Shown: piece after piece, positions 1-64,000 of the stretch | Layout: each line of letters starts with the position of its first letter | How positions within the stretch are numbered: the stretch's first letter is position 1 | Source: Geoalkalibacter sp. | Lineage (GTDB): Bacteria; Desulfobacterota; Desulfuromonadia; Desulfuromonadales; Geoalkalibacteraceae | Assembly (NCBI RefSeq): GCF_030605225.1 | Contig: NZ_JAUWAV010000022.1 | Location: 1-64,000 of the forward strand | Length of the DNA stretch: 64,000 nt | Direction: 5' to 3' | Translations under genes and position numbers: made by a program | The notes under the pieces: model-generated | The model's database searches: none | Told to the model about the DNA's origin: nothing | Seen by the model: the letters and a program-made list of their open reading frames with translations, nothing else

Positions 1-1
1 C

Positions 2-178
<177 letters not shown>

Positions 179-219
179 AGGACATCATGGAAAACATGAC
201 GGCTTCAGGCTCCTTGTCC

Positions 220-253
220 AACTGAAGAACTGTTGTTGAATATCCTCCAATCC
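220..253 (+). repeat. Copy A of a 34-bp dispersed repeat (copy B at 5042-5073)
   Basis: This stretch contains AACTGAAGAA, then TTGTTGAATAT, CTC and ATCC. The same blocks occur in the same order at 5042-5073 with two small indels. Both copies are intergenic and both lie near metal-efflux genes, one after the partial RND gene and one upstream of the Cus-like operon. It may be a shared regulatory site or a dispersed repeat remnant. Confidence 0.4.
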
Positions 254-379
254 GCCTCAGTCTTGCGCCGTGTTTTTGTTGAAAATGAATAAAAACGGGT
301 GGTTAGCCTCTTGGCTCAAGATATGCAATCTATTCGATTATGATCGATTATATTGCCAAGAGAGAAAGGAGGTGCCCCG

Positions 380-526
380 ATGAAACGTTTCATGACTTTG
401 CTGGTTGCCGGATTTCTGATCGCCGGGCTGGTCGGCTGCGCGACCACCACGGAAAGAAAGACGTACCGTACCCTGAAATCGCCGGCTATCGGCTTCCAGT
501 ACGATGCCCCCGTGCATCACAACTAA
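380..526 (+). CDS. Small lipoprotein, 48 residues
   Basis: A short ORF starts at ATG 380 behind a strong ribosome-binding site (AGGAGG at 368-373). The N-terminus is a basic Met-Lys-Arg followed by a hydrophobic stretch and the lipobox LVGC (Cys20), so the product should be a lipid-anchored envelope protein. The mature part is only about 28 residues (starting CATTTERKTYR and ending APVHHN) and has no recognisable domain. An intrinsic terminator follows the stop by 5 bases, so the gene looks like a complete monocistronic unit. Function unknown. It may be an entericidin-like or small structural lipoprotein, but no family is recognised. Confidence 0.75.
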   Translation: MKRFMTLLVAGFLIAGLVGCATTTERKTYRTLKSPAIGFQYDAPVHHN

Positions 527-530
527 CATG

Positions 531-562
531 AAAAAAGCCCCGGCATCGCGTCGGGGCTTTTT
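531..562 (+). terminator. Intrinsic terminator after the small lipoprotein gene
   Basis: A stem GCCCCG/CGGGGC around a short loop is preceded by an A-run and followed by a T-run, so it could work in both directions. It sits between the plus-strand lipoprotein gene and the end of the minus-strand bc-complex operon. Confidence 0.8.
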
Positions 563-591
563 CGTCAGAACCTTTCCATGAAATCTGCTTA

Positions 592-1230
592 TCAGTCCTG
601 TCGCGCGATACCAAAACTCTTCAACACCTGATTCGCCGTCGCCAGATCATCCTGGGCCGATTGCGGGCCGGTGTAATAGAGATAAACCCAATGGTCGAGG
701 GCAAAGGTGATGATCCCGATGAACCGGGTTGCCTCGCCATGCTTCAAAAAATCCGCATCGATCCGATAGGCGCTGCCTGCACCCTTAATTCGAGTTTTGC
801 CGACCTTGGCACTGACCGCTTCGAAGCCTTCCTCGTCCGAAAGACCCTCGGCGGCATAGCGGGCCGATGTTTTCAGAGCGCGGGCGCTCGGCGCGGTTTC
901 TCCCTCCCGCAGGGGGCTGAAGTCGATCATCAGATGGGCGCCGCTGCGCGGATTGTAGAGATAGAGTTCATTGGCCCGCAGCATCTGCCGAGCGGCCTCC
1001 TCGGGGCTTTCGACGCCGGCTTTGCGCGCGGCGGCCAGTTGTTCGGGCTCAATGTGCCCGGCGTGCTCCGCGACGAGAAAGTCGGGAGGCTCCGTGCTGA
1101 CCTGCCAGGACGAGGGAAGCTGCGCAAAACTGATCTCGATGCCGGGTCGCACCTCGTAGCCGGCGGCCATTGCGTAATGCGGCAAACTCAGCAGGAAAGC
1201 GACAAACAAGCATCTGAACCATTTCGTCAT
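592..1230 (-). CDS. Exported protein of unknown function, last gene of the bc-complex operon
   Basis: The 212-residue product starts with a basic residue, a hydrophobic core and a likely signal-peptidase site after AMA (about residue 22), so it is predicted to be periplasmic. The mature part has mixed alpha/beta character, with HLMIDFSPL near the middle and a C-terminal segment FIGIITFALDHWVYLYYTG. There are no heme-binding motifs, Cys pairs or membrane helices. It lies 49 bases downstream of the CYCFC-motif protein on the same strand, so a role tied to assembly or use of the cytochrome complex is an inference from position only. I do not recognise the family. Confidence 0.7.
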   Translation of the reverse strand: MTKWFRCLFVAFLLSLPHYAMAAGYEVRPGIEISFAQLPSSWQVSTEPPDFLVAEHAGHIEPEQLAAARKAGVESPEEAARQMLRANELYLYNPRSGAHLMIDFSPLREGETAPSARALKTSARYAAEGLSDEEGFEAVSAKVGKTRIKGAGSAYRIDADFLKHGEATRFIGIITFALDHWVYLYYTGPQSAQDDLATANQVLKSFGIARQD

Positions 1231-1279
1231 GAGGGTCTACTCCTTGTGGGCGCGCTGAGCGCCTCGGTTGGTCAATGGT

Positions 1280-1777
1280 CTAACGGTTGCCGAACTGCTC
1301 GATCAAGCGTTCAAATCTCTTTTCGAAACCCGCCTGCATCTGCTCCTGAGTGAATCCTTTCTCCTGCCACAGCAGCGCCATCATGGCTTGGCCGTAACAG
1401 ATGTTGCAGCTTGCGCCGTGATCGTCGAACTTCAGTTTTTTCGTGTCTTTTTTGACAAAACAGTCGAGCAGGTTGGTATGCCCCATGGTGTCGCAGAAGC
1501 AGTAGCACTTGAATTGGCGCAGCAGTTCGGGCTCCTTGACGGCGATCATGTAGCCGGTTTCGACGCTATCGCTGGTAAAAACGTAGCGGGGAAAGCGGTA
1601 GGCGTCCCAATCTTCATCGGGATATTGACGATCGAGCAAGTCCTGGGCTTCGCGGGTGAGATCCGACATGCCAAGGTTGAGGATGCGATCGAATTCTTCC
1701 TGTTCGCCGGCGAAGGCTGGAACGATCAGAGTGAGAAACAGGCCGCAGAGGATGAGTCGTTGAAAGATTGTCCACAT
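1280..1777 (-). CDS. Exported PCYCGC-motif-like protein
   Basis: The product has 165 residues with an N-terminal signal sequence ending near AFAG. The central region has a cysteine cluster, CYCFC at 91-95, then Cys106 and a CNIC pair at 124-127. This order resembles the family of unknown function named for a PCYCGC motif (PF13798-like), with the first Pro replaced by Lys and Gly by Phe. The cysteines suggest metal binding or disulfide exchange, but the function of the family is not established. It sits 22 bases behind cytochrome b in the bc operon, which suggests a maturation or accessory role for the complex. Confidence 0.7.
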   Translation of the reverse strand: MWTIFQRLILCGLFLTLIVPAFAGEQEEFDRILNLGMSDLTREAQDLLDRQYPDEDWDAYRFPRYVFTSDSVETGYMIAVKEPELLRQFKCYCFCDTMGHTNLLDCFVKKDTKKLKFDDHGASCNICYGQAMMALLWQEKGFTQEQMQAGFEKRFERLIEQFGNR

Positions 1778-1799
1778 GGATGTTCTCCGTTGTCAGGGG

Positions 1800-2846
1800 T
1801 TAAAAAGGCCAAACCAATTCCCAGTTCTTGCCGCGCAGCCACTGCCCGATGACGATAAAAACGATCTGGCCCGCCAGCACAACCAGAAACCCCAGGTTGA
1901 GCCACAGTCGATCACGGCTGAACCAGACGCCACCATGACTGCGACTGCGGTCGATCAGCGGGGCCGCAAGAAAAAACACCAGCAGCAGCGTCGGAGCGAG
2001 CACCCCGCCGATGAATGCCGAATATCCGACCATCTCCTGAAAACCCACGAAATACCAGGGGGCCTTGGCCGGATTGGGCGGATGCGAGGGATCGGCGCGT
2101 TCATCGAGGGGCGCGTCGATGAACAGCGCCAGCACCAGCAGGGTGCCGAGAGTGAGCAGGGCCGCCGCGCCTTCGGCGCGATAGAGCCAAGGGGCGGCGG
2201 GCAGGCGAATCTTGTGAGCTTCAGGCGGTGCGGCCAGGCCGCCGTCCTTACGGATTCGCCATAGATGCAGGCTGGTGAAAACCACCAGCAACAGGGGCAC
2301 GAAACCGGCGTGAAAGGCAAAGGAGCGCAGCAGGGTTTCCGGGCCGATGTCGGTGCCGCCCAGCAGAAACCGTTTTAAGCCTGCGCCGATTCCCGGGAAA
2401 TATTCCGCAAGACTTGCGCCGACCTTGATGGCCCAATAGGCCCGTTGATCCCAGGGCAGCAGATAGCCGGTGAAATTGCCGAACAACACCAGCCCAAGCA
2501 GCACCAGGCCGTAACACCAATTGAGATATCGCCCCTTGTAGGCCGCCGTCCAGAACACCCGGGCGAGATGGGTGAAGATGAGAATGATCAGCGCGTTGGC
2601 CGCGACGAAGTGCAAGTTGCGGATCAAATCGCCGTAATGCAGGGTGGTGCTGATGTGCAAAATACGCTCGTAGGCGTGCTCAGGAGCAGGCACATAATAG
2701 AGAAAAAGCGTCGCGCCGGTGACCAACAGCACCGCCATACAGGTCAGGCAGGCAATACCCAGACCCAGAGTGGCAAGGGGTTCCAGGGTGCGTCGGCAGA
2801 CCTGGGGTGGATGCAGATGGTGGAGAAAATTGCGTTTGCCGCTCAT
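1800..2846 (-). CDS. Cytochrome b subunit of a bc-type quinol oxidoreductase (b6-like, one chain)
   Basis: The 348-residue membrane protein combines the b6-like heme-binding half with a subunit-IV-like C-terminal half. Likely heme ligands are His79 and His93 in the second helix and His179 and His194 in the fourth. The 14-residue spacing of the second pair is of the b6 type. PWYF at 263-266 stands where PEWY, the quinol-oxidation-site motif, is expected. The start at 2846 is preferred because AAAGG lies about 10 bases upstream and it falls 4 bases after the Rieske stop. An upstream start at 2879 is possible but would overlap the Rieske gene. Confidence 0.93.
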   Translation of the reverse strand: MSGKRNFLHHLHPPQVCRRTLEPLATLGLGIACLTCMAVLLVTGATLFLYYVPAPEHAYERILHISTTLHYGDLIRNLHFVAANALIILIFTHLARVFWTAAYKGRYLNWCYGLVLLGLVLFGNFTGYLLPWDQRAYWAIKVGASLAEYFPGIGAGLKRFLLGGTDIGPETLLRSFAFHAGFVPLLLVVFTSLHLWRIRKDGGLAAPPEAHKIRLPAAPWLYRAEGAAALLTLGTLLVLALFIDAPLDERADPSHPPNPAKAPWYFVGFQEMVGYSAFIGGVLAPTLLLVFFLAAPLIDRSRSHGGVWFSRDRLWLNLGFLVVLAGQIVFIVIGQWLRGKNWELVWPF

Positions 2847-2850
2847 CGGC

Positions 2851-3324
2851 TCAGGCCTTTCCCACGGAGTCGCCGGCATCCTGCCTGATCACCACCCACT
2901 GGGGTTCACGCAGGCGTGTACCCGCCTGCACCCAGAGCCGTCCGTGGCGTAGGCGCAGAGACAGCCAGTCGAGATTGCGCGGCGCCGGTCCCGAATAGAC
3001 TTCCCCGCGGGGACCAAATTCGCTGCCGTGGCAGGGACAGAAAAAACCCTCATCCACGCTGTTGACCAGACAGCCGAGATGGGTGCACTCAAGACTCAAC
3101 GCAGCCACCCGATCTTCTTGACGAACCAGGGCGATGCGCTGAGCCGGTAGGGGTAGCAACCCCTCGCCGACCAGAGTGTCGATGCGGCCGAGATCGGACC
3201 AGTGATGGGAACTGAAGCGTCCCGCGGCCCGCCAAACATCGAGCAGAATGGCGCCGAGAACCACTCCCGTGCCCACCACGGCGGGCCTCGCCACGGTCTT
3301 GAACAACCACTCCCGGCGAGTCAT
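2851..3324 (-). CDS. Rieske [2Fe-2S] protein of the bc-type complex
   Basis: The 157-residue protein has an N-terminal twin-Arg-like start (MTRREWLFK) and one membrane helix at about residues 15-30, then a periplasmic cluster domain. The two Rieske boxes are CTHLGC (80-85) and CPCHG (96-100), giving two Cys and two His cluster ligands plus the disulfide pair. The ATG at 3324 overlaps the cytochrome c stop as ATGA and has a strong AGGAGGTG site, so it is preferred over the upstream in-frame Met at 3342. The product should pass one electron from quinol to the heptaheme cytochrome encoded just upstream. Confidence 0.95.
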
Positions 3325-4952
3325 GGCGCACCTCCTGACCACTGTCGAATGCGGGCGACCAGGCCCCAGATTTCTGCGGCGTCGAGCTTTTCACCAACGG
3401 GAGGCATGGCCGTGCCGGCAATGCCATGGACGATGGCGCGGGCAATGCCTTCGTCATCCTGCGCGGCAAAATATGGGCGGTTGGTGAGGTTGCGCGGCCG
3501 CGGCAGATGCTGGAGATACTCCGGCCCTTTGCCGGTGCCGCCGCGACCGTGGCAACGCAGGCAGTGGACGGCGTAGAGTGCGTCGGCGCGCTCCGGCGAC
3601 GCAACCCGCTCTGGGCGAGGCGGAATCCCGGCCAGGGAGCGCTTGTCCCCGCGCTCGATGCCGATAAAGGCGGCAAAGAGCAGGTCGAGAAGCTCCTCGC
3701 GACGCGGCTCTTCCAGTAACTTGCCGTAAGGCGGCATGGAGGTGCCGGGAATGCCCTGCTCAAGACTTTTGCGCAGACGCTGATCCGGGGCGCGATGGAA
3801 AAACTCGGCATTGCCGGCAAAGGCGCGGGGAAAGGTGGCCAGGTTGGGCTCGATGGGACCCCGACCGGTGCCGTCTGCGGCATGGCAGCGCTGGCAGAGG
3901 TGCATGTAGAGCTGGCGCGTCTGCACATGGTGGGCATGGGCGGTTGCTTCCTCGGCGAGAAAGGTGCTCAGGTTGGTGCGTTGCGCCTCATCAAGAGGCG
4001 AAGGCGGCATGATCGCGCCGGGAATCAGGCGGTGCGGGCTTTCGAGAAAGCCGCGGATGAACTCCGGCGCGCGCATGAGCCCCAGGGAGCTCAGGTCGGG
4101 AGCAAGGTTTCCGTCCTCCTCGCCGAATTTGTGGCAGGCCAGGCACTTGCCGCGATAAAGAAGTTCCTCTCCGGGCTGCAATTCAACATCATCGGGAACA
4201 AGAGCGATTTCGGGCAGTCGCACCAGCCCCGCCTGCACCTGCATGGGCGTGGCGTACAGGGGGTCGGCGACACGGCTTTTGAGAAACCAGGCCAGATCCC
4301 TGATCTCTCCCCGCGACAGGGGAAAACGCGGCATGATGGAGTTGGGCGGTTCCAGGCGCGGATCGCGAATCGCCTCGTGCAAGGCTTCCAACCCAAGCTG
4401 GGAGCCGATGCGACTCAGGTCGGGGCCAAAGTTGCCACCCGCACCGTCTAGCCGATGACAGAGATCGCAGGCCTTTTCCTGAAACAAAACATAGCCCTGC
4501 CAGGATCTTTCGGCCCCCTCCAGCGGAGCCAATTGATGGCAGGCGTAACAGCGGCCCTGCACATCGCGCCCCGATAATACCTGGCGGGCGCCCCGACCGA
4601 AGCGCCCATGCGATAGCCGCTCGTCAAGAGCCATGCCCTCGCCCAGGTGACAGCCGGTGCAGCCGAGGGTTTCCGGCGAGTGCGGCGCGATGTCTGGATG
4701 GGGAAGGGCCGTGTGGGGAGGGCCGCCGTCGAGATGGCAGGTGGTGCAGTGCTCGCGCACTTCGCGGCCCCCCAGATTGAAGGTCAGATCGGCGATGGGG
4801 CCTTCATGGCGGGAGGGGTGGCGAAGGCCGGCGGAAATCGCCAGAAGCGCCGCACCCAGAGCGAAAAGGGCGGCCAGGCCCAAGCCGATGTTGATCCAGC
4901 GGGGCGGTGGTCGATTGTTGTCTGGTGACGAGGGGCGATGGTCAGGTGTCAT
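3321..4952 (-). CDS. Membrane-anchored heptaheme c-type cytochrome of the bc complex
   Basis: The protein of about 543 residues has one N-terminal membrane helix (about 20-42) and seven CXXCH heme sites: CTTCH, CTGCH, CYACH, CDLCH, CLACH, CQRCH and CLRCH. The first two hemes lie in a tight N-terminal module. The later ones sit in repeated cytochrome-c-like units, each ending in a Met-Pro stretch (IMPRF, IMPPS, SMPPY, AMPPV) that can supply the axial Met. It is the first gene of the operon and should accept electrons from the Rieske protein and relay them to periplasmic cytochromes. The start is uncertain: in-frame ATGs at 4952, 4961 and 4982 all have weak ribosome-binding sites. Confidence 0.9.
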
Positions 4953-5041
4953 GGGGATCATCCATCGCATCAACCATACCAAAGTTCACGCCAATGAAAA
5001 CCGCCCGTTTTACGCACTTCGCCAACGGAGTGGTCAGGCTG

Positions 5042-5073
5042 AACTGAGGAAAATTGTTGAATATTCTCGATCC
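5042..5073 (+). repeat. Copy B of the dispersed repeat seen at 220-253
   Basis: This copy matches copy A over AACTGA, GAA, TTGTTGAATAT, CTC and ATCC. Just downstream is a small dyad GTGTA-N6-TACAC (about 5076-5091). Both lie in the divergent region between the bc operon and the Cus-like operon, a natural place for a regulator to bind. Confidence 0.4.
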
Positions 5074-5189
5074 AGGTGTAGAAAATTACACAGTCCATGA
5101 TCATTCTCGGGCGCTATTGTCCAGCTAAGCCGACGATTTGGCGAACGATTTTGTTTGGGCACGCAATATGAAAGGTGTTGTTCGCATTG

Positions 5190-5217
5190 TTGACAGGGCG
5201 ACCTGGGAATCTATGCT
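5190..5217 (+). promoter_or_regulatory. Predicted sigma-70 promoter of the Cus-like operon
   Basis: TTGACA (5190-5195) and TATGCT (5212-5217) are separated by 16 bases and point toward the TolC-like gene that starts at 5256. This predicts a short leader of about 30 bases. Confidence 0.55.
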
Positions 5218-5255
5218 CTTTTCAGGATTGAATGTTCGCCCCTTGGAGATTTCGC

Positions 5256-6530
5256 ATGATACGTCTATTGCCGTTTGTGTTGGTGGCCCTCCTGCTCGCC
5301 GTGCCCCTCACCGCCGAGGCCCAATCCACCATCGAAGACTCCATTTCCCTTGAGGAATTGGTGACCGAGGCCCTGGCGCTTAACCCCGAACTTCGGGCGA
5401 GCGAGGCGCGCTGGCAGGCCTTTGTGAACCGCGCGCAGCAGGCCGGAACCTTCGATGATCCCATGCTCATGTTCAAGATCCAGAACGCGCTGATCCGCGA
5501 TCCCCTGGCCTTCGACCGTGACTCCATGACCGCCAAGGTCATCGGTATCAGCCAGATGGTGCCTTATTTCGGCAAGCGCGATCTGGCGCGGCGCTCCGCC
5601 GATCTGGAGGCGCAGGTCGGTCGCTGGAGCCATGAGGAGCGCAAGCTCGAACTGGCGCGCATGGTGCGCGAAAGCTGGTATCAGCTCTATGCCGTCGATC
5701 GCTCCCTGGAGATCGTCGAGGGCAATATCCGGTTGCTCGATGACCTGGTGACCTTGGCGGAAACCCTCTACGGCGTCGGCGGAGCCCTGCAGCAGGATGT
5801 TCTGCGCGCCCAGCTGGAACGCTCGAAAATGGAAGACATGCGCATCGGCCTGCGTCAGCAGCGCCGCAGCCTCGAAGCCCGCCTCAACAACCTGGCGCTG
5901 CGACCCGCCACCCAGGCCATCGCGCCCGCGCCCGACCTGTCCATGACGAGCTTGAACCTTGAGGCAGCCGAGCTGGAACGCCTGGCCGAGGAACATCGGC
6001 CCCTGTTGCGCGGCTTGCAGGCCGAGTTGGAGAAGAGCCGGGTGGCGCGCCGTGCGGCGCAGCGCGAGTATTACCCAGACTTTACCTTCTCCCTGGAATA
6101 CATGCAGCGCGAGGCGGCCATGGACGATGCGGGGTACGATATGTACAGCGCCGGCATCAGCTTCAATCTGCCGGTACAGCGCCAGCGCCGTCAGGCCATG
6201 GTCGCCGAGGCCGAATCCGAAGGACGCATGGCGCTTCAGGAGATCGAAATGCTGCGCAACGAAATCCGCTATGGTATCGCCGACGGTCTGGCGCGGCTCG
6301 AGCGCAACCGCAGGCTGGCTGAACTCTATCAGGGCGGCATCCTTCCCCAGGCGGAAATCACCCGCGATGCGGCCCTGGCCGCCTATCGCGTCGGGCAATA
6401 CGAATTCATGAACGTGCTGGAAAGCCAGATGGCCCTGTTCAACTACCAGCGCGAGCACGCCGAAGCCGTCGCGGAGCACGAGATGGTGCGGGTGCAGCTG
6501 GAGGCGCTGGTGGGGACGGAGCTGCGCTAA
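5256..6530 (+). CDS. Outer-membrane efflux protein, TolC/CusC family
   Basis: The product has 424 residues with a cleavable signal peptide ending near AEAQ. The rest is mostly long amphipathic helices with the duplicated layout of TolC-type channels, including SLEELVTEALALNPELRASEA near the N-terminus, the opening element of the family. The start at 5256 has a GGAG site 7 bases upstream and begins a proper signal peptide; the upstream in-frame ATG at 5232 does not. It is first in an operon with a CusB-like adaptor and a CusA-like pump, so it should form the outer-membrane exit duct of that tripartite system. Confidence 0.9.
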   Translation: MIRLLPFVLVALLLAVPLTAEAQSTIEDSISLEELVTEALALNPELRASEARWQAFVNRAQQAGTFDDPMLMFKIQNALIRDPLAFDRDSMTAKVIGISQMVPYFGKRDLARRSADLEAQVGRWSHEERKLELARMVRESWYQLYAVDRSLEIVEGNIRLLDDLVTLAETLYGVGGALQQDVLRAQLERSKMEDMRIGLRQQRRSLEARLNNLALRPATQAIAPAPDLSMTSLNLEAAELERLAEEHRPLLRGLQAELEKSRVARRAAQREYYPDFTFSLEYMQREAAMDDAGYDMYSAGISFNLPVQRQRRQAMVAEAESEGRMALQEIEMLRNEIRYGIADGLARLERNRRLAELYQGGILPQAEITRDAALAAYRVGQYEFMNVLESQMALFNYQREHAEAVAEHEMVRVQLEALVGTELR

Positions 6531-6538
6531 GACGATCG

Positions 6539-6561
6539 TAGGGGCGCACCGATGCGCGCCC
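6539..6561 (+). repeat. REP-like palindromic repeat (GGGGCGCACC type)
   Basis: The bases TAGGGGCGCACCGATGCG followed by CGCCC form a short inverted repeat between the TolC-like and CusB-like genes. Almost the same sequence begins the larger element at 22168-22225. It is likely a REP-type intergenic repeat and may act as an mRNA stabiliser or processing site inside the operon. Confidence 0.55.
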
Positions 6562-6598
6562 ATTGCGAATCCAACATAAAGACAACGGGGACTTGAGC

Positions 6599-8038
6599 AT
6601 GGGCATGTCATCCAGATCCAGAAGAATACTGCTGATTTTCAGCCTGATTGCGGCCATGGCGGCGGGTTATTTCGCCGGCGCCGGCCGCCATGTCGGGCAT
6701 GAGCCGGGGGCTCCCGGCGAGACGGCCCAACCCGGCGAGAAGACGCAGTACACTTGCGGCATGCATCCCTTCATCATCCAGGACGAGCCGGGGCTTTGCC
6801 CCATCTGCGGCATGCGCCTCACTCCCATGCGGCCCGGCGGGGAAAAAGCCGCCGCGCCCGCCGAGCGGCGCATCAAGCACTGGGTGTCGCCCATGGATCC
6901 TACCTACGTGCGTGACGCGCCGGGTCAGGACTACATGGGGCATGATCTGGTGGCGGTCTACGAAGAGGGCAGCGCGCCCGGTCAGGTGCTCATCGATCCG
7001 GTGACGGTGCAGAACATGGGCCTGCGCACCGCGCCCGTGGAGCGGCGCGATCTCAACCGCACCATCCGCACCGTGGGGCTTGTGGAATACGAGGAACCGC
7101 GTCAGTTTGCCGTGAACAGCAAGATCGACGGCTGGGTGGAGCGGCTTTATGTGAACGAAACGGGCCAGTTCGTCAAGAAGGGCCAGCCGCTGCTCGACAT
7201 CTACAGCCCGGAACTGGTGGCCGCGCAGCAGGAATACCTGCTCGCCCTGCGCAATCGCGACCGCTTGGCGCAGAGCACCTTTGCCGAGATCGCCGCCGGG
7301 GGCGAGCGGCTTCTCGAAGCGGCGCGCACCCGCCTGAAATACTGGGACATCAGCGCCCGCCAGATCGCCGAGCTCGAAAAGAGCGGTCAGCCGCGAAAGA
7401 CCCTGACCCTGTACAGCCCCTACAGCGGCGTGGTCACCAAGAAGGATGTGGTGGAGGGCATGCGCGTCATGAGCGGCGTCGATCTTTTGCAGATTTCGGA
7501 TCTGAGCCGGGTGTGGGTGCACGCCGACATCTTCGAGTTCGAGTTGCCCTGGGTACGCCCGGGGCTGAGCGCCACCGTCGAACTGCCCTTCGCCGCCGGA
7601 CCGGACCGCGTGGGCAAGATCACCTATCTTTATCCCTACGTGATCGGTGAAACGCGCACCACCCAGGCGCGCATCGAGTTTGAAAATCCGGGTCTGGAAC
7701 TGCGCCCCGGCATGTACACCAACGTGCGCATCGCCGCCCAGCCGGTGACCGATGTCCTGGCCGTGCCCAATCATGCGGTGCTGCGTTCGGGCAAGCGCGA
7801 GACGGTGTTCGTCGCCCTGGGCGAGGGGCGCTTCGAGCCGCGGGTCGTAACCACCGGTGTGACGGACAACGAGGGTTTTGTGCAGATTCTCTCGGGCCTG
7901 CGCGTGGGCGAGCGGGTGGTGACCTCGGCCCAGTTCATGCTCGATTCGGAAAGCAAGCTGCAGGAGGCCATTCAGAAGATGCTCGCGCCGGAGCCCATGG
8001 AGACCAAGCCGGAGATCGATCTGGAAGATTTGTTCTGA
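6599..8038 (+). CDS. cusB: Periplasmic adaptor of an RND metal efflux system, CusB-like, with metal-binding domain
   Basis: The 479-residue membrane-fusion protein has an N-terminal anchor (about 6-25), then a heavy-metal-binding module with YTCGMHP and CPICGM, the Cys/Met/His pattern found in CusB-type adaptors. A second, degenerate copy (WVSPMDP, YMGHDL) follows. The remainder is the lipoyl/barrel-sandwich and helical hairpin (DGWVERLYVNETGQFVKKGQ, ALRNRDRL) and beta-barrel region of HlyD/CusB proteins. ATG 6599 is preferred over an upstream TTG (6563) because GGGGA lies 7 bases upstream. The CusA-like pump follows after 31 bases. Copper or silver is the most likely substrate. Confidence 0.88.
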   Translation: MGMSSRSRRILLIFSLIAAMAAGYFAGAGRHVGHEPGAPGETAQPGEKTQYTCGMHPFIIQDEPGLCPICGMRLTPMRPGGEKAAAPAERRIKHWVSPMDPTYVRDAPGQDYMGHDLVAVYEEGSAPGQVLIDPVTVQNMGLRTAPVERRDLNRTIRTVGLVEYEEPRQFAVNSKIDGWVERLYVNETGQFVKKGQPLLDIYSPELVAAQQEYLLALRNRDRLAQSTFAEIAAGGERLLEAARTRLKYWDISARQIAELEKSGQPRKTLTLYSPYSGVVTKKDVVEGMRVMSGVDLLQISDLSRVWVHADIFEFELPWVRPGLSATVELPFAAGPDRVGKITYLYPYVIGETRTTQARIEFENPGLELRPGMYTNVRIAAQPVTDVLAVPNHAVLRSGKRETVFVALGEGRFEPRVVTTGVTDNEGFVQILSGLRVGERVVTSAQFMLDSESKLQEAIQKMLAPEPMETKPEIDLEDLF

Positions 8039-8069
8039 TGTTTCATGCCAACCTCGGGATTTCATAGCC

Positions 8070-11000
8070 ATGCTCGAACGAATCATTGAGTGGTCATCGC
8101 ACAATCGCTTCATGGTGGTGCTGGCGACGGTGTTTCTCATCGTCGGCGGGATCTATTCCCTGCGCAACATCGCCGTCGATGCCATTCCCGATCTCTCCGA
8201 CGTCCAGGTCATCATCTACACCGAATATCCCGGCCAGGCGCCGCAGGTGGTGGAAGACCAGATCACCTATCCCCTGACCACGCGCATGCTCTCGGTGCCC
8301 GGGGCCAAGGTGGTGCGCGGCTATTCCTTCTTCGGCTATTCCTTCGTCTACATCATCTTCGAGGACGGCACCGACATTTACTGGGCCCGCTCGCGGGTCC
8401 TCGAATACCTCAATTACGTGGCCGGACAGTTGCCCGACGGCGTGACGCCGGTGCTCGGGCCCGACGCCACCGGCGTCGGCTGGGTCTATTCCTATGCCCT
8501 GACCAGCGACCGCCACACCCTGCAGGAGTTGCGCTCCATTCAGGACTGGTATCTGCGCTACGAGCTGACCGCGCTGGACGGCGTGTCGGAAGTCGCCGGC
8601 CTGGGCGGCTTCGTCAAGCAATATCAGGTGGTGGTTGATCCCAACAAGCTCATGGCCTACAACCTGCCGGTCACGGATCTGATGATGGCCATCCAGCGCT
8701 CCAATCTGGATGTGGGCGGCGGCGCCATCGAAATGGCCGAAACCGAGTTCATGGTGCGCAGTCGCGGCTACATCCAGTCGGTGGAGGATTTGGAGAACGT
8801 GGTGGTGATGGCCACCCCGCAAGGCACGCCGATTCTGGTGCGTGATCTGGCCGAGGTGCGCCTGGGACCGGAAATGCGCCGCGGGGTGGCGGAACTCGAC
8901 GGGGAAGGAGAGGTGGTCGGCGGTATCATCGTCATGCGCTACGGCGAAAATGCCCGCACAGTCATCGAGCGCGTCGAAAAGCGACTCGAGGAACTCAAGA
9001 CCGGTTTGCCCGAAGGGGTTGAGATCGTCACCACCTACAATCGCTCGGGGCTTATCGACCGCGCGGTGAACAATCTCAAGCACAAGCTCTTCGAGGAAAC
9101 CGTCGTCGTCGCCCTGGTGATCATCCTCTTTCTCTTTCACCTGCCCAGCGCGGCGGTGGTCATCCTGGCGCTGCCGGTGGCCATTCTCATGGCCTTCATC
9201 ATCATGCACGCCCAGGGGCTCAACGCCAACATCATGAGTCTGGGCGGTATTGCCATCGCCATCGGCACCATGGTCGATTCGGCCATCATCATGGTCGAGA
9301 ACGCCCACAAGCATCTGGAGCGCAGCCCCGACAAACCCCGCTCGCAGGTGATCATCGAGGCGGCCAAGGAGGTGGGCCCCACCATCTTCTTCGCCCTGCT
9401 GGTGATCACGGTCTCATTCGCGCCGGTATTCACCCTGCAGGAGCAGGCGGGCCGCATGTTCAAGCCGCTGGCCTTCACCAAGACCTACGCCATGGCGGCG
9501 GCCGCCTTTCTCTCCATCACCCTGGTGCCGGTGCTGATGCTCTGGTTCATCCGCGGGCGCATCCGCCACGAGAACGAAAACCCCCTCAACCGCGCCCTGA
9601 TCCGCATTTATCATCCGGCCGTCGATCTGGTGCTGCATTGGCGAAAGACCACCCTGGTGGTGGCTCTGCTGCTGGTGGTATCCATTGCCTATCCCATCTC
9701 GAAAATGGGCACCGAATTCATGCCGCCGCTCTACGAGGGCGATCTGCTCTACATGCCCACCACCCTGCCGGGGTTGTCGGTGACCAAGGCGCGTGAGCTC
9801 TTGCAGCAGACCGACAAGATCATCGCGTCCTTCCCCGAGGTGGAGCGGGTGTTCGGCAAGATCGGCCGTGCCGAGACGGCGACGGATCCGGCGCCGATGA
9901 TGATGATCGAGACCACCATCCTGCTCAAGCCCGAATCCGAGTGGCGCACCACCCATCGCGACCGCTTCTACACCCAGTGGCCGGGATGGAGCGAGGTGCT
10001 CAAAAAACCCCTGCGTCTCATCTGGCCTGAAGAGGGGCCCATCTCCGTCGATCAGCTCATCGACGAGCTCAACAGCGCGGTGCATTTTCCCGGCCTGACC
10101 AACGCCTGGACCATGCCCATCCGCACGCGCATCGACATGCTCTCCACCGGGATCCGCACCCCCGTGGGCATCAAGATCATGGGCGATGACCTGGAGGTGC
10201 TGGCCCAACTCGGCGAGCAGATCGAAAGCACGGTGCGGGTGCTGCCCGGCACCCTGAGCGCCATCGCCGAGCGCACCGTGGGCGGCTATTACCTGGACAT
10301 CGACATCGATCGGCTGGCCGCGGCGCGCTACGGCATCAATGTCGGCGACATTCAGGATGTGATTCAAACCGTCATCGGCGGCATGAAGATCGCCGAGACC
10401 GTCGAGGGCCTGGAGCGCTACTCCATCAACGTGCGCTACGACCGCGATTTCCGCAGCGACATCGAATCCCTGCGCCGGGTGCTGGTGCCCGCGCCGGGCG
10501 GACGCCACATTCCCCTGGGGCAGCTCACCAGCATCAACGTGATCAATGCGCCCGACAGCATCAAGAGCGAAAACGCGCGGCGCACCGCCTGGGTCTATGT
10601 CGATATCCGCGGCATCGACGTCGGCACCTACGTGACCAACGCGCGCGCCGCCGTGGCGGAAAAAGTCAAGCTGCCGCCGGGCTACAGCATCGTGTGGAGC
10701 GGTCAGTACGAATATATCGAGGCCACCCGCGAACGGCTGATGGTGATCATTCCCCTGACGGTGCTCATCATCTTCGTGCTCATCTATTTGAGCACCCGCT
10801 CGGTGGTTAAAACCGGCATCGTTTTTCTCGCCGTGCCCTTTTCCCTGGTCGGGGCCTTCTGGCTGCTGTGGGGCTTGGATTACAACCTCTCCATCGGCGT
10901 GTGGGTGGGGTTGATCGCCCTGGCGGGGCTTGATGCCGAAACCGGGGTGGTGATGCTGCTTTATCTTGATCTCGCCCATAAAAAATGGACGGAAGAGGGG

Positions 11001-11294
11001 CGCATGCAAACGCGCGGCGATCTCATGCAGGCCGTGCATTACGGCGCGGTGCAGCGCATTCGACCCAAGCTCATGACGGTCATCACCATCATCGCGGGGC
11101 TTTTGCCCATCATGTGGAGCAGCGGCGCGGGCTCCGACGTCATGAAACGCATCGCCGCGCCCATGGTCGGCGGTGCCGTCACCTCCTTGGTGCTGGAGCT
11201 GCTGGTCTATCCGGTGATCTTCTTCATGTGGCGCAGCCGCACCCTGCACAAAACCCTAGTGCCGACTTCGGAGGTGAATATCGACAAACAGTGA
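8070..11294 (+). CDS. cusA: RND heavy-metal efflux pump, CusA-type
   Basis: At 1074 residues it has the usual size of inner-membrane HME-RND pumps. It shows the family opening (ERIIEWSSHNRF, AVDAIPDLSDVQV, EYPGQAPQVVEDQ). Methionines lie in the segments that form the CusA methionine ladder: LLYMPTTLPG, APMMMIETT and TRIDMLSTGIRTPVG. TRIDMLSTGI is typical of Cu(I)/Ag(I) pumps rather than Zn/Co/Ni pumps. The acidic LAGLDAETGVVMLLYLD transmembrane stretch should carry the proton-relay residues. It works with the adaptor and channel encoded upstream to move Cu(I) or Ag(I) out of the periplasm; the metal is inferred from the motifs. Confidence 0.92.
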   Translation: MLERIIEWSSHNRFMVVLATVFLIVGGIYSLRNIAVDAIPDLSDVQVIIYTEYPGQAPQVVEDQITYPLTTRMLSVPGAKVVRGYSFFGYSFVYIIFEDGTDIYWARSRVLEYLNYVAGQLPDGVTPVLGPDATGVGWVYSYALTSDRHTLQELRSIQDWYLRYELTALDGVSEVAGLGGFVKQYQVVVDPNKLMAYNLPVTDLMMAIQRSNLDVGGGAIEMAETEFMVRSRGYIQSVEDLENVVVMATPQGTPILVRDLAEVRLGPEMRRGVAELDGEGEVVGGIIVMRYGENARTVIERVEKRLEELKTGLPEGVEIVTTYNRSGLIDRAVNNLKHKLFEETVVVALVIILFLFHLPSAAVVILALPVAILMAFIIMHAQGLNANIMSLGGIAIAIGTMVDSAIIMVENAHKHLERSPDKPRSQVIIEAAKEVGPTIFFALLVITVSFAPVFTLQEQAGRMFKPLAFTKTYAMAAAAFLSITLVPVLMLWFIRGRIRHENENPLNRALIRIYHPAVDLVLHWRKTTLVVALLLVVSIAYPISKMGTEFMPPLYEGDLLYMPTTLPGLSVTKARELLQQTDKIIASFPEVERVFGKIGRAETATDPAPMMMIETTILLKPESEWRTTHRDRFYTQWPGWSEVLKKPLRLIWPEEGPISVDQLIDELNSAVHFPGLTNAWTMPIRTRIDMLSTGIRTPVGIKIMGDDLEVLAQLGEQIESTVRVLPGTLSAIAERTVGGYYLDIDIDRLAAARYGINVGDIQDVIQTVIGGMKIAETVEGLERYSINVRYDRDFRSDIESLRRVLVPAPGGRHIPLGQLTSINVINAPDSIKSENARRTAWVYVDIRGIDVGTYVTNARAAVAEKVKLPPGYSIVWSGQYEYIEATRERLMVIIPLTVLIIFVLIYLSTRSVVKTGIVFLAVPFSLVGAFWLLWGLDYNLSIGVWVGLIALAGLDAETGVVMLLYLDLAHKKWTEEGRMQTRGDLMQAVHYGAVQRIRPKLMTVITIIAGLLPIMWSSGAGSDVMKRIAAPMVGGAVTSLVLELLVYPVIFFMWRSRTLHKTLVPTSEVNIDKQ

Positions 11295-11370
11295 TAAAAT
11301 TGGTCATGAATTGTCCGAACAATGTCGCGGAGAAAGTCCGCGCCCATCAAACCCAAAGGAGATTCGCATC

Positions 11371-11919
11371 ATGACATCCAGACTCAGCCTGTTGTTCGCC
11401 GCTCTTTTCATCTTTTCCCTGCCCATGGGGGCCGACGCCATGAGGCATTCCAAGCATGAGGGGCATGGCGCGAGCAAAACGGAAAAAACCGAGAAAAAAT
11501 CCAAGCACCAGCATGACCATGACGAGCCTGCCGCGAAAAAAACCGGCGCCAAGGATGACCATGCGGCCCACGGCGACATGATCGAACTGGGCAGCGCCGC
11601 GCAGCATGGCGTCAAGGCCGGCGCCCATTTGAGCGATGTGGCCGAGGCCATGGCCAAGGCGGGCATGCCTCACACGCATCATTTCATGGTTGAGTTCATC
11701 GATGAAAAAAGCGGTGAGCTCATCGAGGAAGGCACCGTGGCGGTGAAGATCCGCAACCCGGCGGGGGAGGAAAGCGCGCCTCTGCGTCTTGAAGGGATGG
11801 ACGGGCATTTCGGCGCCGACATCATTCTGGACCAGAAAGGCACCTATGAGTTCACCGTGGGCACGGCGCTCATCGACGGTGTCAAACGGCAGTACGAGTT
11901 CAAGTACGAGAACAAGTAG
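11371..11919 (+). CDS. His-rich periplasmic metal-binding protein linked to the Cus-like operon
   Basis: The 182-residue product has a signal peptide ending near ADA. A charged stretch of about 45 residues is rich in His, Lys and Asp (HSKHEGHG, HQHDHDE, DDHAAHGDM). The C-terminal beta-rich domain of about 90 residues (HHFMVEFIDEKSGELIEEG to YEFKYENK) resembles YtkA/FixH-like immunoglobulin folds. The start at 11371 has AAGGAG 10 bases upstream. It follows CusA by 76 bases and is closed by a terminator, so it probably buffers or hands over metal to the efflux system. That role is inferred. Confidence 0.8.
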   Translation: MTSRLSLLFAALFIFSLPMGADAMRHSKHEGHGASKTEKTEKKSKHQHDHDEPAAKKTGAKDDHAAHGDMIELGSAAQHGVKAGAHLSDVAEAMAKAGMPHTHHFMVEFIDEKSGELIEEGTVAVKIRNPAGEESAPLRLEGMDGHFGADIILDQKGTYEFTVGTALIDGVKRQYEFKYENK

Positions 11920-11946
11920 CGGCCATTCGTCGGCATGCGAAAAGAA

Positions 11947-11985
11947 AGGGCGGTTTTCCTCCAGGGAGAGCCGCCCCGTTTTTTA
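11947..11985 (+). terminator. Bidirectional intrinsic terminator after the Cus-like operon
   Basis: A GGGCGG/CCGCCC stem with extra pairs toward the loop is followed by TTTTTT. The other strand ends in a CTTTCTTTT tract. It separates the plus-strand His-rich protein gene from the minus-strand LEA14-like gene. Confidence 0.8.
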
Positions 11986-12006
11986 TGCGGTGTCGGAACG
12001 ATTCTC

Positions 12007-12483
12007 TCAAGGTTTGGCAACGCCGCGCAGAACCTCGGCGGAAATCATCCCTTCCTCGCGCAGGGGAAAGGTGCGGCCCAGAACGCCCAGCCCGCCCACC
12101 TTGATCGCACCATCGAGGAGATACTTGAGCTCGTCGCCTTTTTGCAGGGTGTTGAGCAATTGCAGAATTTTCAGATAGGAGCCGGAAAGGCGCAGGGTCA
12201 CGTTGGCGCTCTCGCCCGCTGCGACCTTCACGGGAGCGAGGCTTTTACCCGAGGAGACGCGAATGCCGTTGAGGGACAGGGCATAATCGACCTGCTCGAT
12301 GTTGAGCCCGATACGGTTTGGATTGAACAGGCTCAACTCGGCCAGCATGTTGACATGGCTCAGGGTCAGCTCCTGAACCTGCAGGCCGACCAGGCTTACT
12401 TCCGGCGGTTCGGGGCGCAGGGTGGCGCAACCGCCGACCAGCAGGAACATCAGGATCAAAAGGATTCGCAGCGGTGCGGGCAT
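12007..12483 (-). CDS. LEA14-like (WHy domain) lipoprotein
   Basis: The 158-residue product has a lipoprotein signal with lipobox LVGGC (Cys20). The mature part reads as one LEA type 2/WHy domain: VSLVGLQVQELTLSHVNMLAEL, then FNPNRIGLNIEQVDYALSLNG with the conserved Asn-Pro, and a final beta-rich region. The start at 12483 has an AGGGAG site. The upstream extension in the same frame would bury the lipobox and is rejected. Such proteins are membrane-attached and poorly characterised; a desiccation or stress role is family-level knowledge only. It is transcribed away from the TolC-like gene at 12621. Confidence 0.85.
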   Translation of the reverse strand: MPAPLRILLILMFLLVGGCATLRPEPPEVSLVGLQVQELTLSHVNMLAELSLFNPNRIGLNIEQVDYALSLNGIRVSSGKSLAPVKVAAGESANVTLRLSGSYLKILQLLNTLQKGDELKYLLDGAIKVGGLGVLGRTFPLREEGMISAEVLRGVAKP

Positions 12484-12620
12484 GGGTAAGCTCCCTGGGA
12501 GTGAGGATGGCGATAGTCTACCAACAAAAGTGCCGGCCGTGCAAAACCCCAATGTGAAAAGAATGTGCAAGGGGGCGTATACAGTTGTCAAAGGCGCCCG
12601 CGGATGTATATCATTTTCCC

Positions 12621-14507
12621 ATGTTGCCGCATGTGATTTTAAACCGGACAGGCGCACTCTGGGCGTCTCTTTTTTTTCTGCTGGCGACGGGTTGTGCCGG
12701 CCCCCGTGCGCACTTGAGCGGCGCCGACCGCGTCGCCGCGACCATCATCGCCGAGAAGCAACAGGAAGCCCTGGGCCGCACCGAACCTTTTTCGGTGGTG
12801 CCGGCCGAGGACCGTCTGCGACAGCGCCTGCTGCTCGATCAGGATCTGCCCCTTTCCCATCCCGCCTCCGTCGGCCGCTCCGGATTGAGCCCCATCCCGC
12901 ACTGGCCGCAAAGCGGCTATGGCGAGACGCCGGATGGGACGACGGGGGATGCAGATCTCGCCACCACGGACGAAATACCGAGGCTCACGCTGTTCGATGC
13001 CCTCCGGGTCGCCGCCGCCAACAGCCGCGAATATCAGGCGGCCAAGGAGCGGGTGTTTCGCGCCGCCCTGGCCCTGGACCTGGAACGCAACACCTTTCGC
13101 AACATTCTCTCCGGTCGCGCGCAAAGTCAGCTCAGCACCGATCTCGGCGTTGAGCCGACGCGCACCGGCATCGAGTCGGGCGGCACGGCCGCTCTTCAGC
13201 GCGCCTTCAAGACCGGCGCCGCCCTGACCACCCAGATCGCCCTCGACCTGGTGCGGCTGCTCAACCCCGACTCCTCCTCTTCCCTGGGCCTGCAGGCCGA
13301 TGCCTCCATCAGCATTCCCCTGTGGCGCGGCTCGGGCGCCCACATTGCCGGCGAACCCCTGCTGCTGGCCGAGCGCGAGGTGGTTTACGCCATCTGGGAA
13401 TTCGAGCGGTTCAAGCACACCTTCGTCGTGGCCGTCGCCGGCAATTATCTGGGCGTCCTGAATCAGCTCGATCAGGTGGAGAACGCCGAGGACAACTATC
13501 GACGCCTGGTGGCATCGACCCGTCGGGCGCGGCGTCTGGCCGATGCCGGGCGTCTGCCGGAAATCCAGGTCGATCAGGCGGTGCAGGATGAGCTGCGCGC
13601 TCGGGATCGCTGGGTGAGCGCCCGTCAGTCCTATGCCCGCGCCCTGGATAATTTCCGGATCAGCCTGGGGCTGCCGCCCGACGCTCGAATCGACCTGGAT
13701 CGCGACGAATTGCAATCCCTCGCCGCTCTCGCCCGGCAGCGCCTGGAGGGCGGCATGACGGTCAAATCGGCCGCCGCCGGAAAAATTCCCCCCGCCGATG
13801 CCCCCATTGAACTGGCCGCGCCCGACATGCGCCACGCCGGACCTTATGAACTGGCGGAGGATGAGGCGCTGCGGCTTGCCTTTGAGCACCGCCTCGATCT
13901 GCTCCTGACCCAGGAGCGCATCTTCGATGCCCAGCGTGCCGTGGTGGTCGCCGCCGACGCCCTGCGCGGCGAAGTGACCCTGCTCGGCCGTGCCCTGGCC
14001 GGGGAACGTCGTTCCCTGGGGTCGGCCGATCTGCCCGACGCCCGGCTGCGCACCGACCGGGGTTTTTATTCGGCCCTGCTGAGCATCGATCTGCCCCTGG
14101 AGCGCACCGCCGAGCGCAATGCGTTTCGCCTCAGCTACCTGAATCTTGAGCAGCGCTTGCGGGACCTTCAGGAACAGGAAGACCGCATCAAGAGCGAGGT
14201 GCGCAACGGCTTGCGCGACCTGGTGCAGTTTCGCGAAAGTTTGCAGATTCAGGCCCAGGCCTTGACCGTGGCGCAACGACGGGTGGAAAGCACCAATCTT
14301 TTCCTGCAGGCCGGACGCGCGGAAATCCGCGATCTGCTCGAAGCCCAGGAAGCCCTGGTGGGCGCGCAGAATGCGCTGACCTCCGCCTTGGTCAGCTATC
14401 GGATCGCCGAACTCGAATTGCAGCGCGACATGGGGGTGCTGCGCGTTGATGAACGCGGAATCTGGCAGGAATATCAACCCCGGGAGACAGACCATGACGG
14501 ACGCTGA
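12621..14507 (+). CDS. Outer-membrane efflux protein, TolC family, lipoprotein type
   Basis: The protein of about 628 residues has a lipoprotein-type signal (FFLLATGC, Cys26). After a long N-terminal extension of about 110 residues it shows the TolC helical repeats (LTLFDALRVAAANSREYQAAK, then LVQFRESLQIQAQALTVAQRRVE). It is larger than usual for the family. The start is uncertain: ATG 12621 begins a good signal peptide but has no clear ribosome-binding site, while TTG 12585 follows GGGGG. The stop overlaps the start of the next gene, a MacA-like adaptor, so they are translationally coupled parts of an ABC-type tripartite exporter. Confidence 0.85.
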   Translation: MLPHVILNRTGALWASLFFLLATGCAGPRAHLSGADRVAATIIAEKQQEALGRTEPFSVVPAEDRLRQRLLLDQDLPLSHPASVGRSGLSPIPHWPQSGYGETPDGTTGDADLATTDEIPRLTLFDALRVAAANSREYQAAKERVFRAALALDLERNTFRNILSGRAQSQLSTDLGVEPTRTGIESGGTAALQRAFKTGAALTTQIALDLVRLLNPDSSSSLGLQADASISIPLWRGSGAHIAGEPLLLAEREVVYAIWEFERFKHTFVVAVAGNYLGVLNQLDQVENAEDNYRRLVASTRRARRLADAGRLPEIQVDQAVQDELRARDRWVSARQSYARALDNFRISLGLPPDARIDLDRDELQSLAALARQRLEGGMTVKSAAAGKIPPADAPIELAAPDMRHAGPYELAEDEALRLAFEHRLDLLLTQERIFDAQRAVVVAADALRGEVTLLGRALAGERRSLGSADLPDARLRTDRGFYSALLSIDLPLERTAERNAFRLSYLNLEQRLRDLQEQEDRIKSEVRNGLRDLVQFRESLQIQAQALTVAQRRVESTNLFLQAGRAEIRDLLEAQEALVGAQNALTSALVSYRIAELELQRDMGVLRVDERGIWQEYQPRETDHDGR

Positions 14508-16050
14508 AAAGCCGGCTCGCTCCACCAGGAGGCGGCTGAAATGGCCGGCGGTGGGCGCGGCGCTCATTCTTCTGGTTCTGGTCGCGTTGAGCCTGGCGCG
14601 CTCGGGCGCCGACAAGCAACGGCAACCGCTCGCGGCGGCGGCCACCTTCCGCGTGGAACGCGGCCCCTTGGATATTTCCGTGGTTCAATCGGGAACCATC
14701 CAATCCCTGGATCAGGTCATCATTAAAAACGAGGTGGAAGGACGAACCACCATCCTCTTTCTGGTGCGCGAGGGCACGCGGGTCAAGAAAGGCGATCTGC
14801 TCATCGAGCTTGAGGCCAGTCGCCTGCAGGATGAGCGCGTCGATCAGCAGATTCGCGTGATGAATGCCGAGGCGGCTTTCATCCGCGCTCGGGAAAATCT
14901 CGAAGTGGTGCGCAACCAGGCCCGGAGCGAAGAGGAAAAGGCCGAACTCGACGCGCGTTTCGCCGCGGAGGATCTGCGCAAGTATCTGGAGGGCGACCAT
15001 CCGAAAAATCTCAAGGAAGCCGAGGCGCAAATCACCATCCGCCAGGAAGAACTGCGGCGCGCTCAGGAAAAACTGCAATGGTCGCGCGTGCTGTTCGACG
15101 AGAAATACATTTCCCAGACCGAACTTCAGGCCGATGAGCTGGCCGCCCAGCGTGCTCAGCTCGATCTGGATCTGGCTTTGACCGAGCTCGCATTGCTGAA
15201 AAATTTTACCCACGGGCGCAAGCTCGATGAACTGCGCAGCCAGGAGCACCAGACCGCCATGGCCCTGGAGCGCACCCGCCGCAAGGCCGCGGCCGATGTT
15301 CTGCAGGCCGAGGTTGATCTGCGCGCCCGCGAATCCGAGTTTCAGCGCGAGCAGGGCAAGCTTGAAAAAATCGAGCAGCAGATCGGTAAAACCAGGATTT
15401 ACGCGCCCAGTGATGGTCTGGTGGTGTACGCGACCTCCACCCAGGCCAATTTTCGCGGCAATATCGAGCCGCTCGCCGAGGGCCAGGAGGTGCGCGAACG
15501 CCAGGAGCTGATCTATCTGCCGGCGCCGGGCTCCGTCAAGGCCGAGGTCAAGATCCATGAATCGAACCTGGACAAGGTCAGTGTCGGCTTGCCGGTGCGC
15601 ATCACCGTCAATGCCCTGCCGGGCCGGGTCTTCACCGGACGGGTGGCCAACATCGCGCCGCTGCCCGATGCGGTCAGCGTGTGGCTCAATCCCGATCTCA
15701 AGGTCTACAACACCGACATTCACCTGGAAGGCGATGTGGAAGGGCTGCGCACGGGCATGAGCTGCCGCGCCGAAATCCTGGTGGCGCAATATGCCGACGC
15801 CCTCTATGTGCCCGTGCAGGCGGTGACGCGGGTGGATGGGCACCCCACGGTTTTCGTGCGTCAGGGTGGCCAGTTTGGTCCCCGCCAGGTCGAGGTCGGC
15901 CTGGACAACAATCGCATGGTGCATGTGCTCCAGGGGCTTGAGGTGGGTGAACTTGTTCTGCTGACACCGCCTTTGCAGCATCCGGCGGAACCCGCCGGAC
16001 GGGGCGAGGTTCGCCCGCCTGTGGCCGCGGGCGGCGGAGGCCGGGGATGA
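14494..16050 (+). CDS. Periplasmic adaptor of an ABC-type exporter, HlyD/MacA family
   Basis: The 518-residue protein has a cytoplasmic basic N-terminus, one membrane anchor (about 22-40), and a lipoyl half (VVQSGTIQSLDQVIIKNEVEG). It then has a very long coiled-coil hairpin rich in Arg, Glu and Gln (about 110-320), the second lipoyl half (RIYAPSDGLVVYA) and barrel domains. GGGAGA precedes the ATG at 14494, and the gene overlaps the TolC-like gene by 14 bases and the ATPase gene by 4. The long hairpin suits direct docking to the long TolC partner upstream. The substrate is unknown: antibiotics, lipids or signalling peptides are all possible for MacAB-type pumps. Confidence 0.88.
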   Translation: MTDAEKPARSTRRRLKWPAVGAALILLVLVALSLARSGADKQRQPLAAAATFRVERGPLDISVVQSGTIQSLDQVIIKNEVEGRTTILFLVREGTRVKKGDLLIELEASRLQDERVDQQIRVMNAEAAFIRARENLEVVRNQARSEEEKAELDARFAAEDLRKYLEGDHPKNLKEAEAQITIRQEELRRAQEKLQWSRVLFDEKYISQTELQADELAAQRAQLDLDLALTELALLKNFTHGRKLDELRSQEHQTAMALERTRRKAAADVLQAEVDLRARESEFQREQGKLEKIEQQIGKTRIYAPSDGLVVYATSTQANFRGNIEPLAEGQEVRERQELIYLPAPGSVKAEVKIHESNLDKVSVGLPVRITVNALPGRVFTGRVANIAPLPDAVSVWLNPDLKVYNTDIHLEGDVEGLRTGMSCRAEILVAQYADALYVPVQAVTRVDGHPTVFVRQGGQFGPRQVEVGLDNNRMVHVLQGLEVGELVLLTPPLQHPAEPAGRGEVRPPVAAGGGGRG

Positions 16051-16745
16051 GCGCCGCGAGCGCGTCCATACGTCTGGAGGACGTCTGGAAAACCTATCGC
16101 GTCGGAGGAGAGGACGTACACGCCCTGGCCGGGGTGTCCATCGCCTTTCCCCAAGGCAGCTTCTGGGCCATCATGGGTCCGAGCGGCTCGGGTAAGAGCA
16201 CCCTGCTCAATCTGCTCGGCTGCCTCGATCGACCGAGCCGGGGCGTCTGTTTCATCCAGAATCAGCCCACCGCCGGGATCGACGACGACGCTCTGAGCGA
16301 AGTGCGTCTGCGCCACCTCGGCTTTATCTTTCAAAGCTTCAATCTCATTGCCCAGCTCAGTGTCCGCGAGAACATCGAACTGCCCCTGTTCTACCTGGGC
16401 TGGGACGCCGAGCGCAGCAGGCGCCGCGCCGAGGAACTCGCAGCGCAGGTCGGGCTTGAGCAGCGGCTCGAGCATCGCCCCAGCGAGCTCTCCGGCGGTC
16501 AGCAGCAGCGTGTCGCCATCGCGCGCGCCCTGGCCAACGATCCGGCCATCATTCTCGCCGATGAACCGACGGGCAACCTCGATACGGCCACGGGCATCCA
16601 GATCATGGACCTGCTTCGTGAGCTCAACCGGCGCGGCAAGACGGTGATCATGGTCACCCACGAACCGGAGATCGCCGCCTACGCCCACCATCGCCTGCAC
16701 ATCCGCGACGGGCGCATCGACCGCATCGAATCCACGGACGGCTGA
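16047..16745 (+). CDS. ABC transporter ATP-binding protein, MacB/LolD type
   Basis: The 232-residue ATPase has Walker [10 protein letters not shown] (about 38-46), Q-loop FQSFNLIAQ, signature LSGGQQQR, Walker [11 protein letters not shown] and the switch His in VTHEPE. This set and the length match the stand-alone ATPases of the MacB/LolD group. Its ATG overlaps the adaptor stop (ATGA) and GGAGG lies upstream. It powers the permease encoded 2 bases downstream. Confidence 0.95.
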
Positions 16746-16747
16746 GC

Positions 16748-18016
16748 ATGCGCGAACTCAAGATCATGCGCAATATCCGCCTGGGCATCAAGAACCTGGT
16801 GCTCAACGGCCTGCGCAGCCTGCTGACCATGCTCGGCATGGTGTTCGGCGTCGGCAGCGTCATCGCCATGCTCTCGGTGGGCGAGGGGGCCAGCCAGGAG
16901 GCCCTGGAGCAGATTCGGCGCCTGGGCAGCGAGAACATCCTGATTTCCTCCATCAAGCCTGTCGAGGAGGAAGCCAGTCCTCAGGTGCGCATTCTGATGA
17001 GCATCTACGGTTTGACCTATGCCGACGAGGAGCGCATCCGCGAGACTTTCGGCGCGGTTCGCCATACCGTGGCGGTCAAAAGCGTGCGCAAGGAAGCGCG
17101 CGTCGGCACCCGCGCCATGGAAACCCGCGTCATGGGGGTGACGCCGGGCTGGTTCGACTTGGTGCAAAGGCCGCTTGTCGCCGGGCGCACCCTCAGGGCA
17201 CAGGATGAAGAGCGCCGGGCGGCGGTGGCGGTGGTCACGGAAACCGTGGCCCGCCGTCTGCTGCCCATCGAACATCCCCTGGGCAGCTTCATCCAGGTCG
17301 GCGGCGATGTGTTCGAGGTGGTGGGCATCGTGCAGTCCATGAGCAGCCAGGGCGCCGGAGTCCAGGCTCCCGATCGCGAGGACGACATTTACCTGCCGTT
17401 GAGTACCACGCGCGAGCGCTACGGAGACATCGTGGTGCGGCGCAGCGCGGGCAGTTTCATGCGAGAGCAGGTGGAACTTCATCAGGTGATCGTGCAGGTC
17501 GAGGATGTCGCCCTGGTGGAGAAGACCGCCCTGGCCATCGAGGAGATGCTGGAGCGTTTTCACAAGAAAAAAGATTACCGCATCGACGTGCCCCTGTCCC
17601 TGTTGCGTCAGGCCGAAGCGACCAAGCGCACGTTCAACATCGTGCTGGGTTCCATCGCCGGGATCAGCCTGCTGGTGGGCGGCATCGGCATCATGAACAT
17701 CATGCTCGCCTCGGTCACGGAGCGCACCCGCGAGATCGGCATCCGCCGCGCCATCGGCGCCAAGCGGCGGCAGATCATCGGTCAGTTCCTGATCGAAACC
17801 GTGGTCCTGTCGACGGCGGGCGGGGCCATCGGGATTTGCGTGGGCCTGCTGATACCGCTACTGATCACCTATTTTGCCGGGCTGACCACCATCGTCACCG
17901 CGGGCAGCCTGATTCTCTCGGTGGTCATTAGTCTGTCGGTGGGGATTGTTTTCGGATTGTACCCGGCCGTGCGCGCCGCGCGCCTGGATCCCATCGAGGC
18001 CTTGCGGCACGAATAA
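16748..18016 (+). CDS. ABC transporter permease, MacB-type (FtsX domain)
   Basis: At 422 residues it has the MacB layout: an N-terminal helix (LTMLGMVFGVGSVIAMLSVG), a periplasmic MacB-PCD-like domain (about 50-280), then three C-terminal helices of the FtsX fold beginning near IVLGSIAGISLLVGGIGIMNIM, with the conserved ERTREIGIRRAIGAKRRQI cytoplasmic loop. In E. coli MacB this is fused to the ATPase; here the two are separate genes. With the three genes upstream it completes a mechanotransmission-type tripartite exporter. It ends just before a promoter/terminator module at 18048-18138. Confidence 0.93.
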   Translation: MRELKIMRNIRLGIKNLVLNGLRSLLTMLGMVFGVGSVIAMLSVGEGASQEALEQIRRLGSENILISSIKPVEEEASPQVRILMSIYGLTYADEERIRETFGAVRHTVAVKSVRKEARVGTRAMETRVMGVTPGWFDLVQRPLVAGRTLRAQDEERRAAVAVVTETVARRLLPIEHPLGSFIQVGGDVFEVVGIVQSMSSQGAGVQAPDREDDIYLPLSTTRERYGDIVVRRSAGSFMREQVELHQVIVQVEDVALVEKTALAIEEMLERFHKKKDYRIDVPLSLLRQAEATKRTFNIVLGSIAGISLLVGGIGIMNIMLASVTERTREIGIRRAIGAKRRQIIGQFLIETVVLSTAGGAIGICVGLLIPLLITYFAGLTTIVTAGSLILSVVISLSVGIVFGLYPAVRAARLDPIEALRHE

Positions 18017-18047
18017 CCGGGCGAGAAAAACTGAAAATGCGACGGCC

Positions 18048-18076
18048 TTGACAAATAAAACCGAATTGGTAATAAT
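18048..18076 (+). promoter_or_regulatory. Predicted sigma-70 promoter of a possible small RNA
   Basis: A perfect TTGACA (18048-18053) is followed after 17 bases by AATAAT (18071-18076). No plus-strand gene follows; a terminator starts about 15 bases after the expected start site, so the only transcript it could make is about 50-60 bases long. Confidence 0.5.
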
Positions 18077-18098
18077 TCAGTTAAACCAACCTTGTTTT

Positions 18099-18138
18099 GG
18101 GGTGTCCTTATCCCTCCTGGGGGCACCCCGTATTTTTT
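18099..18138 (+). terminator. Intrinsic terminator
   Basis: The stem GGGGTGTCC (18099-18107) pairs with GGGCACCCC (18121-18129) with one wobble pair, and a T-rich tract follows (a second T6 run lies at 18142-18147). It can end the ABC exporter operon and also the short transcript predicted from the promoter at 18048. Confidence 0.8.
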
Positions 18139-18154
18139 GCCTTTTTTCCCCGTC

Positions 18155-18433
18155 TCATCGGATTTCCCTGGACAGCCATTCCAGGGCGCTTTCCAGATCG
18201 CATTGACGCGCCAGCTTGACCAACCCCACCACATCGCCCAACGCGCCGCAACGAAAACATTGAAAACGTCCGTCCTTGATCACCAGGTCGGGTTTGCAGT
18301 CGGCGCCGGGATGGCATGCCGGACAATAGAAATGCTTGCCCTCGCGCTTGAGGCCGAGGTCTTCGGCGACCCGCTCGATGGCGTGGCGGCGGGTGACCAG
18401 TTCATCCATGTGGCGGCGGTCTTCAATCGTCAT
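18155..18433 (-). CDS. Stand-alone CHC2-type zinc-ribbon protein (DnaG zinc-finger-like)
   Basis: The 92-residue protein resembles only the zinc-binding domain of bacterial primase: CPACH (37-41), Cys46, then CFRCGALGDVVGLVKL (59 onward), matching the DnaG pattern C-P-F-H ... C-F-G-C-G-x-G-D with Cys at the usual His position. No TOPRIM or helicase domain follows. Such orphan domains may bind single-stranded DNA or act as partners of replication or mobile-element proteins, but the role is unknown. The ATG at 18433 is the only reasonable start. It lies alone between the ABC exporter and the SDR gene. Confidence 0.75.
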   Translation of the reverse strand: MTIEDRRHMDELVTRRHAIERVAEDLGLKREGKHFYCPACHPGADCKPDLVIKDGRFQCFRCGALGDVVGLVKLARQCDLESALEWLSREIR

Positions 18434-18555
18434 GGGTTGACCTCGATGGCGAGATAATCGGTTTGATTTTCATGTTTATCAGATGTTGGTCTTAGAGCAA
18501 GGGTCGCCAACGGTGAAAAATCCGCTAAAGTATTTCGATGATGAAAGGAGGCGTT

Positions 18556-19254
18556 ATGGAACAAACCATCCTGATTACCGGTGCTAATCGCGGCATCGGC
18601 CTGGAAATGTCGCGGCAGTATGCCCAAGCCGACTGGCGGGTGCTGGCCTGTTGCCGCAACCCCGCCCAAGCGGTTGAACTGGATGCATTGTCGCGCGCGA
18701 GCGGCGGAAAAATCCGCATTCACGCCCTGGATGTCGCACGGGACGAAGACATCGCCCGTCTGGCCGACGAACTGCGCCACGAAAAAATCGACATTCTCTT
18801 CAATAACGCCGGCATCAGCGGCCCCCGCAAGCAGGGATTCGGCCCCATCGACAGCGTGGAGTGGCTCGCGGCTTTCCGCGTGAATGTCGTGGCCCCATAC
18901 CAGCTCACTCTTGCCCTGGTCGAACAGGTGGCCGGCAGCACCAGGCGCATGGTCGCCATCATGGGTACGCAACTCGGCAGCATCGCCGAAAACACCACGG
19001 GCGGGCGCTATGTCTACGGCTCCACCAAGGCGGCGGTGCATATGGTGGGCAAAAGCCTCTCCATCGATCTGGCGCCGCGCGGTATAACCACGATGCTGCT
19101 TCATCCCGGTTGGGTGCGCACGGACATGGGCGGTGCCGAGGCGACCCTGAGCGTCGAAGAGAGCGTGCGCGGCCTGCGCAAGGTGCTCGATCGGGCCACC
19201 CCGGCCGATGGCGGGCAGCTGATCGCCTACGATGGACGGATTGTTCCCTGGTAG
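18556..19254 (+). CDS. Short-chain dehydrogenase/reductase (CsgA-like SDR)
   Basis: The 232-residue protein has the NAD(P)-binding motif GANRGIG (about 8-14), the NNAG motif and the catalytic YGSTK with preceding Ser residues. The C-terminal [13 protein letters not shown] is typical of the CsgA/carbonyl-reductase-like SDR branch. AAAGGAGG lies 4 bases before ATG 18556, so the upstream in-frame ATG at 18538 is less likely. It is followed by an aldehyde dehydrogenase 31 bases downstream, so the pair may act in sequence on an alcohol or aldehyde. The substrate is unknown. Confidence 0.88.
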
Positions 19255-19285
19255 GACCGATAGATTCCATTTTCAGGAGGATCTC

Positions 19286-20704
19286 ATGCAGGAATACGGG
19301 CGTTTTCTGATCGGCGGCGATTGGGTTTCTCCTCGGCGGGATCGGAGAATCGATGTCATTCATTCGGCCACCGAGGAGGTCATGGGGAGAATACCCGCGG
19401 GCGACGCCGACGATGTGGATGCCGCCGTGCGGGCGGCACGTCAGGCGCAACCGGCGTGGGCCGCGCTGCATCCCCATGAGCGCCGTGATTTTCTCGCGCG
19501 CATCCACGCGGGCCTGCTCGCCCGATCGGCGCAGATCGCGCGCACCATCAGCGCCGAGGTCGGCATGCCCGTCAAGCTCTCCGAGCGCATTCAGGCAGGG
19601 CTTCCGGCCATGGTGCTGGAGAGCTACATCCGCCTTCTCGATGACTACGCTTTCTCCGAGGAGATCGGCAACTCCCTGATTCTCAAGGAACCGCGTGGCG
19701 TGGTGGGCTGCATTACGCCCTGGAACTATCCTCTTCACCAGATCATCGCCAAGCTGGCGCCGGCTTTGGCCGCGGGTTGCACCCTGGTGGTCAAGCCCAG
19801 CGAACTGGCGCCCCTGACGGCCTTCATGCTGGCGGAAATCATTCAGGAGGCGGATTTGCCGCCGGGGGTTTTCAACCTGGTCGGCGGCTATGGTCCCGAG
19901 GCCGGAGAAGCCCTGGTCGTGCATCCCGAGGTGCGCATGATTTCCTTCACCGGCTCGACCCGGGCCGGACGGCGCATCAGCGAGCTTGCCGCCGCGACGG
20001 TCAAGCGTGTGACCTTGGAAATGGGCGGAAAATCGCCCTCGCTGATTCTTGACGACGCCGATCTGGCCAAGGCGGTCAAGGCCACGGTGTCCTCGTGCTT
20101 TCTCAATTCGGGCCAAACGTGCAGTGCCTTGACGCGCATGCTGGTGCCCAAGGCCCTTTACACCGACGCGGCGCGTCTGGCGGTGGAGGTGGCCGAGACC
20201 TTCACCCCGGGTGATCCCCTGACGCCGGATACGCGCCTGGGGCCGCTGGTTTCGGCGGCGCAGCGGGAGAGGGTGCGCGGCTATATCCGGCGCGGTCTCG
20301 ACGAGGGAGCCGAATTGCTCCGCGGCGGGATCGATGCGCCTCGGGGGCTGGAGCGCGGCTTTTATGTGCAGCCGACGGTGTTTGGGCGAGTGACGCCTCG
20401 GATGACCATCGCGCGCGAGGAGATTTTCGGTCCGGTGCTCTGCATCCTGCCCTATGAGGATGAAGAGCAGGCCATCGCCATCGCCAACGACACCGACTAC
20501 GGCCTGGCCGCGGCGGTCTGGTCGGCCGATGCCGAGCGTGCCCGGCGCGTGGCGCGACGCATCGAGGCGGGGCAGGTGGATGTCAACGGCGGGCGGTTCA
20601 ATCCGCTGGCGCCCTTTGGCGGCTTCAAGCAGTCGGGCATCGGCCGCGAATTCGGCCGCTTCGGATTGGAGGAGTTTTTCGAGATCAAGTCCTTGCAGTT
20701 TTAA
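19286..20704 (+). CDS. NAD(P)-dependent aldehyde dehydrogenase
   Basis: The 472-residue product is of normal ALDH length. Visible family features are the cofactor segment [13 protein letters not shown], the [11 protein letters not shown] motif, the general base Glu245 in LEMGGKS and the nucleophile Cys279 in GQTCS, 34 residues apart as expected. The C-terminal [14 protein letters not shown] is also typical. The start at 19286 follows CAGGAGG. It oxidises an aldehyde to the acid. Co-location with the SDR suggests a short alcohol-to-acid route, but the substrate cannot be read from sequence. Confidence 0.93.
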
Positions 20705-20740
20705 GCTGCGCTGTTCCCCGATCCCTTGTTTCGGCGGATT

Positions 20741-20785
20741 CAACCACGGCCCGGCGGCGCAATTCCGTCCGTCGGGTTGTGGTTG
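20741..20785 (+). other. Long hairpin upstream of the M23 peptidase gene
   Basis: CAACCACGGCCCG (20741-20753) pairs with CGGGTTGTGGTTG (20773-20785), giving 13 pairs with two wobbles. There is no T-run, so a classical terminator is unlikely. The right arm overlaps the predicted -35 box of the next gene, so a regulatory or factor-dependent termination role is possible. Confidence 0.4.
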
Positions 20786-20812
20786 ACCGCGCCTTGCCTC
20801 CTTGGGTAATAT
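20783..20812 (+). promoter_or_regulatory. Predicted sigma-70 promoter of the M23 peptidase gene
   Basis: TTGACC (20783-20788) and TAATAT (20807-20812) with an 18-base spacer lie about 40 bases before the ATG at 20854. Confidence 0.5.
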
Positions 20813-20853
20813 CCCATTTTTCGTAACGTCCACTTTCAACAAGGGTTTTTTTC

Positions 20854-22170
20854 ATGAAATCGGTTGTCCGCAAGATCGGACCGCTGCTGTCTTTGGCCGC
20901 GGTGCTGGTGCTGGTGTTCGGTCTGTTCATCTACTTTCGCGATACCCGCGGGCCTCAGGTCCGTTTGACGGGCGCGCAGGGTTACATCTCGACCAAGCCC
21001 CTCGGCATCGAACTGAGCGACGAGGGTTCGGGCCTGCGAAGCGTCGTCGTCAGCATCACCCAGGGCAACATCGCCAAGGAACTGCTCAACAAGACCTTCG
21101 ACTCGGGGCTAACCTCGGCTCTGGAGACGATCGAGATCAAGGAACCTTTCCTGCGCGACGGTCCGGTGGAACTGAGGGTCAGGGCCACCGACCAGGCAAT
21201 TTTTCCCTTCGGCGCCGGCAATGTCACCGATCAGGTCTTTACCCTGACCTATGACGGCACCCCGCCGCGCGTGACGGTGCAGAGCACCACCCACAACATC
21301 AACCAGGGCGGGACCGGGCTCATCGTCTATACGGTTTCCGAGGATGTGCAAAAAACCGGGATCGAAGTCGGCGAGTATTTCTTCCCCGGGTTTCGTCAGC
21401 CCTCGGGCGAGTATGTGGCGCTCTTCGCCTTTCCCCATCATCTCACCACCGCCGAATTCACGCCGCGGCTGGTGGCCGTCGATCTGGCCGGCAATGAAGG
21501 TCGTGGGGGCTTTTCCTTTCATGCCAATGCCCGCCGCTTCCGTCAGGACAGCATCAATGTTTCCGACAATTTTCTCGCCAGGGTCATGCCCCAGTTCGAG
21601 CGCGATTATCCCGATGCGCCCTCTCTGCTTGATGTTTTCCTGCGCGTCAACAGTGAAATGCGTGCCCAGAATGTGGCGGCCATTCGCGAGATGGGCCGCG
21701 ACACCCTGGCCGAACCCCTGTGGCGGGGCGATTTCCTGCGCATGGGCAGCGCGGCCAACATGGCTCAGTACGCCGACCGCCGCAGCTACATGTACCAGGG
21801 GCAGAAGATCGACGAGGCGACCCACATGGGCGTCGATCTCGCCTCGGTGCAGCAGGCGCCGATTCGGGCCGGAAACCACGGTCGGGTTATTTTTGCCGAT
21901 TTTCTGGGGATTTACGGAAATTGCGTGATTCTTGATCACGGTCTTGGCTTGCAGAGCATCTACGCGCACCTTACGCGCATCGACGTGCAGGTGGGCGACA
22001 GCGTGCAAAAGGGCGATCTGCTCGGCACCAGCGGCGCGACGGGCATGGCCGGCGGCGACCATCTGCATTTCGAGATGACCGTGTCGGGCGTATCGGTCAA
22101 TCCCATCGAATGGTGGGATCCGCAATGGTTGCGCAACAACATCACCAGCAAATTCCCCACCGTCCAGTAG
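20854..22170 (+). CDS. M23 (LytM-type) metallopeptidase, membrane-anchored
   Basis: The 438-residue protein has one N-terminal membrane anchor (about 9-29), a large beta-rich extracytoplasmic region (about 30-290) and a C-terminal LytM/peptidase M23 domain. The zinc ligands are visible in HMGVDLAS (HxxxD) and HLHFEM (HxH). The GNCVILDHGLGLQSIYAHL segment is also typical. It should act in the periplasm on peptidoglycan cross-links or as an amidase activator. The conserved ligands suggest an active enzyme. The immunoglobulin-like N-terminal part may position it at the envelope. Confidence 0.9.
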   Translation: MKSVVRKIGPLLSLAAVLVLVFGLFIYFRDTRGPQVRLTGAQGYISTKPLGIELSDEGSGLRSVVVSITQGNIAKELLNKTFDSGLTSALETIEIKEPFLRDGPVELRVRATDQAIFPFGAGNVTDQVFTLTYDGTPPRVTVQSTTHNINQGGTGLIVYTVSEDVQKTGIEVGEYFFPGFRQPSGEYVALFAFPHHLTTAEFTPRLVAVDLAGNEGRGGFSFHANARRFRQDSINVSDNFLARVMPQFERDYPDAPSLLDVFLRVNSEMRAQNVAAIREMGRDTLAEPLWRGDFLRMGSAANMAQYADRRSYMYQGQKIDEATHMGVDLASVQQAPIRAGNHGRVIFADFLGIYGNCVILDHGLGLQSIYAHLTRIDVQVGDSVQKGDLLGTSGATGMAGGDHLHFEMTVSGVSVNPIEWWDPQWLRNNITSKFPTVQ

Positions 22171-22225
22171 GGGCGCACCGAGTGCGCCCTGATCCGGGAT
22201 CTGGACGGGTTAGGCCGCGCCCCTA
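22168..22225 (+). repeat. REP/MITE-like element with terminal inverted repeats
   Basis: TAGGGGCGC (22168-22176) is the exact inverse of GCGCCCCTA (22217-22225). The start overlaps the stop of the M23 gene. Its left end is almost identical to the short repeat at 6539-6561, so this is one member of a dispersed family. The element ends just before the stop of the minus-strand gene at 22223. Confidence 0.65.
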
Positions 22226-23326
22226 CCTCGCGATGCGCACCGGGGAAAAACCGCTGCCCTCGGATTGCAGATTCGTCACCTGTCCCGTATAGAGGCGCGC
22301 CGCGACGCAGTGCACCTGGTCGCGGTAGGCATAGAGGCGCAAATCGGTCTTGAGGGGACGTTCGCGGCCCGGCACCTGCGTCAGGGACGGCGGGACCAGG
22401 CTTTGGGCCAGGGTTTCCGACGGGGGCAGGGATTCGAAGCGGCCGCGCGCGATGCGTTCACCGACATAGACCCCGCGGCTTCCAAAACGCGTGCCGGGCT
22501 TGAAGACCAGCTCCTTGCGCCGGCGCCAGGCTTCCTCAGCGCCCAGATCCGCCAGCAGGCGCGTGACGGGCACCATCTCCAGAATCCGTTCGCGGGCCTT
22601 TTCCGGCAGATGCAGGGCTCCCATGACCTGCGCATCGGACCAAAGCACCATGCGTCGCTTGTCCCCCAGCAGGGCATAGGCAAAGGGATTGGGCGTCAGA
22701 CAGACGCGCCGTCGTCGGTAGGCGCGGGCGATAGCGGCCATGGCCGGACTTTCCAGATAAAAATCGCAATGGCGATTGTAGATCAGATCCACCGCCCTGC
22801 CTTCATGAAACAATCCCTCTTCCCGTTCCTCCAGTTCGCTCGGCTCGATGATCACCGCCGAAATCCCCGCATCTACAAACAGATCGCGATAGGCCTGCAT
22901 TTCCGGGTAGAGAAACTGGGCGCGAGGCTGCTCGTCGACAATGGCGATGCGTTGCGGCCGTAAACGCTCTCCCTTGCTTTGCCGCCGCATCTCTTCGCAA
23001 AAGGATCGCAGGGTCTGTTGCCCGAAGCGCTTCGTGAGACCTTGCGACCCCTGGGCAAGGCAGGCCAGCAGAGCGCCGCCCGCATTGGTGTTGACTTCGA
23101 TGAGCCGAGGACCGCGGGGACCCAGGTGAAAATCGTAGCCCATCAGCACGGCATCATGACCAGGATCCATCCCGGCGATGGTCGGGGAGTTTTCACGCAC
23201 CAACGCCTGGTAATCCGGGCGACGGCTCAGGGCGTGGAGGTCGCGCACCAGACCGATCATGCAGCGCAGATCCCGCGGTGTGATCAAAACCGGATGATGG
23301 ACGAGAGCTTGGGCAAAAGAAGACAT
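22223..23326 (-). CDS. ATP-grasp-like protein of unknown function
   Basis: The 367-residue product has no signal peptide or membrane helix. It shows ATP-grasp-like elements: GYDFHLGPRGPRLIEVNTNAGG near residue 65, a central Rossmann-like region (LRPQRIAIVDEQPRAQFLYP) and VFKPGTRFGSRGVYVG near residue 285. The order is unusual for the fold, with the metal-binding EVNTNAGG early and the Lys-containing loop late, so it may be permuted. Glutathionylspermidine-synthase-like or peptide-ligase-like activity is possible. The start at 23326 has only a weak ribosome-binding site; TTG 23350 is an alternative. Confidence 0.65.
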   Translation of the reverse strand: MSSFAQALVHHPVLITPRDLRCMIGLVRDLHALSRRPDYQALVRENSPTIAGMDPGHDAVLMGYDFHLGPRGPRLIEVNTNAGGALLACLAQGSQGLTKRFGQQTLRSFCEEMRRQSKGERLRPQRIAIVDEQPRAQFLYPEMQAYRDLFVDAGISAVIIEPSELEEREEGLFHEGRAVDLIYNRHCDFYLESPAMAAIARAYRRRRVCLTPNPFAYALLGDKRRMVLWSDAQVMGALHLPEKARERILEMVPVTRLLADLGAEEAWRRRKELVFKPGTRFGSRGVYVGERIARGRFESLPPSETLAQSLVPPSLTQVPGRERPLKTDLRLYAYRDQVHCVAARLYTGQVTNLQSEGSGFSPVRIAR

Positions 23327-23418
23327 GGCGCATCCGTTGGGGGCGTTCAAGGAGATGGCGCATCTTGTCAGAAACGCAAGGAAAAATCAAAAAATGGTGA
23401 TGGGCGGAAAGCACCTTC

Positions 23419-25041
23419 CTAGGCGAGGGGCAGATAAAGGGAAATCACAGCCCCGCCCGTTTCGGCATTGCCGATGTGCATGCGGCCGCCATGGCTTTGC
23501 AGAATCCGCGAGCACAAGGACAGGCTGAGGCCGCTGGTCTTGCCGTTGGTGGAGGAAAAAGGCGAATCGATCAGGCGCAAAATGTCCGGGGCGATACCCG
23601 GACCCGTGTCGCTGATGCGAATCAGAAGTTCCGCATCGACACGCTGGGAGGAGAGGGTCAGGGTTCCACCGTTCGGCATGGCTTCCAACGCGTTGTTGAG
23701 GATGCTGCGCAGGCTGTAGCTGATCTGCTTGAAGTCGATGCGCACGGGGGGCAGACCCGGGGCCAGATCGAGACAGACGCTGATTCCGGCGAGTTCGATA
23801 TCTTCCAGAAGGCTTCCGTAAACGGTGGTCAGTACCTGGTTGACATCCCAGAGGTCAAAGGTCGGATACAGGGATTCGGAGTAGTTGAGGGCATCCTGAA
23901 GGACCTCTTCAAGTCTTCGGGTTTCGCGCACGATGGATTCGATATAACGCCGGCGCTCGTCCCCCTCGGGGATCTGGCGGCTCAAGGAGCGGGCGAAGCC
24001 GCCGATGATCATCAGGGGATTGCGGATTGAATGGGAAAAATGCGAGACGATCTGCCCGACCAGGGCCATTTTTTCCATGCGCACGATCTGCTCCTGCTGC
24101 TGCTTGAGCAACTGGTTGGCTTCACGCACCTTGCCCAGTTCCTTCTGCAACTGCTCGTGCAGCGCGCCGCGTTCCAGGGCAAAAGCCATGGGCAGGGCGA
24201 AGGACTCAAGCGATTGCAGATCCTTGGATGAAATCGGGCGGCGATTGACGATGTTGTCGGCCAAGAGCAGACCGATGCGCCGATTGCGACTTCTGAGGGG
24301 TACCAGCACCAGTTCGTTGACCTCCAAGGCTTCCACCTGGTGGCGATCGATGTTGAACTCGCTCCACAGATTGAGGATATGCCGACTCGTGGTGCCGTTG
24401 AGCGTGTCGATGAAGAGATGGTCGCGGCGCGACAAGGGCAGGGAAAGCAGATCGAGCAGATCGCGAAATTTTTCTTTCTCGGCGACGATCTTGCGCTCGT
24501 AAAACACCCGGGCCATGTCTTGCAGGCTGTAATGGTTTTCCTCGATCTCGTGCCAGATACGCTGCGCCTCTTCCAGGCGACGCGGTCCCAGGGCGATATA
24601 CCCGTTGAGATTTTGCCGCTCGGCATCGACCAGCATGAGAATCGCCCGGTTGAATCCGAAGCCCTGGCCGGCGGTGACGGCGGTGAGGGCAAGGCTGATG
24701 ATCTCGTCAAGATCGAGGCTGCTTTGAATGGACGAGGTGACTTCGTGCAGAAACTGAAACTCGCGGTTGCGCACCTCCAACTCGCCGCGCAGATCCTGAT
24801 TTTCGGCCCGTGCCTGGCGAATTTTTTCGAGACTCAGCAACAGCAGTTCGGCTGAACTCTCCCCCTGGCGCCGAAATTCATGCATGTCTTCCAGAAACCG
24901 GGGGCAGTCGAAGCAGCGTTCCGCGATCCGCCTTTTCCAGTCGAAGAGCAGCGCTTCATCTCCCTCGCGCAGGTTCGGGCAACCGCTCAGGGAGGTGAGA
25001 TCCTGATTCCAGCAACAGTTTGTGGTCAGGTTTGCTTCCAT
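23419..25041 (-). CDS. Sensor histidine kinase with N-terminal Cys motif and GAF-like domain
   Basis: The 540-residue cytoplasmic protein starts with a Cys-rich segment (NCCWNQ, CPNLREGDEA, RCFDCPRF) resembling two-CW metal-binding domains. A short coiled coil and a GAF-like domain (about 90-290) follow. The kinase core has the H-box SHFSHSIRNPLMIIGG (about 335), the N-box ILNNALEAM and the G1 box DTGPGIAPD (about 482). The G2 box reads SGLSLSLC, with Ser replacing the usual second Gly, so ATP-lid geometry may differ. No response regulator gene is adjacent. ATG 25041 has an AGGGA site; the longer frame to 25104 is unlikely. Confidence 0.88.
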   Translation of the reverse strand: MEANLTTNCCWNQDLTSLSGCPNLREGDEALLFDWKRRIAERCFDCPRFLEDMHEFRRQGESSAELLLLSLEKIRQARAENQDLRGELEVRNREFQFLHEVTSSIQSSLDLDEIISLALTAVTAGQGFGFNRAILMLVDAERQNLNGYIALGPRRLEEAQRIWHEIEENHYSLQDMARVFYERKIVAEKEKFRDLLDLLSLPLSRRDHLFIDTLNGTTSRHILNLWSEFNIDRHQVEALEVNELVLVPLRSRNRRIGLLLADNIVNRRPISSKDLQSLESFALPMAFALERGALHEQLQKELGKVREANQLLKQQQEQIVRMEKMALVGQIVSHFSHSIRNPLMIIGGFARSLSRQIPEGDERRRYIESIVRETRRLEEVLQDALNYSESLYPTFDLWDVNQVLTTVYGSLLEDIELAGISVCLDLAPGLPPVRIDFKQISYSLRSILNNALEAMPNGGTLTLSSQRVDAELLIRISDTGPGIAPDILRLIDSPFSSTNGKTSGLSLSLCSRILQSHGGRMHIGNAETGGAVISLYLPLA

Positions 25042-25104
25042 GAGTTCCCTGAATGATGAAGATTCCTTACCAACCTTGTCGGATTTTATCAGAAAGTCGG
25101 GCAT

Positions 25105-25140
25105 AAAAAAAGCCGGCGATGCGCGATGCCGGCTTTTCTT
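25105..25140 (-). terminator. Bidirectional intrinsic terminator
   Basis: AGCCGGC and GCCGGCT form a perfect 7-bp stem, flanked by an A7 run on one side and TTTTCTTT on the other. For minus-strand transcripts it ends the small gene at 25171-25479 just upstream of the sensor kinase. Confidence 0.8.
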
Positions 25141-25170
25141 TGCGATGTTGAAAATAAATATTTTTATTTT

Positions 25171-25479
25171 TTATGAGAGACCCGACCGCAAGAATTTCAT
25201 CGCCATCTGCATCAGGCTGGGTTTGTATGTTTGCGGTTCGACGTCCTGACGCAGCGCCAGGCGCTCTTCCAAGGTAATCTGGGCGGCACCTTCGGTGGTC
25301 GATGCCTGGCTGAGTTTCTGCGCCAATTCGGAGAACTGGACTTTATCCTGCGGACCGGTGGGGGAAGGGTTCGCGGCAATCTGCGACTTGGCGGCGGCGG
25401 GCGCGGCGGTTGTCGGATTCAACTCGGGCTGGGTTGCGGCCTGGGTCAGCCAGTTGAGGAGAGTTGAAGCGATTTTCAT
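25171..25479 (-). CDS. Small hypothetical protein, 102 residues
   Basis: The protein is Ala-, Gln- and Pro-rich in its first half (about 20-45, probably disordered). The second half is predicted helical: DKVQFSELAQKLSQA, then QITLEERLALRQDVEP and a C-terminal amphipathic helix MQMAMKFLRSG. It has no signal peptide. The pattern is loosely like FlgM-type or flagellar-associated small proteins, but this is not enough for a call. An AT-rich stretch of about 200 bases upstream separates it from the divergent pepN gene, and a terminator follows, so it is monocistronic. Confidence 0.55.
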   Translation of the reverse strand: MKIASTLLNWLTQAATQPELNPTTAAPAAAKSQIAANPSPTGPQDKVQFSELAQKLSQASTTEGAAQITLEERLALRQDVEPQTYKPSLMQMAMKFLRSGLS

Positions 25480-25693
25480 GGCGGATACCCGTAGTAAGAT
25501 GAAGATAGTGAAATGAAATTTATTTCACTGCTGAATGCTAAAGCAAATAAAATTAAAATTCAACAAAATTTTATCGGCCGCGAGAAAAATTCCCGGCCCA
25601 TGCCCTTGACAAATTCGCGTGGCGGAGACAAAAGGGGAGAAGACGCGATACAGTTGTCCCTTGAAGTTTACCCCCTTACCCCATCGAGGCCAG

Positions 25694-28336
25694 ATGAACC
25701 GCAACAAGACCATCCTTCTTGAAAATTACTGTCCGCCGGCCTATCTGGTCGAGCGGGTCGACCTTTGGTTCGATCTCGACGAAACCGCCACCCGTGTCAG
25801 GGCGGCTTTGGAGTTGCGGCGCAATCCCGCATCGGCAGATCCTGAACAGCCCTTGATTCTCGACGGCAATTCGCTGCAATTGCTGCGTCTGCGCGTCGAC
25901 GGCCGCGACCTCGGCGAGGACGAATATTATCGCGATGAGGAACGACTGGTCGTGCCGCAGGTGCCCGAGCGCTTCGTCGTCGAGGTGGAAACCCTCATCA
26001 ATCCCCAGGACAATGCCGCCCTGGAAGGGCTCTATCTTTCCGGCGGCAATCTCTGCACCCAGTGTGAACCCGAGGGCTTTCGGCGCATCACCTATTTTCC
26101 CGACCGCCCCGACGTCATGGCCGTCTACCGCACGACCCTGGTGGCCGATCGCGAGCGTTTTCCCGTGCTGCTCGCCAACGGTAATCGCGTGGCCCATGGC
26201 GAACTCGAAGGCGGCAAGCATTTCGCCGAGTGGCACGATCCCTTTCCCAAGCCCTCTTATCTGTTTGCCCTGGTGGCGGGCAAGCTTGCCTGCCTGGAGG
26301 ACGTTTTCACCACCCGCTCGGGCCGCGTCATCACCCTGCAGATCTATGTGGAGGCGCACAATCTCGACAAATGCGGCCACGCCATGCATTCCCTGAAAAA
26401 CGCCATGCGCTGGGACGAGGAACGTTTTGGTCTGGAATGCGACCTCGATCAGTACATGATCGTCGCGGTGGATGATTTCAACATGGGGGCCATGGAGAAC
26501 AAAGGGCTCAACATCTTCAATTCCAAGTATGTCCTGGCGCGCCCCGACACGGCCACCGACCTCGACTTTCAGAACATCGAAGGAGTCATCGGCCACGAAT
26601 ATTTTCACAACTGGACGGGCAATCGCGTTACCTGCCGCGACTGGTTTCAACTAAGCCTCAAGGAAGGCCTGACCGTATTTCGCGACCAGGAATTCTCCGC
26701 CGATCAGGGCGCGCGCGCCATCAAGCGTATTGCCGACGTGCGTCTGCTGCGCACCGCCCAGTTCGCCGAGGATGCCGGTCCCATGGCCCATCCCGTGCGA
26801 CCTTCGAGTTACGAGGAAATCAACAACTTCTACACCCTGACCGTCTACAACAAGGGTGCCGAGGTGATTCGCATGATGCACACCCTGCTCGGCGAAGCCG
26901 GTTTCCGCAAGGGGATGGATCTGTACTTCGCGAGTCACGACGGCCAGGCCGTGACCACCGATGATTTCGTGCGCGCCATGGAAGATGCCGCGGGCGTCGA
27001 TCTTGAGCAGTTTCGCCGCTGGTACTCCCAGGCCGGCACGCCGGAAGTGCGGGTCGCGCGTCGCTATGACGTCGAAAACCAGACCTACTGCCTGACCCTG
27101 AGCCAAAGCTGTCCGTCGACGCCGGGGCAGGTTGAGAAAGCACCCTTTCACATTCCCGTCGCCATGGCCCTGCTCGATGCGCAAGGTCATCGCCTGCCGC
27201 TGCGGCTGAAAGGCGAGGCCCAGGCCTCGGGCCAGGTTCTGGTGCTCAGCCTCACCGAACCGGAACAAACCTTTGAATTCATCGGCATACCGGCGGAACC
27301 CTTGCCGTCCTTGCTGCGCGGATTCTCCGCGCCCGTCAAGCTGATCTGCGATTTCAGCGATGCGGAGCTGGCCTTTCTCGCCGGACACGACGACGATACC
27401 TTCAATCGCTGGGACAGCGCCCAGCTCTTGGCCCTGCGTGTGCTGCTGCGCCTGGTCGAGGATTTTCAGTACGGACGCGCGCCGCGTAAGGATGGAGCAC
27501 TGGCCCGGGCCCTGGCCGACACCCTTGAAAATCCTCATCTGGATCCCGCCTTCAAGGCCCAGGCGCTGCTGTTACCCAGCGAGATCTATGTCGCCGAGCA
27601 GATGCAGCGCATCGACCCGGTCGCTATTCATCGGGCCCGCAAGCATTTGCAAAAATCCCTGGCCCATGAACTGCGCGCGTCTCTGTTGGCGATCTGGCAG
27701 GACAACGCCGATGCCGGACCCTATGTTTTCGAGCCGACGGCGGTGGGGCGGCGCAGTCTGAAAAATGTCTGCCTGAGCTATCTGGCCTTGCTCGACGAGC
27801 CGGTCTTTGTCGAAATTTGCGTCAATCAGGCCGAACGGGCCGGCAACATGACGGATGTGCTCGCCGCCCTGGGCATTCTCGCCCATCACGAAGGGCCGCA
27901 GGGCGCGCCGACGCTGGAGCAATTTTTTCTGAAATGGCAGACAGATCCCCTGGTGGTCGATAAATGGTTCACTCTGCAGGCGACCTCCAGCCGCGCCGAT
28001 GCCGGCGCGCGGGTCAAGGAGCTTCTCAACCATCACGCCTTCAACCTGCGCAATCCCAATCGGGTGCGATCCCTGCTGGGTGCCTTCAGCACCGCCAATC
28101 CCTATCATTTCCATGCCGCCTCGGGCGAGGGCTATGCCTTGCTCGGCGATTTCGTGCGGCAAATCGACGCCTTCAATCCGCAACTGGCCGCGCGGCTGGT
28201 GGCGGCCTTCAACCACTGGCGGCGTTTCGACGAGGATCGGCAAAAGCTCATGCGGGAGCAGTTGGAGCGGATTCTGGCACGGCCCGGCGTTTCGCGGGAC
28301 GTGGCCGAGGTGGTGGGGAAAAGCCTGGGGAAATAG
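25694..28336 (+). CDS. pepN: Aminopeptidase N (M1 family)
   Basis: The 880-residue cytoplasmic zinc peptidase has the substrate-binding GAMEN motif (MGAMENKGLNIF) and the zinc site HEYFHNWTGNR with His301, followed by Glu in LKEGLTVFRDQEFS. The E. coli-type DUF3458 Ig-like and C-terminal helical domains are present. Length and motif spacing match E. coli PepN (about 870). GAGGC lies a few bases before ATG 25694, which is preferred over the upstream in-frame start. It removes N-terminal residues from peptides during protein turnover. The AT-rich leader has a TTGACA at 25606 but no convincing -10 box. Confidence 0.96.
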   Translation: MNRNKTILLENYCPPAYLVERVDLWFDLDETATRVRAALELRRNPASADPEQPLILDGNSLQLLRLRVDGRDLGEDEYYRDEERLVVPQVPERFVVEVETLINPQDNAALEGLYLSGGNLCTQCEPEGFRRITYFPDRPDVMAVYRTTLVADRERFPVLLANGNRVAHGELEGGKHFAEWHDPFPKPSYLFALVAGKLACLEDVFTTRSGRVITLQIYVEAHNLDKCGHAMHSLKNAMRWDEERFGLECDLDQYMIVAVDDFNMGAMENKGLNIFNSKYVLARPDTATDLDFQNIEGVIGHEYFHNWTGNRVTCRDWFQLSLKEGLTVFRDQEFSADQGARAIKRIADVRLLRTAQFAEDAGPMAHPVRPSSYEEINNFYTLTVYNKGAEVIRMMHTLLGEAGFRKGMDLYFASHDGQAVTTDDFVRAMEDAAGVDLEQFRRWYSQAGTPEVRVARRYDVENQTYCLTLSQSCPSTPGQVEKAPFHIPVAMALLDAQGHRLPLRLKGEAQASGQVLVLSLTEPEQTFEFIGIPAEPLPSLLRGFSAPVKLICDFSDAELAFLAGHDDDTFNRWDSAQLLALRVLLRLVEDFQYGRAPRKDGALARALADTLENPHLDPAFKAQALLLPSEIYVAEQMQRIDPVAIHRARKHLQKSLAHELRASLLAIWQDNADAGPYVFEPTAVGRRSLKNVCLSYLALLDEPVFVEICVNQAERAGNMTDVLAALGILAHHEGPQGAPTLEQFFLKWQTDPLVVDKWFTLQATSSRADAGARVKELLNHHAFNLRNPNRVRSLLGAFSTANPYHFHAASGEGYALLGDFVRQIDAFNPQLAARLVAAFNHWRRFDEDRQKLMREQLERILARPGVSRDVAEVVGKSLGK

Positions 28337-28346
28337 GAAAGCGGAT

Positions 28347-29243
28347 ATGTCCGAATTTTCAGAAGTCATTATCCTCGGCTGCGGGGAGATCGGGCGGCGG
28401 GTCGGGCGGCTGTGGCTGGAGCGCTCCTTTGGCGTGAGGGCCCTGGCGCGGGCGCGGGCGGCGGAGCTCAAGCTCAAGGAGATGGGGTTTTGCGTGACGC
28501 GAGGGGATCTCGATGAACCGGCAAGCCTTGCCGCTCTGCCGCTCGGCAATCGTTTGGTTTATTATTTCGCGCCGCCGCCGGATGAAGGAACGAGCGACCC
28601 GCGCATGGCCGCCTTTTGTGAAACGACTCTGGCTGCGGAGCGCCCCTGGAAGATCGTCTACATCAGCACCAGCGGGGTCTACGGCGATTGCCGCAGGGCA
28701 CTGGTCGATGAGGATGCGCCCTTGCATCCGCGGACCGACCGCGCGCGGCGGCGTGTCGATGCCGAGGAGCGCTTGCGATCCTTGCAGGCCGCAAGCGGCA
28801 TCCCCGTGGTGATTCTGCGCGTGCCGGGTATTTACGGCCCCGGCCGCCTGCCGCGCAGACGCATCGAGCAGGGCGTGCCCGTGCTCGATGTCCGCGAGGC
28901 GCCGCCCTCCAACCGCATTCATGCCGTGGATCTGGCGCGCATTTGCGTGGCGGCGGGTGAAAAGGGCGCGGCGGGCGAAGTGTTCAACGTCGGCGACGAG
29001 AGCGGCGGCAGCATGACCGATTATTTCAACGCCGTCGCCGACGCCTGCGGTCTGCCGCGTCCGCCACAGATCAGCATGGAGGAGGCGCGCCGCCGCCTGA
29101 GCCCGGAAATGCTCTCCTATCTCAACGAGTCGCGGCGTCTCGATACTCGGCGCCTACACGAAAGGCTGGGCATCGAGCTGCTTTATCCCGATCTGCCCTC
29201 GGGGTTGCGCGCGGCGCTGGCCGAGGAGGGGCAGGAGCCTTAG
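28347..29243 (+). CDS. NAD-dependent epimerase/dehydratase-like protein (YeeZ type)
   Basis: The true start is ATG 28347, 10 bases after the pepN stop, with AGGAAAG upstream. The 298-residue product has an N-terminal nucleotide-binding loop (VIILGCGEIGRRVGRLW), an STSGVYGDC active-site-like segment, and IYGPGRLPRRRI and HAVDLARICVAA further on, all features of extended SDRs. The catalytic Tyr is in SGVYG, but the usual YxxxK is not obvious, as in the atypical YeeZ-like group. It appears co-transcribed with pepN and the DUF2835 gene. The substrate is unknown. Confidence 0.85.
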   Translation: MSEFSEVIILGCGEIGRRVGRLWLERSFGVRALARARAAELKLKEMGFCVTRGDLDEPASLAALPLGNRLVYYFAPPPDEGTSDPRMAAFCETTLAAERPWKIVYISTSGVYGDCRRALVDEDAPLHPRTDRARRRVDAEERLRSLQAASGIPVVILRVPGIYGPGRLPRRRIEQGVPVLDVREAPPSNRIHAVDLARICVAAGEKGAAGEVFNVGDESGGSMTDYFNAVADACGLPRPPQISMEEARRRLSPEMLSYLNESRRLDTRRLHERLGIELLYPDLPSGLRAALAEEGQEP

Positions 29244-29245
29244 GC

Positions 29246-29476
29246 ATGGGCGGCGACGAGGTTTTTTTCCGCCTATCGATTCCGGCCGCGGATTATTTGC
29301 GCTATTACCAGGGCACGGCTGCTTTCGTTCAGGTTCGCGCCGAGGACGGTCGCCGCATCCGCCTGCCGGCGGCCAACCTGCGCCGCTTCATCACCCGCGA
29401 AGGAATCGCCGGGCGTTTTCGCCTGCGTTTCGACGGCAACCAGAAAATCATCTCCCTGGAGAAAGTTTCGTCCTGA
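29246..29476 (+). CDS. DUF2835-like small protein
   Basis: The 76-residue protein has the pattern FFRLSIPAADYLRYYQGTA, then VQVRAEDGRRIRLPAANLRRFIT and a C-terminal GRFRLRFDGNQKIISLEK. This matches the small DUF2835 family in length and order. No function is established for the family. It starts 2 bases after the stop of the epimerase-like gene, so it is translated from the same message. Confidence 0.75.
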   Translation: MGGDEVFFRLSIPAADYLRYYQGTAAFVQVRAEDGRRIRLPAANLRRFITREGIAGRFRLRFDGNQKIISLEKVSS

Positions 29477-29518
29477 TTCCATGATGCCCCCTTGATGTGT
29501 CGCCCTGGAAAGGACTTT

Positions 29519-31132
29519 ATGCGTCGCGAAGAAACCCTGCACCAGCTTGAGCACCGCCAACCCTTCGATCTTCTGGTCATCGGCGGCGGCGCGACGGGGT
29601 GCGGCATCGCCGTCGACGCGGCCGCGCGCGGTCTGCGGGTGGCGTTGGTGGAAAAGCTCGATTACGGCGAAGGCACCAGCAGCCGCAGCACCAAGCTGGT
29701 GCATGGCGGCGTGCGCTATCTGGAGATGGCGGTGCGCGGTCTGGATCGCGCTCAATATCAGCTGGTCAGGGATGGTCTGTTCGAGCGCGGCGTGCTGCTG
29801 CGCAACGCTCCCCATCTGGCTCATCGCCTGCCCCTGGTCACGCCGCTCTACGACTGGCTTGAGGTGCCTTATGTCTTTGCCGGTCTCAAGCTCTACGACC
29901 TTCTGGCGGGAAAGAAAAGCCTGGGGTCGAGCCGTCTCATCGGACGCACGGAAGCCCTGCGGCGCTTTCCCCTGCTCAAGGCGCAAGGCCTCAAGGCCGG
30001 CGTGCTTTATTATGACGGCCAGTTCAACGATGCGCGCATGGCGCTGGCGCTCATTCTCACCGCCAGCGAACTGGGGGCGGTGAGCGCCAACCATGTCGAA
30101 GCTCTGTCGCTGCTCAAGGAGCAAGGGCGTGTCCGCGGCGCGCGAGTTCGCGATCGCATCGGCGGGCGAGAATTCGACATTCGCGCTCGCGGCGTCATCA
30201 ATGCGACGGGCCCCTTCACGGACAGCATCCGGCGCATGGACGAAGCCGATGCCCGGCCGCTTCTCAAGGCCAGTTCCGGCATCCACATCGTGCTGAACCA
30301 GCGCTTCGCCCCGCCGTCGGCGGGCTTGATGATCCCCAAGACCGAGGATGGGCGGGTGCTGTTCATTCTGCCCTGGCAGGGACATGCCCTCATCGGCACC
30401 ACCGACGAGCCGGCGGAAATCGTCGACCATCCGCGTCCCCGTCAAGAAGAAATCGCCTACTTGCTGCGCCATGTGCGCCGCTACTTCAATCTCGCCATCA
30501 CCCCGGAGGATATCACCTCGACCTGGTCGGGCCTGCGCCCGCTCCTCGATGATCCAAGGGCCGCCGATACCGCCCATCTGACGCGCGATTACAGCATCCA
30601 GATCAGCTCGACGGGCCTCTTGACCATCGTCGGCGGCAAATGGACCACCTATCGCAAGATGGCGCAGGATGCCGTGGATCAGGCCGTCGACGCCTTCGCC
30701 TTGTCGCCCTCCCGTCCTTGTGTCACGGCGGATCTGGCCGTGCACGGCGCACAAGACTTCGAGCCCCACGGCGAGAGGCGTCTCGTGCGTGATTTCGGCC
30801 TGGATGCCGATGTCGCCGCGCACCTTCGCGAGACTTACGGCGGCTGCGCCGCGCAAGTTGCGGAACTGGCCCGCGAGGGGCTTGGGGATCGCCTGCATTC
30901 CGCTCATCCCAGGATTGCCGCAGAGATCGTCTACGCCGTGCGCCATGAGCAGGCGCAGCGTCTCGCCGATGTGCTGGTGCGGCGCACCACCCTGGCGCTG
31001 CTCGATGTGAAGGCGGCCGCCGCGGCGGTTCCGCGAACCGCCGAGATCATGGCGCGAGAGCTCGACTGGGATGAATCCCGCAGGCATCAGGAAATCCAGG
31101 CCTTTGAGGAGTTGCTTGCAACCGCCCTTTGA
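29519..31132 (+). CDS. glpD: Glycerol-3-phosphate dehydrogenase, aerobic-type (FAD)
   Basis: The 537-residue flavoprotein has an N-terminal FAD-binding motif GGGATGCG, the SSRSTKLVHGGVRYLE segment typical of GlpD/GlpA and a C-terminal helical GlpO-like domain. The start at 29519 follows an AAAGGA site. It oxidises glycerol-3-phosphate to dihydroxyacetone phosphate at the membrane and passes electrons to quinone. Next is glpK, so the pair forms a compact glycerol uptake and oxidation unit. No glycerol facilitator gene or glpR-type regulator is next to it. Confidence 0.95.
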   Translation: MRREETLHQLEHRQPFDLLVIGGGATGCGIAVDAAARGLRVALVEKLDYGEGTSSRSTKLVHGGVRYLEMAVRGLDRAQYQLVRDGLFERGVLLRNAPHLAHRLPLVTPLYDWLEVPYVFAGLKLYDLLAGKKSLGSSRLIGRTEALRRFPLLKAQGLKAGVLYYDGQFNDARMALALILTASELGAVSANHVEALSLLKEQGRVRGARVRDRIGGREFDIRARGVINATGPFTDSIRRMDEADARPLLKASSGIHIVLNQRFAPPSAGLMIPKTEDGRVLFILPWQGHALIGTTDEPAEIVDHPRPRQEEIAYLLRHVRRYFNLAITPEDITSTWSGLRPLLDDPRAADTAHLTRDYSIQISSTGLLTIVGGKWTTYRKMAQDAVDQAVDAFALSPSRPCVTADLAVHGAQDFEPHGERRLVRDFGLDADVAAHLRETYGGCAAQVAELAREGLGDRLHSAHPRIAAEIVYAVRHEQAQRLADVLVRRTTLALLDVKAAAAAVPRTAEIMARELDWDESRRHQEIQAFEELLATAL

Positions 31133-31159
31133 GACGCACCGAACTTCAAGGAGGATGTC

Positions 31160-32674
31160 ATGGCCCGCTACGTCGCCGCCCTTGATCAGGGAACCACCAG
31201 TACCCGCTGCATGATCTTCAACCACGGCGGCGAGGTGGTCGCTCATCATCAGCTTGAACACCGCCAGATCTATCCCCTGGCCGGCTGGGTCGAGCACGAT
31301 GGCCTGGAAATCTGGGATCGCGCGCGCGACGTGGTGCGCTGCGCCATGGAAAAAGCCGGCCTCATCGCCGCCGACATCGCCGCCGTCGGCATCACCAATC
31401 AGCGTGAAACCACCCTGATCTGGGATCGCAAAACCGGCCAGCCTTACGCCAACGCCATCGTCTGGCAGGATACGCGCACCGATCAGATCTGCCGACAACT
31501 TGCGGAAAACGGCGGCCAGGACCGCTTTCGCGGCAAGACCGGCCTGCCTTTGGCGACTTATTTTTCCGGCCCGAAAATCGCATGGCTTCTCGAACATGTG
31601 CCGGGCCTGCGTGCGGCGGCCGAGCGCGGCGACGCCCTGTTCGGCAACATGGACACCTGGATGATCTGGAAACTCACCGGCGGTCCCGGCCCGGGCGCTG
31701 CTCATGTCACCGATGTTTCCAACGCCTCGCGCACCCTGCTCATGAATCTGGAAACCCTTGATTGGGATGAGGACATTCTCGCGGCGTTGGACATTCCCCG
31801 GGCGTTGCTGCCCCAGATCCGTCCCTCCAGCGATCCGGACTTTTATGGGATGACCCGCGCGGATGGCCCCTTCGGCGGCGAAGTTCCCGTGTGTGGCGAC
31901 CTTGGCGACCAGCAGGCCGCCACCGTCGGGCAGGTGTGTTTCGAGGCGGGCGAGGCGAAGAATACCTACGGCACCGGTTGCTTCCTGCTGACCAACACCG
32001 GTCGGGACATCGTCCACTCCAAGCACGGGCTGATCACCACCCTGTGCTATCAGTTCGGCAAGCAGGCGCCGGTCTATGCCCTGGAAGGCTCCGTCGCCAT
32101 CGCCGGCGCCCTGGTGCAGTGGCTGCGTGATCGCATGCGTCTCATTAACACCGCCGCCGACATCGAAAACCTGGCGAAGATGGTCGAGGACAATGGCGGC
32201 ATGTACTTCGTGCCCGCGTTTTCCGGGTTGTTCGCGCCTTATTGGCGCAGCGAGGCCCGCGGCCTGGTCATCGGCATGACCCGCTTCATCACGCGCGGCC
32301 ATTTTGCCCGTGCCGCCCTGGAAGCCGTCGCCTACCAGACCCGCGAGGTGGTCGACGCCATGGCAGCTGATTCGGGCGTGAGTCTCAAGGCCCTCAAGGT
32401 CGACGGCGGCATGACCGCCAACGAATTGCTCATGCAGATTCAGGCCGATGTGCTCGGCGTGCCGGTGATCCGCGCCAAGGTCGCCGAAAGTACCGCTTTG
32501 GGCGCCGCCTACGCGGCGGGGCTGGCCGTGGGCTACTGGAAAGATCCGCAAGATCTCAGGAAAAACTGGGGAATCGATAAGACCTGGCAGCCTGCGCAAG
32601 ACGATACCTTGCGCACCCGAAACTACCGCATGTGGAAGAAGGCGGTGAGTCGTACCTTCGACTGGCTCGAGTGA
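31160..32674 (+). CDS. glpK: Glycerol kinase
   Basis: The 504-residue FGGY-family kinase starts with [16 protein letters not shown], the N-terminal phosphate-binding loop. It also has the substrate segment [12 protein letters not shown], the [10 protein letters not shown] region and the C-terminal [18 protein letters not shown] motif. AAGGAGG lies a few bases before the ATG. It phosphorylates glycerol to glycerol-3-phosphate, the substrate of the GlpD encoded 27 bases upstream. The gene ends at the AT-rich regulatory region of the alpha/beta hydrolase. Confidence 0.97.
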
Positions 32675-32704
32675 AATTTTTTTGGCGTTTACGCTAAAAA
32701 GGTG

Positions 32705-32720
32705 TTTGCATATTTGCAAA
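32705..32720 (+). promoter_or_regulatory. Dyad 1, possible enhancer-binding-protein site
   Basis: TTTGCA-TATT-TGCAAA, a perfect dyad, lies about 220 bases upstream of the predicted sigma-54 start site. It is preceded by AAAAAGG. Dyad 2 (32806-32821) repeats it 101 bases downstream. Confidence 0.6.
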
Positions 32721-32805
32721 ACCAGCTAGACTTCGCTGAAATCCTTGCTATCCTATTGAAAAATATAGAGAAAAAATCTTAACGAAATCATTGCCTAAAA
32801 GGCTT

Positions 32806-32821
32806 TTTGCATTTATGCAAA
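32806..32821 (+). promoter_or_regulatory. Dyad 2, possible enhancer-binding-protein site
   Basis: TTTGCA-TTTA-TGCAAA repeats dyad 1 exactly in both arms with a different 4-base spacer, and is preceded by AAAAGG as well. It lies about 120 bases upstream of the predicted start site, a typical distance for NtrC-type activator sites. Confidence 0.6.
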
Positions 32822-32907
32822 GCGGGCTTCTTTTTTACAATTCAGATGGATTTATTTAATTGTCTGAAATCTTTATGGAAATTACTTTTAAAACAATTTT
32901 TTAAAAG

Positions 32908-32924
32908 TTGGTACGAGGGTTGCT
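32908..32924 (+). promoter_or_regulatory. Predicted sigma-54 (RpoN) promoter
   Basis: TTGGTACGAGGGTTGCT matches the -24/-12 consensus TTGGCACG-N4-TTGCW, with GG at 32910-32911 and GC at 32922-32923, exactly 12 bases apart. The region upstream is AT-rich, as expected where DNA must bend to bring an activator to the promoter. It points at the alpha/beta hydrolase gene that starts at 33010. Confidence 0.75.
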
Positions 32925-33009
32925 CAAAGAGGAAGGAAAGGTTGCTCCCCTTGATTTCTCTGAGCGCAGTCCCTTGCCCGGGGGCCGCTTCCCACCCAGG
33001 AGGATGGCG

Positions 33010-33849
33010 ATGAAAACGAAGATCAACGGCGTACAGATCGGCTACGACGATTTCGGCAAAGGCCCCGCGGTGCTGTTCATCCACGGCTATCCCCTCAACC
33101 GCAAGATGTGGCGCCGCCAGGTCGAACCTCTGGTCAACGACGGTTTTCGCGTGGTGCTCACCGATCTGAGCGGCTTTGGCGAAAGCGAACTGCGCGCCAA
33201 TGCCGGCGATCTCAACGCCCATGCCGATGATCTGGTGGGGCTGCTCAATTATCTGGGGATTGGTCGCGCGGTGGTGTGCGGCATCTCCATGGGCGGCTAT
33301 GTTCTCTTCGACCTGCTCGAGCGTTATCCGCAACGGGTGGCCGGCGCCTGCTTCGTGGTCACGCGCCCTGTCGGCGACGACGTGCAGGAGCGGGTCAAGC
33401 GCGCCGAATTACGCGCCGCCCTGGAACGAGGCGAGATCGACGAGGTTCGTGAGGCCTTTATGCAGGTTCTGGTCGCGCCGAAAGGTAAAAAAGTTCGCTC
33501 GCCGGATATGCGCGAGGTCTGCGAATGGGTCCGGAGCACCGATCCGCGCGGCCTGGCCGCGGGGCTTGAAGCCATCGGCCGGCGCAAGGATTACACCCCC
33601 TTGCTCAAACGCCTCTCCCTGCCCACCCTGGTGGTCGGCGCCGAGGAAGATCGCGTCATCCACCCCCTGCATTCCGAACTACTCGCCCGTCACCTGCCCA
33701 ACTGTTTTCGCGCGGTGAGTCTCAAGGGCGGCCATCTGGTCAACCTGGAAAAATTCCAGGCCTTCAACAGTCACCTGCTGGATTTTCTCAGATCCCTGGT
33801 GCCGCAAGCGGAACCCGAGTGCGACGAACCCGCCGATGAACTCGGCTGA
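33010..33849 (+). CDS. Alpha/beta hydrolase
   Basis: The 279-residue protein begins with a beta strand (INGVQIGYDDFG) and the oxyanion-hole segment FIHGYPLNRKMW. The nucleophile elbow is GISMGG with Ser93, and there is an acid/His pair near the end (VVGAEEDRVIHP and GGHLVNLE). The layout fits the esterase/haloperoxidase-like branch. The start at 33010 sits 6 bases after AGGAGG, unlike the in-frame ATG at 33004. No signal peptide, so it is cytoplasmic. Transcription is predicted from a sigma-54 promoter with two upstream dyads, so expression probably depends on an unknown environmental signal. Confidence 0.88.
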   Translation: MKTKINGVQIGYDDFGKGPAVLFIHGYPLNRKMWRRQVEPLVNDGFRVVLTDLSGFGESELRANAGDLNAHADDLVGLLNYLGIGRAVVCGISMGGYVLFDLLERYPQRVAGACFVVTRPVGDDVQERVKRAELRAALERGEIDEVREAFMQVLVAPKGKKVRSPDMREVCEWVRSTDPRGLAAGLEAIGRRKDYTPLLKRLSLPTLVVGAEEDRVIHPLHSELLARHLPNCFRAVSLKGGHLVNLEKFQAFNSHLLDFLRSLVPQAEPECDEPADELG

Positions 33850-33860
33850 AACCTGATTGT

Positions 33861-33904
33861 CCGGCGGCGACGAGAGTTCCTCGGCGGGATCTCGTCACCG
33901 CCGG
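33861..33904 (+). terminator. Strong hairpin after the alpha/beta hydrolase
   Basis: CCGGCGGCGACGAG pairs with CTCGTCACCGCCGG with a single mismatch around a 16-base loop. There is no clear T-run, so it may act in factor-dependent termination or 3-prime protection. Confidence 0.5.
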
Positions 33905-33962
33905 CGCCTTGTGCTTGGCAACGAAGAAGCTTTCGGGTAAGGTCTGATCCCGGAGGCTGGTC

Positions 33963-34343
33963 GTGAATCTGCTCAAATACTCTCTTCTGATCGGTTATTG
34001 CGCCGCCCTGGTGTGGCTCTCCCTCGCATCCTCCCTGCCGCAAACCGGACTCGACTGGCCACACAAGGACAAACTCGGGCATGCCCTGGCTTATGCCTTG
34101 ATGACCCTGCTAGCGGCCTGGGTCTGGAGCAGGGGGGCGAGCCTGACCCTGAAGGGACTGGTGCTGGGATTGCTCTTCGCCATGGTCTTCGGCGGCGTCA
34201 TGGAATTTCTGCAAGGGCTTGTCACCCCCGCGCGGCAGGCGGAATGGTGGGATTTGTTCGCCAATTTCAGCGGAGGGCTGATCGTGTTTTTCGGCGGTCT
34301 CCGGTGGCTGGTTCGGCGCGAGAAGCTCAACTCTCGCGCGTGA
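33963..34343 (+). CDS. VanZ-like membrane protein
   Basis: The 126-residue protein starts at GTG 33963 behind CCGGAGG. It has about four hydrophobic helices and the conserved VanZ features: the first helix, then PHKDKLGHALAYALMTLL and MEFLQGLVTPAR. Members are integral membrane proteins of uncertain function, some linked to teicoplanin resistance. The last 17 bases overlap the minus-strand bioA gene tail to tail. Confidence 0.8.
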   Translation: MNLLKYSLLIGYCAALVWLSLASSLPQTGLDWPHKDKLGHALAYALMTLLAAWVWSRGASLTLKGLVLGLLFAMVFGGVMEFLQGLVTPARQAEWWDLFANFSGGLIVFFGGLRWLVRREKLNSRA

Positions 34344-35679
34344 TGTCCTCAAGACAATCCCAGGCAATGTCCAGAACCCGCGCCAGAACATCCTGCGGGA
34401 TGTTGAGGGGCGGCATGAAATAGATGACGTTGCCCAGCGGCCGCAGCAGTGCGCCGCGCTTGAGCGCCTCCTGGTAGAAACGGTAGCCGCGTCGCTGCTG
34501 CCAGGGATAGCCGCGCTTCTCCTCTTTACTCTCCACCATCTCGATGGCCGCCACCAGCCCGCAGCGCCGCATTTCTCCCACATGGGGATGAGCTTCAAAG
34601 CGCGCGCGCGCCGCTTCCAGCATGTCCATGCGCGGTTCCAGCCCCCCGAGAATATCCTCTTCATCAAAGATGTTCATGACTTCGACAGCCAAGGCGCAGG
34701 CCAGGGGATTGCCCGTGTAGGAATGGGAGTGAAGAAAGGCCTTGAGTGTCGTGTAGTCGTCGTAGAAGCCGTGGTAAATCTCATCCGTCGTCAGGGCGAC
34801 GGACAGAGGCAGGTAGCCGCCGGTGATGCCCTTGGAGAGACAAAGGATATCCGGGGCGGTGCCGGCATGTTCATTGGCGAAGAAACGGCCGGTGCGGCCG
34901 AAGCCGACGGCGATTTCATCGGCGATGTAGTGAACCTGATAATGGTCGCACAGGGCGCGTAATTTTTTGAGGTAAATGGGCGGATGGATGCGCATGCCCG
35001 CCGCCGCCTGAATCAGTGGTTCAATAATGACGGCGGCGATCTCCCGATGATGGGCGGCGAGGGTGCGCTCCATGTGCTCGAAGCATGGGGCGTCGCACTG
35101 GTCGCGGTGCAAACCGTAGGGGCAGCGGTAGCAGTCCGGACCTTGCACGGAAAATCCCTGCATGAGAATCGGCTGGTAGGTCTTGCGGTAAAGTTCGCAG
35201 CCGCTGACCGCCAGGGCGCCGAGGGTTTCGCCGTGGTAGGCCTCGGTGAGGGAAACAAAGCGGGTTTTTCCGGGCTTGCCGCTTTGCTGCCAGTATTGAA
35301 AACTCATCTTCAGCGCCACCTCGACGGCCGCCGAGCCGTTGTCGGCGAAAAAGACCCGGTTGAGTTTGCCCGGCGCTCTTTCACAGAGACGGTGCGCCAG
35401 TTTCACCGCCGGTTCATGGGTGAATCCTGCGAATATATGGTGCGCGATGCGCTGGGATTGTTCGAGCAAGGCACGATTGAGGCGTGGATGGTTGTGGCCG
35501 AACAGATTCACCCACCAGGAGGATACGGCGTCGATGATGCGCTCCCCCCGCGCCGTGACCAGATAGCTGCCCTCGCCGCGCTCAATGGCGATGGGCGGAA
35601 GCCTTTCATGGTCTTTTTCCTGGGTACAGGGGTGCCAGACATGCTCGCGATCGAGGCGGATAATCTCTTCGTAATTCAT
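34327..35679 (-). CDS. bioA: Adenosylmethionine-8-amino-7-oxononanoate aminotransferase
   Basis: The 450-residue PLP-dependent class-III aminotransferase starts at MNYEEIIRLDREHVWHPCTQ, the usual BioA opening. It has FADNGSAAVEVALKM, the cofactor Asp in YIADEIAVGFGRTG and the PLP-binding Lys in LCLSKGITGGYLPLS. It converts 7-keto-8-aminopelargonate to 7,8-diaminopelargonate with S-adenosylmethionine as amino donor. It is the last gene of bioB-bioD-bioA and lies 67 bases after bioD. The longer upstream frame is rejected because it overlaps bioD and starts without a ribosome-binding site. Confidence 0.96.
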   Translation of the reverse strand: MNYEEIIRLDREHVWHPCTQEKDHERLPPIAIERGEGSYLVTARGERIIDAVSSWWVNLFGHNHPRLNRALLEQSQRIAHHIFAGFTHEPAVKLAHRLCERAPGKLNRVFFADNGSAAVEVALKMSFQYWQQSGKPGKTRFVSLTEAYHGETLGALAVSGCELYRKTYQPILMQGFSVQGPDCYRCPYGLHRDQCDAPCFEHMERTLAAHHREIAAVIIEPLIQAAAGMRIHPPIYLKKLRALCDHYQVHYIADEIAVGFGRTGRFFANEHAGTAPDILCLSKGITGGYLPLSVALTTDEIYHGFYDDYTTLKAFLHSHSYTGNPLACALAVEVMNIFDEEDILGGLEPRMDMLEAARARFEAHPHVGEMRRCGLVAAIEMVESKEEKRGYPWQQRRGYRFYQEALKRGALLRPLGNVIYFMPPLNIPQDVLARVLDIAWDCLEDITRES

Positions 35680-35746
35680 GGCTTGGGTATGTTTTCGTGA
35701 GATTGTTTTGAAGATTATCGGGGCATGCCGCAGGGCGAAGTAGCCC

Positions 35747-37454
<1,708 letters not shown>

Positions 37455-37522
37455 GCGAATCACTCCCGGGTCCAGCGGTCTGAAATCAAGGTAACCGCTT
37501 GATTACACGAAATGCCGCAGAC

Positions 37523-37554
37523 CTGTCAACCCTGGATTTGTCACGGGTTGACAA
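37523..37554. promoter_or_regulatory. BirA-type biotin operator upstream of bioB
   Basis: CTGTCAACC (37523-37531) and GGTTGACAA (37546-37554) form a dyad with a 14-base spacer. This matches the form of the proteobacterial BirA site TTGTAAACC-N14/15-GGTTTACAA, with C/G replacing A/T at one position in each arm. Each arm also holds a TTGACA-like -35 box, one in each direction, so binding would repress bioB on the minus strand and could affect the promoter of the XRE-cupin gene on the plus strand. Confidence 0.75.
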
Positions 37555-37577
37555 TTAATAAAATACAATCTTATACT
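37548..37577 (+). promoter_or_regulatory. Predicted sigma-70 promoter of the first XRE-cupin gene
   Basis: TTGACA (37548-37553) and TATACT (37572-37577) with an 18-base spacer. The -35 box is part of the right arm of the BirA-like operator. The predicted leader is about 85 bases to ATG 37669. Confidence 0.6.
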
Positions 37578-37668
37578 ATTTGTGGTTGCGCTTTCTCATA
37601 TCGTATTGACAGGCAAAAGGCAGAATGATAGAACATCATTTTATTTAGCCTGAGGAGTTCTTTTAATT

Positions 37669-38235
37669 ATGGTGAAACAGCTGATCGGCAAAAAGCTCAA
37701 GGCCACGCGCCTGCGCAATGACATGACCATTCAGGAACTGGCAAAAAAATCGCGGGTTTCGTCCAACATGATTTCCCGTATCGAACGCGGCCTGACCATC
37801 CCTTCCGTGGAAATCCTCATGAAGCTGGCCGAGGCTTTCGGCATGAGCATCAGCTTTTTCGTGGAAGAAGCCGAACGCGGCACCCTGATCGTTCCCACCA
37901 TCCAGCGCAAAGGCGAACCGATCTTTTTTTTCGAGGACAAGCATCAGATCACCAGCCTCACCCATGGCATCCGTGACCCTGGTTTCAGCGTGTTTTGCGA
38001 CACCCTGGAAGAGGGTTGCAGCAGCGGGCAGGGCGGCATGGTGCATACCGGGGAAGAGTTCGCCTATGTTCTCAAGGGCAAGATGCAGTTTGTCATTGAC
38101 GGGCAGAATTACGTGCTGGAAGAGGGAGACTCCATCGTTTTCAAGGCGTCCCTGCCGCACCGCTGGGACAATCTGCATGCCGGACAGACGGAAATCCTCT
38201 GGGTGGTGTCTCCCGCGCCCAACGTCTCCCAGTAA
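37669..38235 (+). CDS. XRE-family regulator with C-terminal cupin domain (copy 1)
   Basis: The 188-residue protein has an N-terminal helix-turn-helix (about 5-62; LKATRLRNDMTIQELAKKS, then SSNMISRIERGLTIPSVEIL) and a C-terminal cupin_2 barrel (about 115-180) with HTGEEFAYVLKG and a PHRWDN final strand. The cupin should bind a small metabolite that alters DNA binding. GAGGAG precedes the start. It is followed by a closely similar paralog 71 bases downstream. Targets are unknown. Confidence 0.92.
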   Translation: MVKQLIGKKLKATRLRNDMTIQELAKKSRVSSNMISRIERGLTIPSVEILMKLAEAFGMSISFFVEEAERGTLIVPTIQRKGEPIFFFEDKHQITSLTHGIRDPGFSVFCDTLEEGCSSGQGGMVHTGEEFAYVLKGKMQFVIDGQNYVLEEGDSIVFKASLPHRWDNLHAGQTEILWVVSPAPNVSQ

Positions 38236-38306
38236 CCTCGTGATCCGAGTTTTTATTCTCTGATATTTTTTGGCGACCGCATTTCCATCCCGGAGCACTG
38301 ATTCCC

Positions 38307-38873
38307 ATGCGCATTAAAAAAATCGTCGGCAAGAAACTCAAGGCCATTCGCCTCAAAAACGATATGACCATTCAGGAACTGGCGGAAAAATCGGGTGTTT
38401 CCTCCAACATGATCAGCCGCGTGGAACGCGGTCTGACCATTCCGTCGGTGGAGATCCTGATGAAGCTCGCCGGAGTGTTCGACAAGAGCATCAACTATTT
38501 CGTCGAAGAGGTCAGCACCACCCACGAAGTGGTGTTTACCCGACCGGGGCAGCGCGATACCACGGTTTACGACGATGAACACAACATGCACACCGAATCC
38601 TTCACCTCGGGCCTGCGTGATCCCCAATTCATGTCGTTTTTTTGTACCGTGCCGCCGGGGGGCACCAGCGGTCGCCAGCATATGTATCACCCCGGCGATG
38701 AACTCATCTTCATGATCGAAGGTCGCCTCAAGGTCACCATCGCCGGGGAGGAATATGTGCTGACCCCCGGCGACAGTCTCTCTTTCAAGTCGCATCTGCC
38801 TCATCGCTGGGATAATATCAGCGATCAGGATGCCAAGGTGCTCTGGACGCTTTCTCCCTTTACGATTATCTGA
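38307..38873 (+). CDS. XRE-family regulator with C-terminal cupin domain (copy 2)
   Basis: Same length and architecture as the gene at 37669: HTH (about 5-62) and cupin (about 115-180; HPGDELIFMIEG and SHLPHRWDN). The DNA-binding helices are nearly identical to copy 1, including VSSNMISR and ERGLTIPSVEILMKLA. The linker and cupin differ, for example at the pocket-lining region after residue 70. This suggests a tandem duplication in which the two proteins see the same or overlapping DNA sites but respond to different ligands. The ribosome-binding site GGAG is 11 bases from the ATG. Confidence 0.92.
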   Translation: MRIKKIVGKKLKAIRLKNDMTIQELAEKSGVSSNMISRVERGLTIPSVEILMKLAGVFDKSINYFVEEVSTTHEVVFTRPGQRDTTVYDDEHNMHTESFTSGLRDPQFMSFFCTVPPGGTSGRQHMYHPGDELIFMIEGRLKVTIAGEEYVLTPGDSLSFKSHLPHRWDNISDQDAKVLWTLSPFTII

Positions 38874-38941
38874 TTTCTTGCTTCCCACTCTTCCGGCGCC
38901 CGACTTAAGCGCGGCCGCCTTTGACCTTTTAGGGACTCAAT

Positions 38942-40195
38942 ATGGTTTTTTCTCGCTTATTCGGTCGCAAAAGTTCTCTCGACCAGGTGCGCGCCGCCGT
39001 GCGCGACAACCGCTGGGCAGATGCCCTGCGCATCGGCGAAACCATCGATCCGCAAGGCCTTGCCGCGGCTGAACAGGCGGAACTCGAGCGGCTCGTCACC
39101 GAGTCGGGCGATTGTCTGGCGCGGCTCAACCTGGAAGAAGGCGAGGCATTTCGCCGCGCCGGCGATGAGGCCAAGGGACGTGAACATCTCGAACTGGCGC
39201 TGATGCAGGCGCGCGACGGCCAATTGCGCCAACGCATCGAGGAAACGCTCGGAAAAGAGTCTGCCGCGGTGCTCCCCGCGGCCCCTGCTTTCGCATCGGC
39301 TCACTGCGGCAGCGGAGGCTGCGGCGGCGGCGCGGGACTTGCCCCGGCCGCCGTCGATCTGGAAGACCTCGACGAGGAGACCCGCTTTGAGCTGACCCTG
39401 AGTTCTTACCCTGCGGAATTGGCGCAGCGTTATCAGGCGATCGACCCTGAGTTTCGCAAGGCGTTTCTCGCCGCACACGAAGGGCATGATGCCGAGGCGG
39501 TCGAACTTTACGCGCTGGTTGCCGAGGAGGCGCGTGACGATCTGTTCTTTTTCGAACGGGGCAGTCTTTTGGCCCGCTGCGGTGATTTTTCCGGGGCGCG
39601 CCGGGATTTGAACCTTGCCCTGCAGATGAATTCCGCCCATGAACAGGCGCTGGAGGCGCTCATCACCCAGGAGTTGTCCCAAGGTGGTTTCGATGAAGCG
39701 AAGAAGCAGGCGCTGCGTGGCCTTGAAACCGGAACCGCCCGTGCTTTTTGTCTGGGTCGGCTGGCGTTCATTCATGCGCGTGAAGGCGACGCCGAGCAGG
39801 CCCTGGGGTTTGCCCGCCAGGCTTTGCAAGCCGGGCGACCCGAACTGGATGTGCTGCTGCTGGCGGCCTCGCTGCACGAACGGCGTGGAGAACTCGGTGA
39901 GGCCGAAGCCCTGCTGAGCGCGACGGGCGGTGGTGGGTGCAAGGGCGGCTCCTCGGCTTATCTGGGAGAATTTTGGCTGCGTCACGGACGCCATCTCGAC
40001 AAGGCCCTGGACGCTTTTAATCAAGCCGCGCGCCAGGAACCCGACAATCCGCGCTGGGCCCTGCGCATCGGGGAAACCTATCTGGCGCGGGGCTGGAAAA
40101 AGGAAGGCCAGGCCCTCATCGAACAGGCCCTGGCGCATCCCGATTTGCCGTTGGAACTCAAAGAATCAGGCCGAAAGCTGATCTCTCTTACCTAG
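38942..40195 (+). CDS. TPR-repeat protein with a Cys/Gly-rich motif
   Basis: The 417-residue protein has no signal peptide. It is mostly helical with several degenerate tetratricopeptide-like repeats (for example DDLFFFERGSLLARCGDFSG and EGDAEQALGFARQALQAGRP). A low-complexity insert near residue 120 contains HCGSGGCGGG, and a second Gly-rich CKGG stretch lies near residue 335, which could bind metal. It is likely a cytoplasmic scaffold or protein-interaction protein. It follows the regulators by 68 bases and an AGGGA site precedes the start, but a functional link is unproven. Confidence 0.7.
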   Translation: MVFSRLFGRKSSLDQVRAAVRDNRWADALRIGETIDPQGLAAAEQAELERLVTESGDCLARLNLEEGEAFRRAGDEAKGREHLELALMQARDGQLRQRIEETLGKESAAVLPAAPAFASAHCGSGGCGGGAGLAPAAVDLEDLDEETRFELTLSSYPAELAQRYQAIDPEFRKAFLAAHEGHDAEAVELYALVAEEARDDLFFFERGSLLARCGDFSGARRDLNLALQMNSAHEQALEALITQELSQGGFDEAKKQALRGLETGTARAFCLGRLAFIHAREGDAEQALGFARQALQAGRPELDVLLLAASLHERRGELGEAEALLSATGGGGCKGGSSAYLGEFWLRHGRHLDKALDAFNQAARQEPDNPRWALRIGETYLARGWKKEGQALIEQALAHPDLPLELKESGRKLISLT

Positions 40196-40219
40196 GGGCC
40201 GCGAAATCTTTGGACGAAG

Positions 40220-40247
40220 TTGACAGGTTTTTTCCAGAGGGTATAGT
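40220..40247 (+). promoter_or_regulatory. Predicted sigma-70 promoter of the HU/IHF-like gene
   Basis: TTGACA (40220-40225) and TATAGT (40242-40247) with a 16-base spacer lie about 75 bases before the ATG. This is one of the better-matched promoters in the window and suits a strongly expressed nucleoid protein. Confidence 0.65.
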
Positions 40248-40323
40248 TTTTCACAAAGGTTTTAAGCGGTTAGGATTGTTTTTGGGTCCGCGCCAAGGCG
40301 ATCTCGATTCCCCGGGAGGCACC

Positions 40324-40605
40324 ATGAACAAGTCTGAACTGGTGGAGAAGCTGGCCAGCAAAAAAAACCTGACGTACAAGAAGTCCGAGGAAATCGTCAA
40401 TCTGATCTTCAATTCGATGACGGACGCCCTCATCAAGAGCGATCGCATCGAAATCCGCGGCTTCGGCAGTTTCGTCGTCAAGGATTACAAGGATTACATG
40501 GGACGCAATCCCAAGACCGGCGAAGTGATTCACGTCAAGCCCAAGAAGCTGCCGTTCTTCAAGGTCGGCAAGGAATTGCGCGAGCGCGTGAACAAAAGTC
40601 ATTAA
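40324..40605 (+). CDS. HU/IHF-family DNA-binding protein
   Basis: The 93-residue protein has the family core: MNKSELVEKLA, then IEIRGFGSFVVKDYKDY and the DNA-binding arm with MGRNPKTGEVIHVKPKKLPFFKVGKELRE. The GRNPKTGE arm matches IHF/HU beta arms. GGGAGG lies before ATG 40324, which is preferred over the longer frame. It should form dimers that bend DNA. Such bending would matter for promoters like the sigma-54 one at 32908, but no direct link is shown. Confidence 0.95.
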   Translation: MNKSELVEKLASKKNLTYKKSEEIVNLIFNSMTDALIKSDRIEIRGFGSFVVKDYKDYMGRNPKTGEVIHVKPKKLPFFKVGKELRERVNKSH

Positions 40606-40700
40606 ACGTTTCACCGCGTCGAAATATTGCCATTTGGCCGAAAAAAGGCGCGTGCGCTCTTGCGTGCGCAAAGTGTGATGACAGATTTTCGGTTCGGGCA

Positions 40701-40738
40701 AGCCCGGAAAAGATCGTCTTTTCCGGGCTTGTTTCGTT
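40701..40738 (+). terminator. Intrinsic-like terminator hairpin after the HU/IHF-like gene
   Basis: A perfect 13-bp stem (AGCCCGGAAAAGA with TCTTTTCCGGGCT) around a 3-base loop is followed by a T-rich stretch (TGTTTCGTT). It lies between the HU-like gene and the gamma-carbonic anhydrase gene. Confidence 0.75.
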
Positions 40739-40821
40739 CCCTGGGTTGCGGAAGTTTTTTTCTCTTTCCGATCAATCTTTGGCATGGTTCATGATTAAAC
40801 ATTTCACTTTAGGAGAATTCC

Positions 40822-41343
40822 ATGTTGATTCCTTTTTTTGACGCCGTGCCCCGCCTCGAAGGGGAGGTCTTTATCGAGGAAAGCGCCCGCGTGATCGGCG
40901 ATGTCCAGATCGGTCATCAGTCAAGTCTCTGGTTCAACGTCGTGGTGCGCGGCGATGTCAACTTCATCCGCATCGGCGAGCGCACCAATATTCAGGACGG
41001 CAGCGTCATCCACGTCACGCGCGGAACTCATCCGACCATTCTCGGCAATGATGTCACCGTCGGCCATAAGGTGGCCCTGCACGGTTGCACCATCGGCGAT
41101 CGCTGCCTGATCGGCATCGGCGCCATCATTCTCGACGGCGCGGTGATCGGGGATGATTGTCTGATCGCCGCGGGCTCCGTGGTTGCACCCGGCACGCACA
41201 TTCCCCCGGGGCATCTGGCGCTGGGCAGTCCGGCTCGCGTCAAGCGAGCCCTTGGCGAGAAGGAAATTGAGCATCTGAAGCTCTCCGCCGACAACTACAT
41301 CGGGTACATGAACCAGTATTTGTCCCTGCGAAAAAACCGCTGA
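40822..41343 (+). CDS. Gamma-carbonic anhydrase family hexapeptide-repeat protein
   Basis: The 173-residue left-handed beta-helix protein has hexapeptide repeats from about residue 12 to 130 (VFIEESARVIGDVQIG, VTVGHKVALHGCTIG, DDCLIAAGSVVAPG) and a C-terminal helix. The three His that bind metal in this family are present at residues 64, 82 and 87. AGGAG lies just upstream. These proteins either hydrate CO2 or act as acyl-group carriers; the ligands fit the carbonic-anhydrase type (YrdA/CaiE-like), but activity is not proven. Confidence 0.9.
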   Translation: MLIPFFDAVPRLEGEVFIEESARVIGDVQIGHQSSLWFNVVVRGDVNFIRIGERTNIQDGSVIHVTRGTHPTILGNDVTVGHKVALHGCTIGDRCLIGIGAIILDGAVIGDDCLIAAGSVVAPGTHIPPGHLALGSPARVKRALGEKEIEHLKLSADNYIGYMNQYLSLRKNR

Positions 41344-41459
41344 ACACCGGCACCAAGCAAACAGATGTTGATTTTGCTCGGTGAGGGAATTAAAATGTGG
41401 TTCATTATTTTTTATCCATGTTGATCTGTCCGCTTCGCGGGCCACGGGAAAGGGTGTAA

Positions 41460-42965
41460 ATGAGAACCGCCGCCGTCATGTTGCTTGTATCCGGCATCCT
41501 GGCCTTGGGGCTGATGTTTCCCGCCCCCTGTCGAGCGGTTCCAACACAATTCGGGGCCAGTGGCCTGTTGACCCAGCCGAGCGCCGAAACCCTGGATGCC
41601 GGCAATCTCAGTTTCGGTTTGTGGCTGGATCATTCCGATGGTGACGGCGGCACGGCGACTATCGTTCCCGCGGCCCTGACCCTGGGCCTGGGATCCTTTC
41701 TTGAAGTCTACGGTTCCTATCCCAACCTGCTGTTCAACGACGATGACCAGCAAAGCGGCAAGGGCGATGTGGCCCTTGGCTTCAAATCGCGTATTCTCGG
41801 CAAGCGTTCTTCTCCCTTCAGGCTGGCTCTCGATATCCAGGGACGCCGCTCGGTGTCGGATCAGCCCGGGCGCGACGGCATCAACAGCTATCTGGGGCGG
41901 GTGATCGCCAGCTATCGACCCGAGCGTTTCGGCGTTCACGCCAATGTCGGCTATCAGATCAACGATGATCCCGCCGGCGCCGCTTTCGACGACCAGATCA
42001 TCGCCGGCGGGGGCATCGAGTTCTATCCGAACCCGCGGGCGCGTCTCATCGCCGAGGTCAGCTACGCCACGGAGAAGCAGGCAGGGCAGGAGGAGGAAGG
42101 CGAGGCGACGGTCGGCGTCCAGTATTTCGCCTCTCCGCATCTGACTCTCAATCTCGGCGTGGGCTTTGGTCTTTATGACGCCAGTCCGGGCTGGCGGGTT
42201 CTGCTCGGCATGTCGACCACCCAGGGCGTCGGCACCTATTTCACCCCCGTGCCTCGCGTGATCCAGCCTCCCGATCCCCTCGAAGTCAAGGAAGAGGAAG
42301 CCGCCGGCCCCATCCCCCTGATTCGTCCGCTCTCGCCCCTGCTTGCCGCCCAGGCCCGGCCGCGCGCCTTGACCGGCGCGGAAAAACTCGAGGTGCCCGT
42401 TGCGCCGCCGGGGCAGGCCGCGGAGGTCGTGCTGAGCCGCGCCGAACGCCTGCCCCTGGAGGATTCACCCGCGGTTCGCACCCGCGCTTTCAGCGCCGTT
42501 GCGCCCATGAGCGACGCGGAACCCGAACCGATGGCGGAGCAAGCCGGCCTCGCCGACGCTGATGACAAGGGCGGCGATGCCTCCATCCAAACCCAGGTGG
42601 TCCGAAAATTTCGCTTGCCCGTGCTGACCTTCGAATTTGACCAATGGAGCCTCACGGAAGAAGGGCGCAAGGCGATCGCCGACATCCTCGAAAGTCTGCG
42701 CGAGGATGGCCGTCGGTTTTTGCTGCGTATCGACGGACATACGGACAATGTGGGTTCTGAACAGTACAACGCGCGCCTTTCACTGCGGCGGGCCATTTCC
42801 GTGGGCGCCCACATCGTCAATCATGAAGGAATCGATCCGGCGAGAATTTTCGTCAAAGGTTTCGGCCAGGAACAGCCCATTGCCGACAACGACTCGGCGG
42901 AAGGGCGCGCCGCCAACCGTCGAGTCGAAATTCTGGTGCTGGTGCCCAAGGAGTCCTCCCGGTGA
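41460..42965 (+). CDS. Outer-membrane protein with C-terminal OmpA peptidoglycan-binding domain
   Basis: The 501-residue protein has a signal peptide ending near CRAV, an N-terminal beta-barrel-like region (about 30-260) with alternating hydrophobic strands, a long Pro/Ala/Glu-rich linker (about 265-370) and an OmpA domain (about 380-500). The latter has FEFDQWSLTEEGRKAI, GHTDNVGSEQYNARLSLRRA and NRRVEILV. It should anchor the outer membrane to peptidoglycan. The stop overlaps the next gene, a second OmpA-like protein, so the two are coupled. Confidence 0.88.
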   Translation: MRTAAVMLLVSGILALGLMFPAPCRAVPTQFGASGLLTQPSAETLDAGNLSFGLWLDHSDGDGGTATIVPAALTLGLGSFLEVYGSYPNLLFNDDDQQSGKGDVALGFKSRILGKRSSPFRLALDIQGRRSVSDQPGRDGINSYLGRVIASYRPERFGVHANVGYQINDDPAGAAFDDQIIAGGGIEFYPNPRARLIAEVSYATEKQAGQEEEGEATVGVQYFASPHLTLNLGVGFGLYDASPGWRVLLGMSTTQGVGTYFTPVPRVIQPPDPLEVKEEEAAGPIPLIRPLSPLLAAQARPRALTGAEKLEVPVAPPGQAAEVVLSRAERLPLEDSPAVRTRAFSAVAPMSDAEPEPMAEQAGLADADDKGGDASIQTQVVRKFRLPVLTFEFDQWSLTEEGRKAIADILESLREDGRRFLLRIDGHTDNVGSEQYNARLSLRRAISVGAHIVNHEGIDPARIFVKGFGQEQPIADNDSAEGRAANRRVEILVLVPKESSR

Positions 42966-43432
42966 AAACACTCCGACTCGGCCTGTGGTGGGCGTTGTTG
43001 ATGGTGTCGGCTCTGGCGTCGACCAGCGCGGCCAATGAACTGGAAAGCTTTTTCGCCAGCCGACAGGTGATGGGAACCGTGTATTTCGCGCGGAACTCGG
43101 TCGCGCTCGACGAGCAGGGCGAGGCACAGGTTCTGGCCCTGGTGCCGCGTCTGCGCAACCTCGATCCCGCGAAAAAACTGGTCCGCATCGAGGGTTTCTC
43201 GACCGCCTCGGAAGCAGGCGAGGATGGCGTGACCCGAGCCATGCTGCGCGCCTATGCGGTGAACGACATGCTGCGCGCGCGCGGAGCCGGGGCCGAGCGG
43301 TTTTCCATCAACGGCCAGGTGGTCGGCGCCAGGGCCGGTCAGGATTCTTCCGCCCATCGCGCGGAAATCGTCGTCTATGATAATCTTCTTGACATTCACC
43401 CGGTCGAGATCGACCCGATCATTCAGCGGTAA
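42962..43432 (+). CDS. Periplasmic OmpA-like protein
   Basis: The 156-residue product starts at GTG 42962, overlapping the previous stop (GTGA). It has a signal peptide ending near SAAN and a shortened OmpA-type domain (VYFARNSVALDEQGEAQVLALV, then IEGFSTASEAGEDGVTRAMLRA). The conserved TD in the OmpA loop is replaced by TAS, so peptidoglycan binding may be altered. Second gene of the OmpA/OmpA-like/cNMP/lipoprotein unit. Confidence 0.75.
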   Translation: MKTLRLGLWWALLMVSALASTSAANELESFFASRQVMGTVYFARNSVALDEQGEAQVLALVPRLRNLDPAKKLVRIEGFSTASEAGEDGVTRAMLRAYAVNDMLRARGAGAERFSINGQVVGARAGQDSSAHRAEIVVYDNLLDIHPVEIDPIIQR

Positions 43433-43437
43433 CCGCG

Positions 43438-43932
43438 ATGGATCTCCGGATATTTGAAGGATTGCGCGATTGTGCCTTGCTCAAGGGCCTCGACGAGGGG
43501 GAGCTGACCTTGCTGGCGGAAACTCTTGTGCCGCGGCAAATGATCGAGGGCACGACGGTTTTTATTGAAAACATGCCCGGGGAATCTCTCTATCTGATTC
43601 AACAGGGGGCCGTGCAGATTTCGCGCATGACGCCCGAGGGCGAGGAACGTACCCTGCTGATACTCGGGCCGGAAAATGTTTTCGGCGAACTGGCCGTCAT
43701 CACCCCGGGCCAGCGGCCCGTGACGGCGCGTATCGTCGAGGCGGCCTCGCTGTTGAACCTGACCCGCAAGGATTTCGATCAGCTCTGCGAGCGTCATCCG
43801 CGTCTGGGTATGAAACTGATGCGCAACATCGTGCGGGTATTCAGCGAACGGGTGCGTGCGGCGGAAGAAGACTTTCATGAAATGCTGCGGATTGTTCTGG
43901 GCAAAGCTCCCCATCATGCCGGAGGTCAATGA
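43438..43932 (+). CDS. Cyclic-nucleotide-binding domain protein without HTH
   Basis: The 164-residue product is one CRP-type cNMP-binding domain: LAETLVPRQMIEGTTVFIENMPGESLYLIQQGAVQI, the phosphate-binding cassette (NVFGELAVI, with RPVTARIVE), then a C-terminal helix. No DNA-binding HTH follows, so it is probably a signalling or allosteric partner rather than a transcription factor. It follows the OmpA-like gene by 5 bases. The RPVTARIVE segment suits cAMP/cGMP or a related ligand. Confidence 0.85.
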   Translation: MDLRIFEGLRDCALLKGLDEGELTLLAETLVPRQMIEGTTVFIENMPGESLYLIQQGAVQISRMTPEGEERTLLILGPENVFGELAVITPGQRPVTARIVEAASLLNLTRKDFDQLCERHPRLGMKLMRNIVRVFSERVRAAEEDFHEMLRIVLGKAPHHAGGQ

Positions 43933-43934
43933 CG

Positions 43935-44582
43935 ATGATGAAGCGACTGGTTGCCGTCTCTTTGTGCGCCCTGCTGCTGCTGTGCGGTTGCGGCGGCGTG
44001 AAAATCGTTCCTCAAGGCGGGGCGGGTTCTCAGGTCAACCTGGCCGAGGGATCCATCACCCAGGTCAAGAACGGTCTGAGCTTGAGTGTTCGCGTCCAGG
44101 ATCTCGAAGTTCGTCCCTATCAGCGAGTCGACAACCTGGTGTCCCTTCACGTCGCCGTCGTCAATGGCGGCGAGCGGGATCAGAGCTTGAGCCTGGGGCG
44201 GTTTTTCCTGGTGGATGAGGCCGGCCGTCAGGCAACGCCAGTGCCCCCCGCCGAGGTGCAGGAGATGATCGCGCGCGATTCCTTCTATCTGATTCCCTAT
44301 CCCTATGTCGGCTATTATTATCTTCAGGATGCGGTCCGGGTGTCGCGAGCGGCTGAGTTCGACAGTTCCCTGCCTTATTTTCCCGCGCGCTTCCCCCAGA
44401 CCCTGCACACCGAGGCGCTGCCCGAAGCCATCCTTCTGCCCGGCAGCCGCGTGTCGGGCCTGCTCTATTTCGTCGCCGATCTTACACGCATGAAGTCCTT
44501 TGAATTACGGTATTTTCTGCCCGAATCGACCCTCGCCGGCGAAGCTGACTTCCGCTTCGCCTTTTCCGTTGAAAAAAACTGA
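43935..44582 (+). CDS. Lipoprotein of unknown function
   Basis: The 215-residue lipoprotein has a lipobox LLLLCGC (Cys near residue 18). The mature part is beta-rich (LSLSVRVQDLEVRPYQRVDN, LHVAVVNGGERDQSLSLGRFFLVDEAG) and ends with LRYFLPESTLAGEADFRFAF. Three in-frame ATGs (43929, 43935, 43938) follow a GGAGG site; 43935 has the best spacing. It completes the unit of two OmpA-like proteins and a cNMP-binding protein. The fold resembles immunoglobulin-like domains of secretion or assembly lipoproteins, but the role is unknown. Confidence 0.75.
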   Translation: MMKRLVAVSLCALLLLCGCGGVKIVPQGGAGSQVNLAEGSITQVKNGLSLSVRVQDLEVRPYQRVDNLVSLHVAVVNGGERDQSLSLGRFFLVDEAGRQATPVPPAEVQEMIARDSFYLIPYPYVGYYYLQDAVRVSRAAEFDSSLPYFPARFPQTLHTEALPEAILLPGSRVSGLLYFVADLTRMKSFELRYFLPESTLAGEADFRFAFSVEKN

Positions 44583-44608
44583 CCCTTCCGTTATATTCAG
44601 CCCGTTTT

Positions 44609-44637
44609 TTGACAGTATCCTCATCATTTCCCAACAT
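44609..44637 (+). promoter_or_regulatory. Weak predicted sigma-70 promoter of the Na/Pi cotransporter gene
   Basis: A perfect TTGACA (44609-44614) is followed after 17 bases by CAACAT (44632-44637), a poor -10 box. It lies about 40 bases before the ATG at 44676. Confidence 0.35.
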
Positions 44638-44675
44638 ACCCCTCTTTCTCCCCCTGACGGGTACTGGAGAAATCC

Positions 44676-46367
44676 ATGTCCATTCTTCTCAATGAAGCCT
44701 TTCTCTTCGGGCTCTTCGGCGGTCTCGGTCTGTTTCTCTACGGCATGAAGATCATGTCGGAGGGCTTGCAGAAACTTGCCGGCGAACGCATGCGCAAGAT
44801 TCTCGCCGCCCTCACCAACAACCGCATCATGGGAACCCTGGTCGGCATCGGCGTCACCACCATCATTCAGTCGTCGAGCGCCACCACCGTCATGGTCGTG
44901 GGTTTCGTCAATGCCGGTCTGATGAATCTCATGCAGGCCATCGGCGTGGTGCTGGGGGCCAACATCGGCACCACCGTCACGGCGCAGATCATCGCCTTCA
45001 AGATCACCAAGTACGCCCTGCCCGCAATCGGGTTCGGCGTCATGCTCAAGCTGTTCTGCCGTAAAAACCGTACCTATTCCTATGTGGGCGAGGCCCTGCT
45101 CGGCTTCGGCATGCTGTTCTTCGGCCTGGCCATCATGCGTGACGCCTTCGATCCCTTCAAGACCAGCGAACAGTTCCGTAATTTCTTTCTGCTCATCGGC
45201 GACAATCTGTTGCTCGGCGTGCTCGTCGGCACGATCATGACCGTCATCGTGCAGAGCAGCACCGCCGTCATCGCCATCACCCTGGCACTGGCCACCAGCG
45301 GCCTGATCAGCTTCGAGGCGAGCGTCGCCCTGATTCTCGGTGAAAACATCGGCACCACCGTCACCGCCAACCTGGCGGCCCTGGGCACCAACCTGGCGGC
45401 GCGGCGCACCGCCCTGGCGCATTTTCTCTTCAATTTCATCGGCGTGGCCTACATGCTGGTGCTCTTTCCCGTTTTTCTTCAGGTCATCACCGCCATCACC
45501 CCGGGCGATCCCAACCTGATTCTGCAGACCCAGGCCCAAGCCGATGCCTTCGGCATGCGCGTGGGTGACAATCCCTACATCGCACGCCACATCGCCAACA
45601 CCCACACCCTGTTCAACGTCATCAACACCCTTATTTTTCTGCCCATCGTCGGCCTGCTCGCCAAGCTGACCACGGTCATCATTCGCGGCAAGGACGAAGT
45701 CGCCGAATACCATCTGAAATACATCGATACGCGCGTGCTCAACACGCCGCCCATCGCCCTCGGTCAGGCGCGTTCCGAAACCCGCCGCATGGGCCAGATC
45801 TGCCTGGAAATGGTGGAGGAGACGACACTCTATCTCAAGGATCCAAACGAGAAGAGGCTCGATACCCTGGTCAAGAAAGAAGAAATGGTCGATCTGCTGC
45901 AACGGGACATCACCAACTTCCTGGTGGCGCTCTCCCAGCAGCCCATTTCGTCCCAAACCTCAAAGGACATCGCCTCGCTCATGCACATGGTCAACGACTT
46001 TGAGCGCATTGGCGATTACTGCGAGAAGATCTGGCTGCTGGCGCAGCGCAAGCAGCAGCAGAAGATCATTTTCTCGGAGATCGCCGATAACGACATTGCC
46101 GACATGGCCCAAAAAGCTCGCGATTTTCTTGCACTGATCGTTTCGGCTTTGGATCGGGGCGATGTTTCCGTCATGGAAAAGGCCGAGTTCATGGAGCGCA
46201 CCATCAACCAAACCGAGGAAACCTATCGCAACGGCCACATCGCGCGACTCAATACCGGCGAGTGCGCGGTGCAACCCGGACTGGTCTTCATCGACATGCT
46301 GCACAGCTTCGAGAAAATCGGCGATCACACCTTCAACGTGACCAAGGCCCTGGTCGGCCGCAAGTAG
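44676..46367 (+). CDS. Na/Pi cotransporter with PhoU-like C-terminal domain
   Basis: The 563-residue protein has eight or more membrane helices with the two inverted QSSS-type motifs of the NptA/PNaS family: IIQSSSATTVMVVGFVNAG (about 66) and IVQSSTAVIAITLALATSG (about 190). A cytoplasmic PhoU-like helical domain (about 360-560) follows. TGGAG precedes the ATG. It should import phosphate with sodium, with the PhoU part sensing or limiting uptake. A palindrome without a T-run follows the gene. Confidence 0.93.
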   Translation: MSILLNEAFLFGLFGGLGLFLYGMKIMSEGLQKLAGERMRKILAALTNNRIMGTLVGIGVTTIIQSSSATTVMVVGFVNAGLMNLMQAIGVVLGANIGTTVTAQIIAFKITKYALPAIGFGVMLKLFCRKNRTYSYVGEALLGFGMLFFGLAIMRDAFDPFKTSEQFRNFFLLIGDNLLLGVLVGTIMTVIVQSSTAVIAITLALATSGLISFEASVALILGENIGTTVTANLAALGTNLAARRTALAHFLFNFIGVAYMLVLFPVFLQVITAITPGDPNLILQTQAQADAFGMRVGDNPYIARHIANTHTLFNVINTLIFLPIVGLLAKLTTVIIRGKDEVAEYHLKYIDTRVLNTPPIALGQARSETRRMGQICLEMVEETTLYLKDPNEKRLDTLVKKEEMVDLLQRDITNFLVALSQQPISSQTSKDIASLMHMVNDFERIGDYCEKIWLLAQRKQQQKIIFSEIADNDIADMAQKARDFLALIVSALDRGDVSVMEKAEFMERTINQTEETYRNGHIARLNTGECAVQPGLVFIDMLHSFEKIGDHTFNVTKALVGRK

Positions 46368-46374
46368 ATCCAGA

Positions 46375-46402
46375 GCGCCCGCCCTCCCGGGAGGGCGGGC
46401 GC
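46375..46402. terminator. Perfect 28-bp palindrome after the Na/Pi cotransporter gene
   Basis: The arm GCGCCCGCCCTCCC and its exact complement form a very stable GC-rich stem with no loop bases. There is no T-run, so it may block RNases or act in factor-dependent termination, or it may be the binding site of a protein. Confidence 0.5.
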
Positions 46403-46427
46403 CAACCCCTCATAATCCTGAATGAAA

Positions 46428-46456
46428 TTGACTTCTCCCGCAGCTTGATCTATATT
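46428..46456 (+). promoter_or_regulatory. Predicted sigma-70 promoter of iorA-iorB
   Basis: TTGACT (46428-46433) and TATATT (46451-46456) with a 17-base spacer lie about 60 bases before the iorA start. Confidence 0.6.
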
Positions 46457-46517
46457 CCCTGTTCCGCAATACCCCCTGCATACGCGACCGCTGAACCACA
46501 CTCTGGAAAGGACCTCC

Positions 46518-48287
46518 ATGGACAAGACTATTCTTTCGGGTAACGAAGCCTTTGCCCGCGGCGCCTTCGAGGCCGGCGTCAAGGTCGCCTCGGCCTATCC
46601 CGGCACGCCCAGCACGGAAATCCTGGAAAACATCGCCCATCATTACCCCAGCATCGACTCTTCCTGGGCACCCAACGAAAAGGTGTCCCTGGAAGTGGCC
46701 ATCGGCGCCAGCTTCGGCGGCGCGCGCGCCCTGTGCACCATGAAGCATGTGGGCGTCAACGTGGCGGCCGATCCCCTGTTTACTCTCTCCTACACGGGGG
46801 TGCGCGGCGGGCTGGTGCTGATCGTGGCCGATGACCCGGAACTGCATTCGTCGCAGAACGAACAGGACAGCCGTCATTATGCGCGCTTTGCCAAGGTGCC
46901 CATGTTCGAGCCCTCCGACAGCGAGGAGGCGCGCGCCTTCACCCGTCTGGCCTTCGAGGCGAGCGAGCAGTTCGATACGCCGGTCATGGTGCGCTCCACC
47001 ACGCGCATTTCCCATTCCAAATCCATCGTTTATCCTCAGGCGCCGGTGGAAGGCCTGCCCGCGCCCAGTCTTGCGCGCGATCCGGCCAAGCTGGTGATGC
47101 TGCCCGGTAATGCCCGCAAGCGTCACTACTTTGTCGAGGAGCGCTTGGCGAAAATGGCCGAGTGGTCCTGCGCGCAGGCTTTCAATCGCATCGAGAAAGG
47201 CAAGGGCGATGTCGGGGTGATCACCGCCGGCGTGGCCTATCAGTACGCCAAGGAAGTGCTGCCCGAGGCCCATGTGCTCAAGATCGGCCTGGTGCATCCC
47301 CTGCCCAAGCAGTTGATTCGGGACTTCGCGGCGCGTTGCAAGACCCTTTACGTCATCGAGGAACTCGACCCCTTCATCGAGGAGCAGGTGCGCGCCATGG
47401 GCATCGCGGTGCACGGCAAGGATCAACTCCCGATCTGCGGAGAGTTGACTCCCGGCCGCGTGGCCGCCGGTCTGCTCAAGAAAGAAATCCCCCAGGGCCA
47501 CACCCCCAGCGAAACCCTGCCGCAGCGTCCGCCCAACATGTGTCCCGGCTGCCCGCATCGCGGGGTGTTCTATCAGCTCAACCGCCTCAAGGCCTACGTC
47601 ACCGGCGATATCGGCTGCTACACCCTGGGCTTCATGCCGCCGCTCTCGGCCATGGACACCTGCGTTTGCATGGGCGCGAGCATCGGCAATGCCACCGGCA
47701 TCAGCAAGGTTCTGCCTCCCGAAGATCAGAAGAAGGTGGTCGCGGTCATCGGCGATTCGACCTTTCTGCACACGGGCATCAACGGCCTGATCGACATGGT
47801 CTACAACGGCTCCACCGCCACGGTGATCATTCTCGACAACAGCACCACCGGCATGACCGGTCGCCAGGATCATCCCGGCACCGGCTACAGCCTCAAGGGC
47901 GATCCGAGTTATCAGGTCGATCTTGAAGCCTTGTGCCGCTCGGTGGGAGTCAAGCATGTCTATACCATCGACCCCTACGGGCTGGAGGAGACACGCGAGC
48001 TCATCAAGCGCGAGATGGAGCGTCCCGAGACCTCGGTCATCATCACCCGCCGCGCCTGCATGCTGCACAAGCGCGATCTCATCCAGCGAAAACCGCCGCT
48101 GTTCGTCGATGCCGACAAGTGCACCGCCTGCAAGGCTTGCCTCAAGCTCGGCTGCCCGGCGATCAAATGGAATCCCTCGGCAGGAACCAAGGGGCAGGCG
48201 GAGATCGACAAGCTGATCTGCGTGGGCTGTGAAGTGTGCATGCAGGTGTGTAAATTCGGCGCGTTCGGAGTTTGCGATGAAAACTAA
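46518..48287 (+). CDS. iorA: Indolepyruvate:ferredoxin oxidoreductase, alpha subunit
   Basis: The 589-residue TPP enzyme starts with the pyruvate-ferredoxin oxidoreductase domain (GNEAFARGAFEAGVKVASAYPG). It has the TPP-binding region (GDIGCYTLG, GDSTFLHTGINGLIDMVYN) and ends with two 4Fe-4S clusters (CTACKACLKLGCP and CVGCEVCMQVCKFGAF). It decarboxylates arylpyruvates, made by transamination of Phe, Tyr or Trp, to arylacetyl-CoA while reducing ferredoxin. GGAAAGGACC lies before the ATG, and iorB overlaps its end. This class is typical of anaerobes. Confidence 0.96.
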   Translation: MDKTILSGNEAFARGAFEAGVKVASAYPGTPSTEILENIAHHYPSIDSSWAPNEKVSLEVAIGASFGGARALCTMKHVGVNVAADPLFTLSYTGVRGGLVLIVADDPELHSSQNEQDSRHYARFAKVPMFEPSDSEEARAFTRLAFEASEQFDTPVMVRSTTRISHSKSIVYPQAPVEGLPAPSLARDPAKLVMLPGNARKRHYFVEERLAKMAEWSCAQAFNRIEKGKGDVGVITAGVAYQYAKEVLPEAHVLKIGLVHPLPKQLIRDFAARCKTLYVIEELDPFIEEQVRAMGIAVHGKDQLPICGELTPGRVAAGLLKKEIPQGHTPSETLPQRPPNMCPGCPHRGVFYQLNRLKAYVTGDIGCYTLGFMPPLSAMDTCVCMGASIGNATGISKVLPPEDQKKVVAVIGDSTFLHTGINGLIDMVYNGSTATVIILDNSTTGMTGRQDHPGTGYSLKGDPSYQVDLEALCRSVGVKHVYTIDPYGLEETRELIKREMERPETSVIITRRACMLHKRDLIQRKPPLFVDADKCTACKACLKLGCPAIKWNPSAGTKGQAEIDKLICVGCEVCMQVCKFGAFGVCDEN

Positions 48288-48855
48288 GGTACAAAACATT
48301 CTATTGGTCGGTGTTGGGGGGCAGGGCATCCTGCTCGCCAGCGAAGTTCTCTCCGAAGTGCTCATGCTGAGCGGCCACGACGTGAAAAAGGCCGAAGTCC
48401 ACGGCATGGCCCAACGAGGCGGCAGCGTCGTTTCCCATGTGCGCTATGGGGAAAAGGTCTATTCGCCCATCATTCCCGAGGGCGAGGCGGACATTCTCTT
48501 CGGGTTCGAGTTGCTCGAATCCTACCGCTATCTGCCGCTGCTCAAGAAAGAGGGCCAGGTGGTCGCCAGCGACCTGCAAATCGTGCCGCCCGGCGTGGCG
48601 CTCGGCAAGGAAAGCTACCCCGAGGACATCCCGGCCAAAATCAAGGCCGCCTTCCCGCGCAGCCGCATCGTCAATGCCATGGCCCTTGCCCAGCAGGCCG
48701 GCAACATGCGCACCGTCAACACCGTACTGCTCGGGGCCTTGTCCAACCTGATGGACATCCCCGAGGGTGCCTGGAATCAGGCCATGCACAACCGGGTTCC
48801 CGCGAAGTTTCTCGAGGAGAACCTCAAGGCCTTCGCCCTGGGACGTCAAGCTTGA
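48277..48855 (+). CDS. iorB: Indolepyruvate:ferredoxin oxidoreductase, beta subunit
   Basis: The 192-residue protein is one PFOR gamma-type domain (LLVGVGGQGILLASEVLSEV, then HGMAQRGGSVVSHVRYG), the small partner of IorA. The start at 48277 overlaps the iorA stop by 11 bases, with CGGAG upstream, so the pair is translationally coupled. The longer frame to 48229 lacks support. Together they supply arylacetyl-CoA and reduced ferredoxin. A terminator follows before the ligase gene. Confidence 0.95.
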   Translation: MKTKVQNILLVGVGGQGILLASEVLSEVLMLSGHDVKKAEVHGMAQRGGSVVSHVRYGEKVYSPIIPEGEADILFGFELLESYRYLPLLKKEGQVVASDLQIVPPGVALGKESYPEDIPAKIKAAFPRSRIVNAMALAQQAGNMRTVNTVLLGALSNLMDIPEGAWNQAMHNRVPAKFLEENLKAFALGRQA

Positions 48856-48859
48856 GAAC

Positions 48860-48902
48860 CAGTGATGAGCGACCGGCGACGGTTCGCTCATCACTGCTTT
48901 TT
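48860..48902 (+). terminator. Intrinsic terminator between iorB and the first paaK gene
   Basis: CAGTGATGAGCGA pairs with TCGCTCATCACTG, closed by CC/GG, and T5 follows. It lies only 12 bases before the ligase start, so it may set the ratio of IorAB to ligase or be bypassed by partial read-through. Confidence 0.8.
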
Positions 48903-48913
48903 AGAGGTCGGTC

Positions 48914-50218
48914 ATGATCTGGAATGATGAATTTGAAACCCTGCCGCGCGAGGCCATGGAATCGCTGCAATTCAAACGCCTGCGCCAGACGCTGGAGCGG
49001 GTCAACGCCACGGTGCCCTTTTATCGCGAGCATTTCCGCCGCGCGGGCGTGACGCCTGATCAGCTCAAAAGCCTTGACGACCTGCGGCGCTTTCCCTTCA
49101 CCCTCAAGCAGGACATGCGCGACAACTATCCCTACGGGCTTTTTGCCGTGCCCCTGGAGCAGATCGTGCGCATCCATGCCAGCTCCGGCACGACCGGCAA
49201 GCCCACCGTAGTCGGCTACACTCGGCGCGACATCGACACCTGGTCCGAACTCATGGCCCGCTCCTTTGTCGCCGCCGGCGCCCACATGGGCGATGTCATC
49301 CACAACGCCTACGGTTACGGCCTGTTCACCGGCGGCCTCGGCGCTCATTACGGCGCCGAGCGCCTGGGCGCCTCGGTGATTCCCATGTCGGGCGGCAACA
49401 CCAAGAAGCAGATCATGATCATGCAGGATTTCGGTTCCACGGTGCTCACCTGCACACCCTCCTACAGCCTGTTTCTGGCCGAGTCGGTGGCGGAAATGGG
49501 TCTCGACATCCGCGAGTTCAAGCTGCGCATCGGCATTTTCGGCGCCGAGCCCTGGAGCGAGAAGATGCGCGACGAGATCGAGGCCAAGCTCAATCTCAAG
49601 GCCATCGACATTTACGGTCTCTCGGAGATTCTCGGTCCCGGCGTCGCCATCGAATGCCACGAAGCCCAGCGCGGCCTGCACATCTGGGAAGATCATTTCC
49701 TGCCCGAGATCATCAACCCGGAAACCGGCGAAGTCTTGCCCGATGGCGAAAAAGGCGAACTGGTCATCACCACCATCACCAAGGAGGGCATCCCCCTTAT
49801 TCGCTATCGCACCCGCGACATCACCCGTCTGATCGCCGAACCCTGCATTTGCGGCCGCACCCACAAGCGCATCGAGCGGCTCAGCGGACGCAGCGACGAC
49901 ATGCTCATCATTCGCGGGGTCAACGTTTTTCCCTCTCAGATCGAGAGCATCCTCATCAACATCGAGGGCGTCGAGCCTCATTACCAGTTGATCGTCGATC
50001 GCGAAGAAAACCTCGATTCCCTGGAGGTGCAGGTCGAGGTCAACGAACGCACCTTTTCTGATGAGATCAAGGTCTTGCAGGAACTCTCCAATCGCATCCG
50101 CAAGGAGATTAAGGATCTTCTCGGCGTGACCTGCAAGGTGCGCCTGGTCGAACCCAAGACCATCGCCCGCAGCGAAGGCAAGGCCAAGCGCGTCATCGAC
50201 AACCGGCCGCAGCTCTGA
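48914..50218 (+). CDS. paaK: Phenylacetate-CoA ligase family protein (copy 1)
   Basis: The 434-residue AMP-forming enzyme has the P-loop [14 protein letters not shown], the [20 protein letters not shown] active-site segment and the C-terminal [21 protein letters not shown] hinge typical of PaaK/aryl-CoA ligases. It activates arylacetates with ATP and CoA. Running in reverse with IorAB it could also make ATP from arylacetyl-CoA, but this enzyme class usually consumes ATP. It stands between iorB and the ACT-domain gene, so a role in aromatic amino acid breakdown is inferred. Confidence 0.93.
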
Positions 50219-50247
50219 ACCAACCCAAAAAAGGAGAGGGGAGAGTC

Positions 50248-50679
50248 ATGAAAGTCGAGCAGATTTCCATTTTCATCGAGAACAAATCCGGCAGGCTCGC
50301 CGAAGTCACGCGCGTCCTGGGCGAGGCCGGCGTCAACATCCGCGCCCTGTCCCTGGCTGACACCTCCGATTTCGGCATCCTGCGGCTCATCGTCGACAAA
50401 ACCGACACGGCCAAGGACGTGCTCAAAAGCAAGGGCTTCACCGTTAACAAAACCGAGGTGGTGGCCGTCGAGGTTCCGGATCGCCCCCTGGGGCTCAACA
50501 GTATCCTGCAAGTTCTCGATGAAGCGCGTATCAATGTCGAATATATGTACGCCTTCGTCGAGCGCTGCGGAGAGAATGCCGTCATCATCTTTCGCTTCGA
50601 CGACACGGAGGGAGCCATTCGCGTGCTCACCGAAAAGGGCGTGAAGGTACTGGTCGGCGAGCGCGTTTATTGCATGTAA
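50248..50679 (+). CDS. Tandem ACT-domain protein
   Basis: The 143-residue protein has two ACT domains: [28 protein letters not shown] (about 4-65) and [25 protein letters not shown] (about 75-140). Such free-standing ACT proteins bind amino acids and often stand next to paaK-type genes; this one lies between two of them. It probably senses an aromatic amino acid or an acyl intermediate and regulates the ligases. AAAGGAG lies upstream of the ATG. Confidence 0.92.
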
Positions 50680-50738
50680 TTTAGATACTTAGAATTTTTT
50701 TCTCGAAATCATATGAAGTTTTGTCAGGAAGGTTCGGC

Positions 50739-52040
50739 ATGAGGATCTGGGATCCCGATCGCGAATGCATGGGGCGCGATCAATTGACGGCGCTGCAATT
50801 CGAGCAACTGCGCACGACCTTGGAGCGCGCCTATCGCAACGTGCCCTGCTATCAGAAAAAATTTCTGGACGCCGGGGTCAGCGCCAAGGATCTGCGGCAG
50901 CTCTCCGATCTGGCCCGCTTCCCTTTCACCACCAAGGAGGATCTGCGCCTCAATTATCCCTACGGAATGTTCGCCGTGCCCCTGCGCGAAGTGGTGCGCA
51001 TCCATTCCTCCTCCGGCACCACCGGCAAGCCGACGGTGGTGGGCTACACCCGCAACGATCTCAACAACTGGACCGAACTGGTGGCGCGCATGATGACCGC
51101 CGCCGGCGTCACCGCCGACGACATCGTGCATATCGCCTTTGGTTACGGCCTGTTCACCGGCGCCTTCGGCCTGCACTACGGCGCCGAGCGCATCGGCGCA
51201 TCGGTGATTCCCATTTCCAGCGGCAATACCGAAAAGCAGATCATGATCATGCAGGATTATCAATCCTCGGCCCTGGTCTGCACGCCGTCCTATGCCCTGA
51301 CCATCGCCGATCATCTGGACCGCATGGGCCTGGGCGCCGACAGTCTCAAATTGCGCGTCGGCCTCTTCGGCGCCGAGCCCTGGAGCGAGGAGATGCGCCG
51401 CGAGATCGAAGCGCGGCTGGGCATTCTCGCCACCGATAATTTCGGTCTTTCGGAAGTCATGGGACCCGGGGTGGCGGGCGAGTGCGAATACAAGTGCGGC
51501 ATGCACATTTTCGAGGATCATTTCATCCCCGAAATCATCGACCCAGCGACCTGCGAGGTGCTGCCGCCCGGTTCCGTCGGCGAGTTGGTGCTCACCACCC
51601 TCACCAAGGAAGCCTTCCCCATGATCCGCTACCGCACCCGCGACATCACGCGGCTGCATTACGACACCTGCCGCTGCGGACGCACCATGGCGCGCATGGA
51701 AAAAACCCGCGGCCGCTCCGACGACATGCTCATCGTCAAGGGCGTCAATGTTTTTCCGACGCAGATCGAGGAGGTGCTGTTCCAGGTGGAGGGCTGCGAG
51801 CCCCATTACCAACTGGTGCTCGACCGCGAAGGGCACATGGACACCCTGGAAGTGCAGGTCGAGGTCAACGAAACCATCTTTTTTGACGAGATGAAAAAGC
51901 AGCGTGAATTCGTGGGGATGGTTGAAAAGCGCCTCGCCGCGACCCTAGGTCTTCGCGCCAAGGTGAAACTGGTGGAGCCTGCCTCCATTCCCCGTCACGA
52001 AGGCAAGGCCAAGCGCGTCATCGATCGCCGCAAACCCTGA
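50739..52040 (+). CDS. paaK: Phenylacetate-CoA ligase family protein (copy 2)
   Basis: The 433-residue paralog has the same architecture as copy 1 ([55 protein letters not shown]). The N-terminus differs ([19 protein letters not shown]). The start at 50739 follows AGGAAGG. A duplicated ligase around an ACT gene suggests the two enzymes act on different aryl acids, for example phenylacetate and indoleacetate or hydroxyphenylacetate. Confidence 0.93.
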
Positions 52041-52093
52041 TAACAAGTGAAATTTACAAGTTTTTTTTGTTTTTCCCGGGGGGATTTTTCTGC

Positions 52094-52122
52094 TTGACAT
52101 TTACCCCCGATTCCAACATAAT
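52094..52122 (+). promoter_or_regulatory. Predicted sigma-70 promoter of tRNA-Pro
   Basis: A perfect TTGACA (52094-52099) and CATAAT (52117-52122) with a 17-base spacer lie just before the tRNA gene. Confidence 0.65.
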
Positions 52123-52139
52123 CCCGACGCATTGGTTGA

Positions 52140-52217
<78 letters not shown>

Positions 52218-52221
52218 TAAA

Positions 52222-52261
52222 AAACACAAAAGCCGTTCCTCCGGGAGCGGCTTTTGTGTTT
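52222..52261. terminator. Bidirectional terminator after tRNA-Pro
   Basis: A perfect 14-bp stem (AAACACAAAAGCCG with its complement) carries A-rich and T-rich ends on both strands. It separates tRNA-Pro from the convergent flavoprotein gene. Confidence 0.85.
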
Positions 52262-52363
52262 CGCGGCGAAAAATGGTTTCCTGGTCGCGCTCCATCTCTT
52301 ACTTGTTCTTTGTGATGCCCTGAGCACCGCCGATTGAGATTGGTTCCGAAAGGGCAACCCTGG

Positions 52364-52999
52364 TCAGCGAATGAAGTTCATATAGGTCTTGGCTTCGCGT
52401 TCCGGCGCCGGGATGGTTGCCTTGCCCTGGTCCACCAGTTTCAGCAGCCATGCCATGTTTTTCCCCAAGACCCGCATGATCTGGCGGCCCTCTTCGTCCT
52501 GGGCAACTTCGCCGGGGCGGGCGCCGTGGATGACGTTCCAGTAGTTGGAGGTTGCAAGGAGCATCTCGGCGTAACACAGATAATTGTTCAACTGATCGAA
52601 GGTCGGCAACCCCCCGGAGCGTCGGACCGCCACCACCGCCGCGCCGACCTTGTGGCGCAGCATCCCGTTGTTGACGCTGGTCACGTAAAAAGCCCGGTCA
52701 AGAAATGACTTCATGGTTCCGCCGATGGCCGAGAAATGGACTGGTGAGCCGAGCAGGATGCCGTCGGCGCCTTTCATCTTCTGAATCCAGTCATTGACTT
52801 CGTCGCCGGGCAGAACGCATTGCTCATTTTTGTTCTTGATGCATTGGCCGCAGGCGATGCATCCCCGCACGGCATTGCTGCCCACCTGGACGATTTCCGT
52901 GCGGATCCCCGCCATGTCCAGTTCCTCGATGACCATGCGCAGGGCCTGATAGGTATTTCCTTCCAGGCGAGGGCTGCCGTTGAACGCGACGACTTTCAT
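52364..52999 (-). CDS. Flavodoxin-fold NADPH-dependent FMN reductase family protein with ferredoxin-like Cys motif
   Basis: The 211-residue protein starts with the flavin-binding loop FNGSPRLEGNTYQALRM. It has a Cys cluster CIACGQCIKNKNEQC (about 47-61) that resembles one-cluster Fe-S or zinc inserts of iron-sulfur flavoproteins, and the second FMN loop SPVHFSAIGGTMKSFLDR. GGAG precedes the ATG at 52999. It probably shuttles electrons in redox stress or reductive metabolism. A short 3-base gap separates it from the D,D-carboxypeptidase gene. Confidence 0.88.
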   Translation of the reverse strand: MKVVAFNGSPRLEGNTYQALRMVIEELDMAGIRTEIVQVGSNAVRGCIACGQCIKNKNEQCVLPGDEVNDWIQKMKGADGILLGSPVHFSAIGGTMKSFLDRAFYVTSVNNGMLRHKVGAAVVAVRRSGGLPTFDQLNNYLCYAEMLLATSNYWNVIHGARPGEVAQDEEGRQIMRVLGKNMAWLLKLVDQGKATIPAPEREAKTYMNFIR

Positions 53000-53002
53000 A
53001 GT

Positions 53003-53887
53003 CTAATTCTCCAGTTTCTGAGGATGTCCGGTGGCGGGCGCAGGGCTTTCGCTTGCGGCAAACACCGCGGTCGAATTGCGTTCGGCGGTGCGAGCGTTCC
53101 GGTGAAACACCCAATCCATGACTTGCGGCGTTTCTTCCCAACGTTTGGGGGAGTTGAGCAGAACGACCAGAACCTGCTCCGTGCCGCGTTCGGCCAGGGC
53201 GATGAGGCAGGGTCCGGCTTTGCTGGTATAGCCGGTTTTAACCCCCATGAGTCCATCGTAGTGCCCCAAGAGTTTGTTGCTGTTTTTGATGTCCCAGGTG
53301 CGCTCGCCATTGAGGGTCTGGATCTGGAGTTCCTCCATGGACACCAGGTTTCGGAATACCTTGTTGTGCATGGCGTACTCGGTGAGGCGGGCCAGGTCGG
53401 CGGCGGTGGAATAATGCTGCGGGTGATCCCAGCCGCTGGCATTCTGGAAGCGGGTATTGGTCAAGCCCAACTCGGCGGCGCGCCGGTTCATCAGGGTAAC
53501 GAATTTCTCCTGGCTGCCCGCGATGTGACAGGCCAGGGCATGGGCGGCGTCGTTGGCCGAACGAATCAGCAGCGCGGCCAGCAGATCGCCGACGTAGAGT
53601 TGATCGCCTTCATGCAATTGCAGGCGACTGCCCAACTCCGCGGCGGCGGAGGCGGAAACGCGCACCACGGCATCCAGATCAGCCTGCTCGAGGACGATGA
53701 GAGATGTCATGACCTTGGTGAGGCTCGCGGGCGGCAGACGTTTGTCGGCCTGGTGCGACCAAACCACCTGATTCCCCGTTTTGACCAGGGCCGCGGTCGC
53801 GGTCACCGGAAAGGGTCCCGAGGCAAACGCCGTCGGGATGGCGAAAATAAGGGCTGCCGCCAAAAAGAGCAGGGCGCGAAACTTCAT
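53003..53887 (-). CDS. D-alanyl-D-alanine carboxypeptidase (PBP5/DacA-like)
   Basis: The 294-residue protein has a signal peptide ending near AFASG and the penicillin-binding motifs SLTK (about 55-58), SAN and KTG (KTGYTSKAG). It trims pentapeptide side chains of peptidoglycan. The C-terminal amphipathic membrane anchor seen in PBP5 is not obvious, and the tail is shorter than usual, so the enzyme may be soluble in the periplasm. GGAGG precedes ATG 53887, so the longer upstream frame is rejected. Confidence 0.92.
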   Translation of the reverse strand: MKFRALLFLAAALIFAIPTAFASGPFPVTATAALVKTGNQVVWSHQADKRLPPASLTKVMTSLIVLEQADLDAVVRVSASAAAELGSRLQLHEGDQLYVGDLLAALLIRSANDAAHALACHIAGSQEKFVTLMNRRAAELGLTNTRFQNASGWDHPQHYSTAADLARLTEYAMHNKVFRNLVSMEELQIQTLNGERTWDIKNSNKLLGHYDGLMGVKTGYTSKAGPCLIALAERGTEQVLVVLLNSPKRWEETPQVMDWVFHRNARTAERNSTAVFAASESPAPATGHPQKLEN

Positions 53888-54020
53888 GGAATCTACCTCC
53901 GTGGAGCCGATCGGACGGAACGATAATTCAGGGTTGCGGAACAAGACGGCTATTTCGATCCAAGAGTGGACAATATATAATATTTCTTTAAAATCCTGCA
54001 AATTTTTCCTGGGGAGATTC

Positions 54021-54437
54021 ATGAAGGTTAAGAAAATCGAGGTCGCCTGCGCCATCATTGAACAGGATGGGCGCGTCATGGCGGCGCAACGCAGTGAAAC
54101 CATGAGCCTGCCCCTTAAGTGGGAATTTCCCGGTGGAAAGATCGAGGCGCGTGAAAACCCTCAAATTTGCCTGGAGCGAGAACTCTGGGAGGAATTGCGG
54201 ATCAGGGTTGAGGTGCTGGCCGAGTTGCCGCCCTCGGATTGGTGCTATCCTGACTTTTTCATCACCTTGCATCCTTTTGTATGCCGGATCCAAAGCGGCA
54301 CCATTCAGCTCACCGAACACAAGGCGATTGATTGGGTGCGGCCCGCGGATTTGTGGCGGCTCGATTGGGCGGCCGCCGACGGACCGGTTCTGGAGAATTA
54401 CCGGCGCTATCGGGCTCAGGAATTGCCGAGGGGTTGA
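54021..54437 (+). CDS. Nudix hydrolase (MutT-like)
   Basis: The 138-residue protein has the Nudix box from Gly39 to Ile61: GGKIEARENP, then RELWEELRI. All catalytic Glu and the Arg are kept, but the last Gly of the REUXEEXGU consensus is Arg60. GGGGAG precedes ATG 54021. MutT-type enzymes clean oxidised dGTP, but the substrate of this member is not certain. The stop overlaps the tail of the minus-strand flavoprotein gene by 22 bases. Confidence 0.92.
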   Translation: MKVKKIEVACAIIEQDGRVMAAQRSETMSLPLKWEFPGGKIEARENPQICLERELWEELRIRVEVLAELPPSDWCYPDFFITLHPFVCRIQSGTIQLTEHKAIDWVRPADLWRLDWAAADGPVLENYRRYRAQELPRG

Positions 54438-56038
54438 GGGACAAACTCGAGAACGGGCCGGCCATCCGTTCCCAGGCGAACTTGCAGGGAACCCAGCCAC
54501 CGGGAATCGTCCTGTCGGGGATAGTCGCTGCGATAGTGCGCTCCGCGGCTCTCGCGACGGGCAAGGGCGGATTCCAAAAACAAACGGCCGACGAGCAGCA
54601 GGTTGCGGGCGCAAAACCAGCGCGCCGAGACTACGCCTTGCGGCAACGCCTTGAATTGCGCGTCCAGATCGGCAATCTCCTTGAGCCCCTGACGTAATCC
54701 GGATGCACAGCGCACCAACCCGCCATGCCGCCAGAGAACGCGGCCGGTTTGCGCGATGAAAAATTCCGTGTCCGGGTGGGCCGCCCCGCATTGCGGCGGG
54801 GGGAAGGCTTGGGTCAGGTCAAATCCCGCGGGTTGCACACTGGCCGCGGAACGCCCGGCGATCCGGCCGAAGACAACCGCTTCCATGAGGGCGTTGCCGG
54901 CCAGACGATTGGCGCCATGCAGTCCACCGGTCACCTCGCCGGCGGCATAGAGGCCGGGGAGGGTGGTGGCGGCCGTTTCACCGATGCACACGCCGCCCAT
55001 CAGAAAATGAACGCTGGGGCCGACGATGACGGGGGTCCGTGAGAGGTCGCAGCCATGGCGGGAGAGCAGGGTCCACAGGGCCCGGTAGCGGGTCTGGGCG
55101 ACATCGGGCGCAACCCCGCGGAGGTCGAGAAAAACGCCCCCGCCGCTGCCGCGTCCCTCGCGGACTTCCTGATCGATGGCGCGGGCCATGGTGTCGCGGG
55201 TCACGCCGGCCTCACCCTCGGGGCAGAGCCTGAGGAGAAGCCGCTCGCCGCATTGATTACGCAAGACCGCGCCGTCGCTGAACAGGGTGGTGGGAAAGAC
55301 GATGCGGGCGGGAGCGATGCCCATGATGGGGTGAAACTGGACAAATTCCAGATCGCACAGCGCCGCTCCGGCCTGATAGGCCAAGGCCAGACCATCGGCG
55401 GTGAGGTCGCGGGTATTGTTGGTTTTGGCGAAAAGCCGCCCGCCGCCTCCGCTGGCCAAGACCGCGGAATGCGCCTGGATCAGCAGGATCCGCCCATTTT
55501 CAGCCAGCGCCAGGGCGCCGCGAACTCGACCGGCGTCAAGACAGAGGTCAACCACGCAGGCGTTGTCCCAAATTACCACCCCCAATTGTTTGGCGACTGC
55601 CAGCAGGGGCAAGGAAAGACCCAATCCCGAGATCTGGGCGGGATGATCGCCGCCGTCGGCGGTCAGGGTGCGCGGACGGCCGTGGCCGGGATTGGCTTGG
55701 ATGAGATGCCGGTCCTCGCGACGCAGGAATTTTACGCCACAGTCCTCGAGAAATCGGATTCCCGAGGGCGAATCCGCCGCCAGGCGCCGGGCCAGGGAAG
55801 GGTCGCCGAGACCTCGACCTCCGCGCAGGATGTCGGCGGCGAAAAGCTCGACGCAATCCTGGGCGGGATCGGCCAGGGCGCTGATGTTGTTGGCCGCCAT
55901 GATCGTGCTGCCGCTGCGCCCCGCGCGGCTTTTACACAGCAGCAGCACCTCGCGACCCGCCCGCCGCGCCTCGATGGCGGCCGACAGCCCGGCCAGTCCG
56001 CCGCCGATGATGAGAACTTCCGTCTTGATTTTTTCCAT
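54416..56038 (-). CDS. FAD-dependent oxidoreductase, L-aspartate oxidase/succinate dehydrogenase flavoprotein family
   Basis: The 540-residue flavoprotein begins with GGGLAGLSAAIEARRAG (FAD-binding). It has HGRPRTLTADGGDHP, FVQFHPIMGIAPAR and the later GLYAAGEVTGGLHGANRLAGNAL and RGAHYRSDYP signatures. The last two fit NadB (L-aspartate oxidase), and the size also fits. Against NadB, no other nad genes are nearby and the family includes many fumarate-reductase-like enzymes. The name nadB is possible but is not assigned. A conserved neighbour is not visible; the Nudix and glycosylase genes are unrelated. Confidence 0.8.
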   Translation of the reverse strand: MEKIKTEVLIIGGGLAGLSAAIEARRAGREVLLLCKSRAGRSGSTIMAANNISALADPAQDCVELFAADILRGGRGLGDPSLARRLAADSPSGIRFLEDCGVKFLRREDRHLIQANPGHGRPRTLTADGGDHPAQISGLGLSLPLLAVAKQLGVVIWDNACVVDLCLDAGRVRGALALAENGRILLIQAHSAVLASGGGGRLFAKTNNTRDLTADGLALAYQAGAALCDLEFVQFHPIMGIAPARIVFPTTLFSDGAVLRNQCGERLLLRLCPEGEAGVTRDTMARAIDQEVREGRGSGGGVFLDLRGVAPDVAQTRYRALWTLLSRHGCDLSRTPVIVGPSVHFLMGGVCIGETAATTLPGLYAAGEVTGGLHGANRLAGNALMEAVVFGRIAGRSAASVQPAGFDLTQAFPPPQCGAAHPDTEFFIAQTGRVLWRHGGLVRCASGLRQGLKEIADLDAQFKALPQGVVSARWFCARNLLLVGRLFLESALARRESRGAHYRSDYPRQDDSRWLGSLQVRLGTDGRPVLEFVPQPLGNS

Positions 56039-56126
56039 GGATGCATCCAGTCTTTTTGATTCGGCAGGGTTGCCTCACTATAGGCCGATCAGGACAGCCT
56101 GACAACCCGCCGCAGGAGTCCGCCGC

Positions 56127-56720
56127 ATGCACGGCCTGTCGCAAAGCTTCTACCAGCGCGACACCATCGAGGTCGCCCGCGCTCTCCTCGGCCGGGTGCT
56201 GATCAGCCGTACCCCCGAGGGAGAGACGTCCGGGATGATCGTCGAAACCGAGGCTTATCTGGGCGCGCGGGATCGCGCATCCCACGCCTTTGGCGACCGG
56301 CGCACGGCGCGCACGGCCTCGCTCTACGTGCCCGCTGGGCGGGCTTATGTCTATCTGATCTACGGCCTTCATCATTGCCTCAATCTCACCACCGGCACCG
56401 CCGAAGACGCCGAATGTGTGTTGATTCGCGCCCTTGAACCCCTTGAGGGCCTGGCGCTGATGGCGAAGCGGCGCAAAACCTCGCGCCCCGAGCTGCTGGC
56501 GTCCGGGCCCGGCCGCCTCTGCCAGGCCCTGGGCATCGATCGGTCCTTCAACGGCGAATCGCTCAGCGGTCCGCGGCTGCTTGTCGGTGAAGGGCGCGCG
56601 GTGCCGGACACGGAGATTGTCACAGCGGCGCGCATCGGCATCGATTATGCCGGCGAAGCCCGTGACTGGCCCTTGCGCTTTTTTCTGGCGGATCATGCTT
56701 GTGTCTCCCGCCTCAAGTGA
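56127..56720 (+). CDS. 3-methyladenine DNA glycosylase (AAG/MPG family)
   Basis: The 197-residue protein has the family pattern: LSQSFYQRDTIEVARALLGR, IVETEAYLGARDRASHAF, YVYLIYGLHHCLNLTTG and the base-flipping-site region GPGRLCQALGI. CAGGAG lies upstream of the ATG. It removes alkylated purines (and possibly hypoxanthine) from DNA as a base excision repair step. A single-domain monomeric enzyme. Confidence 0.95.
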   Translation: MHGLSQSFYQRDTIEVARALLGRVLISRTPEGETSGMIVETEAYLGARDRASHAFGDRRTARTASLYVPAGRAYVYLIYGLHHCLNLTTGTAEDAECVLIRALEPLEGLALMAKRRKTSRPELLASGPGRLCQALGIDRSFNGESLSGPRLLVGEGRAVPDTEIVTAARIGIDYAGEARDWPLRFFLADHACVSRLK

Positions 56721-56870
56721 CACCCTCGACCGTCCTCGCGAAGTCCAGAAAGCCCAAAAAACTTGTCTCACGAAATATTTTAAAATTTCCATGGATAATG
56801 CTAATTAAATATTGCTATATTTTGACGGCCGGTTTAGGATCATCCATGAACGACTAGAAGAGGATCGGCC

Positions 56871-58454
56871 ATGTCCAAGGAAAAAATTCTCGCCCAGGTT
56901 TTGCAGTCCGGCAGCCTCCCGACCCTCTCCGCGGTGGCTTCCAGGTTGATCGCCCTCACCAGCAGGGAGGACACCACCATCAGCGAAATCGCCGCTCTGA
57001 TCGCCCATGATGTGTCCCTTTCCGCCAAGGTGCTCAAGGTGGTGAACTCGTCCTTCTACAGTTTTCCCCACGAAGTCGGAACGATCCAGCAGGCGGTCAC
57101 TATCCTCGGCATCAACGCCGTGCGCAGCCTGGTGCTGTCCTTTTCCTTTCTGGGAATGGAGCACATCAAGAAAAACAGCGACTTCGACTATCGGCGTTTC
57201 TGGCAGGAATCCCTCGCCACGGCCGTCGCGTCGCGCATGATCTTCAATCAGCTGACATCCAGGATCGACCCGGAGGAAGTCTTTACCGCCGGTCTTCTTC
57301 ATCACATCGGCATGCTGGTGCTCGCCCAGGCCTACCCTGATCAATACAGTCTCGTGCTCAAGCAGGCGCAGGACAGCCCCAGGGAATTGGACGAACTCGA
57401 AGAGTTGCATCTGGGTGTCTCCCATGCCTACATCGGCGGCATGATCACCAAGCATTGGAACTTTCCCGACAACCTCTGTCTGCCGATCATGCATCATCAT
57501 GGTCCCGAGGTTTACGAAGGCAGGGATCCCGAGCGGCGCCAGGTCATTCAAACCGTTTACCTCGCCGGCCTGGTCTCGCAGATTCTCCACGCGCGGCAAC
57601 CCGTTGTTTTTGCCGACAGATTTCGCCGGGAAGCCGCCGGCACCCTAGGTCTCGACAGCCAGACCATCGACCGGATTCTGGAAACTCTCAGCGATGAAGT
57701 GAGCAAGGCCGCAGGCCTTTTCGGACTGGATATCGAGGATGCGCCCTCCATCCCCGAAATTCTGCATCGCGCCAACATCGAGCTCAGCCTGATCAACATG
57801 TCCTATGAGCAGATGAATCGCGAACTGGTGGCGGCCAAACTCGCCCTGGAAAAGCTCAACGCCGAGCTTCAGGAAAAAAACCTGTATCTGGAGAGCATCG
57901 CCAACCTCGACGGATTGACGGGCGTCTTTAATCATCGCTACTTTCAGGAGGCGTGCGAGCGCGAGCTCAACCGTGCCCTGCGCGGCGGCAATCCGCTGAG
58001 TCTACTTCTCGCCGACCTGGATCATTTCAAGAGAATCAACGATCTGCATGGCCATCTCGCAGGCGATACGGTGCTCAAGGAGGTGTGTCGCCTCTGGCGG
58101 GAAACCCTGCGGGGTTATGACATTCTTGCGCGCTACGGGGGTGAGGAGTTTGCCGTGCTGCTGCCGCAAACAGGGCAGGATCAGGCGCTGGTGGTCGCGG
58201 AAAAGATGCGCGCGGCGGTGCGGGAACATCTTTTCCAGAACGCCGCCAAACCTCTGCACCTGACCTGCAGTTTCGGCCTGACCACCCTGGAAAATGTTGC
58301 CGACAGAAATCTGAAGAAAATCAAAGACGTGCTGTTCCAGCAGGCGGATGACGCGCTTTACGCCGCCAAACGCAAGGGGCGTGACCGCGTGGAAATTTAC
58401 GCGGCCAAGGAAGCCAAATGGTATCAGCGCTTGAAGCTTCCCGGCATCTCCTGA
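56871..58454 (+). CDS. HDOD domain protein with C-terminal diguanylate cyclase (GGDEF) domain
   Basis: The 527-residue protein has an HDOD domain (about 8-210: LPTLSAVASRLIALTS, HDVSLSAKVLKVVNSSFYSFP, LLHHIGMLVLAQAYP), a coiled-coil linker (about 300-340) and a GGDEF domain with GGEEF at about residue 423. An RxxD I-site (RGYD) lies five residues before it. The intact GGEEF suggests active c-di-GMP synthesis with product inhibition at the I-site. HDOD proteins are often signal hubs in motility and metal respiration. AGAGGA precedes the ATG. Confidence 0.94.
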   Translation: MSKEKILAQVLQSGSLPTLSAVASRLIALTSREDTTISEIAALIAHDVSLSAKVLKVVNSSFYSFPHEVGTIQQAVTILGINAVRSLVLSFSFLGMEHIKKNSDFDYRRFWQESLATAVASRMIFNQLTSRIDPEEVFTAGLLHHIGMLVLAQAYPDQYSLVLKQAQDSPRELDELEELHLGVSHAYIGGMITKHWNFPDNLCLPIMHHHGPEVYEGRDPERRQVIQTVYLAGLVSQILHARQPVVFADRFRREAAGTLGLDSQTIDRILETLSDEVSKAAGLFGLDIEDAPSIPEILHRANIELSLINMSYEQMNRELVAAKLALEKLNAELQEKNLYLESIANLDGLTGVFNHRYFQEACERELNRALRGGNPLSLLLADLDHFKRINDLHGHLAGDTVLKEVCRLWRETLRGYDILARYGGEEFAVLLPQTGQDQALVVAEKMRAAVREHLFQNAAKPLHLTCSFGLTTLENVADRNLKKIKDVLFQQADDALYAAKRKGRDRVEIYAAKEAKWYQRLKLPGIS

Positions 58455-58463
58455 AAACGGCCA

Positions 58464-58895
58464 TCAATTGCGCAACAGCAAGGTGCGCCGGCGCTTTTCG
58501 GCGTAATCGTATTCGTGGCTGATTTTCCAGTAAATGCGCAGCCGGTACCAGGACCAGCGCAGATGAAAAACAAACATGACGGTGGCGGCCAGGGCAAAGC
58601 TCAAGCCCGCATTGCCGACATACTCAAACCAGAAGGTCCGTCGCACGTAGCGATCGCCCATTTGCAGCAGAACGAGAAAGAACAGGGCATAAAGGCAGAC
58701 CCGAACCAGCAGGCGCAGGATGACATCGGGCTTGACTTGGCCGGTGGTGACTTTTTTCGAGAGGCGGCTCCAGCGAACCTTGAGCAGACCATGCACGCAA
58801 AAGCCGGCCGCTACCAGGCTATCGACCACGCGCAGCGCAAAATAGCCGGCCAGAGCTCCCCAGGCAAGCGCCAGGATCAGGGTGGAATAGGACAT
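58464..58895 (-). CDS. Small membrane protein of unknown function
   Basis: The 143-residue protein has about three hydrophobic helices (LILALAWGALAGYFALRVV, LLVRVCLYALFFLVLLQMG and LSFALAATVMFVFHL) with basic loops and a charged C-terminal tail (KISHEYDYAEKRRR). GGAGG precedes the ATG at 58895. It ends 9 bases from the convergent HDOD-GGDEF gene. No family is recognised. Confidence 0.65.
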   Translation of the reverse strand: MSYSTLILALAWGALAGYFALRVVDSLVAAGFCVHGLLKVRWSRLSKKVTTGQVKPDVILRLLVRVCLYALFFLVLLQMGDRYVRRTFWFEYVGNAGLSFALAATVMFVFHLRWSWYRLRIYWKISHEYDYAEKRRRTLLLRN

Positions 58896-58995
58896 CGCTG
58901 CAACCTCCGCGAAGGGGGTTTCCCTCGGAATGTTCTAAAATCATGGCCCTTCATCCGCCAAAATGCAATGTCGAAACAAAGAGGGAAATTTTCTG

Positions 58996-59024
58996 TTGAC
59001 TTGCCCGAAATCCTTTGATATTTA
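58996..59024 (+). promoter_or_regulatory. Predicted sigma-70 promoter of tRNA-Gly
   Basis: TTGACT (58996-59001) and TATTTA (59019-59024) with a 17-base spacer lie about 30 bases before the tRNA. Confidence 0.55.
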
Positions 59025-59055
59025 TTACCGCGCTTGACGACGAGCACCACATCAA

Positions 59056-59130
<75 letters not shown>

Positions 59131-59160
59131 TTAAATTTTTGAAATCATTGATGATTTCTT

Positions 59161-59232
59161 AAAAAGCTCCTGACTTTCACCGGACTTTTACTCCGCAAGG
59201 GGATGACCGGTCGCATAAGTCGGGAGTTTTTT
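59161..59232 (+). terminator. Long structured hairpin with GNRA loop downstream of tRNA-Gly
   Basis: AAAAAGCTCCTGACTT (59161-59176) pairs with AAGTCGGGAGTTTTTT (59217-59232) over 16 pairs with two G-U wobbles that are stable only in plus-strand RNA. Inside lie a 5-bp stem (ACCGG/CCGGT) and a CTCC-GCAA-GGGG hairpin with a GNRA tetraloop. The T6 tail suggests termination, but the internal structure is more elaborate than needed. Confidence 0.55.
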
Positions 59233-59708
59233 GTTCCGAGCGGCCTGTCCCTCGCAGACGCTGTTGGTGCGCAGCCGCTTTTGGTCGCACAAGCCCTCCC
59301 GCCCGAAAAAAATGCTGTCTGCAATATCGACGACAGGAGCGCTATCCGTAGCTCGTACAGGCCCGAAGCCTGTTTTTTTTCCCTTCTGATGATGGATCGT
59401 TGCCGCCCACAAGCATGCGATGGAGCTTGGGAAGGCTTTGCTGAACTTTCCGTTCAGTAATATCACGACAGGCTCACCGTCCCGAACTCAGGGTTCTCTC
59501 GCTCATTTTCGAACGTTTTTGTTAAGGAGGTCGCAACAAGGCCAAGTGCGAAACGGCCGCGGCGCACGGAAACGCCGTATGAGACCATGCCGATGAAAAG
59601 CTCCGTATCGACCGACCGGCTGTGCCTGAACACCATGACGTCAAACGGCAGATAGTGGGCGCCGCCAAAACCATCCTGAGGTGCCGGCAAATGAGGCCCG
59701 AGGCTTCC
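59233..59708. other. Gene-poor stretch between the tRNA-Gly region and pyruvate kinase
   Basis: No ORF here has convincing coding features. The minus-strand frames 59188-59466 and 59463-59690 lack ribosome-binding sites; the second starts 19 bases behind the pyk stop with TTG and has segments like PFDVMVFRHSRSVDTELF that I do not recognise. A terminator-like hairpin lies at 59357-59380. The stretch may be a decayed gene or an island junction. Confidence 0.5.
59357..59380 (+). terminator. Intrinsic terminator in the gene-poor stretch
   Basis: ACAGGC/GCCTGT closes a five-base loop and is followed directly by T8. It would stop plus-strand transcripts, although no plus-strand gene is seen just upstream apart from tRNA-Gly. 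Confidence 0.65.
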
Positions 59709-61139
59709 TCAGCCTTTGCTGAGATCGATGATCTCCATCCGGTTGCGCACCTCCGGATGCTTTTTCGAAGGCCCTTCCGTCAGGATAACCATTTCTCCCT
59801 CAACCTCATGCTCCTCCAGCCAGCGCCGCATGAAGCCGTTCCAATCCTCTGGGTGGACCGGCGCGTACACTGGGTACACTCCGTAGGAGAAGGCGAGATT
59901 CCGGCACGTCCGCGGTTGCGAGCTCACCGCTGCGATCCAGACCGGCAGCCGGAAGTGGGAGAGGCTGCGGGCCGTGCCGCCGCCGTGGGTCGGCACGAAA
60001 ACTGCGGCGGGGGATGAGTAGCGGGTGCTCGCCGCCACCGACACGGTGATGAGGTCGGCCGGTTCGAGCCGTCCCTTGAGATCGATCCCCTCGAACAGCC
60101 CCTTGGTGGTGTCCGGATTCCTGTGCGGCTCGACGACGGCGGCGATCCGGGCCAGCATCTTCACCGCATCGACGGGATATTTCCCCATCACCGACTCGGC
60201 TGAAAGCATGACGCAGTCGGTGCCATCGAGGATGGCGTTGGCGACATCCGTGGATTCGGCGCGGGTCGGCCGCCGGCTTCCGGTCATAGACTCAAGCATC
60301 TGGGTGGCGGTGATGACAGGCTTGGCGCGCCGGTTCGCTTGGCGCGTGAGGCTCTTCTGGAGGAGGGCGATCTTCTCGATCGGCACCTCTACCCCCAGAT
60401 CGCCGCGGGCGATCATGATGCCGTCGGCGGCGTCGAGGATATCGTCGATGTGCCCGAGTGCGTTGGAGCGTTCGATTTTGGCAATGATGAAGGGATGATA
60501 ATCGAGCGCTTCCGCCGCCTCGCGAACCGCCCGGATGTCGTCGCCAGTCTCGACGAACGACTGGCTGACGGCGTCGATCCCCTCCTGGGCGGCGAACCGC
60601 AGGCACTCGTGATCCCGTTCCGTGAAGGCGTCGATGCCGAGGTCGATGCCGGGGAGATTGAGCCCTTTGCGCGAGCGCAACTCGCCGCCGACCACCACCC
60701 GACAGACGACGTCTGTGCCGGTGACGCTGAGCGCCTCGACCTGGATGATGCCGTCGTTGAGGTAGAGCGCGTCGCCGGGCCTGACCGCCTGCGGCAGCCG
60801 CTTGAAGGAAACCGACATCCGTTCCCGGCTTCCCACGATCTCGTCGGTGGTTAGGGCGAAGGTATCACCCGGAGCGAGTTCGATCGGCTCATCTCTCAGT
60901 TTGCCGATGCGCATCTTCGGGCCAGGGAGATCGGCCATGAGCGTCAGCGGCCGCCCGGTCCGCCGGGCAGCGGCGCGCAGGTGGTCGATCACCTTCTTGT
61001 GGGCTGCGAAATCGCCATGCGAGAAGTTCAGCCGGGCGATGTTCATTCCCGCCTCCAGCATCTTCTCCATGACCTCCTGTGACTCAGAGGCCGGGCCTAT
61101 TGTGCAGACGATCTTGGTTTTGTGCTCAGGTAGTTTCAT
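59709..61139 (-). CDS. pyk: Pyruvate kinase
   Basis: The 476-residue enzyme has the family features: KTKIVCTIGPASESQEVMEKML and MNIARLNFSHGDFAAH (N-terminal barrel), DLPGPKMRIG, the catalytic Lys/Glu region FIIAKIERSNAL and DGIMIARGDLGVEVP, and TATQMLESM. It makes ATP and pyruvate from phosphoenolpyruvate in the cytoplasm. The start at 61139 follows GGGAGG, so the longer frame is rejected. It is the last gene of an eno - (decayed glgX) - pfk - pyk cluster. Confidence 0.96.
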   Translation of the reverse strand: MKLPEHKTKIVCTIGPASESQEVMEKMLEAGMNIARLNFSHGDFAAHKKVIDHLRAAARRTGRPLTLMADLPGPKMRIGKLRDEPIELAPGDTFALTTDEIVGSRERMSVSFKRLPQAVRPGDALYLNDGIIQVEALSVTGTDVVCRVVVGGELRSRKGLNLPGIDLGIDAFTERDHECLRFAAQEGIDAVSQSFVETGDDIRAVREAAEALDYHPFIIAKIERSNALGHIDDILDAADGIMIARGDLGVEVPIEKIALLQKSLTRQANRRAKPVITATQMLESMTGSRRPTRAESTDVANAILDGTDCVMLSAESVMGKYPVDAVKMLARIAAVVEPHRNPDTTKGLFEGIDLKGRLEPADLITVSVAASTRYSSPAAVFVPTHGGGTARSLSHFRLPVWIAAVSSQPRTCRNLAFSYGVYPVYAPVHPEDWNGFMRRWLEEHEVEGEMVILTEGPSKKHPEVRNRMEIIDLSKG

Positions 61140-61238
61140 GGTGCCTCCCGGCCTCCAAGAGGTCCTGCAGGTTCCACAGGTACCATGGGACACATGAGAC
61201 TTCCCTCCCTTTTGAATCTGAACGATTTCCCGGGCCTG

Positions 61239-62528
61239 CTACACCATCTCCCTCGGCTGGCCCGTGGAGGCGAGCACGCTGCTCCAGACCCACCCCTGCG
61301 GGTCGATTTTCTGCCGGGCGCGGGTGGCGAGGGCGATCGGCACATGGGTGATTTGGTGGTGCCAGGTACCGACCACCATGTTGGTCCTTCCCGACATCCC
61401 GGCGTGCACGGCATTGTGCCCGAGCAGCAGGCAGAGGGCTGAGTCGTGAGTGTTCGCCGGCCGGCTGCGGATGATGTAGCTCGGATCGATGTATTTCAGG
61501 GTGATCCCCCTTGCGCTCCGGACGAAATGGTTTTGGATAGCGTCGCGCAGGAAGGTGCCGATATCCCCGTAGCGGATGTTCCCTGACATGTCGCGCTCCG
61601 CCGTCGCCGCCAGCAGTTCCTGTCCCGCCCCCTCCGCCACGACGATGACGGCGTGGCCGCGCTCCTCGAGGCGCTTCTCCAGTGCCCCAAGGAAACCGGC
61701 TAGGGAGAAAGGGGCCTCCGGAATCAGGCAGAAACCGACCTGGCTGTCGACCAAGGAGGCGTAGGCGGCGATGAACCCCGAATCGCGCCCCATCAGCTTG
61801 ACCAGGCCGATGCCGTTGCGAGCGCCGGCCGCTTCGACGTGGGCGGCGTAGATGGCCCGTTGCGCCTCCGCCACGGCTGTTTCGAAGCCGAAGGTGCGCT
61901 CGATGAAGGAGATGTCGTTGTCGATCGTCTTGGGGATGCCGATGACGCTTAAGGGGTAGCCGCGCCGGCGGGCCTCCGCCGCCAAAGCGCCGGCCCCTTT
62001 GAGGGTTCCGTCACCCCCGATGGTGAAGAGGATGCCGATTTCATGCTCTTGCAGATAATCAACCATTTCGACCGGCTGCTGCGGCCCCCGGGAGGATCCC
62101 AGGATCGTTCCTCCCATCTCGCCGATATTGTCCACTGCTTCGGGCGTCAGCCGCAGGGGAGTGTGACCGTGGCTCCTCACTAGTCCTTCGTAGCCGTAAC
62201 GGAAGCCGTAGACCTGGCCGATGCCGTAGTGGTGGTAAAGGCTCAGGGTGATGGCGCGAATGACGTCGTTGATCCCCGGGCAAAGGCCGCCGCAGGTGAC
62301 GATGCCGCAGGCGGTCCGCCCCGGGTCGAAGAAGATCCGCTCCCGCGGCCCGGCCACCTCCAGCGCCGGCGGCTCTCCTCCCGCGTCGATATAAGCCCGG
62401 ATCTCCTCGAAGCGTGAATGATACAGGATCCGCTCGCGGTCGTCGGTGAACCGCCCCCCTCGCATCGGCGAGGGGAAGCGGCACGCGCCGAGCCTTTCGA
62501 TGGTGAAGTCCAGTTCCAGGTCGATCAT
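61239..62528 (-). CDS. ATP-dependent 6-phosphofructokinase, long-form type
   Basis: The 429-residue protein has CGGLCPGINDVIRAIT, the phosphoryl-donor loop IGGDGTLKGA, the catalytic PKTIDNDI and the substrate region LMGRDSGFIAAYASL. Gly in GGDGT (E. coli residue 104) predicts ATP use, while Lys in PKTIDND (position 124) is shared with plant and trypanosome-type ATP enzymes and with PPi-dependent ones. GGAGG precedes the start. It catalyses the committed step of glycolysis. It overlaps the remnant glgX by 4 bases, and pyk lies 99 bases downstream. Confidence 0.93.
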   Translation of the reverse strand: MIDLELDFTIERLGACRFPSPMRGGRFTDDRERILYHSRFEEIRAYIDAGGEPPALEVAGPRERIFFDPGRTACGIVTCGGLCPGINDVIRAITLSLYHHYGIGQVYGFRYGYEGLVRSHGHTPLRLTPEAVDNIGEMGGTILGSSRGPQQPVEMVDYLQEHEIGILFTIGGDGTLKGAGALAAEARRRGYPLSVIGIPKTIDNDISFIERTFGFETAVAEAQRAIYAAHVEAAGARNGIGLVKLMGRDSGFIAAYASLVDSQVGFCLIPEAPFSLAGFLGALEKRLEERGHAVIVVAEGAGQELLAATAERDMSGNIRYGDIGTFLRDAIQNHFVRSARGITLKYIDPSYIIRSRPANTHDSALCLLLGHNAVHAGMSGRTNMVVGTWHHQITHVPIALATRARQKIDPQGWVWSSVLASTGQPREMV

Positions 62529-63539
62529 GATACCTCCTGCGAATGCCGGCTGTCGGCACGGGCAGAGAGCACCGCCACCGAGTGTGCCGGCAAGGTGTAG
62601 AGTCCATCCCCGACGTCCGGCGCCTCGTCCGGCGGCACGATGTCGGCCGGTGACGGCAGCGAGGTGTCAAGCCGGCGGCGCCAGCCGCCGTTCGGCAGAT
62701 CCCACGCCGGCGGCAGCTCCAAGAGCAGCGGTTTCCGCCAGGCGTTGACCAGGATGTGCAGCGCCAAGCGCCGGCGCAGGCTCCAGGCCGTGAGGGCGAG
62801 GCTGTGCGAGTCGTCCCCCCGGTCGGGCTGTCCCAACTTGACTCCATGCCATTCCGGCCGGTCCTGGCCGAGGAGCTGATTGAGGGTCAGGCCCGGTTCC
62901 GCCATGGCCGTTCCTCATTCCAGGCGCCCGGCGATCAGCAGGCGCACGAAGCGGCGCACATCGGCATGCCGCTCGAGCAGCCCCCAGTCGAACCAGCTCA
63001 TTTCGTTGTCCTGGCATTAAGCATTGTTGTCTCCCCCTGGGTCCGCCGCACCTCGTCCCCCATGAGAAGCATCGGCGCGCCGAGAGACAGCAGCTTGTCC
63101 GGGTCGAAACCGTGCCTCGGCCCGGCGACGCGATAGCCATAGAGTTGCCCCGCGCCGATGCCGGGGGCAAAAAGACATGCCAGTAGTGGTTGGTGCGGTT
63201 TTGCCGCGGATCGAGCGCCACCGTCCGTGACGGCCTGGCAACATCGACCCGGTCGAAGAGAAGCAATTCCACTTTGACGGCGTCCCGCGAGAAGACGCTG
63301 AAATTTATTCCGCCGGGGAAAACCGTGGCGCCAAGAGGAAAGCTTCTGCCCCGCAGCCGTTCGGAATGGCTCGCCTCCCCGGAGAAAAATGCCATGAGAT
63401 CCTCCTCTGCCTGCGGCTTCCGTGCCTGCACCCCGTTCCAGAGTTCTTCGACAATGGATGGTTCCATCAGGTTATTACTATCCTGGGCCCGGGTGTGGTC
63501 AAGCATTTCACAGTTCGTTCCACAGTCTGCTACCGGCAT
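62525..63539 (-). pseudogene. glgX: Decayed glycogen debranching enzyme gene (glgX) lacking its catalytic domain
   Basis: An N-terminal CBM48-like part (FPLGATVFPGGINFSVFSRD, then YWHVFLP) is followed by a frameshift at a G5 run (63163-63167) to GQLYGYRVAGPRHGFDPDK. The frame then joins directly to LLSLGAPMLLMGDE, a segment that normally lies more than 400 residues later, so the entire alpha-amylase barrel is deleted (junction near 63088). A second frameshift (63032-63036), stop codons at 63017-63019 and 62915-62917, and a residual C-terminus (LTLNQLLGQDRPEWHGVKLGQP) follow. It cannot make a working enzyme. The part at 62525-62905 stays open, so a short C-terminal peptide could still be translated. 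Confidence 0.88.
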
Positions 63540-63582
63540 AGCTGCCTCCAGTCATCGACGGGTGGTGCATTCAGCCATTCGG

Positions 63583-63999
<417 letters not shown>

Positions 64000-64000
64000 A

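Follow-up and report, generated by a model that had tools for sequence, protein, structure and literature searches.

A predicted sigma-54 promoter with two upstream dyads in Geoalkalibacter as a probable member of a class-wide carboxylate-uptake regulon

Introduction

Among described systems, the one closest to the control region analyzed here is AtoS-AtoC of Escherichia coli, in which a histidine kinase and an NtrC-family response regulator, responding to acetoacetate and short-chain fatty acids, act on the atoDAEB operon through a sigma-54 promoter with upstream palindromes. A verified AtoC site, as given in PMC3118216, contains TGCAGAAATTTGCA. Geobacter sulfurreducens, a related metal-reducing bacterium, likewise uses sigma-54 together with many enhancer-binding proteins, about half of which are described as parts of two-component systems (PMC2725144). 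The terms "acetate transport," "monocarboxyl," and "hydrolase" are absent from the main text of that report, and no operator or regulon of the kind described below was met in it. Sensing of small carboxylates is known from Cache domains of chemoreceptors: PscD-SD (5g4y) is described as binding glycolate, acetate, propionate, and pyruvate (PMC5062169), and the structure 4k08 (Adeh_3718) was reported with acetate, which according to its authors possibly came from the crystallization mix (PMC3831638).

Here we analyze a stretch of 64,000 nucleotides from Geoalkalibacter sp. (the window; contig NZ_JAUWAV010000022.1 of assembly GCF_030605225.1), in which two palindromic dyads and a predicted sigma-54 promoter precede an alpha/beta hydrolase gene. 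The original prediction left both the activator of this promoter and its signal unnamed; a candidate pair of response regulator and dCache kinase, encoded elsewhere in the genome, can now be named for these roles. We consider it highly likely that the promoter, with two sites for an NtrC/AtoC-family regulator, is part of a carboxylate-uptake regulon that extends across the class and responds to a dCache kinase. The class in question we take to be the Desulfuromonadia (GTDB name).

Results

The hydrolase gene (33010–33849, + strand; ATG at 33010, 279 amino acids), which we think is controlled by the upstream elements, has as its 5' neighbor an FGGY-family kinase gene (31160–32674, + strand) named by eye as glycerol kinase (glpK). 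The predicted -24/-12 promoter, TTGGTACGAGGGTTGCT (32908–32924, + strand), would place the start of transcription near 32934; its GG (32910–32911) and GC (32922–32923) are separated by 10 bases, the exact spacing that had been claimed for it. The one departure from the -24/-12 consensus, a T for C after the GG, is common to 58 of the 71 boxes found with dyads (see below). The motif TTTGCA-N4-TGCAAA occurs twice upstream, 101 bp apart, as a distal dyad, TTTGCA-TATT-TGCAAA (TTTGCATATTTGCAAA; 32705–32720), 187 bp 5' of the box, and a proximal dyad, TTTGCA-TTTA-TGCAAA (TTTGCATTTATGCAAA; 32806–32821), 86 bp 5' of the box, and we propose both as activator (enhancer) sites. With +1 taken at about 32934, their centers fall at about -121 and -222, which agrees with the approximately 120 and 220 bases predicted, and the region is indeed AT rich (71% AT over 32675–32907). 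The description of the dyads as identical holds for the arms, but the 4-base spacers differ (TATT versus TTTA). Similarly, the runs noted before the dyads, AAAAAGG and AAAAGG, are present, but no such element is conserved in the flanks of 144 dyads, which rules the runs out as a part of the operator. Directly 3' of the glpK stop codon and 5' of the dyads, a terminator-like, A/T-flanked hairpin is predicted (32676–32703); the possibility that the dyads themselves are terminator hairpins was considered, yet this hairpin leaves them unexplained.

The 3.7-Mb assembly contains no exact dyad other than the two located 5' of the hydrolase gene. When the 233-bp intergenic region was shuffled with preservation of dinucleotides, at least one exact dyad appeared in 4 of 20,000 shuffles and two appeared in none. 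Two 6-4-6 inverted repeats of unspecified sequence are less remarkable, since they arose in 239 of 5,000 shuffles, and the evidential weight therefore lies in the exact motif and its conservation. Nor are dyads enriched in the window when two mismatches are allowed (4 found versus 2.6 expected), which again leaves the argument to the exact occurrences and their conservation. Weak GG-N10-GC matches are numerous in the window.

Eight other hydrolase promoters, three of them from the same genus, retain the box and the proximal dyad core. In an alignment of nine promoters (the window; G001, G002, and G003 of the same genus; G005 of the same family; L004 of Malonomonas; and G012, G058, and G079), nearly all invariant upstream columns belong to the proximal dyad core and to TTGGTA...TTGCT; the proximal dyad of G079 carries three mismatches. 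Both dyads and the box were already visible in a first alignment of orthologues from other genera. The aligned stretch of G058 stopped short of the distal site, and the whole locus (L126) contains the proximal dyad only. The contig of G116 begins 57 bp 5' of the gene, and this genome was left out of the comparison. Locus L003, also from a Geoalkalibacter sp., encodes a 96% orthologue of the window hydrolase. G004 has a dyad and TTGGTATG before its hydrolase gene but no recognizable -12 element, and no exact dyad was found at the distant homologues L006, L007, and L008 (40–45% identity). Among the loci examined, glpK adjoins the hydrolase gene in the four genomes of this genus and in no other. 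Elsewhere the hydrolase promoter is conserved without an adjacent glpK, and control linked to glpK was ruled out for that reason.

In searches of whole genomes, the exact dyad was found in 42 of 58 related genomes, with the reversed control pattern found 0 or 1 time per genome. A composite search for a dyad, a gap of 72–102 bp, and a box, which served as an independent test of the dyad-box association, matched 113 of 277 genomes of the class, and its reversed pattern matched none. Loci L001–L173 contain 90 distinct boxes, of which 71 are preceded by a dyad at a distance of 60–290 bp, a share that is biased because these loci were mostly picked for holding a dyad, whereas placement and phasing are unbiased. 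Near the 90 boxes, 144 dyads (≤1 mismatch) lie upstream versus none within 700 bp downstream, and 60 of the 71 sites have at least two dyads at this threshold. The distances between proximal dyad and box (n = 62) are concentrated at 95–99 bp (34 sites), 84–88 bp (14 sites), and 73–82 bp (6 sites), so that the main positions, about 86 and 97 bp, are approximately one helical turn apart; distances of 130–167 bp are empty. The phasing has a period of about 10.7 bp (R 0.65), which was matched by 0 of 2,000 jittered sets. At least two sites roughly 100–250 bp 5' of the start, on a preferred face of the helix, as found here, are the layout of an NtrC-type enhancer. Absence of the dyads or the -24/-12 box from relatives had been named as a result that would refute the reading proposed from the window alone; both are conserved in relatives, at helically phased spacing, which supports a sigma-54 promoter with an NtrC-type enhancer.

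The genes that follow the sites point to carboxylate uptake. Of 113 distinct sites, including those fetched with the composite pattern, blastp comparison with seed proteins assigned the next gene to a SatP/YaaH-type transporter at 38, an MFS monocarboxylate transporter at 36, and a hydrolase at 15; 17 sites had no open reading frame of at least 120 amino acids, and 7 had another next gene. The family names rest on scans of few members: Gpr1_Fun34_YaaH matches were obtained for L041, L108, L048, L055, and L049, and MFS matches for L040, L045, and L076. L040 and L045 scored above the cut-off of the "L-lactate MFS transporter" model, and L041 above that of the "acetate uptake transporter" model, with L051 just below the latter (49.3 of 50 bits, NCBIfam); the L051 SatP-type protein had no Pfam match. 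In G030 and G016, a single site is followed first by a SatP-type gene and next by a hydrolase gene. A MauG/di-heme peroxidase-like gene lies directly 5' of the MFS target in two genomes of this genus (L040:6785–8158 and L045:5006–6487).

In this genome (G000), four targets are predicted: the hydrolase gene, an MFS gene (C7:9381), a SatP-type gene (C4:41838) whose dyads carry two mismatches, and a SatP-type gene next to a regulator gene on C5, with weak dyads (two mismatches) on the flanks of the regulator gene and a variant box that departs from the consensus. Dyads with one mismatch elsewhere in the genome include those on C6, C18, and C23; that on C6 has no box nearby. Two strong TTGGTAY-N5-TTGCT boxes without dyads (G000:C21:49424–49440 and G000:C4:63071–63087) were left out of the regulon count. 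The C21 box adjoins another NtrC-type regulator gene, and other activators may therefore use the same -24 variant.

Many regulon transporters carry an N-terminal Cys-rich domain, with the consensus CPF.GKNED.CDVGCGYISPHDV.MII.YCS.R...C.KY.EL and four invariant cysteines in an alignment of 39 rows (among them L214:3832–4020, L100:1056–1241, and L051:9774–9959). In other orders of the class, the domain is free-standing, at about 63 amino acids. Many of the sites without an open reading frame of at least 120 amino acids, mostly in those orders, are followed by the approximately 63-residue Cys-rich protein and then by membrane-protein genes of about 83 and 349 codons (L214:4140–5591; also L207, L209, L211, L213, L219, and L221). 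The 349-residue protein of L214 had no Pfam match above the cut-off. The Cys-rich domain had no match among PDB profiles or in Foldseek, its free-standing form had no Pfam match at an E value of 0.05, and its structure model reached medium confidence only.

As originally stated, no enhancer-binding protein gene is evident beside the hydrolase gene: the list of open reading frames shows none there, and no place on contig 22 is among the listed matches to the regulator query. Beside many sites in the class lie genes for two proteins, a histidine kinase with a dCache sensor and a response regulator of the NtrC family. The adjacency to dyads, the co-occurrence across genomes, and the conserved recognition helix all indicate one such pair, and the activator of the hydrolase promoter is very probably the NtrC/AtoC-type response regulator encoded at G000:C5:70699–72072, paired with a dCache kinase. 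This is the single clear orthologue in the genome of the regulator from L051 used as the query (69% identity); the next matches to that query, among those listed, reach 43–47% identity. The regulator has a receiver domain, a sigma-54-interacting AAA+ domain with a GAFTGA motif, and a Fis-type helix-turn-helix, as expected of the NtrC family, and the genome encodes RpoN (sigma-54) on G000:C42 (E 2.4e-64).

We examined 26 loci (L148–L173, out of 42 regulator matches) that were fetched by the regulator protein alone, without regard to dyads. A kinase gene is adjacent in all 26, and a dyad (≤1 mismatch) lies within 400 bp 3' of the regulator gene in 20; the remaining 6 have none such nearby. Regulator and sites also occur together across genomes, both among 58 genomes scored for dyads (regulator and dyads, 39; regulator only, 3; dyad only, 3; neither, 13; Fisher 8e-8) and among 277 scored for composite sites (both, 102; regulator only, 91; site only, 11; neither, 73; 1.6e-10), with values that overstate independence because the genomes are related by shared ancestry. 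Two of the three regulator-only genomes in the smaller set (G010 and G046) do carry composite sites. In the larger set, no regulator was detected in 11 of the 113 genomes that have a composite site, and no composite match was found in 91 of the 193 that have a regulator; incomplete genomes and the strict pattern may account for some of these cases. Within one genus, G042 has neither regulator nor dyads, and G034 and G052 have both. The 20-residue recognition-helix region has a mean identity of 86% in 49 orthologous sequences, some from one and the same genome, versus 28% in 14 paralogues, and its AGMNMATIYRK segment, at least 90% conserved at each position in the orthologous set, differs in the paralogues.

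Among solved structures, the sensor of the kinase matched 2qhk, 4exo, 4k08, and 5g4y, with E values of 5.9e-8 to 4k08 (Adeh_3718) and 9.9e-5 to 5g4y (PscD-SD). The acetate contacts listed for 4k08 are Tyr94, Trp96, His107, Tyr147, Trp149, and Lys160 (PMC3831638). An alignment read by eye pairs them with Tyr131, Phe133, His144, Tyr184, Trp186, and Lys199 of the kinase's first Cache domain; five of the six are thus identical, and these five are invariant in 25 of 25 kinase sequences. The sensor resembles the Cache domains of C2/C3-carboxylate chemoreceptors in sequence and in the contact residues of 4k08, but its double Cache domain is set in a histidine kinase. Given this resemblance, the ligand-contact residues, and the transporter targets, the likeliest signal is a C2-C3 monocarboxylate such as acetate or propionate.

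The window hydrolase belongs to the Abhydrolase_1 family and has an intact Ser93-Asp214-His242 triad. Its nearest solved relative by sequence is 4uhc, annotated "ESTERASE" (E 2e-40 over 257 residues), which we take to be TtEst of Thermogutta terrifontis. TtEst is described as active on C1-3 esters (PMC4655241). Against the TIGR02427 model of the 3-oxoadipate enol-lactonase PcaD, the hydrolase scored below the cut-off (108.8 of 255.85 bits). Given the SatP/YaaH, MFS, and hydrolase genes among the co-targets, the window hydrolase probably contributes to monocarboxylate acquisition, either as a short-chain esterase or in a form derived from such an enzyme.

Although the window protein resembles 4uhc, several relatives under the same promoter type lack the nucleophile. 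The catalytic serine is missing in 7 of 23 homologues with a dyad-box site ≤1.6 kb upstream (a group that includes near-duplicates from one genus) versus 0 of 23 without a site (a group that includes L025 with a dyad and no box, L123 with 57 bp of upstream DNA only, and the distant or partial L008, L009, and L010), and because the two groups differ in subfamily, part of the contrast may stem from lineage instead of regulation. The serine-less proteins are those of L037, L085, L090, L095, L124, L194, and L195. L037 (137 amino acids) and L095 (145 amino acids) are short open frames, each closed by a stop codon within its locus, and L194 and L195 are similar forms of 197–198 amino acids. Two more regulon hydrolases, L096 and L226, show other damage to the triad.

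Discussion

The mechanism should resemble NtrC or AtoC control. In the model that we propose, the periplasmic dCache domain of the histidine kinase would sense a short-chain carboxylate, most likely of C2-C3 size (acetate, propionate), and the kinase would phosphorylate the NtrC/AtoC-family regulator. The regulator would then bind the TTTGCA-N4-TGCAAA dyads located about 75–97 bp and 180–270 bp 5' of the box and, by looping to RNA polymerase–sigma-54, open the promoter. Genes predicted to be under its control encode acetate transporters of the SatP/YaaH type, monocarboxylate transporters of the MFS, and alpha/beta hydrolases. The hydrolase promoter would be one of at least four targets of the regulator in this genome. 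Both the binding of this activator and the dependence on sigma-54 are predictions from sequence. Some findings weigh against the model: the weak dyads and variant box beside the regulator gene of this genome, the genomes with only a regulator or only a composite site, the 6 regulator loci without a nearby dyad, and the departures in G004 and G079.

Other readings of the dyads must be considered. We regard it as distinctly unlikely that they are bound by another of the genome's enhancer-binding proteins and that the dCache system stands near some sites by coincidence. Candidates for such a binder are plentiful, with at least 94 matches to the regulator query in the genome when partial ones are counted, and in 11 of the 277 genomes composite sites occur although no regulator was detected. 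Against this, dyads lie directly 3' of the regulator gene in 20 of the 26 loci chosen without regard to them, regulator and dyads are present or absent together within one genus (G042 versus G034 and G052), and the recognition helix is conserved among orthologues of this regulator.

Alternatively, the dyads may be sites for a repressor, or for a protein of the nucleoid type, with a modulating effect on the sigma-54 promoter. Many regulators typically recognize palindromes of this size, which would suit such a role, but strict upstream placement with no dyad in the 700 bp 3' of the boxes, helical phasing, and the presence of a sigma-54 activator gene beside many sites make it very improbable. 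We give almost no credence to the view that chance or DNA structure accounts for the arrangement, with the dyads being glpK terminator hairpins or palindromes of AT-rich DNA and the box a GG-N10-GC look-alike. The AT-rich spacer, the terminator-like hairpin directly 5' of the distal dyad, and the many weak GG-N10-GC matches in the window would fit it; however, dyads and box are conserved outside the glpK context, the reversed pattern is absent from all 277 genomes, and the exact motif is confined to this intergenic region in the assembly. The NtrC/AtoC-family regulator paired with the dCache kinase thus remains the activator that we favor.

This candidate system resembles AtoS-AtoC without being identical to it. 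Of the NCBIfam models, AtoC gives the L051 regulator its highest score, but identity with AtoS-AtoC was rejected because the L051 orthologues fall below the cut-offs (AtoC, 452.3 of 714 bits; AtoS, 269.2 of 646 bits). The half-sites of the verified AtoC site that contains TGCAGAAATTTGCA are similar to those of the dyads, whereas the spacing between half-sites is different. Unlike in AtoSC, the sensor here is a dCache domain, and transporter and alpha/beta hydrolase genes make up the targets identified. An acetoacetate coenzyme A-transferase operon was found at none of the 89 sites (of 113) whose next gene was classified, the other 24 being unclassified. A literature search, with most subscription journals outside its reach, returned no description of the operator or regulon, and we regard this sigma-54 regulon, with its candidate activator and signal, as new. 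It is probably a switch common to a class of metal- and sulfur-respiring bacteria, by which genes for acetate-type uptake and esterase-like proteins would be turned on. With an operator, a class of promoters, a list of targets, and a candidate pair of sensor and activator, responsive genes can be predicted across iron- and sulfur-reducing bacteria. Carboxylate uptake is also linked in this way to two protein families that are poorly understood.

A further and more doubtful idea, which we put forward tentatively, is that this class-wide carboxylate-sensing regulon couples uptake to the four-cysteine domain, fused to acetate and monocarboxylate transporters or, in other orders, free-standing, and to alpha/beta hydrolases whose catalytic serine was lost repeatedly and that would act not as enzymes but as proteins that bind carboxylates or regulate the transporters.

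Additional genes near the hydrolase merit mention. A weakly VanZ-like gene (window 33963–34343; E 8.6e-4, below the Pfam cut-off) follows it, and homologues with 30–42% identity are present in regulon loci outside the genus, in G004, G016, G030, G037, and G056 (loci L025, L049, L060, L075, and L096). Farther downstream, at 37669–38235 and 38307–38873, the window contains two tandem genes for 188-residue regulators, each with a helix-turn-helix and a cupin domain.
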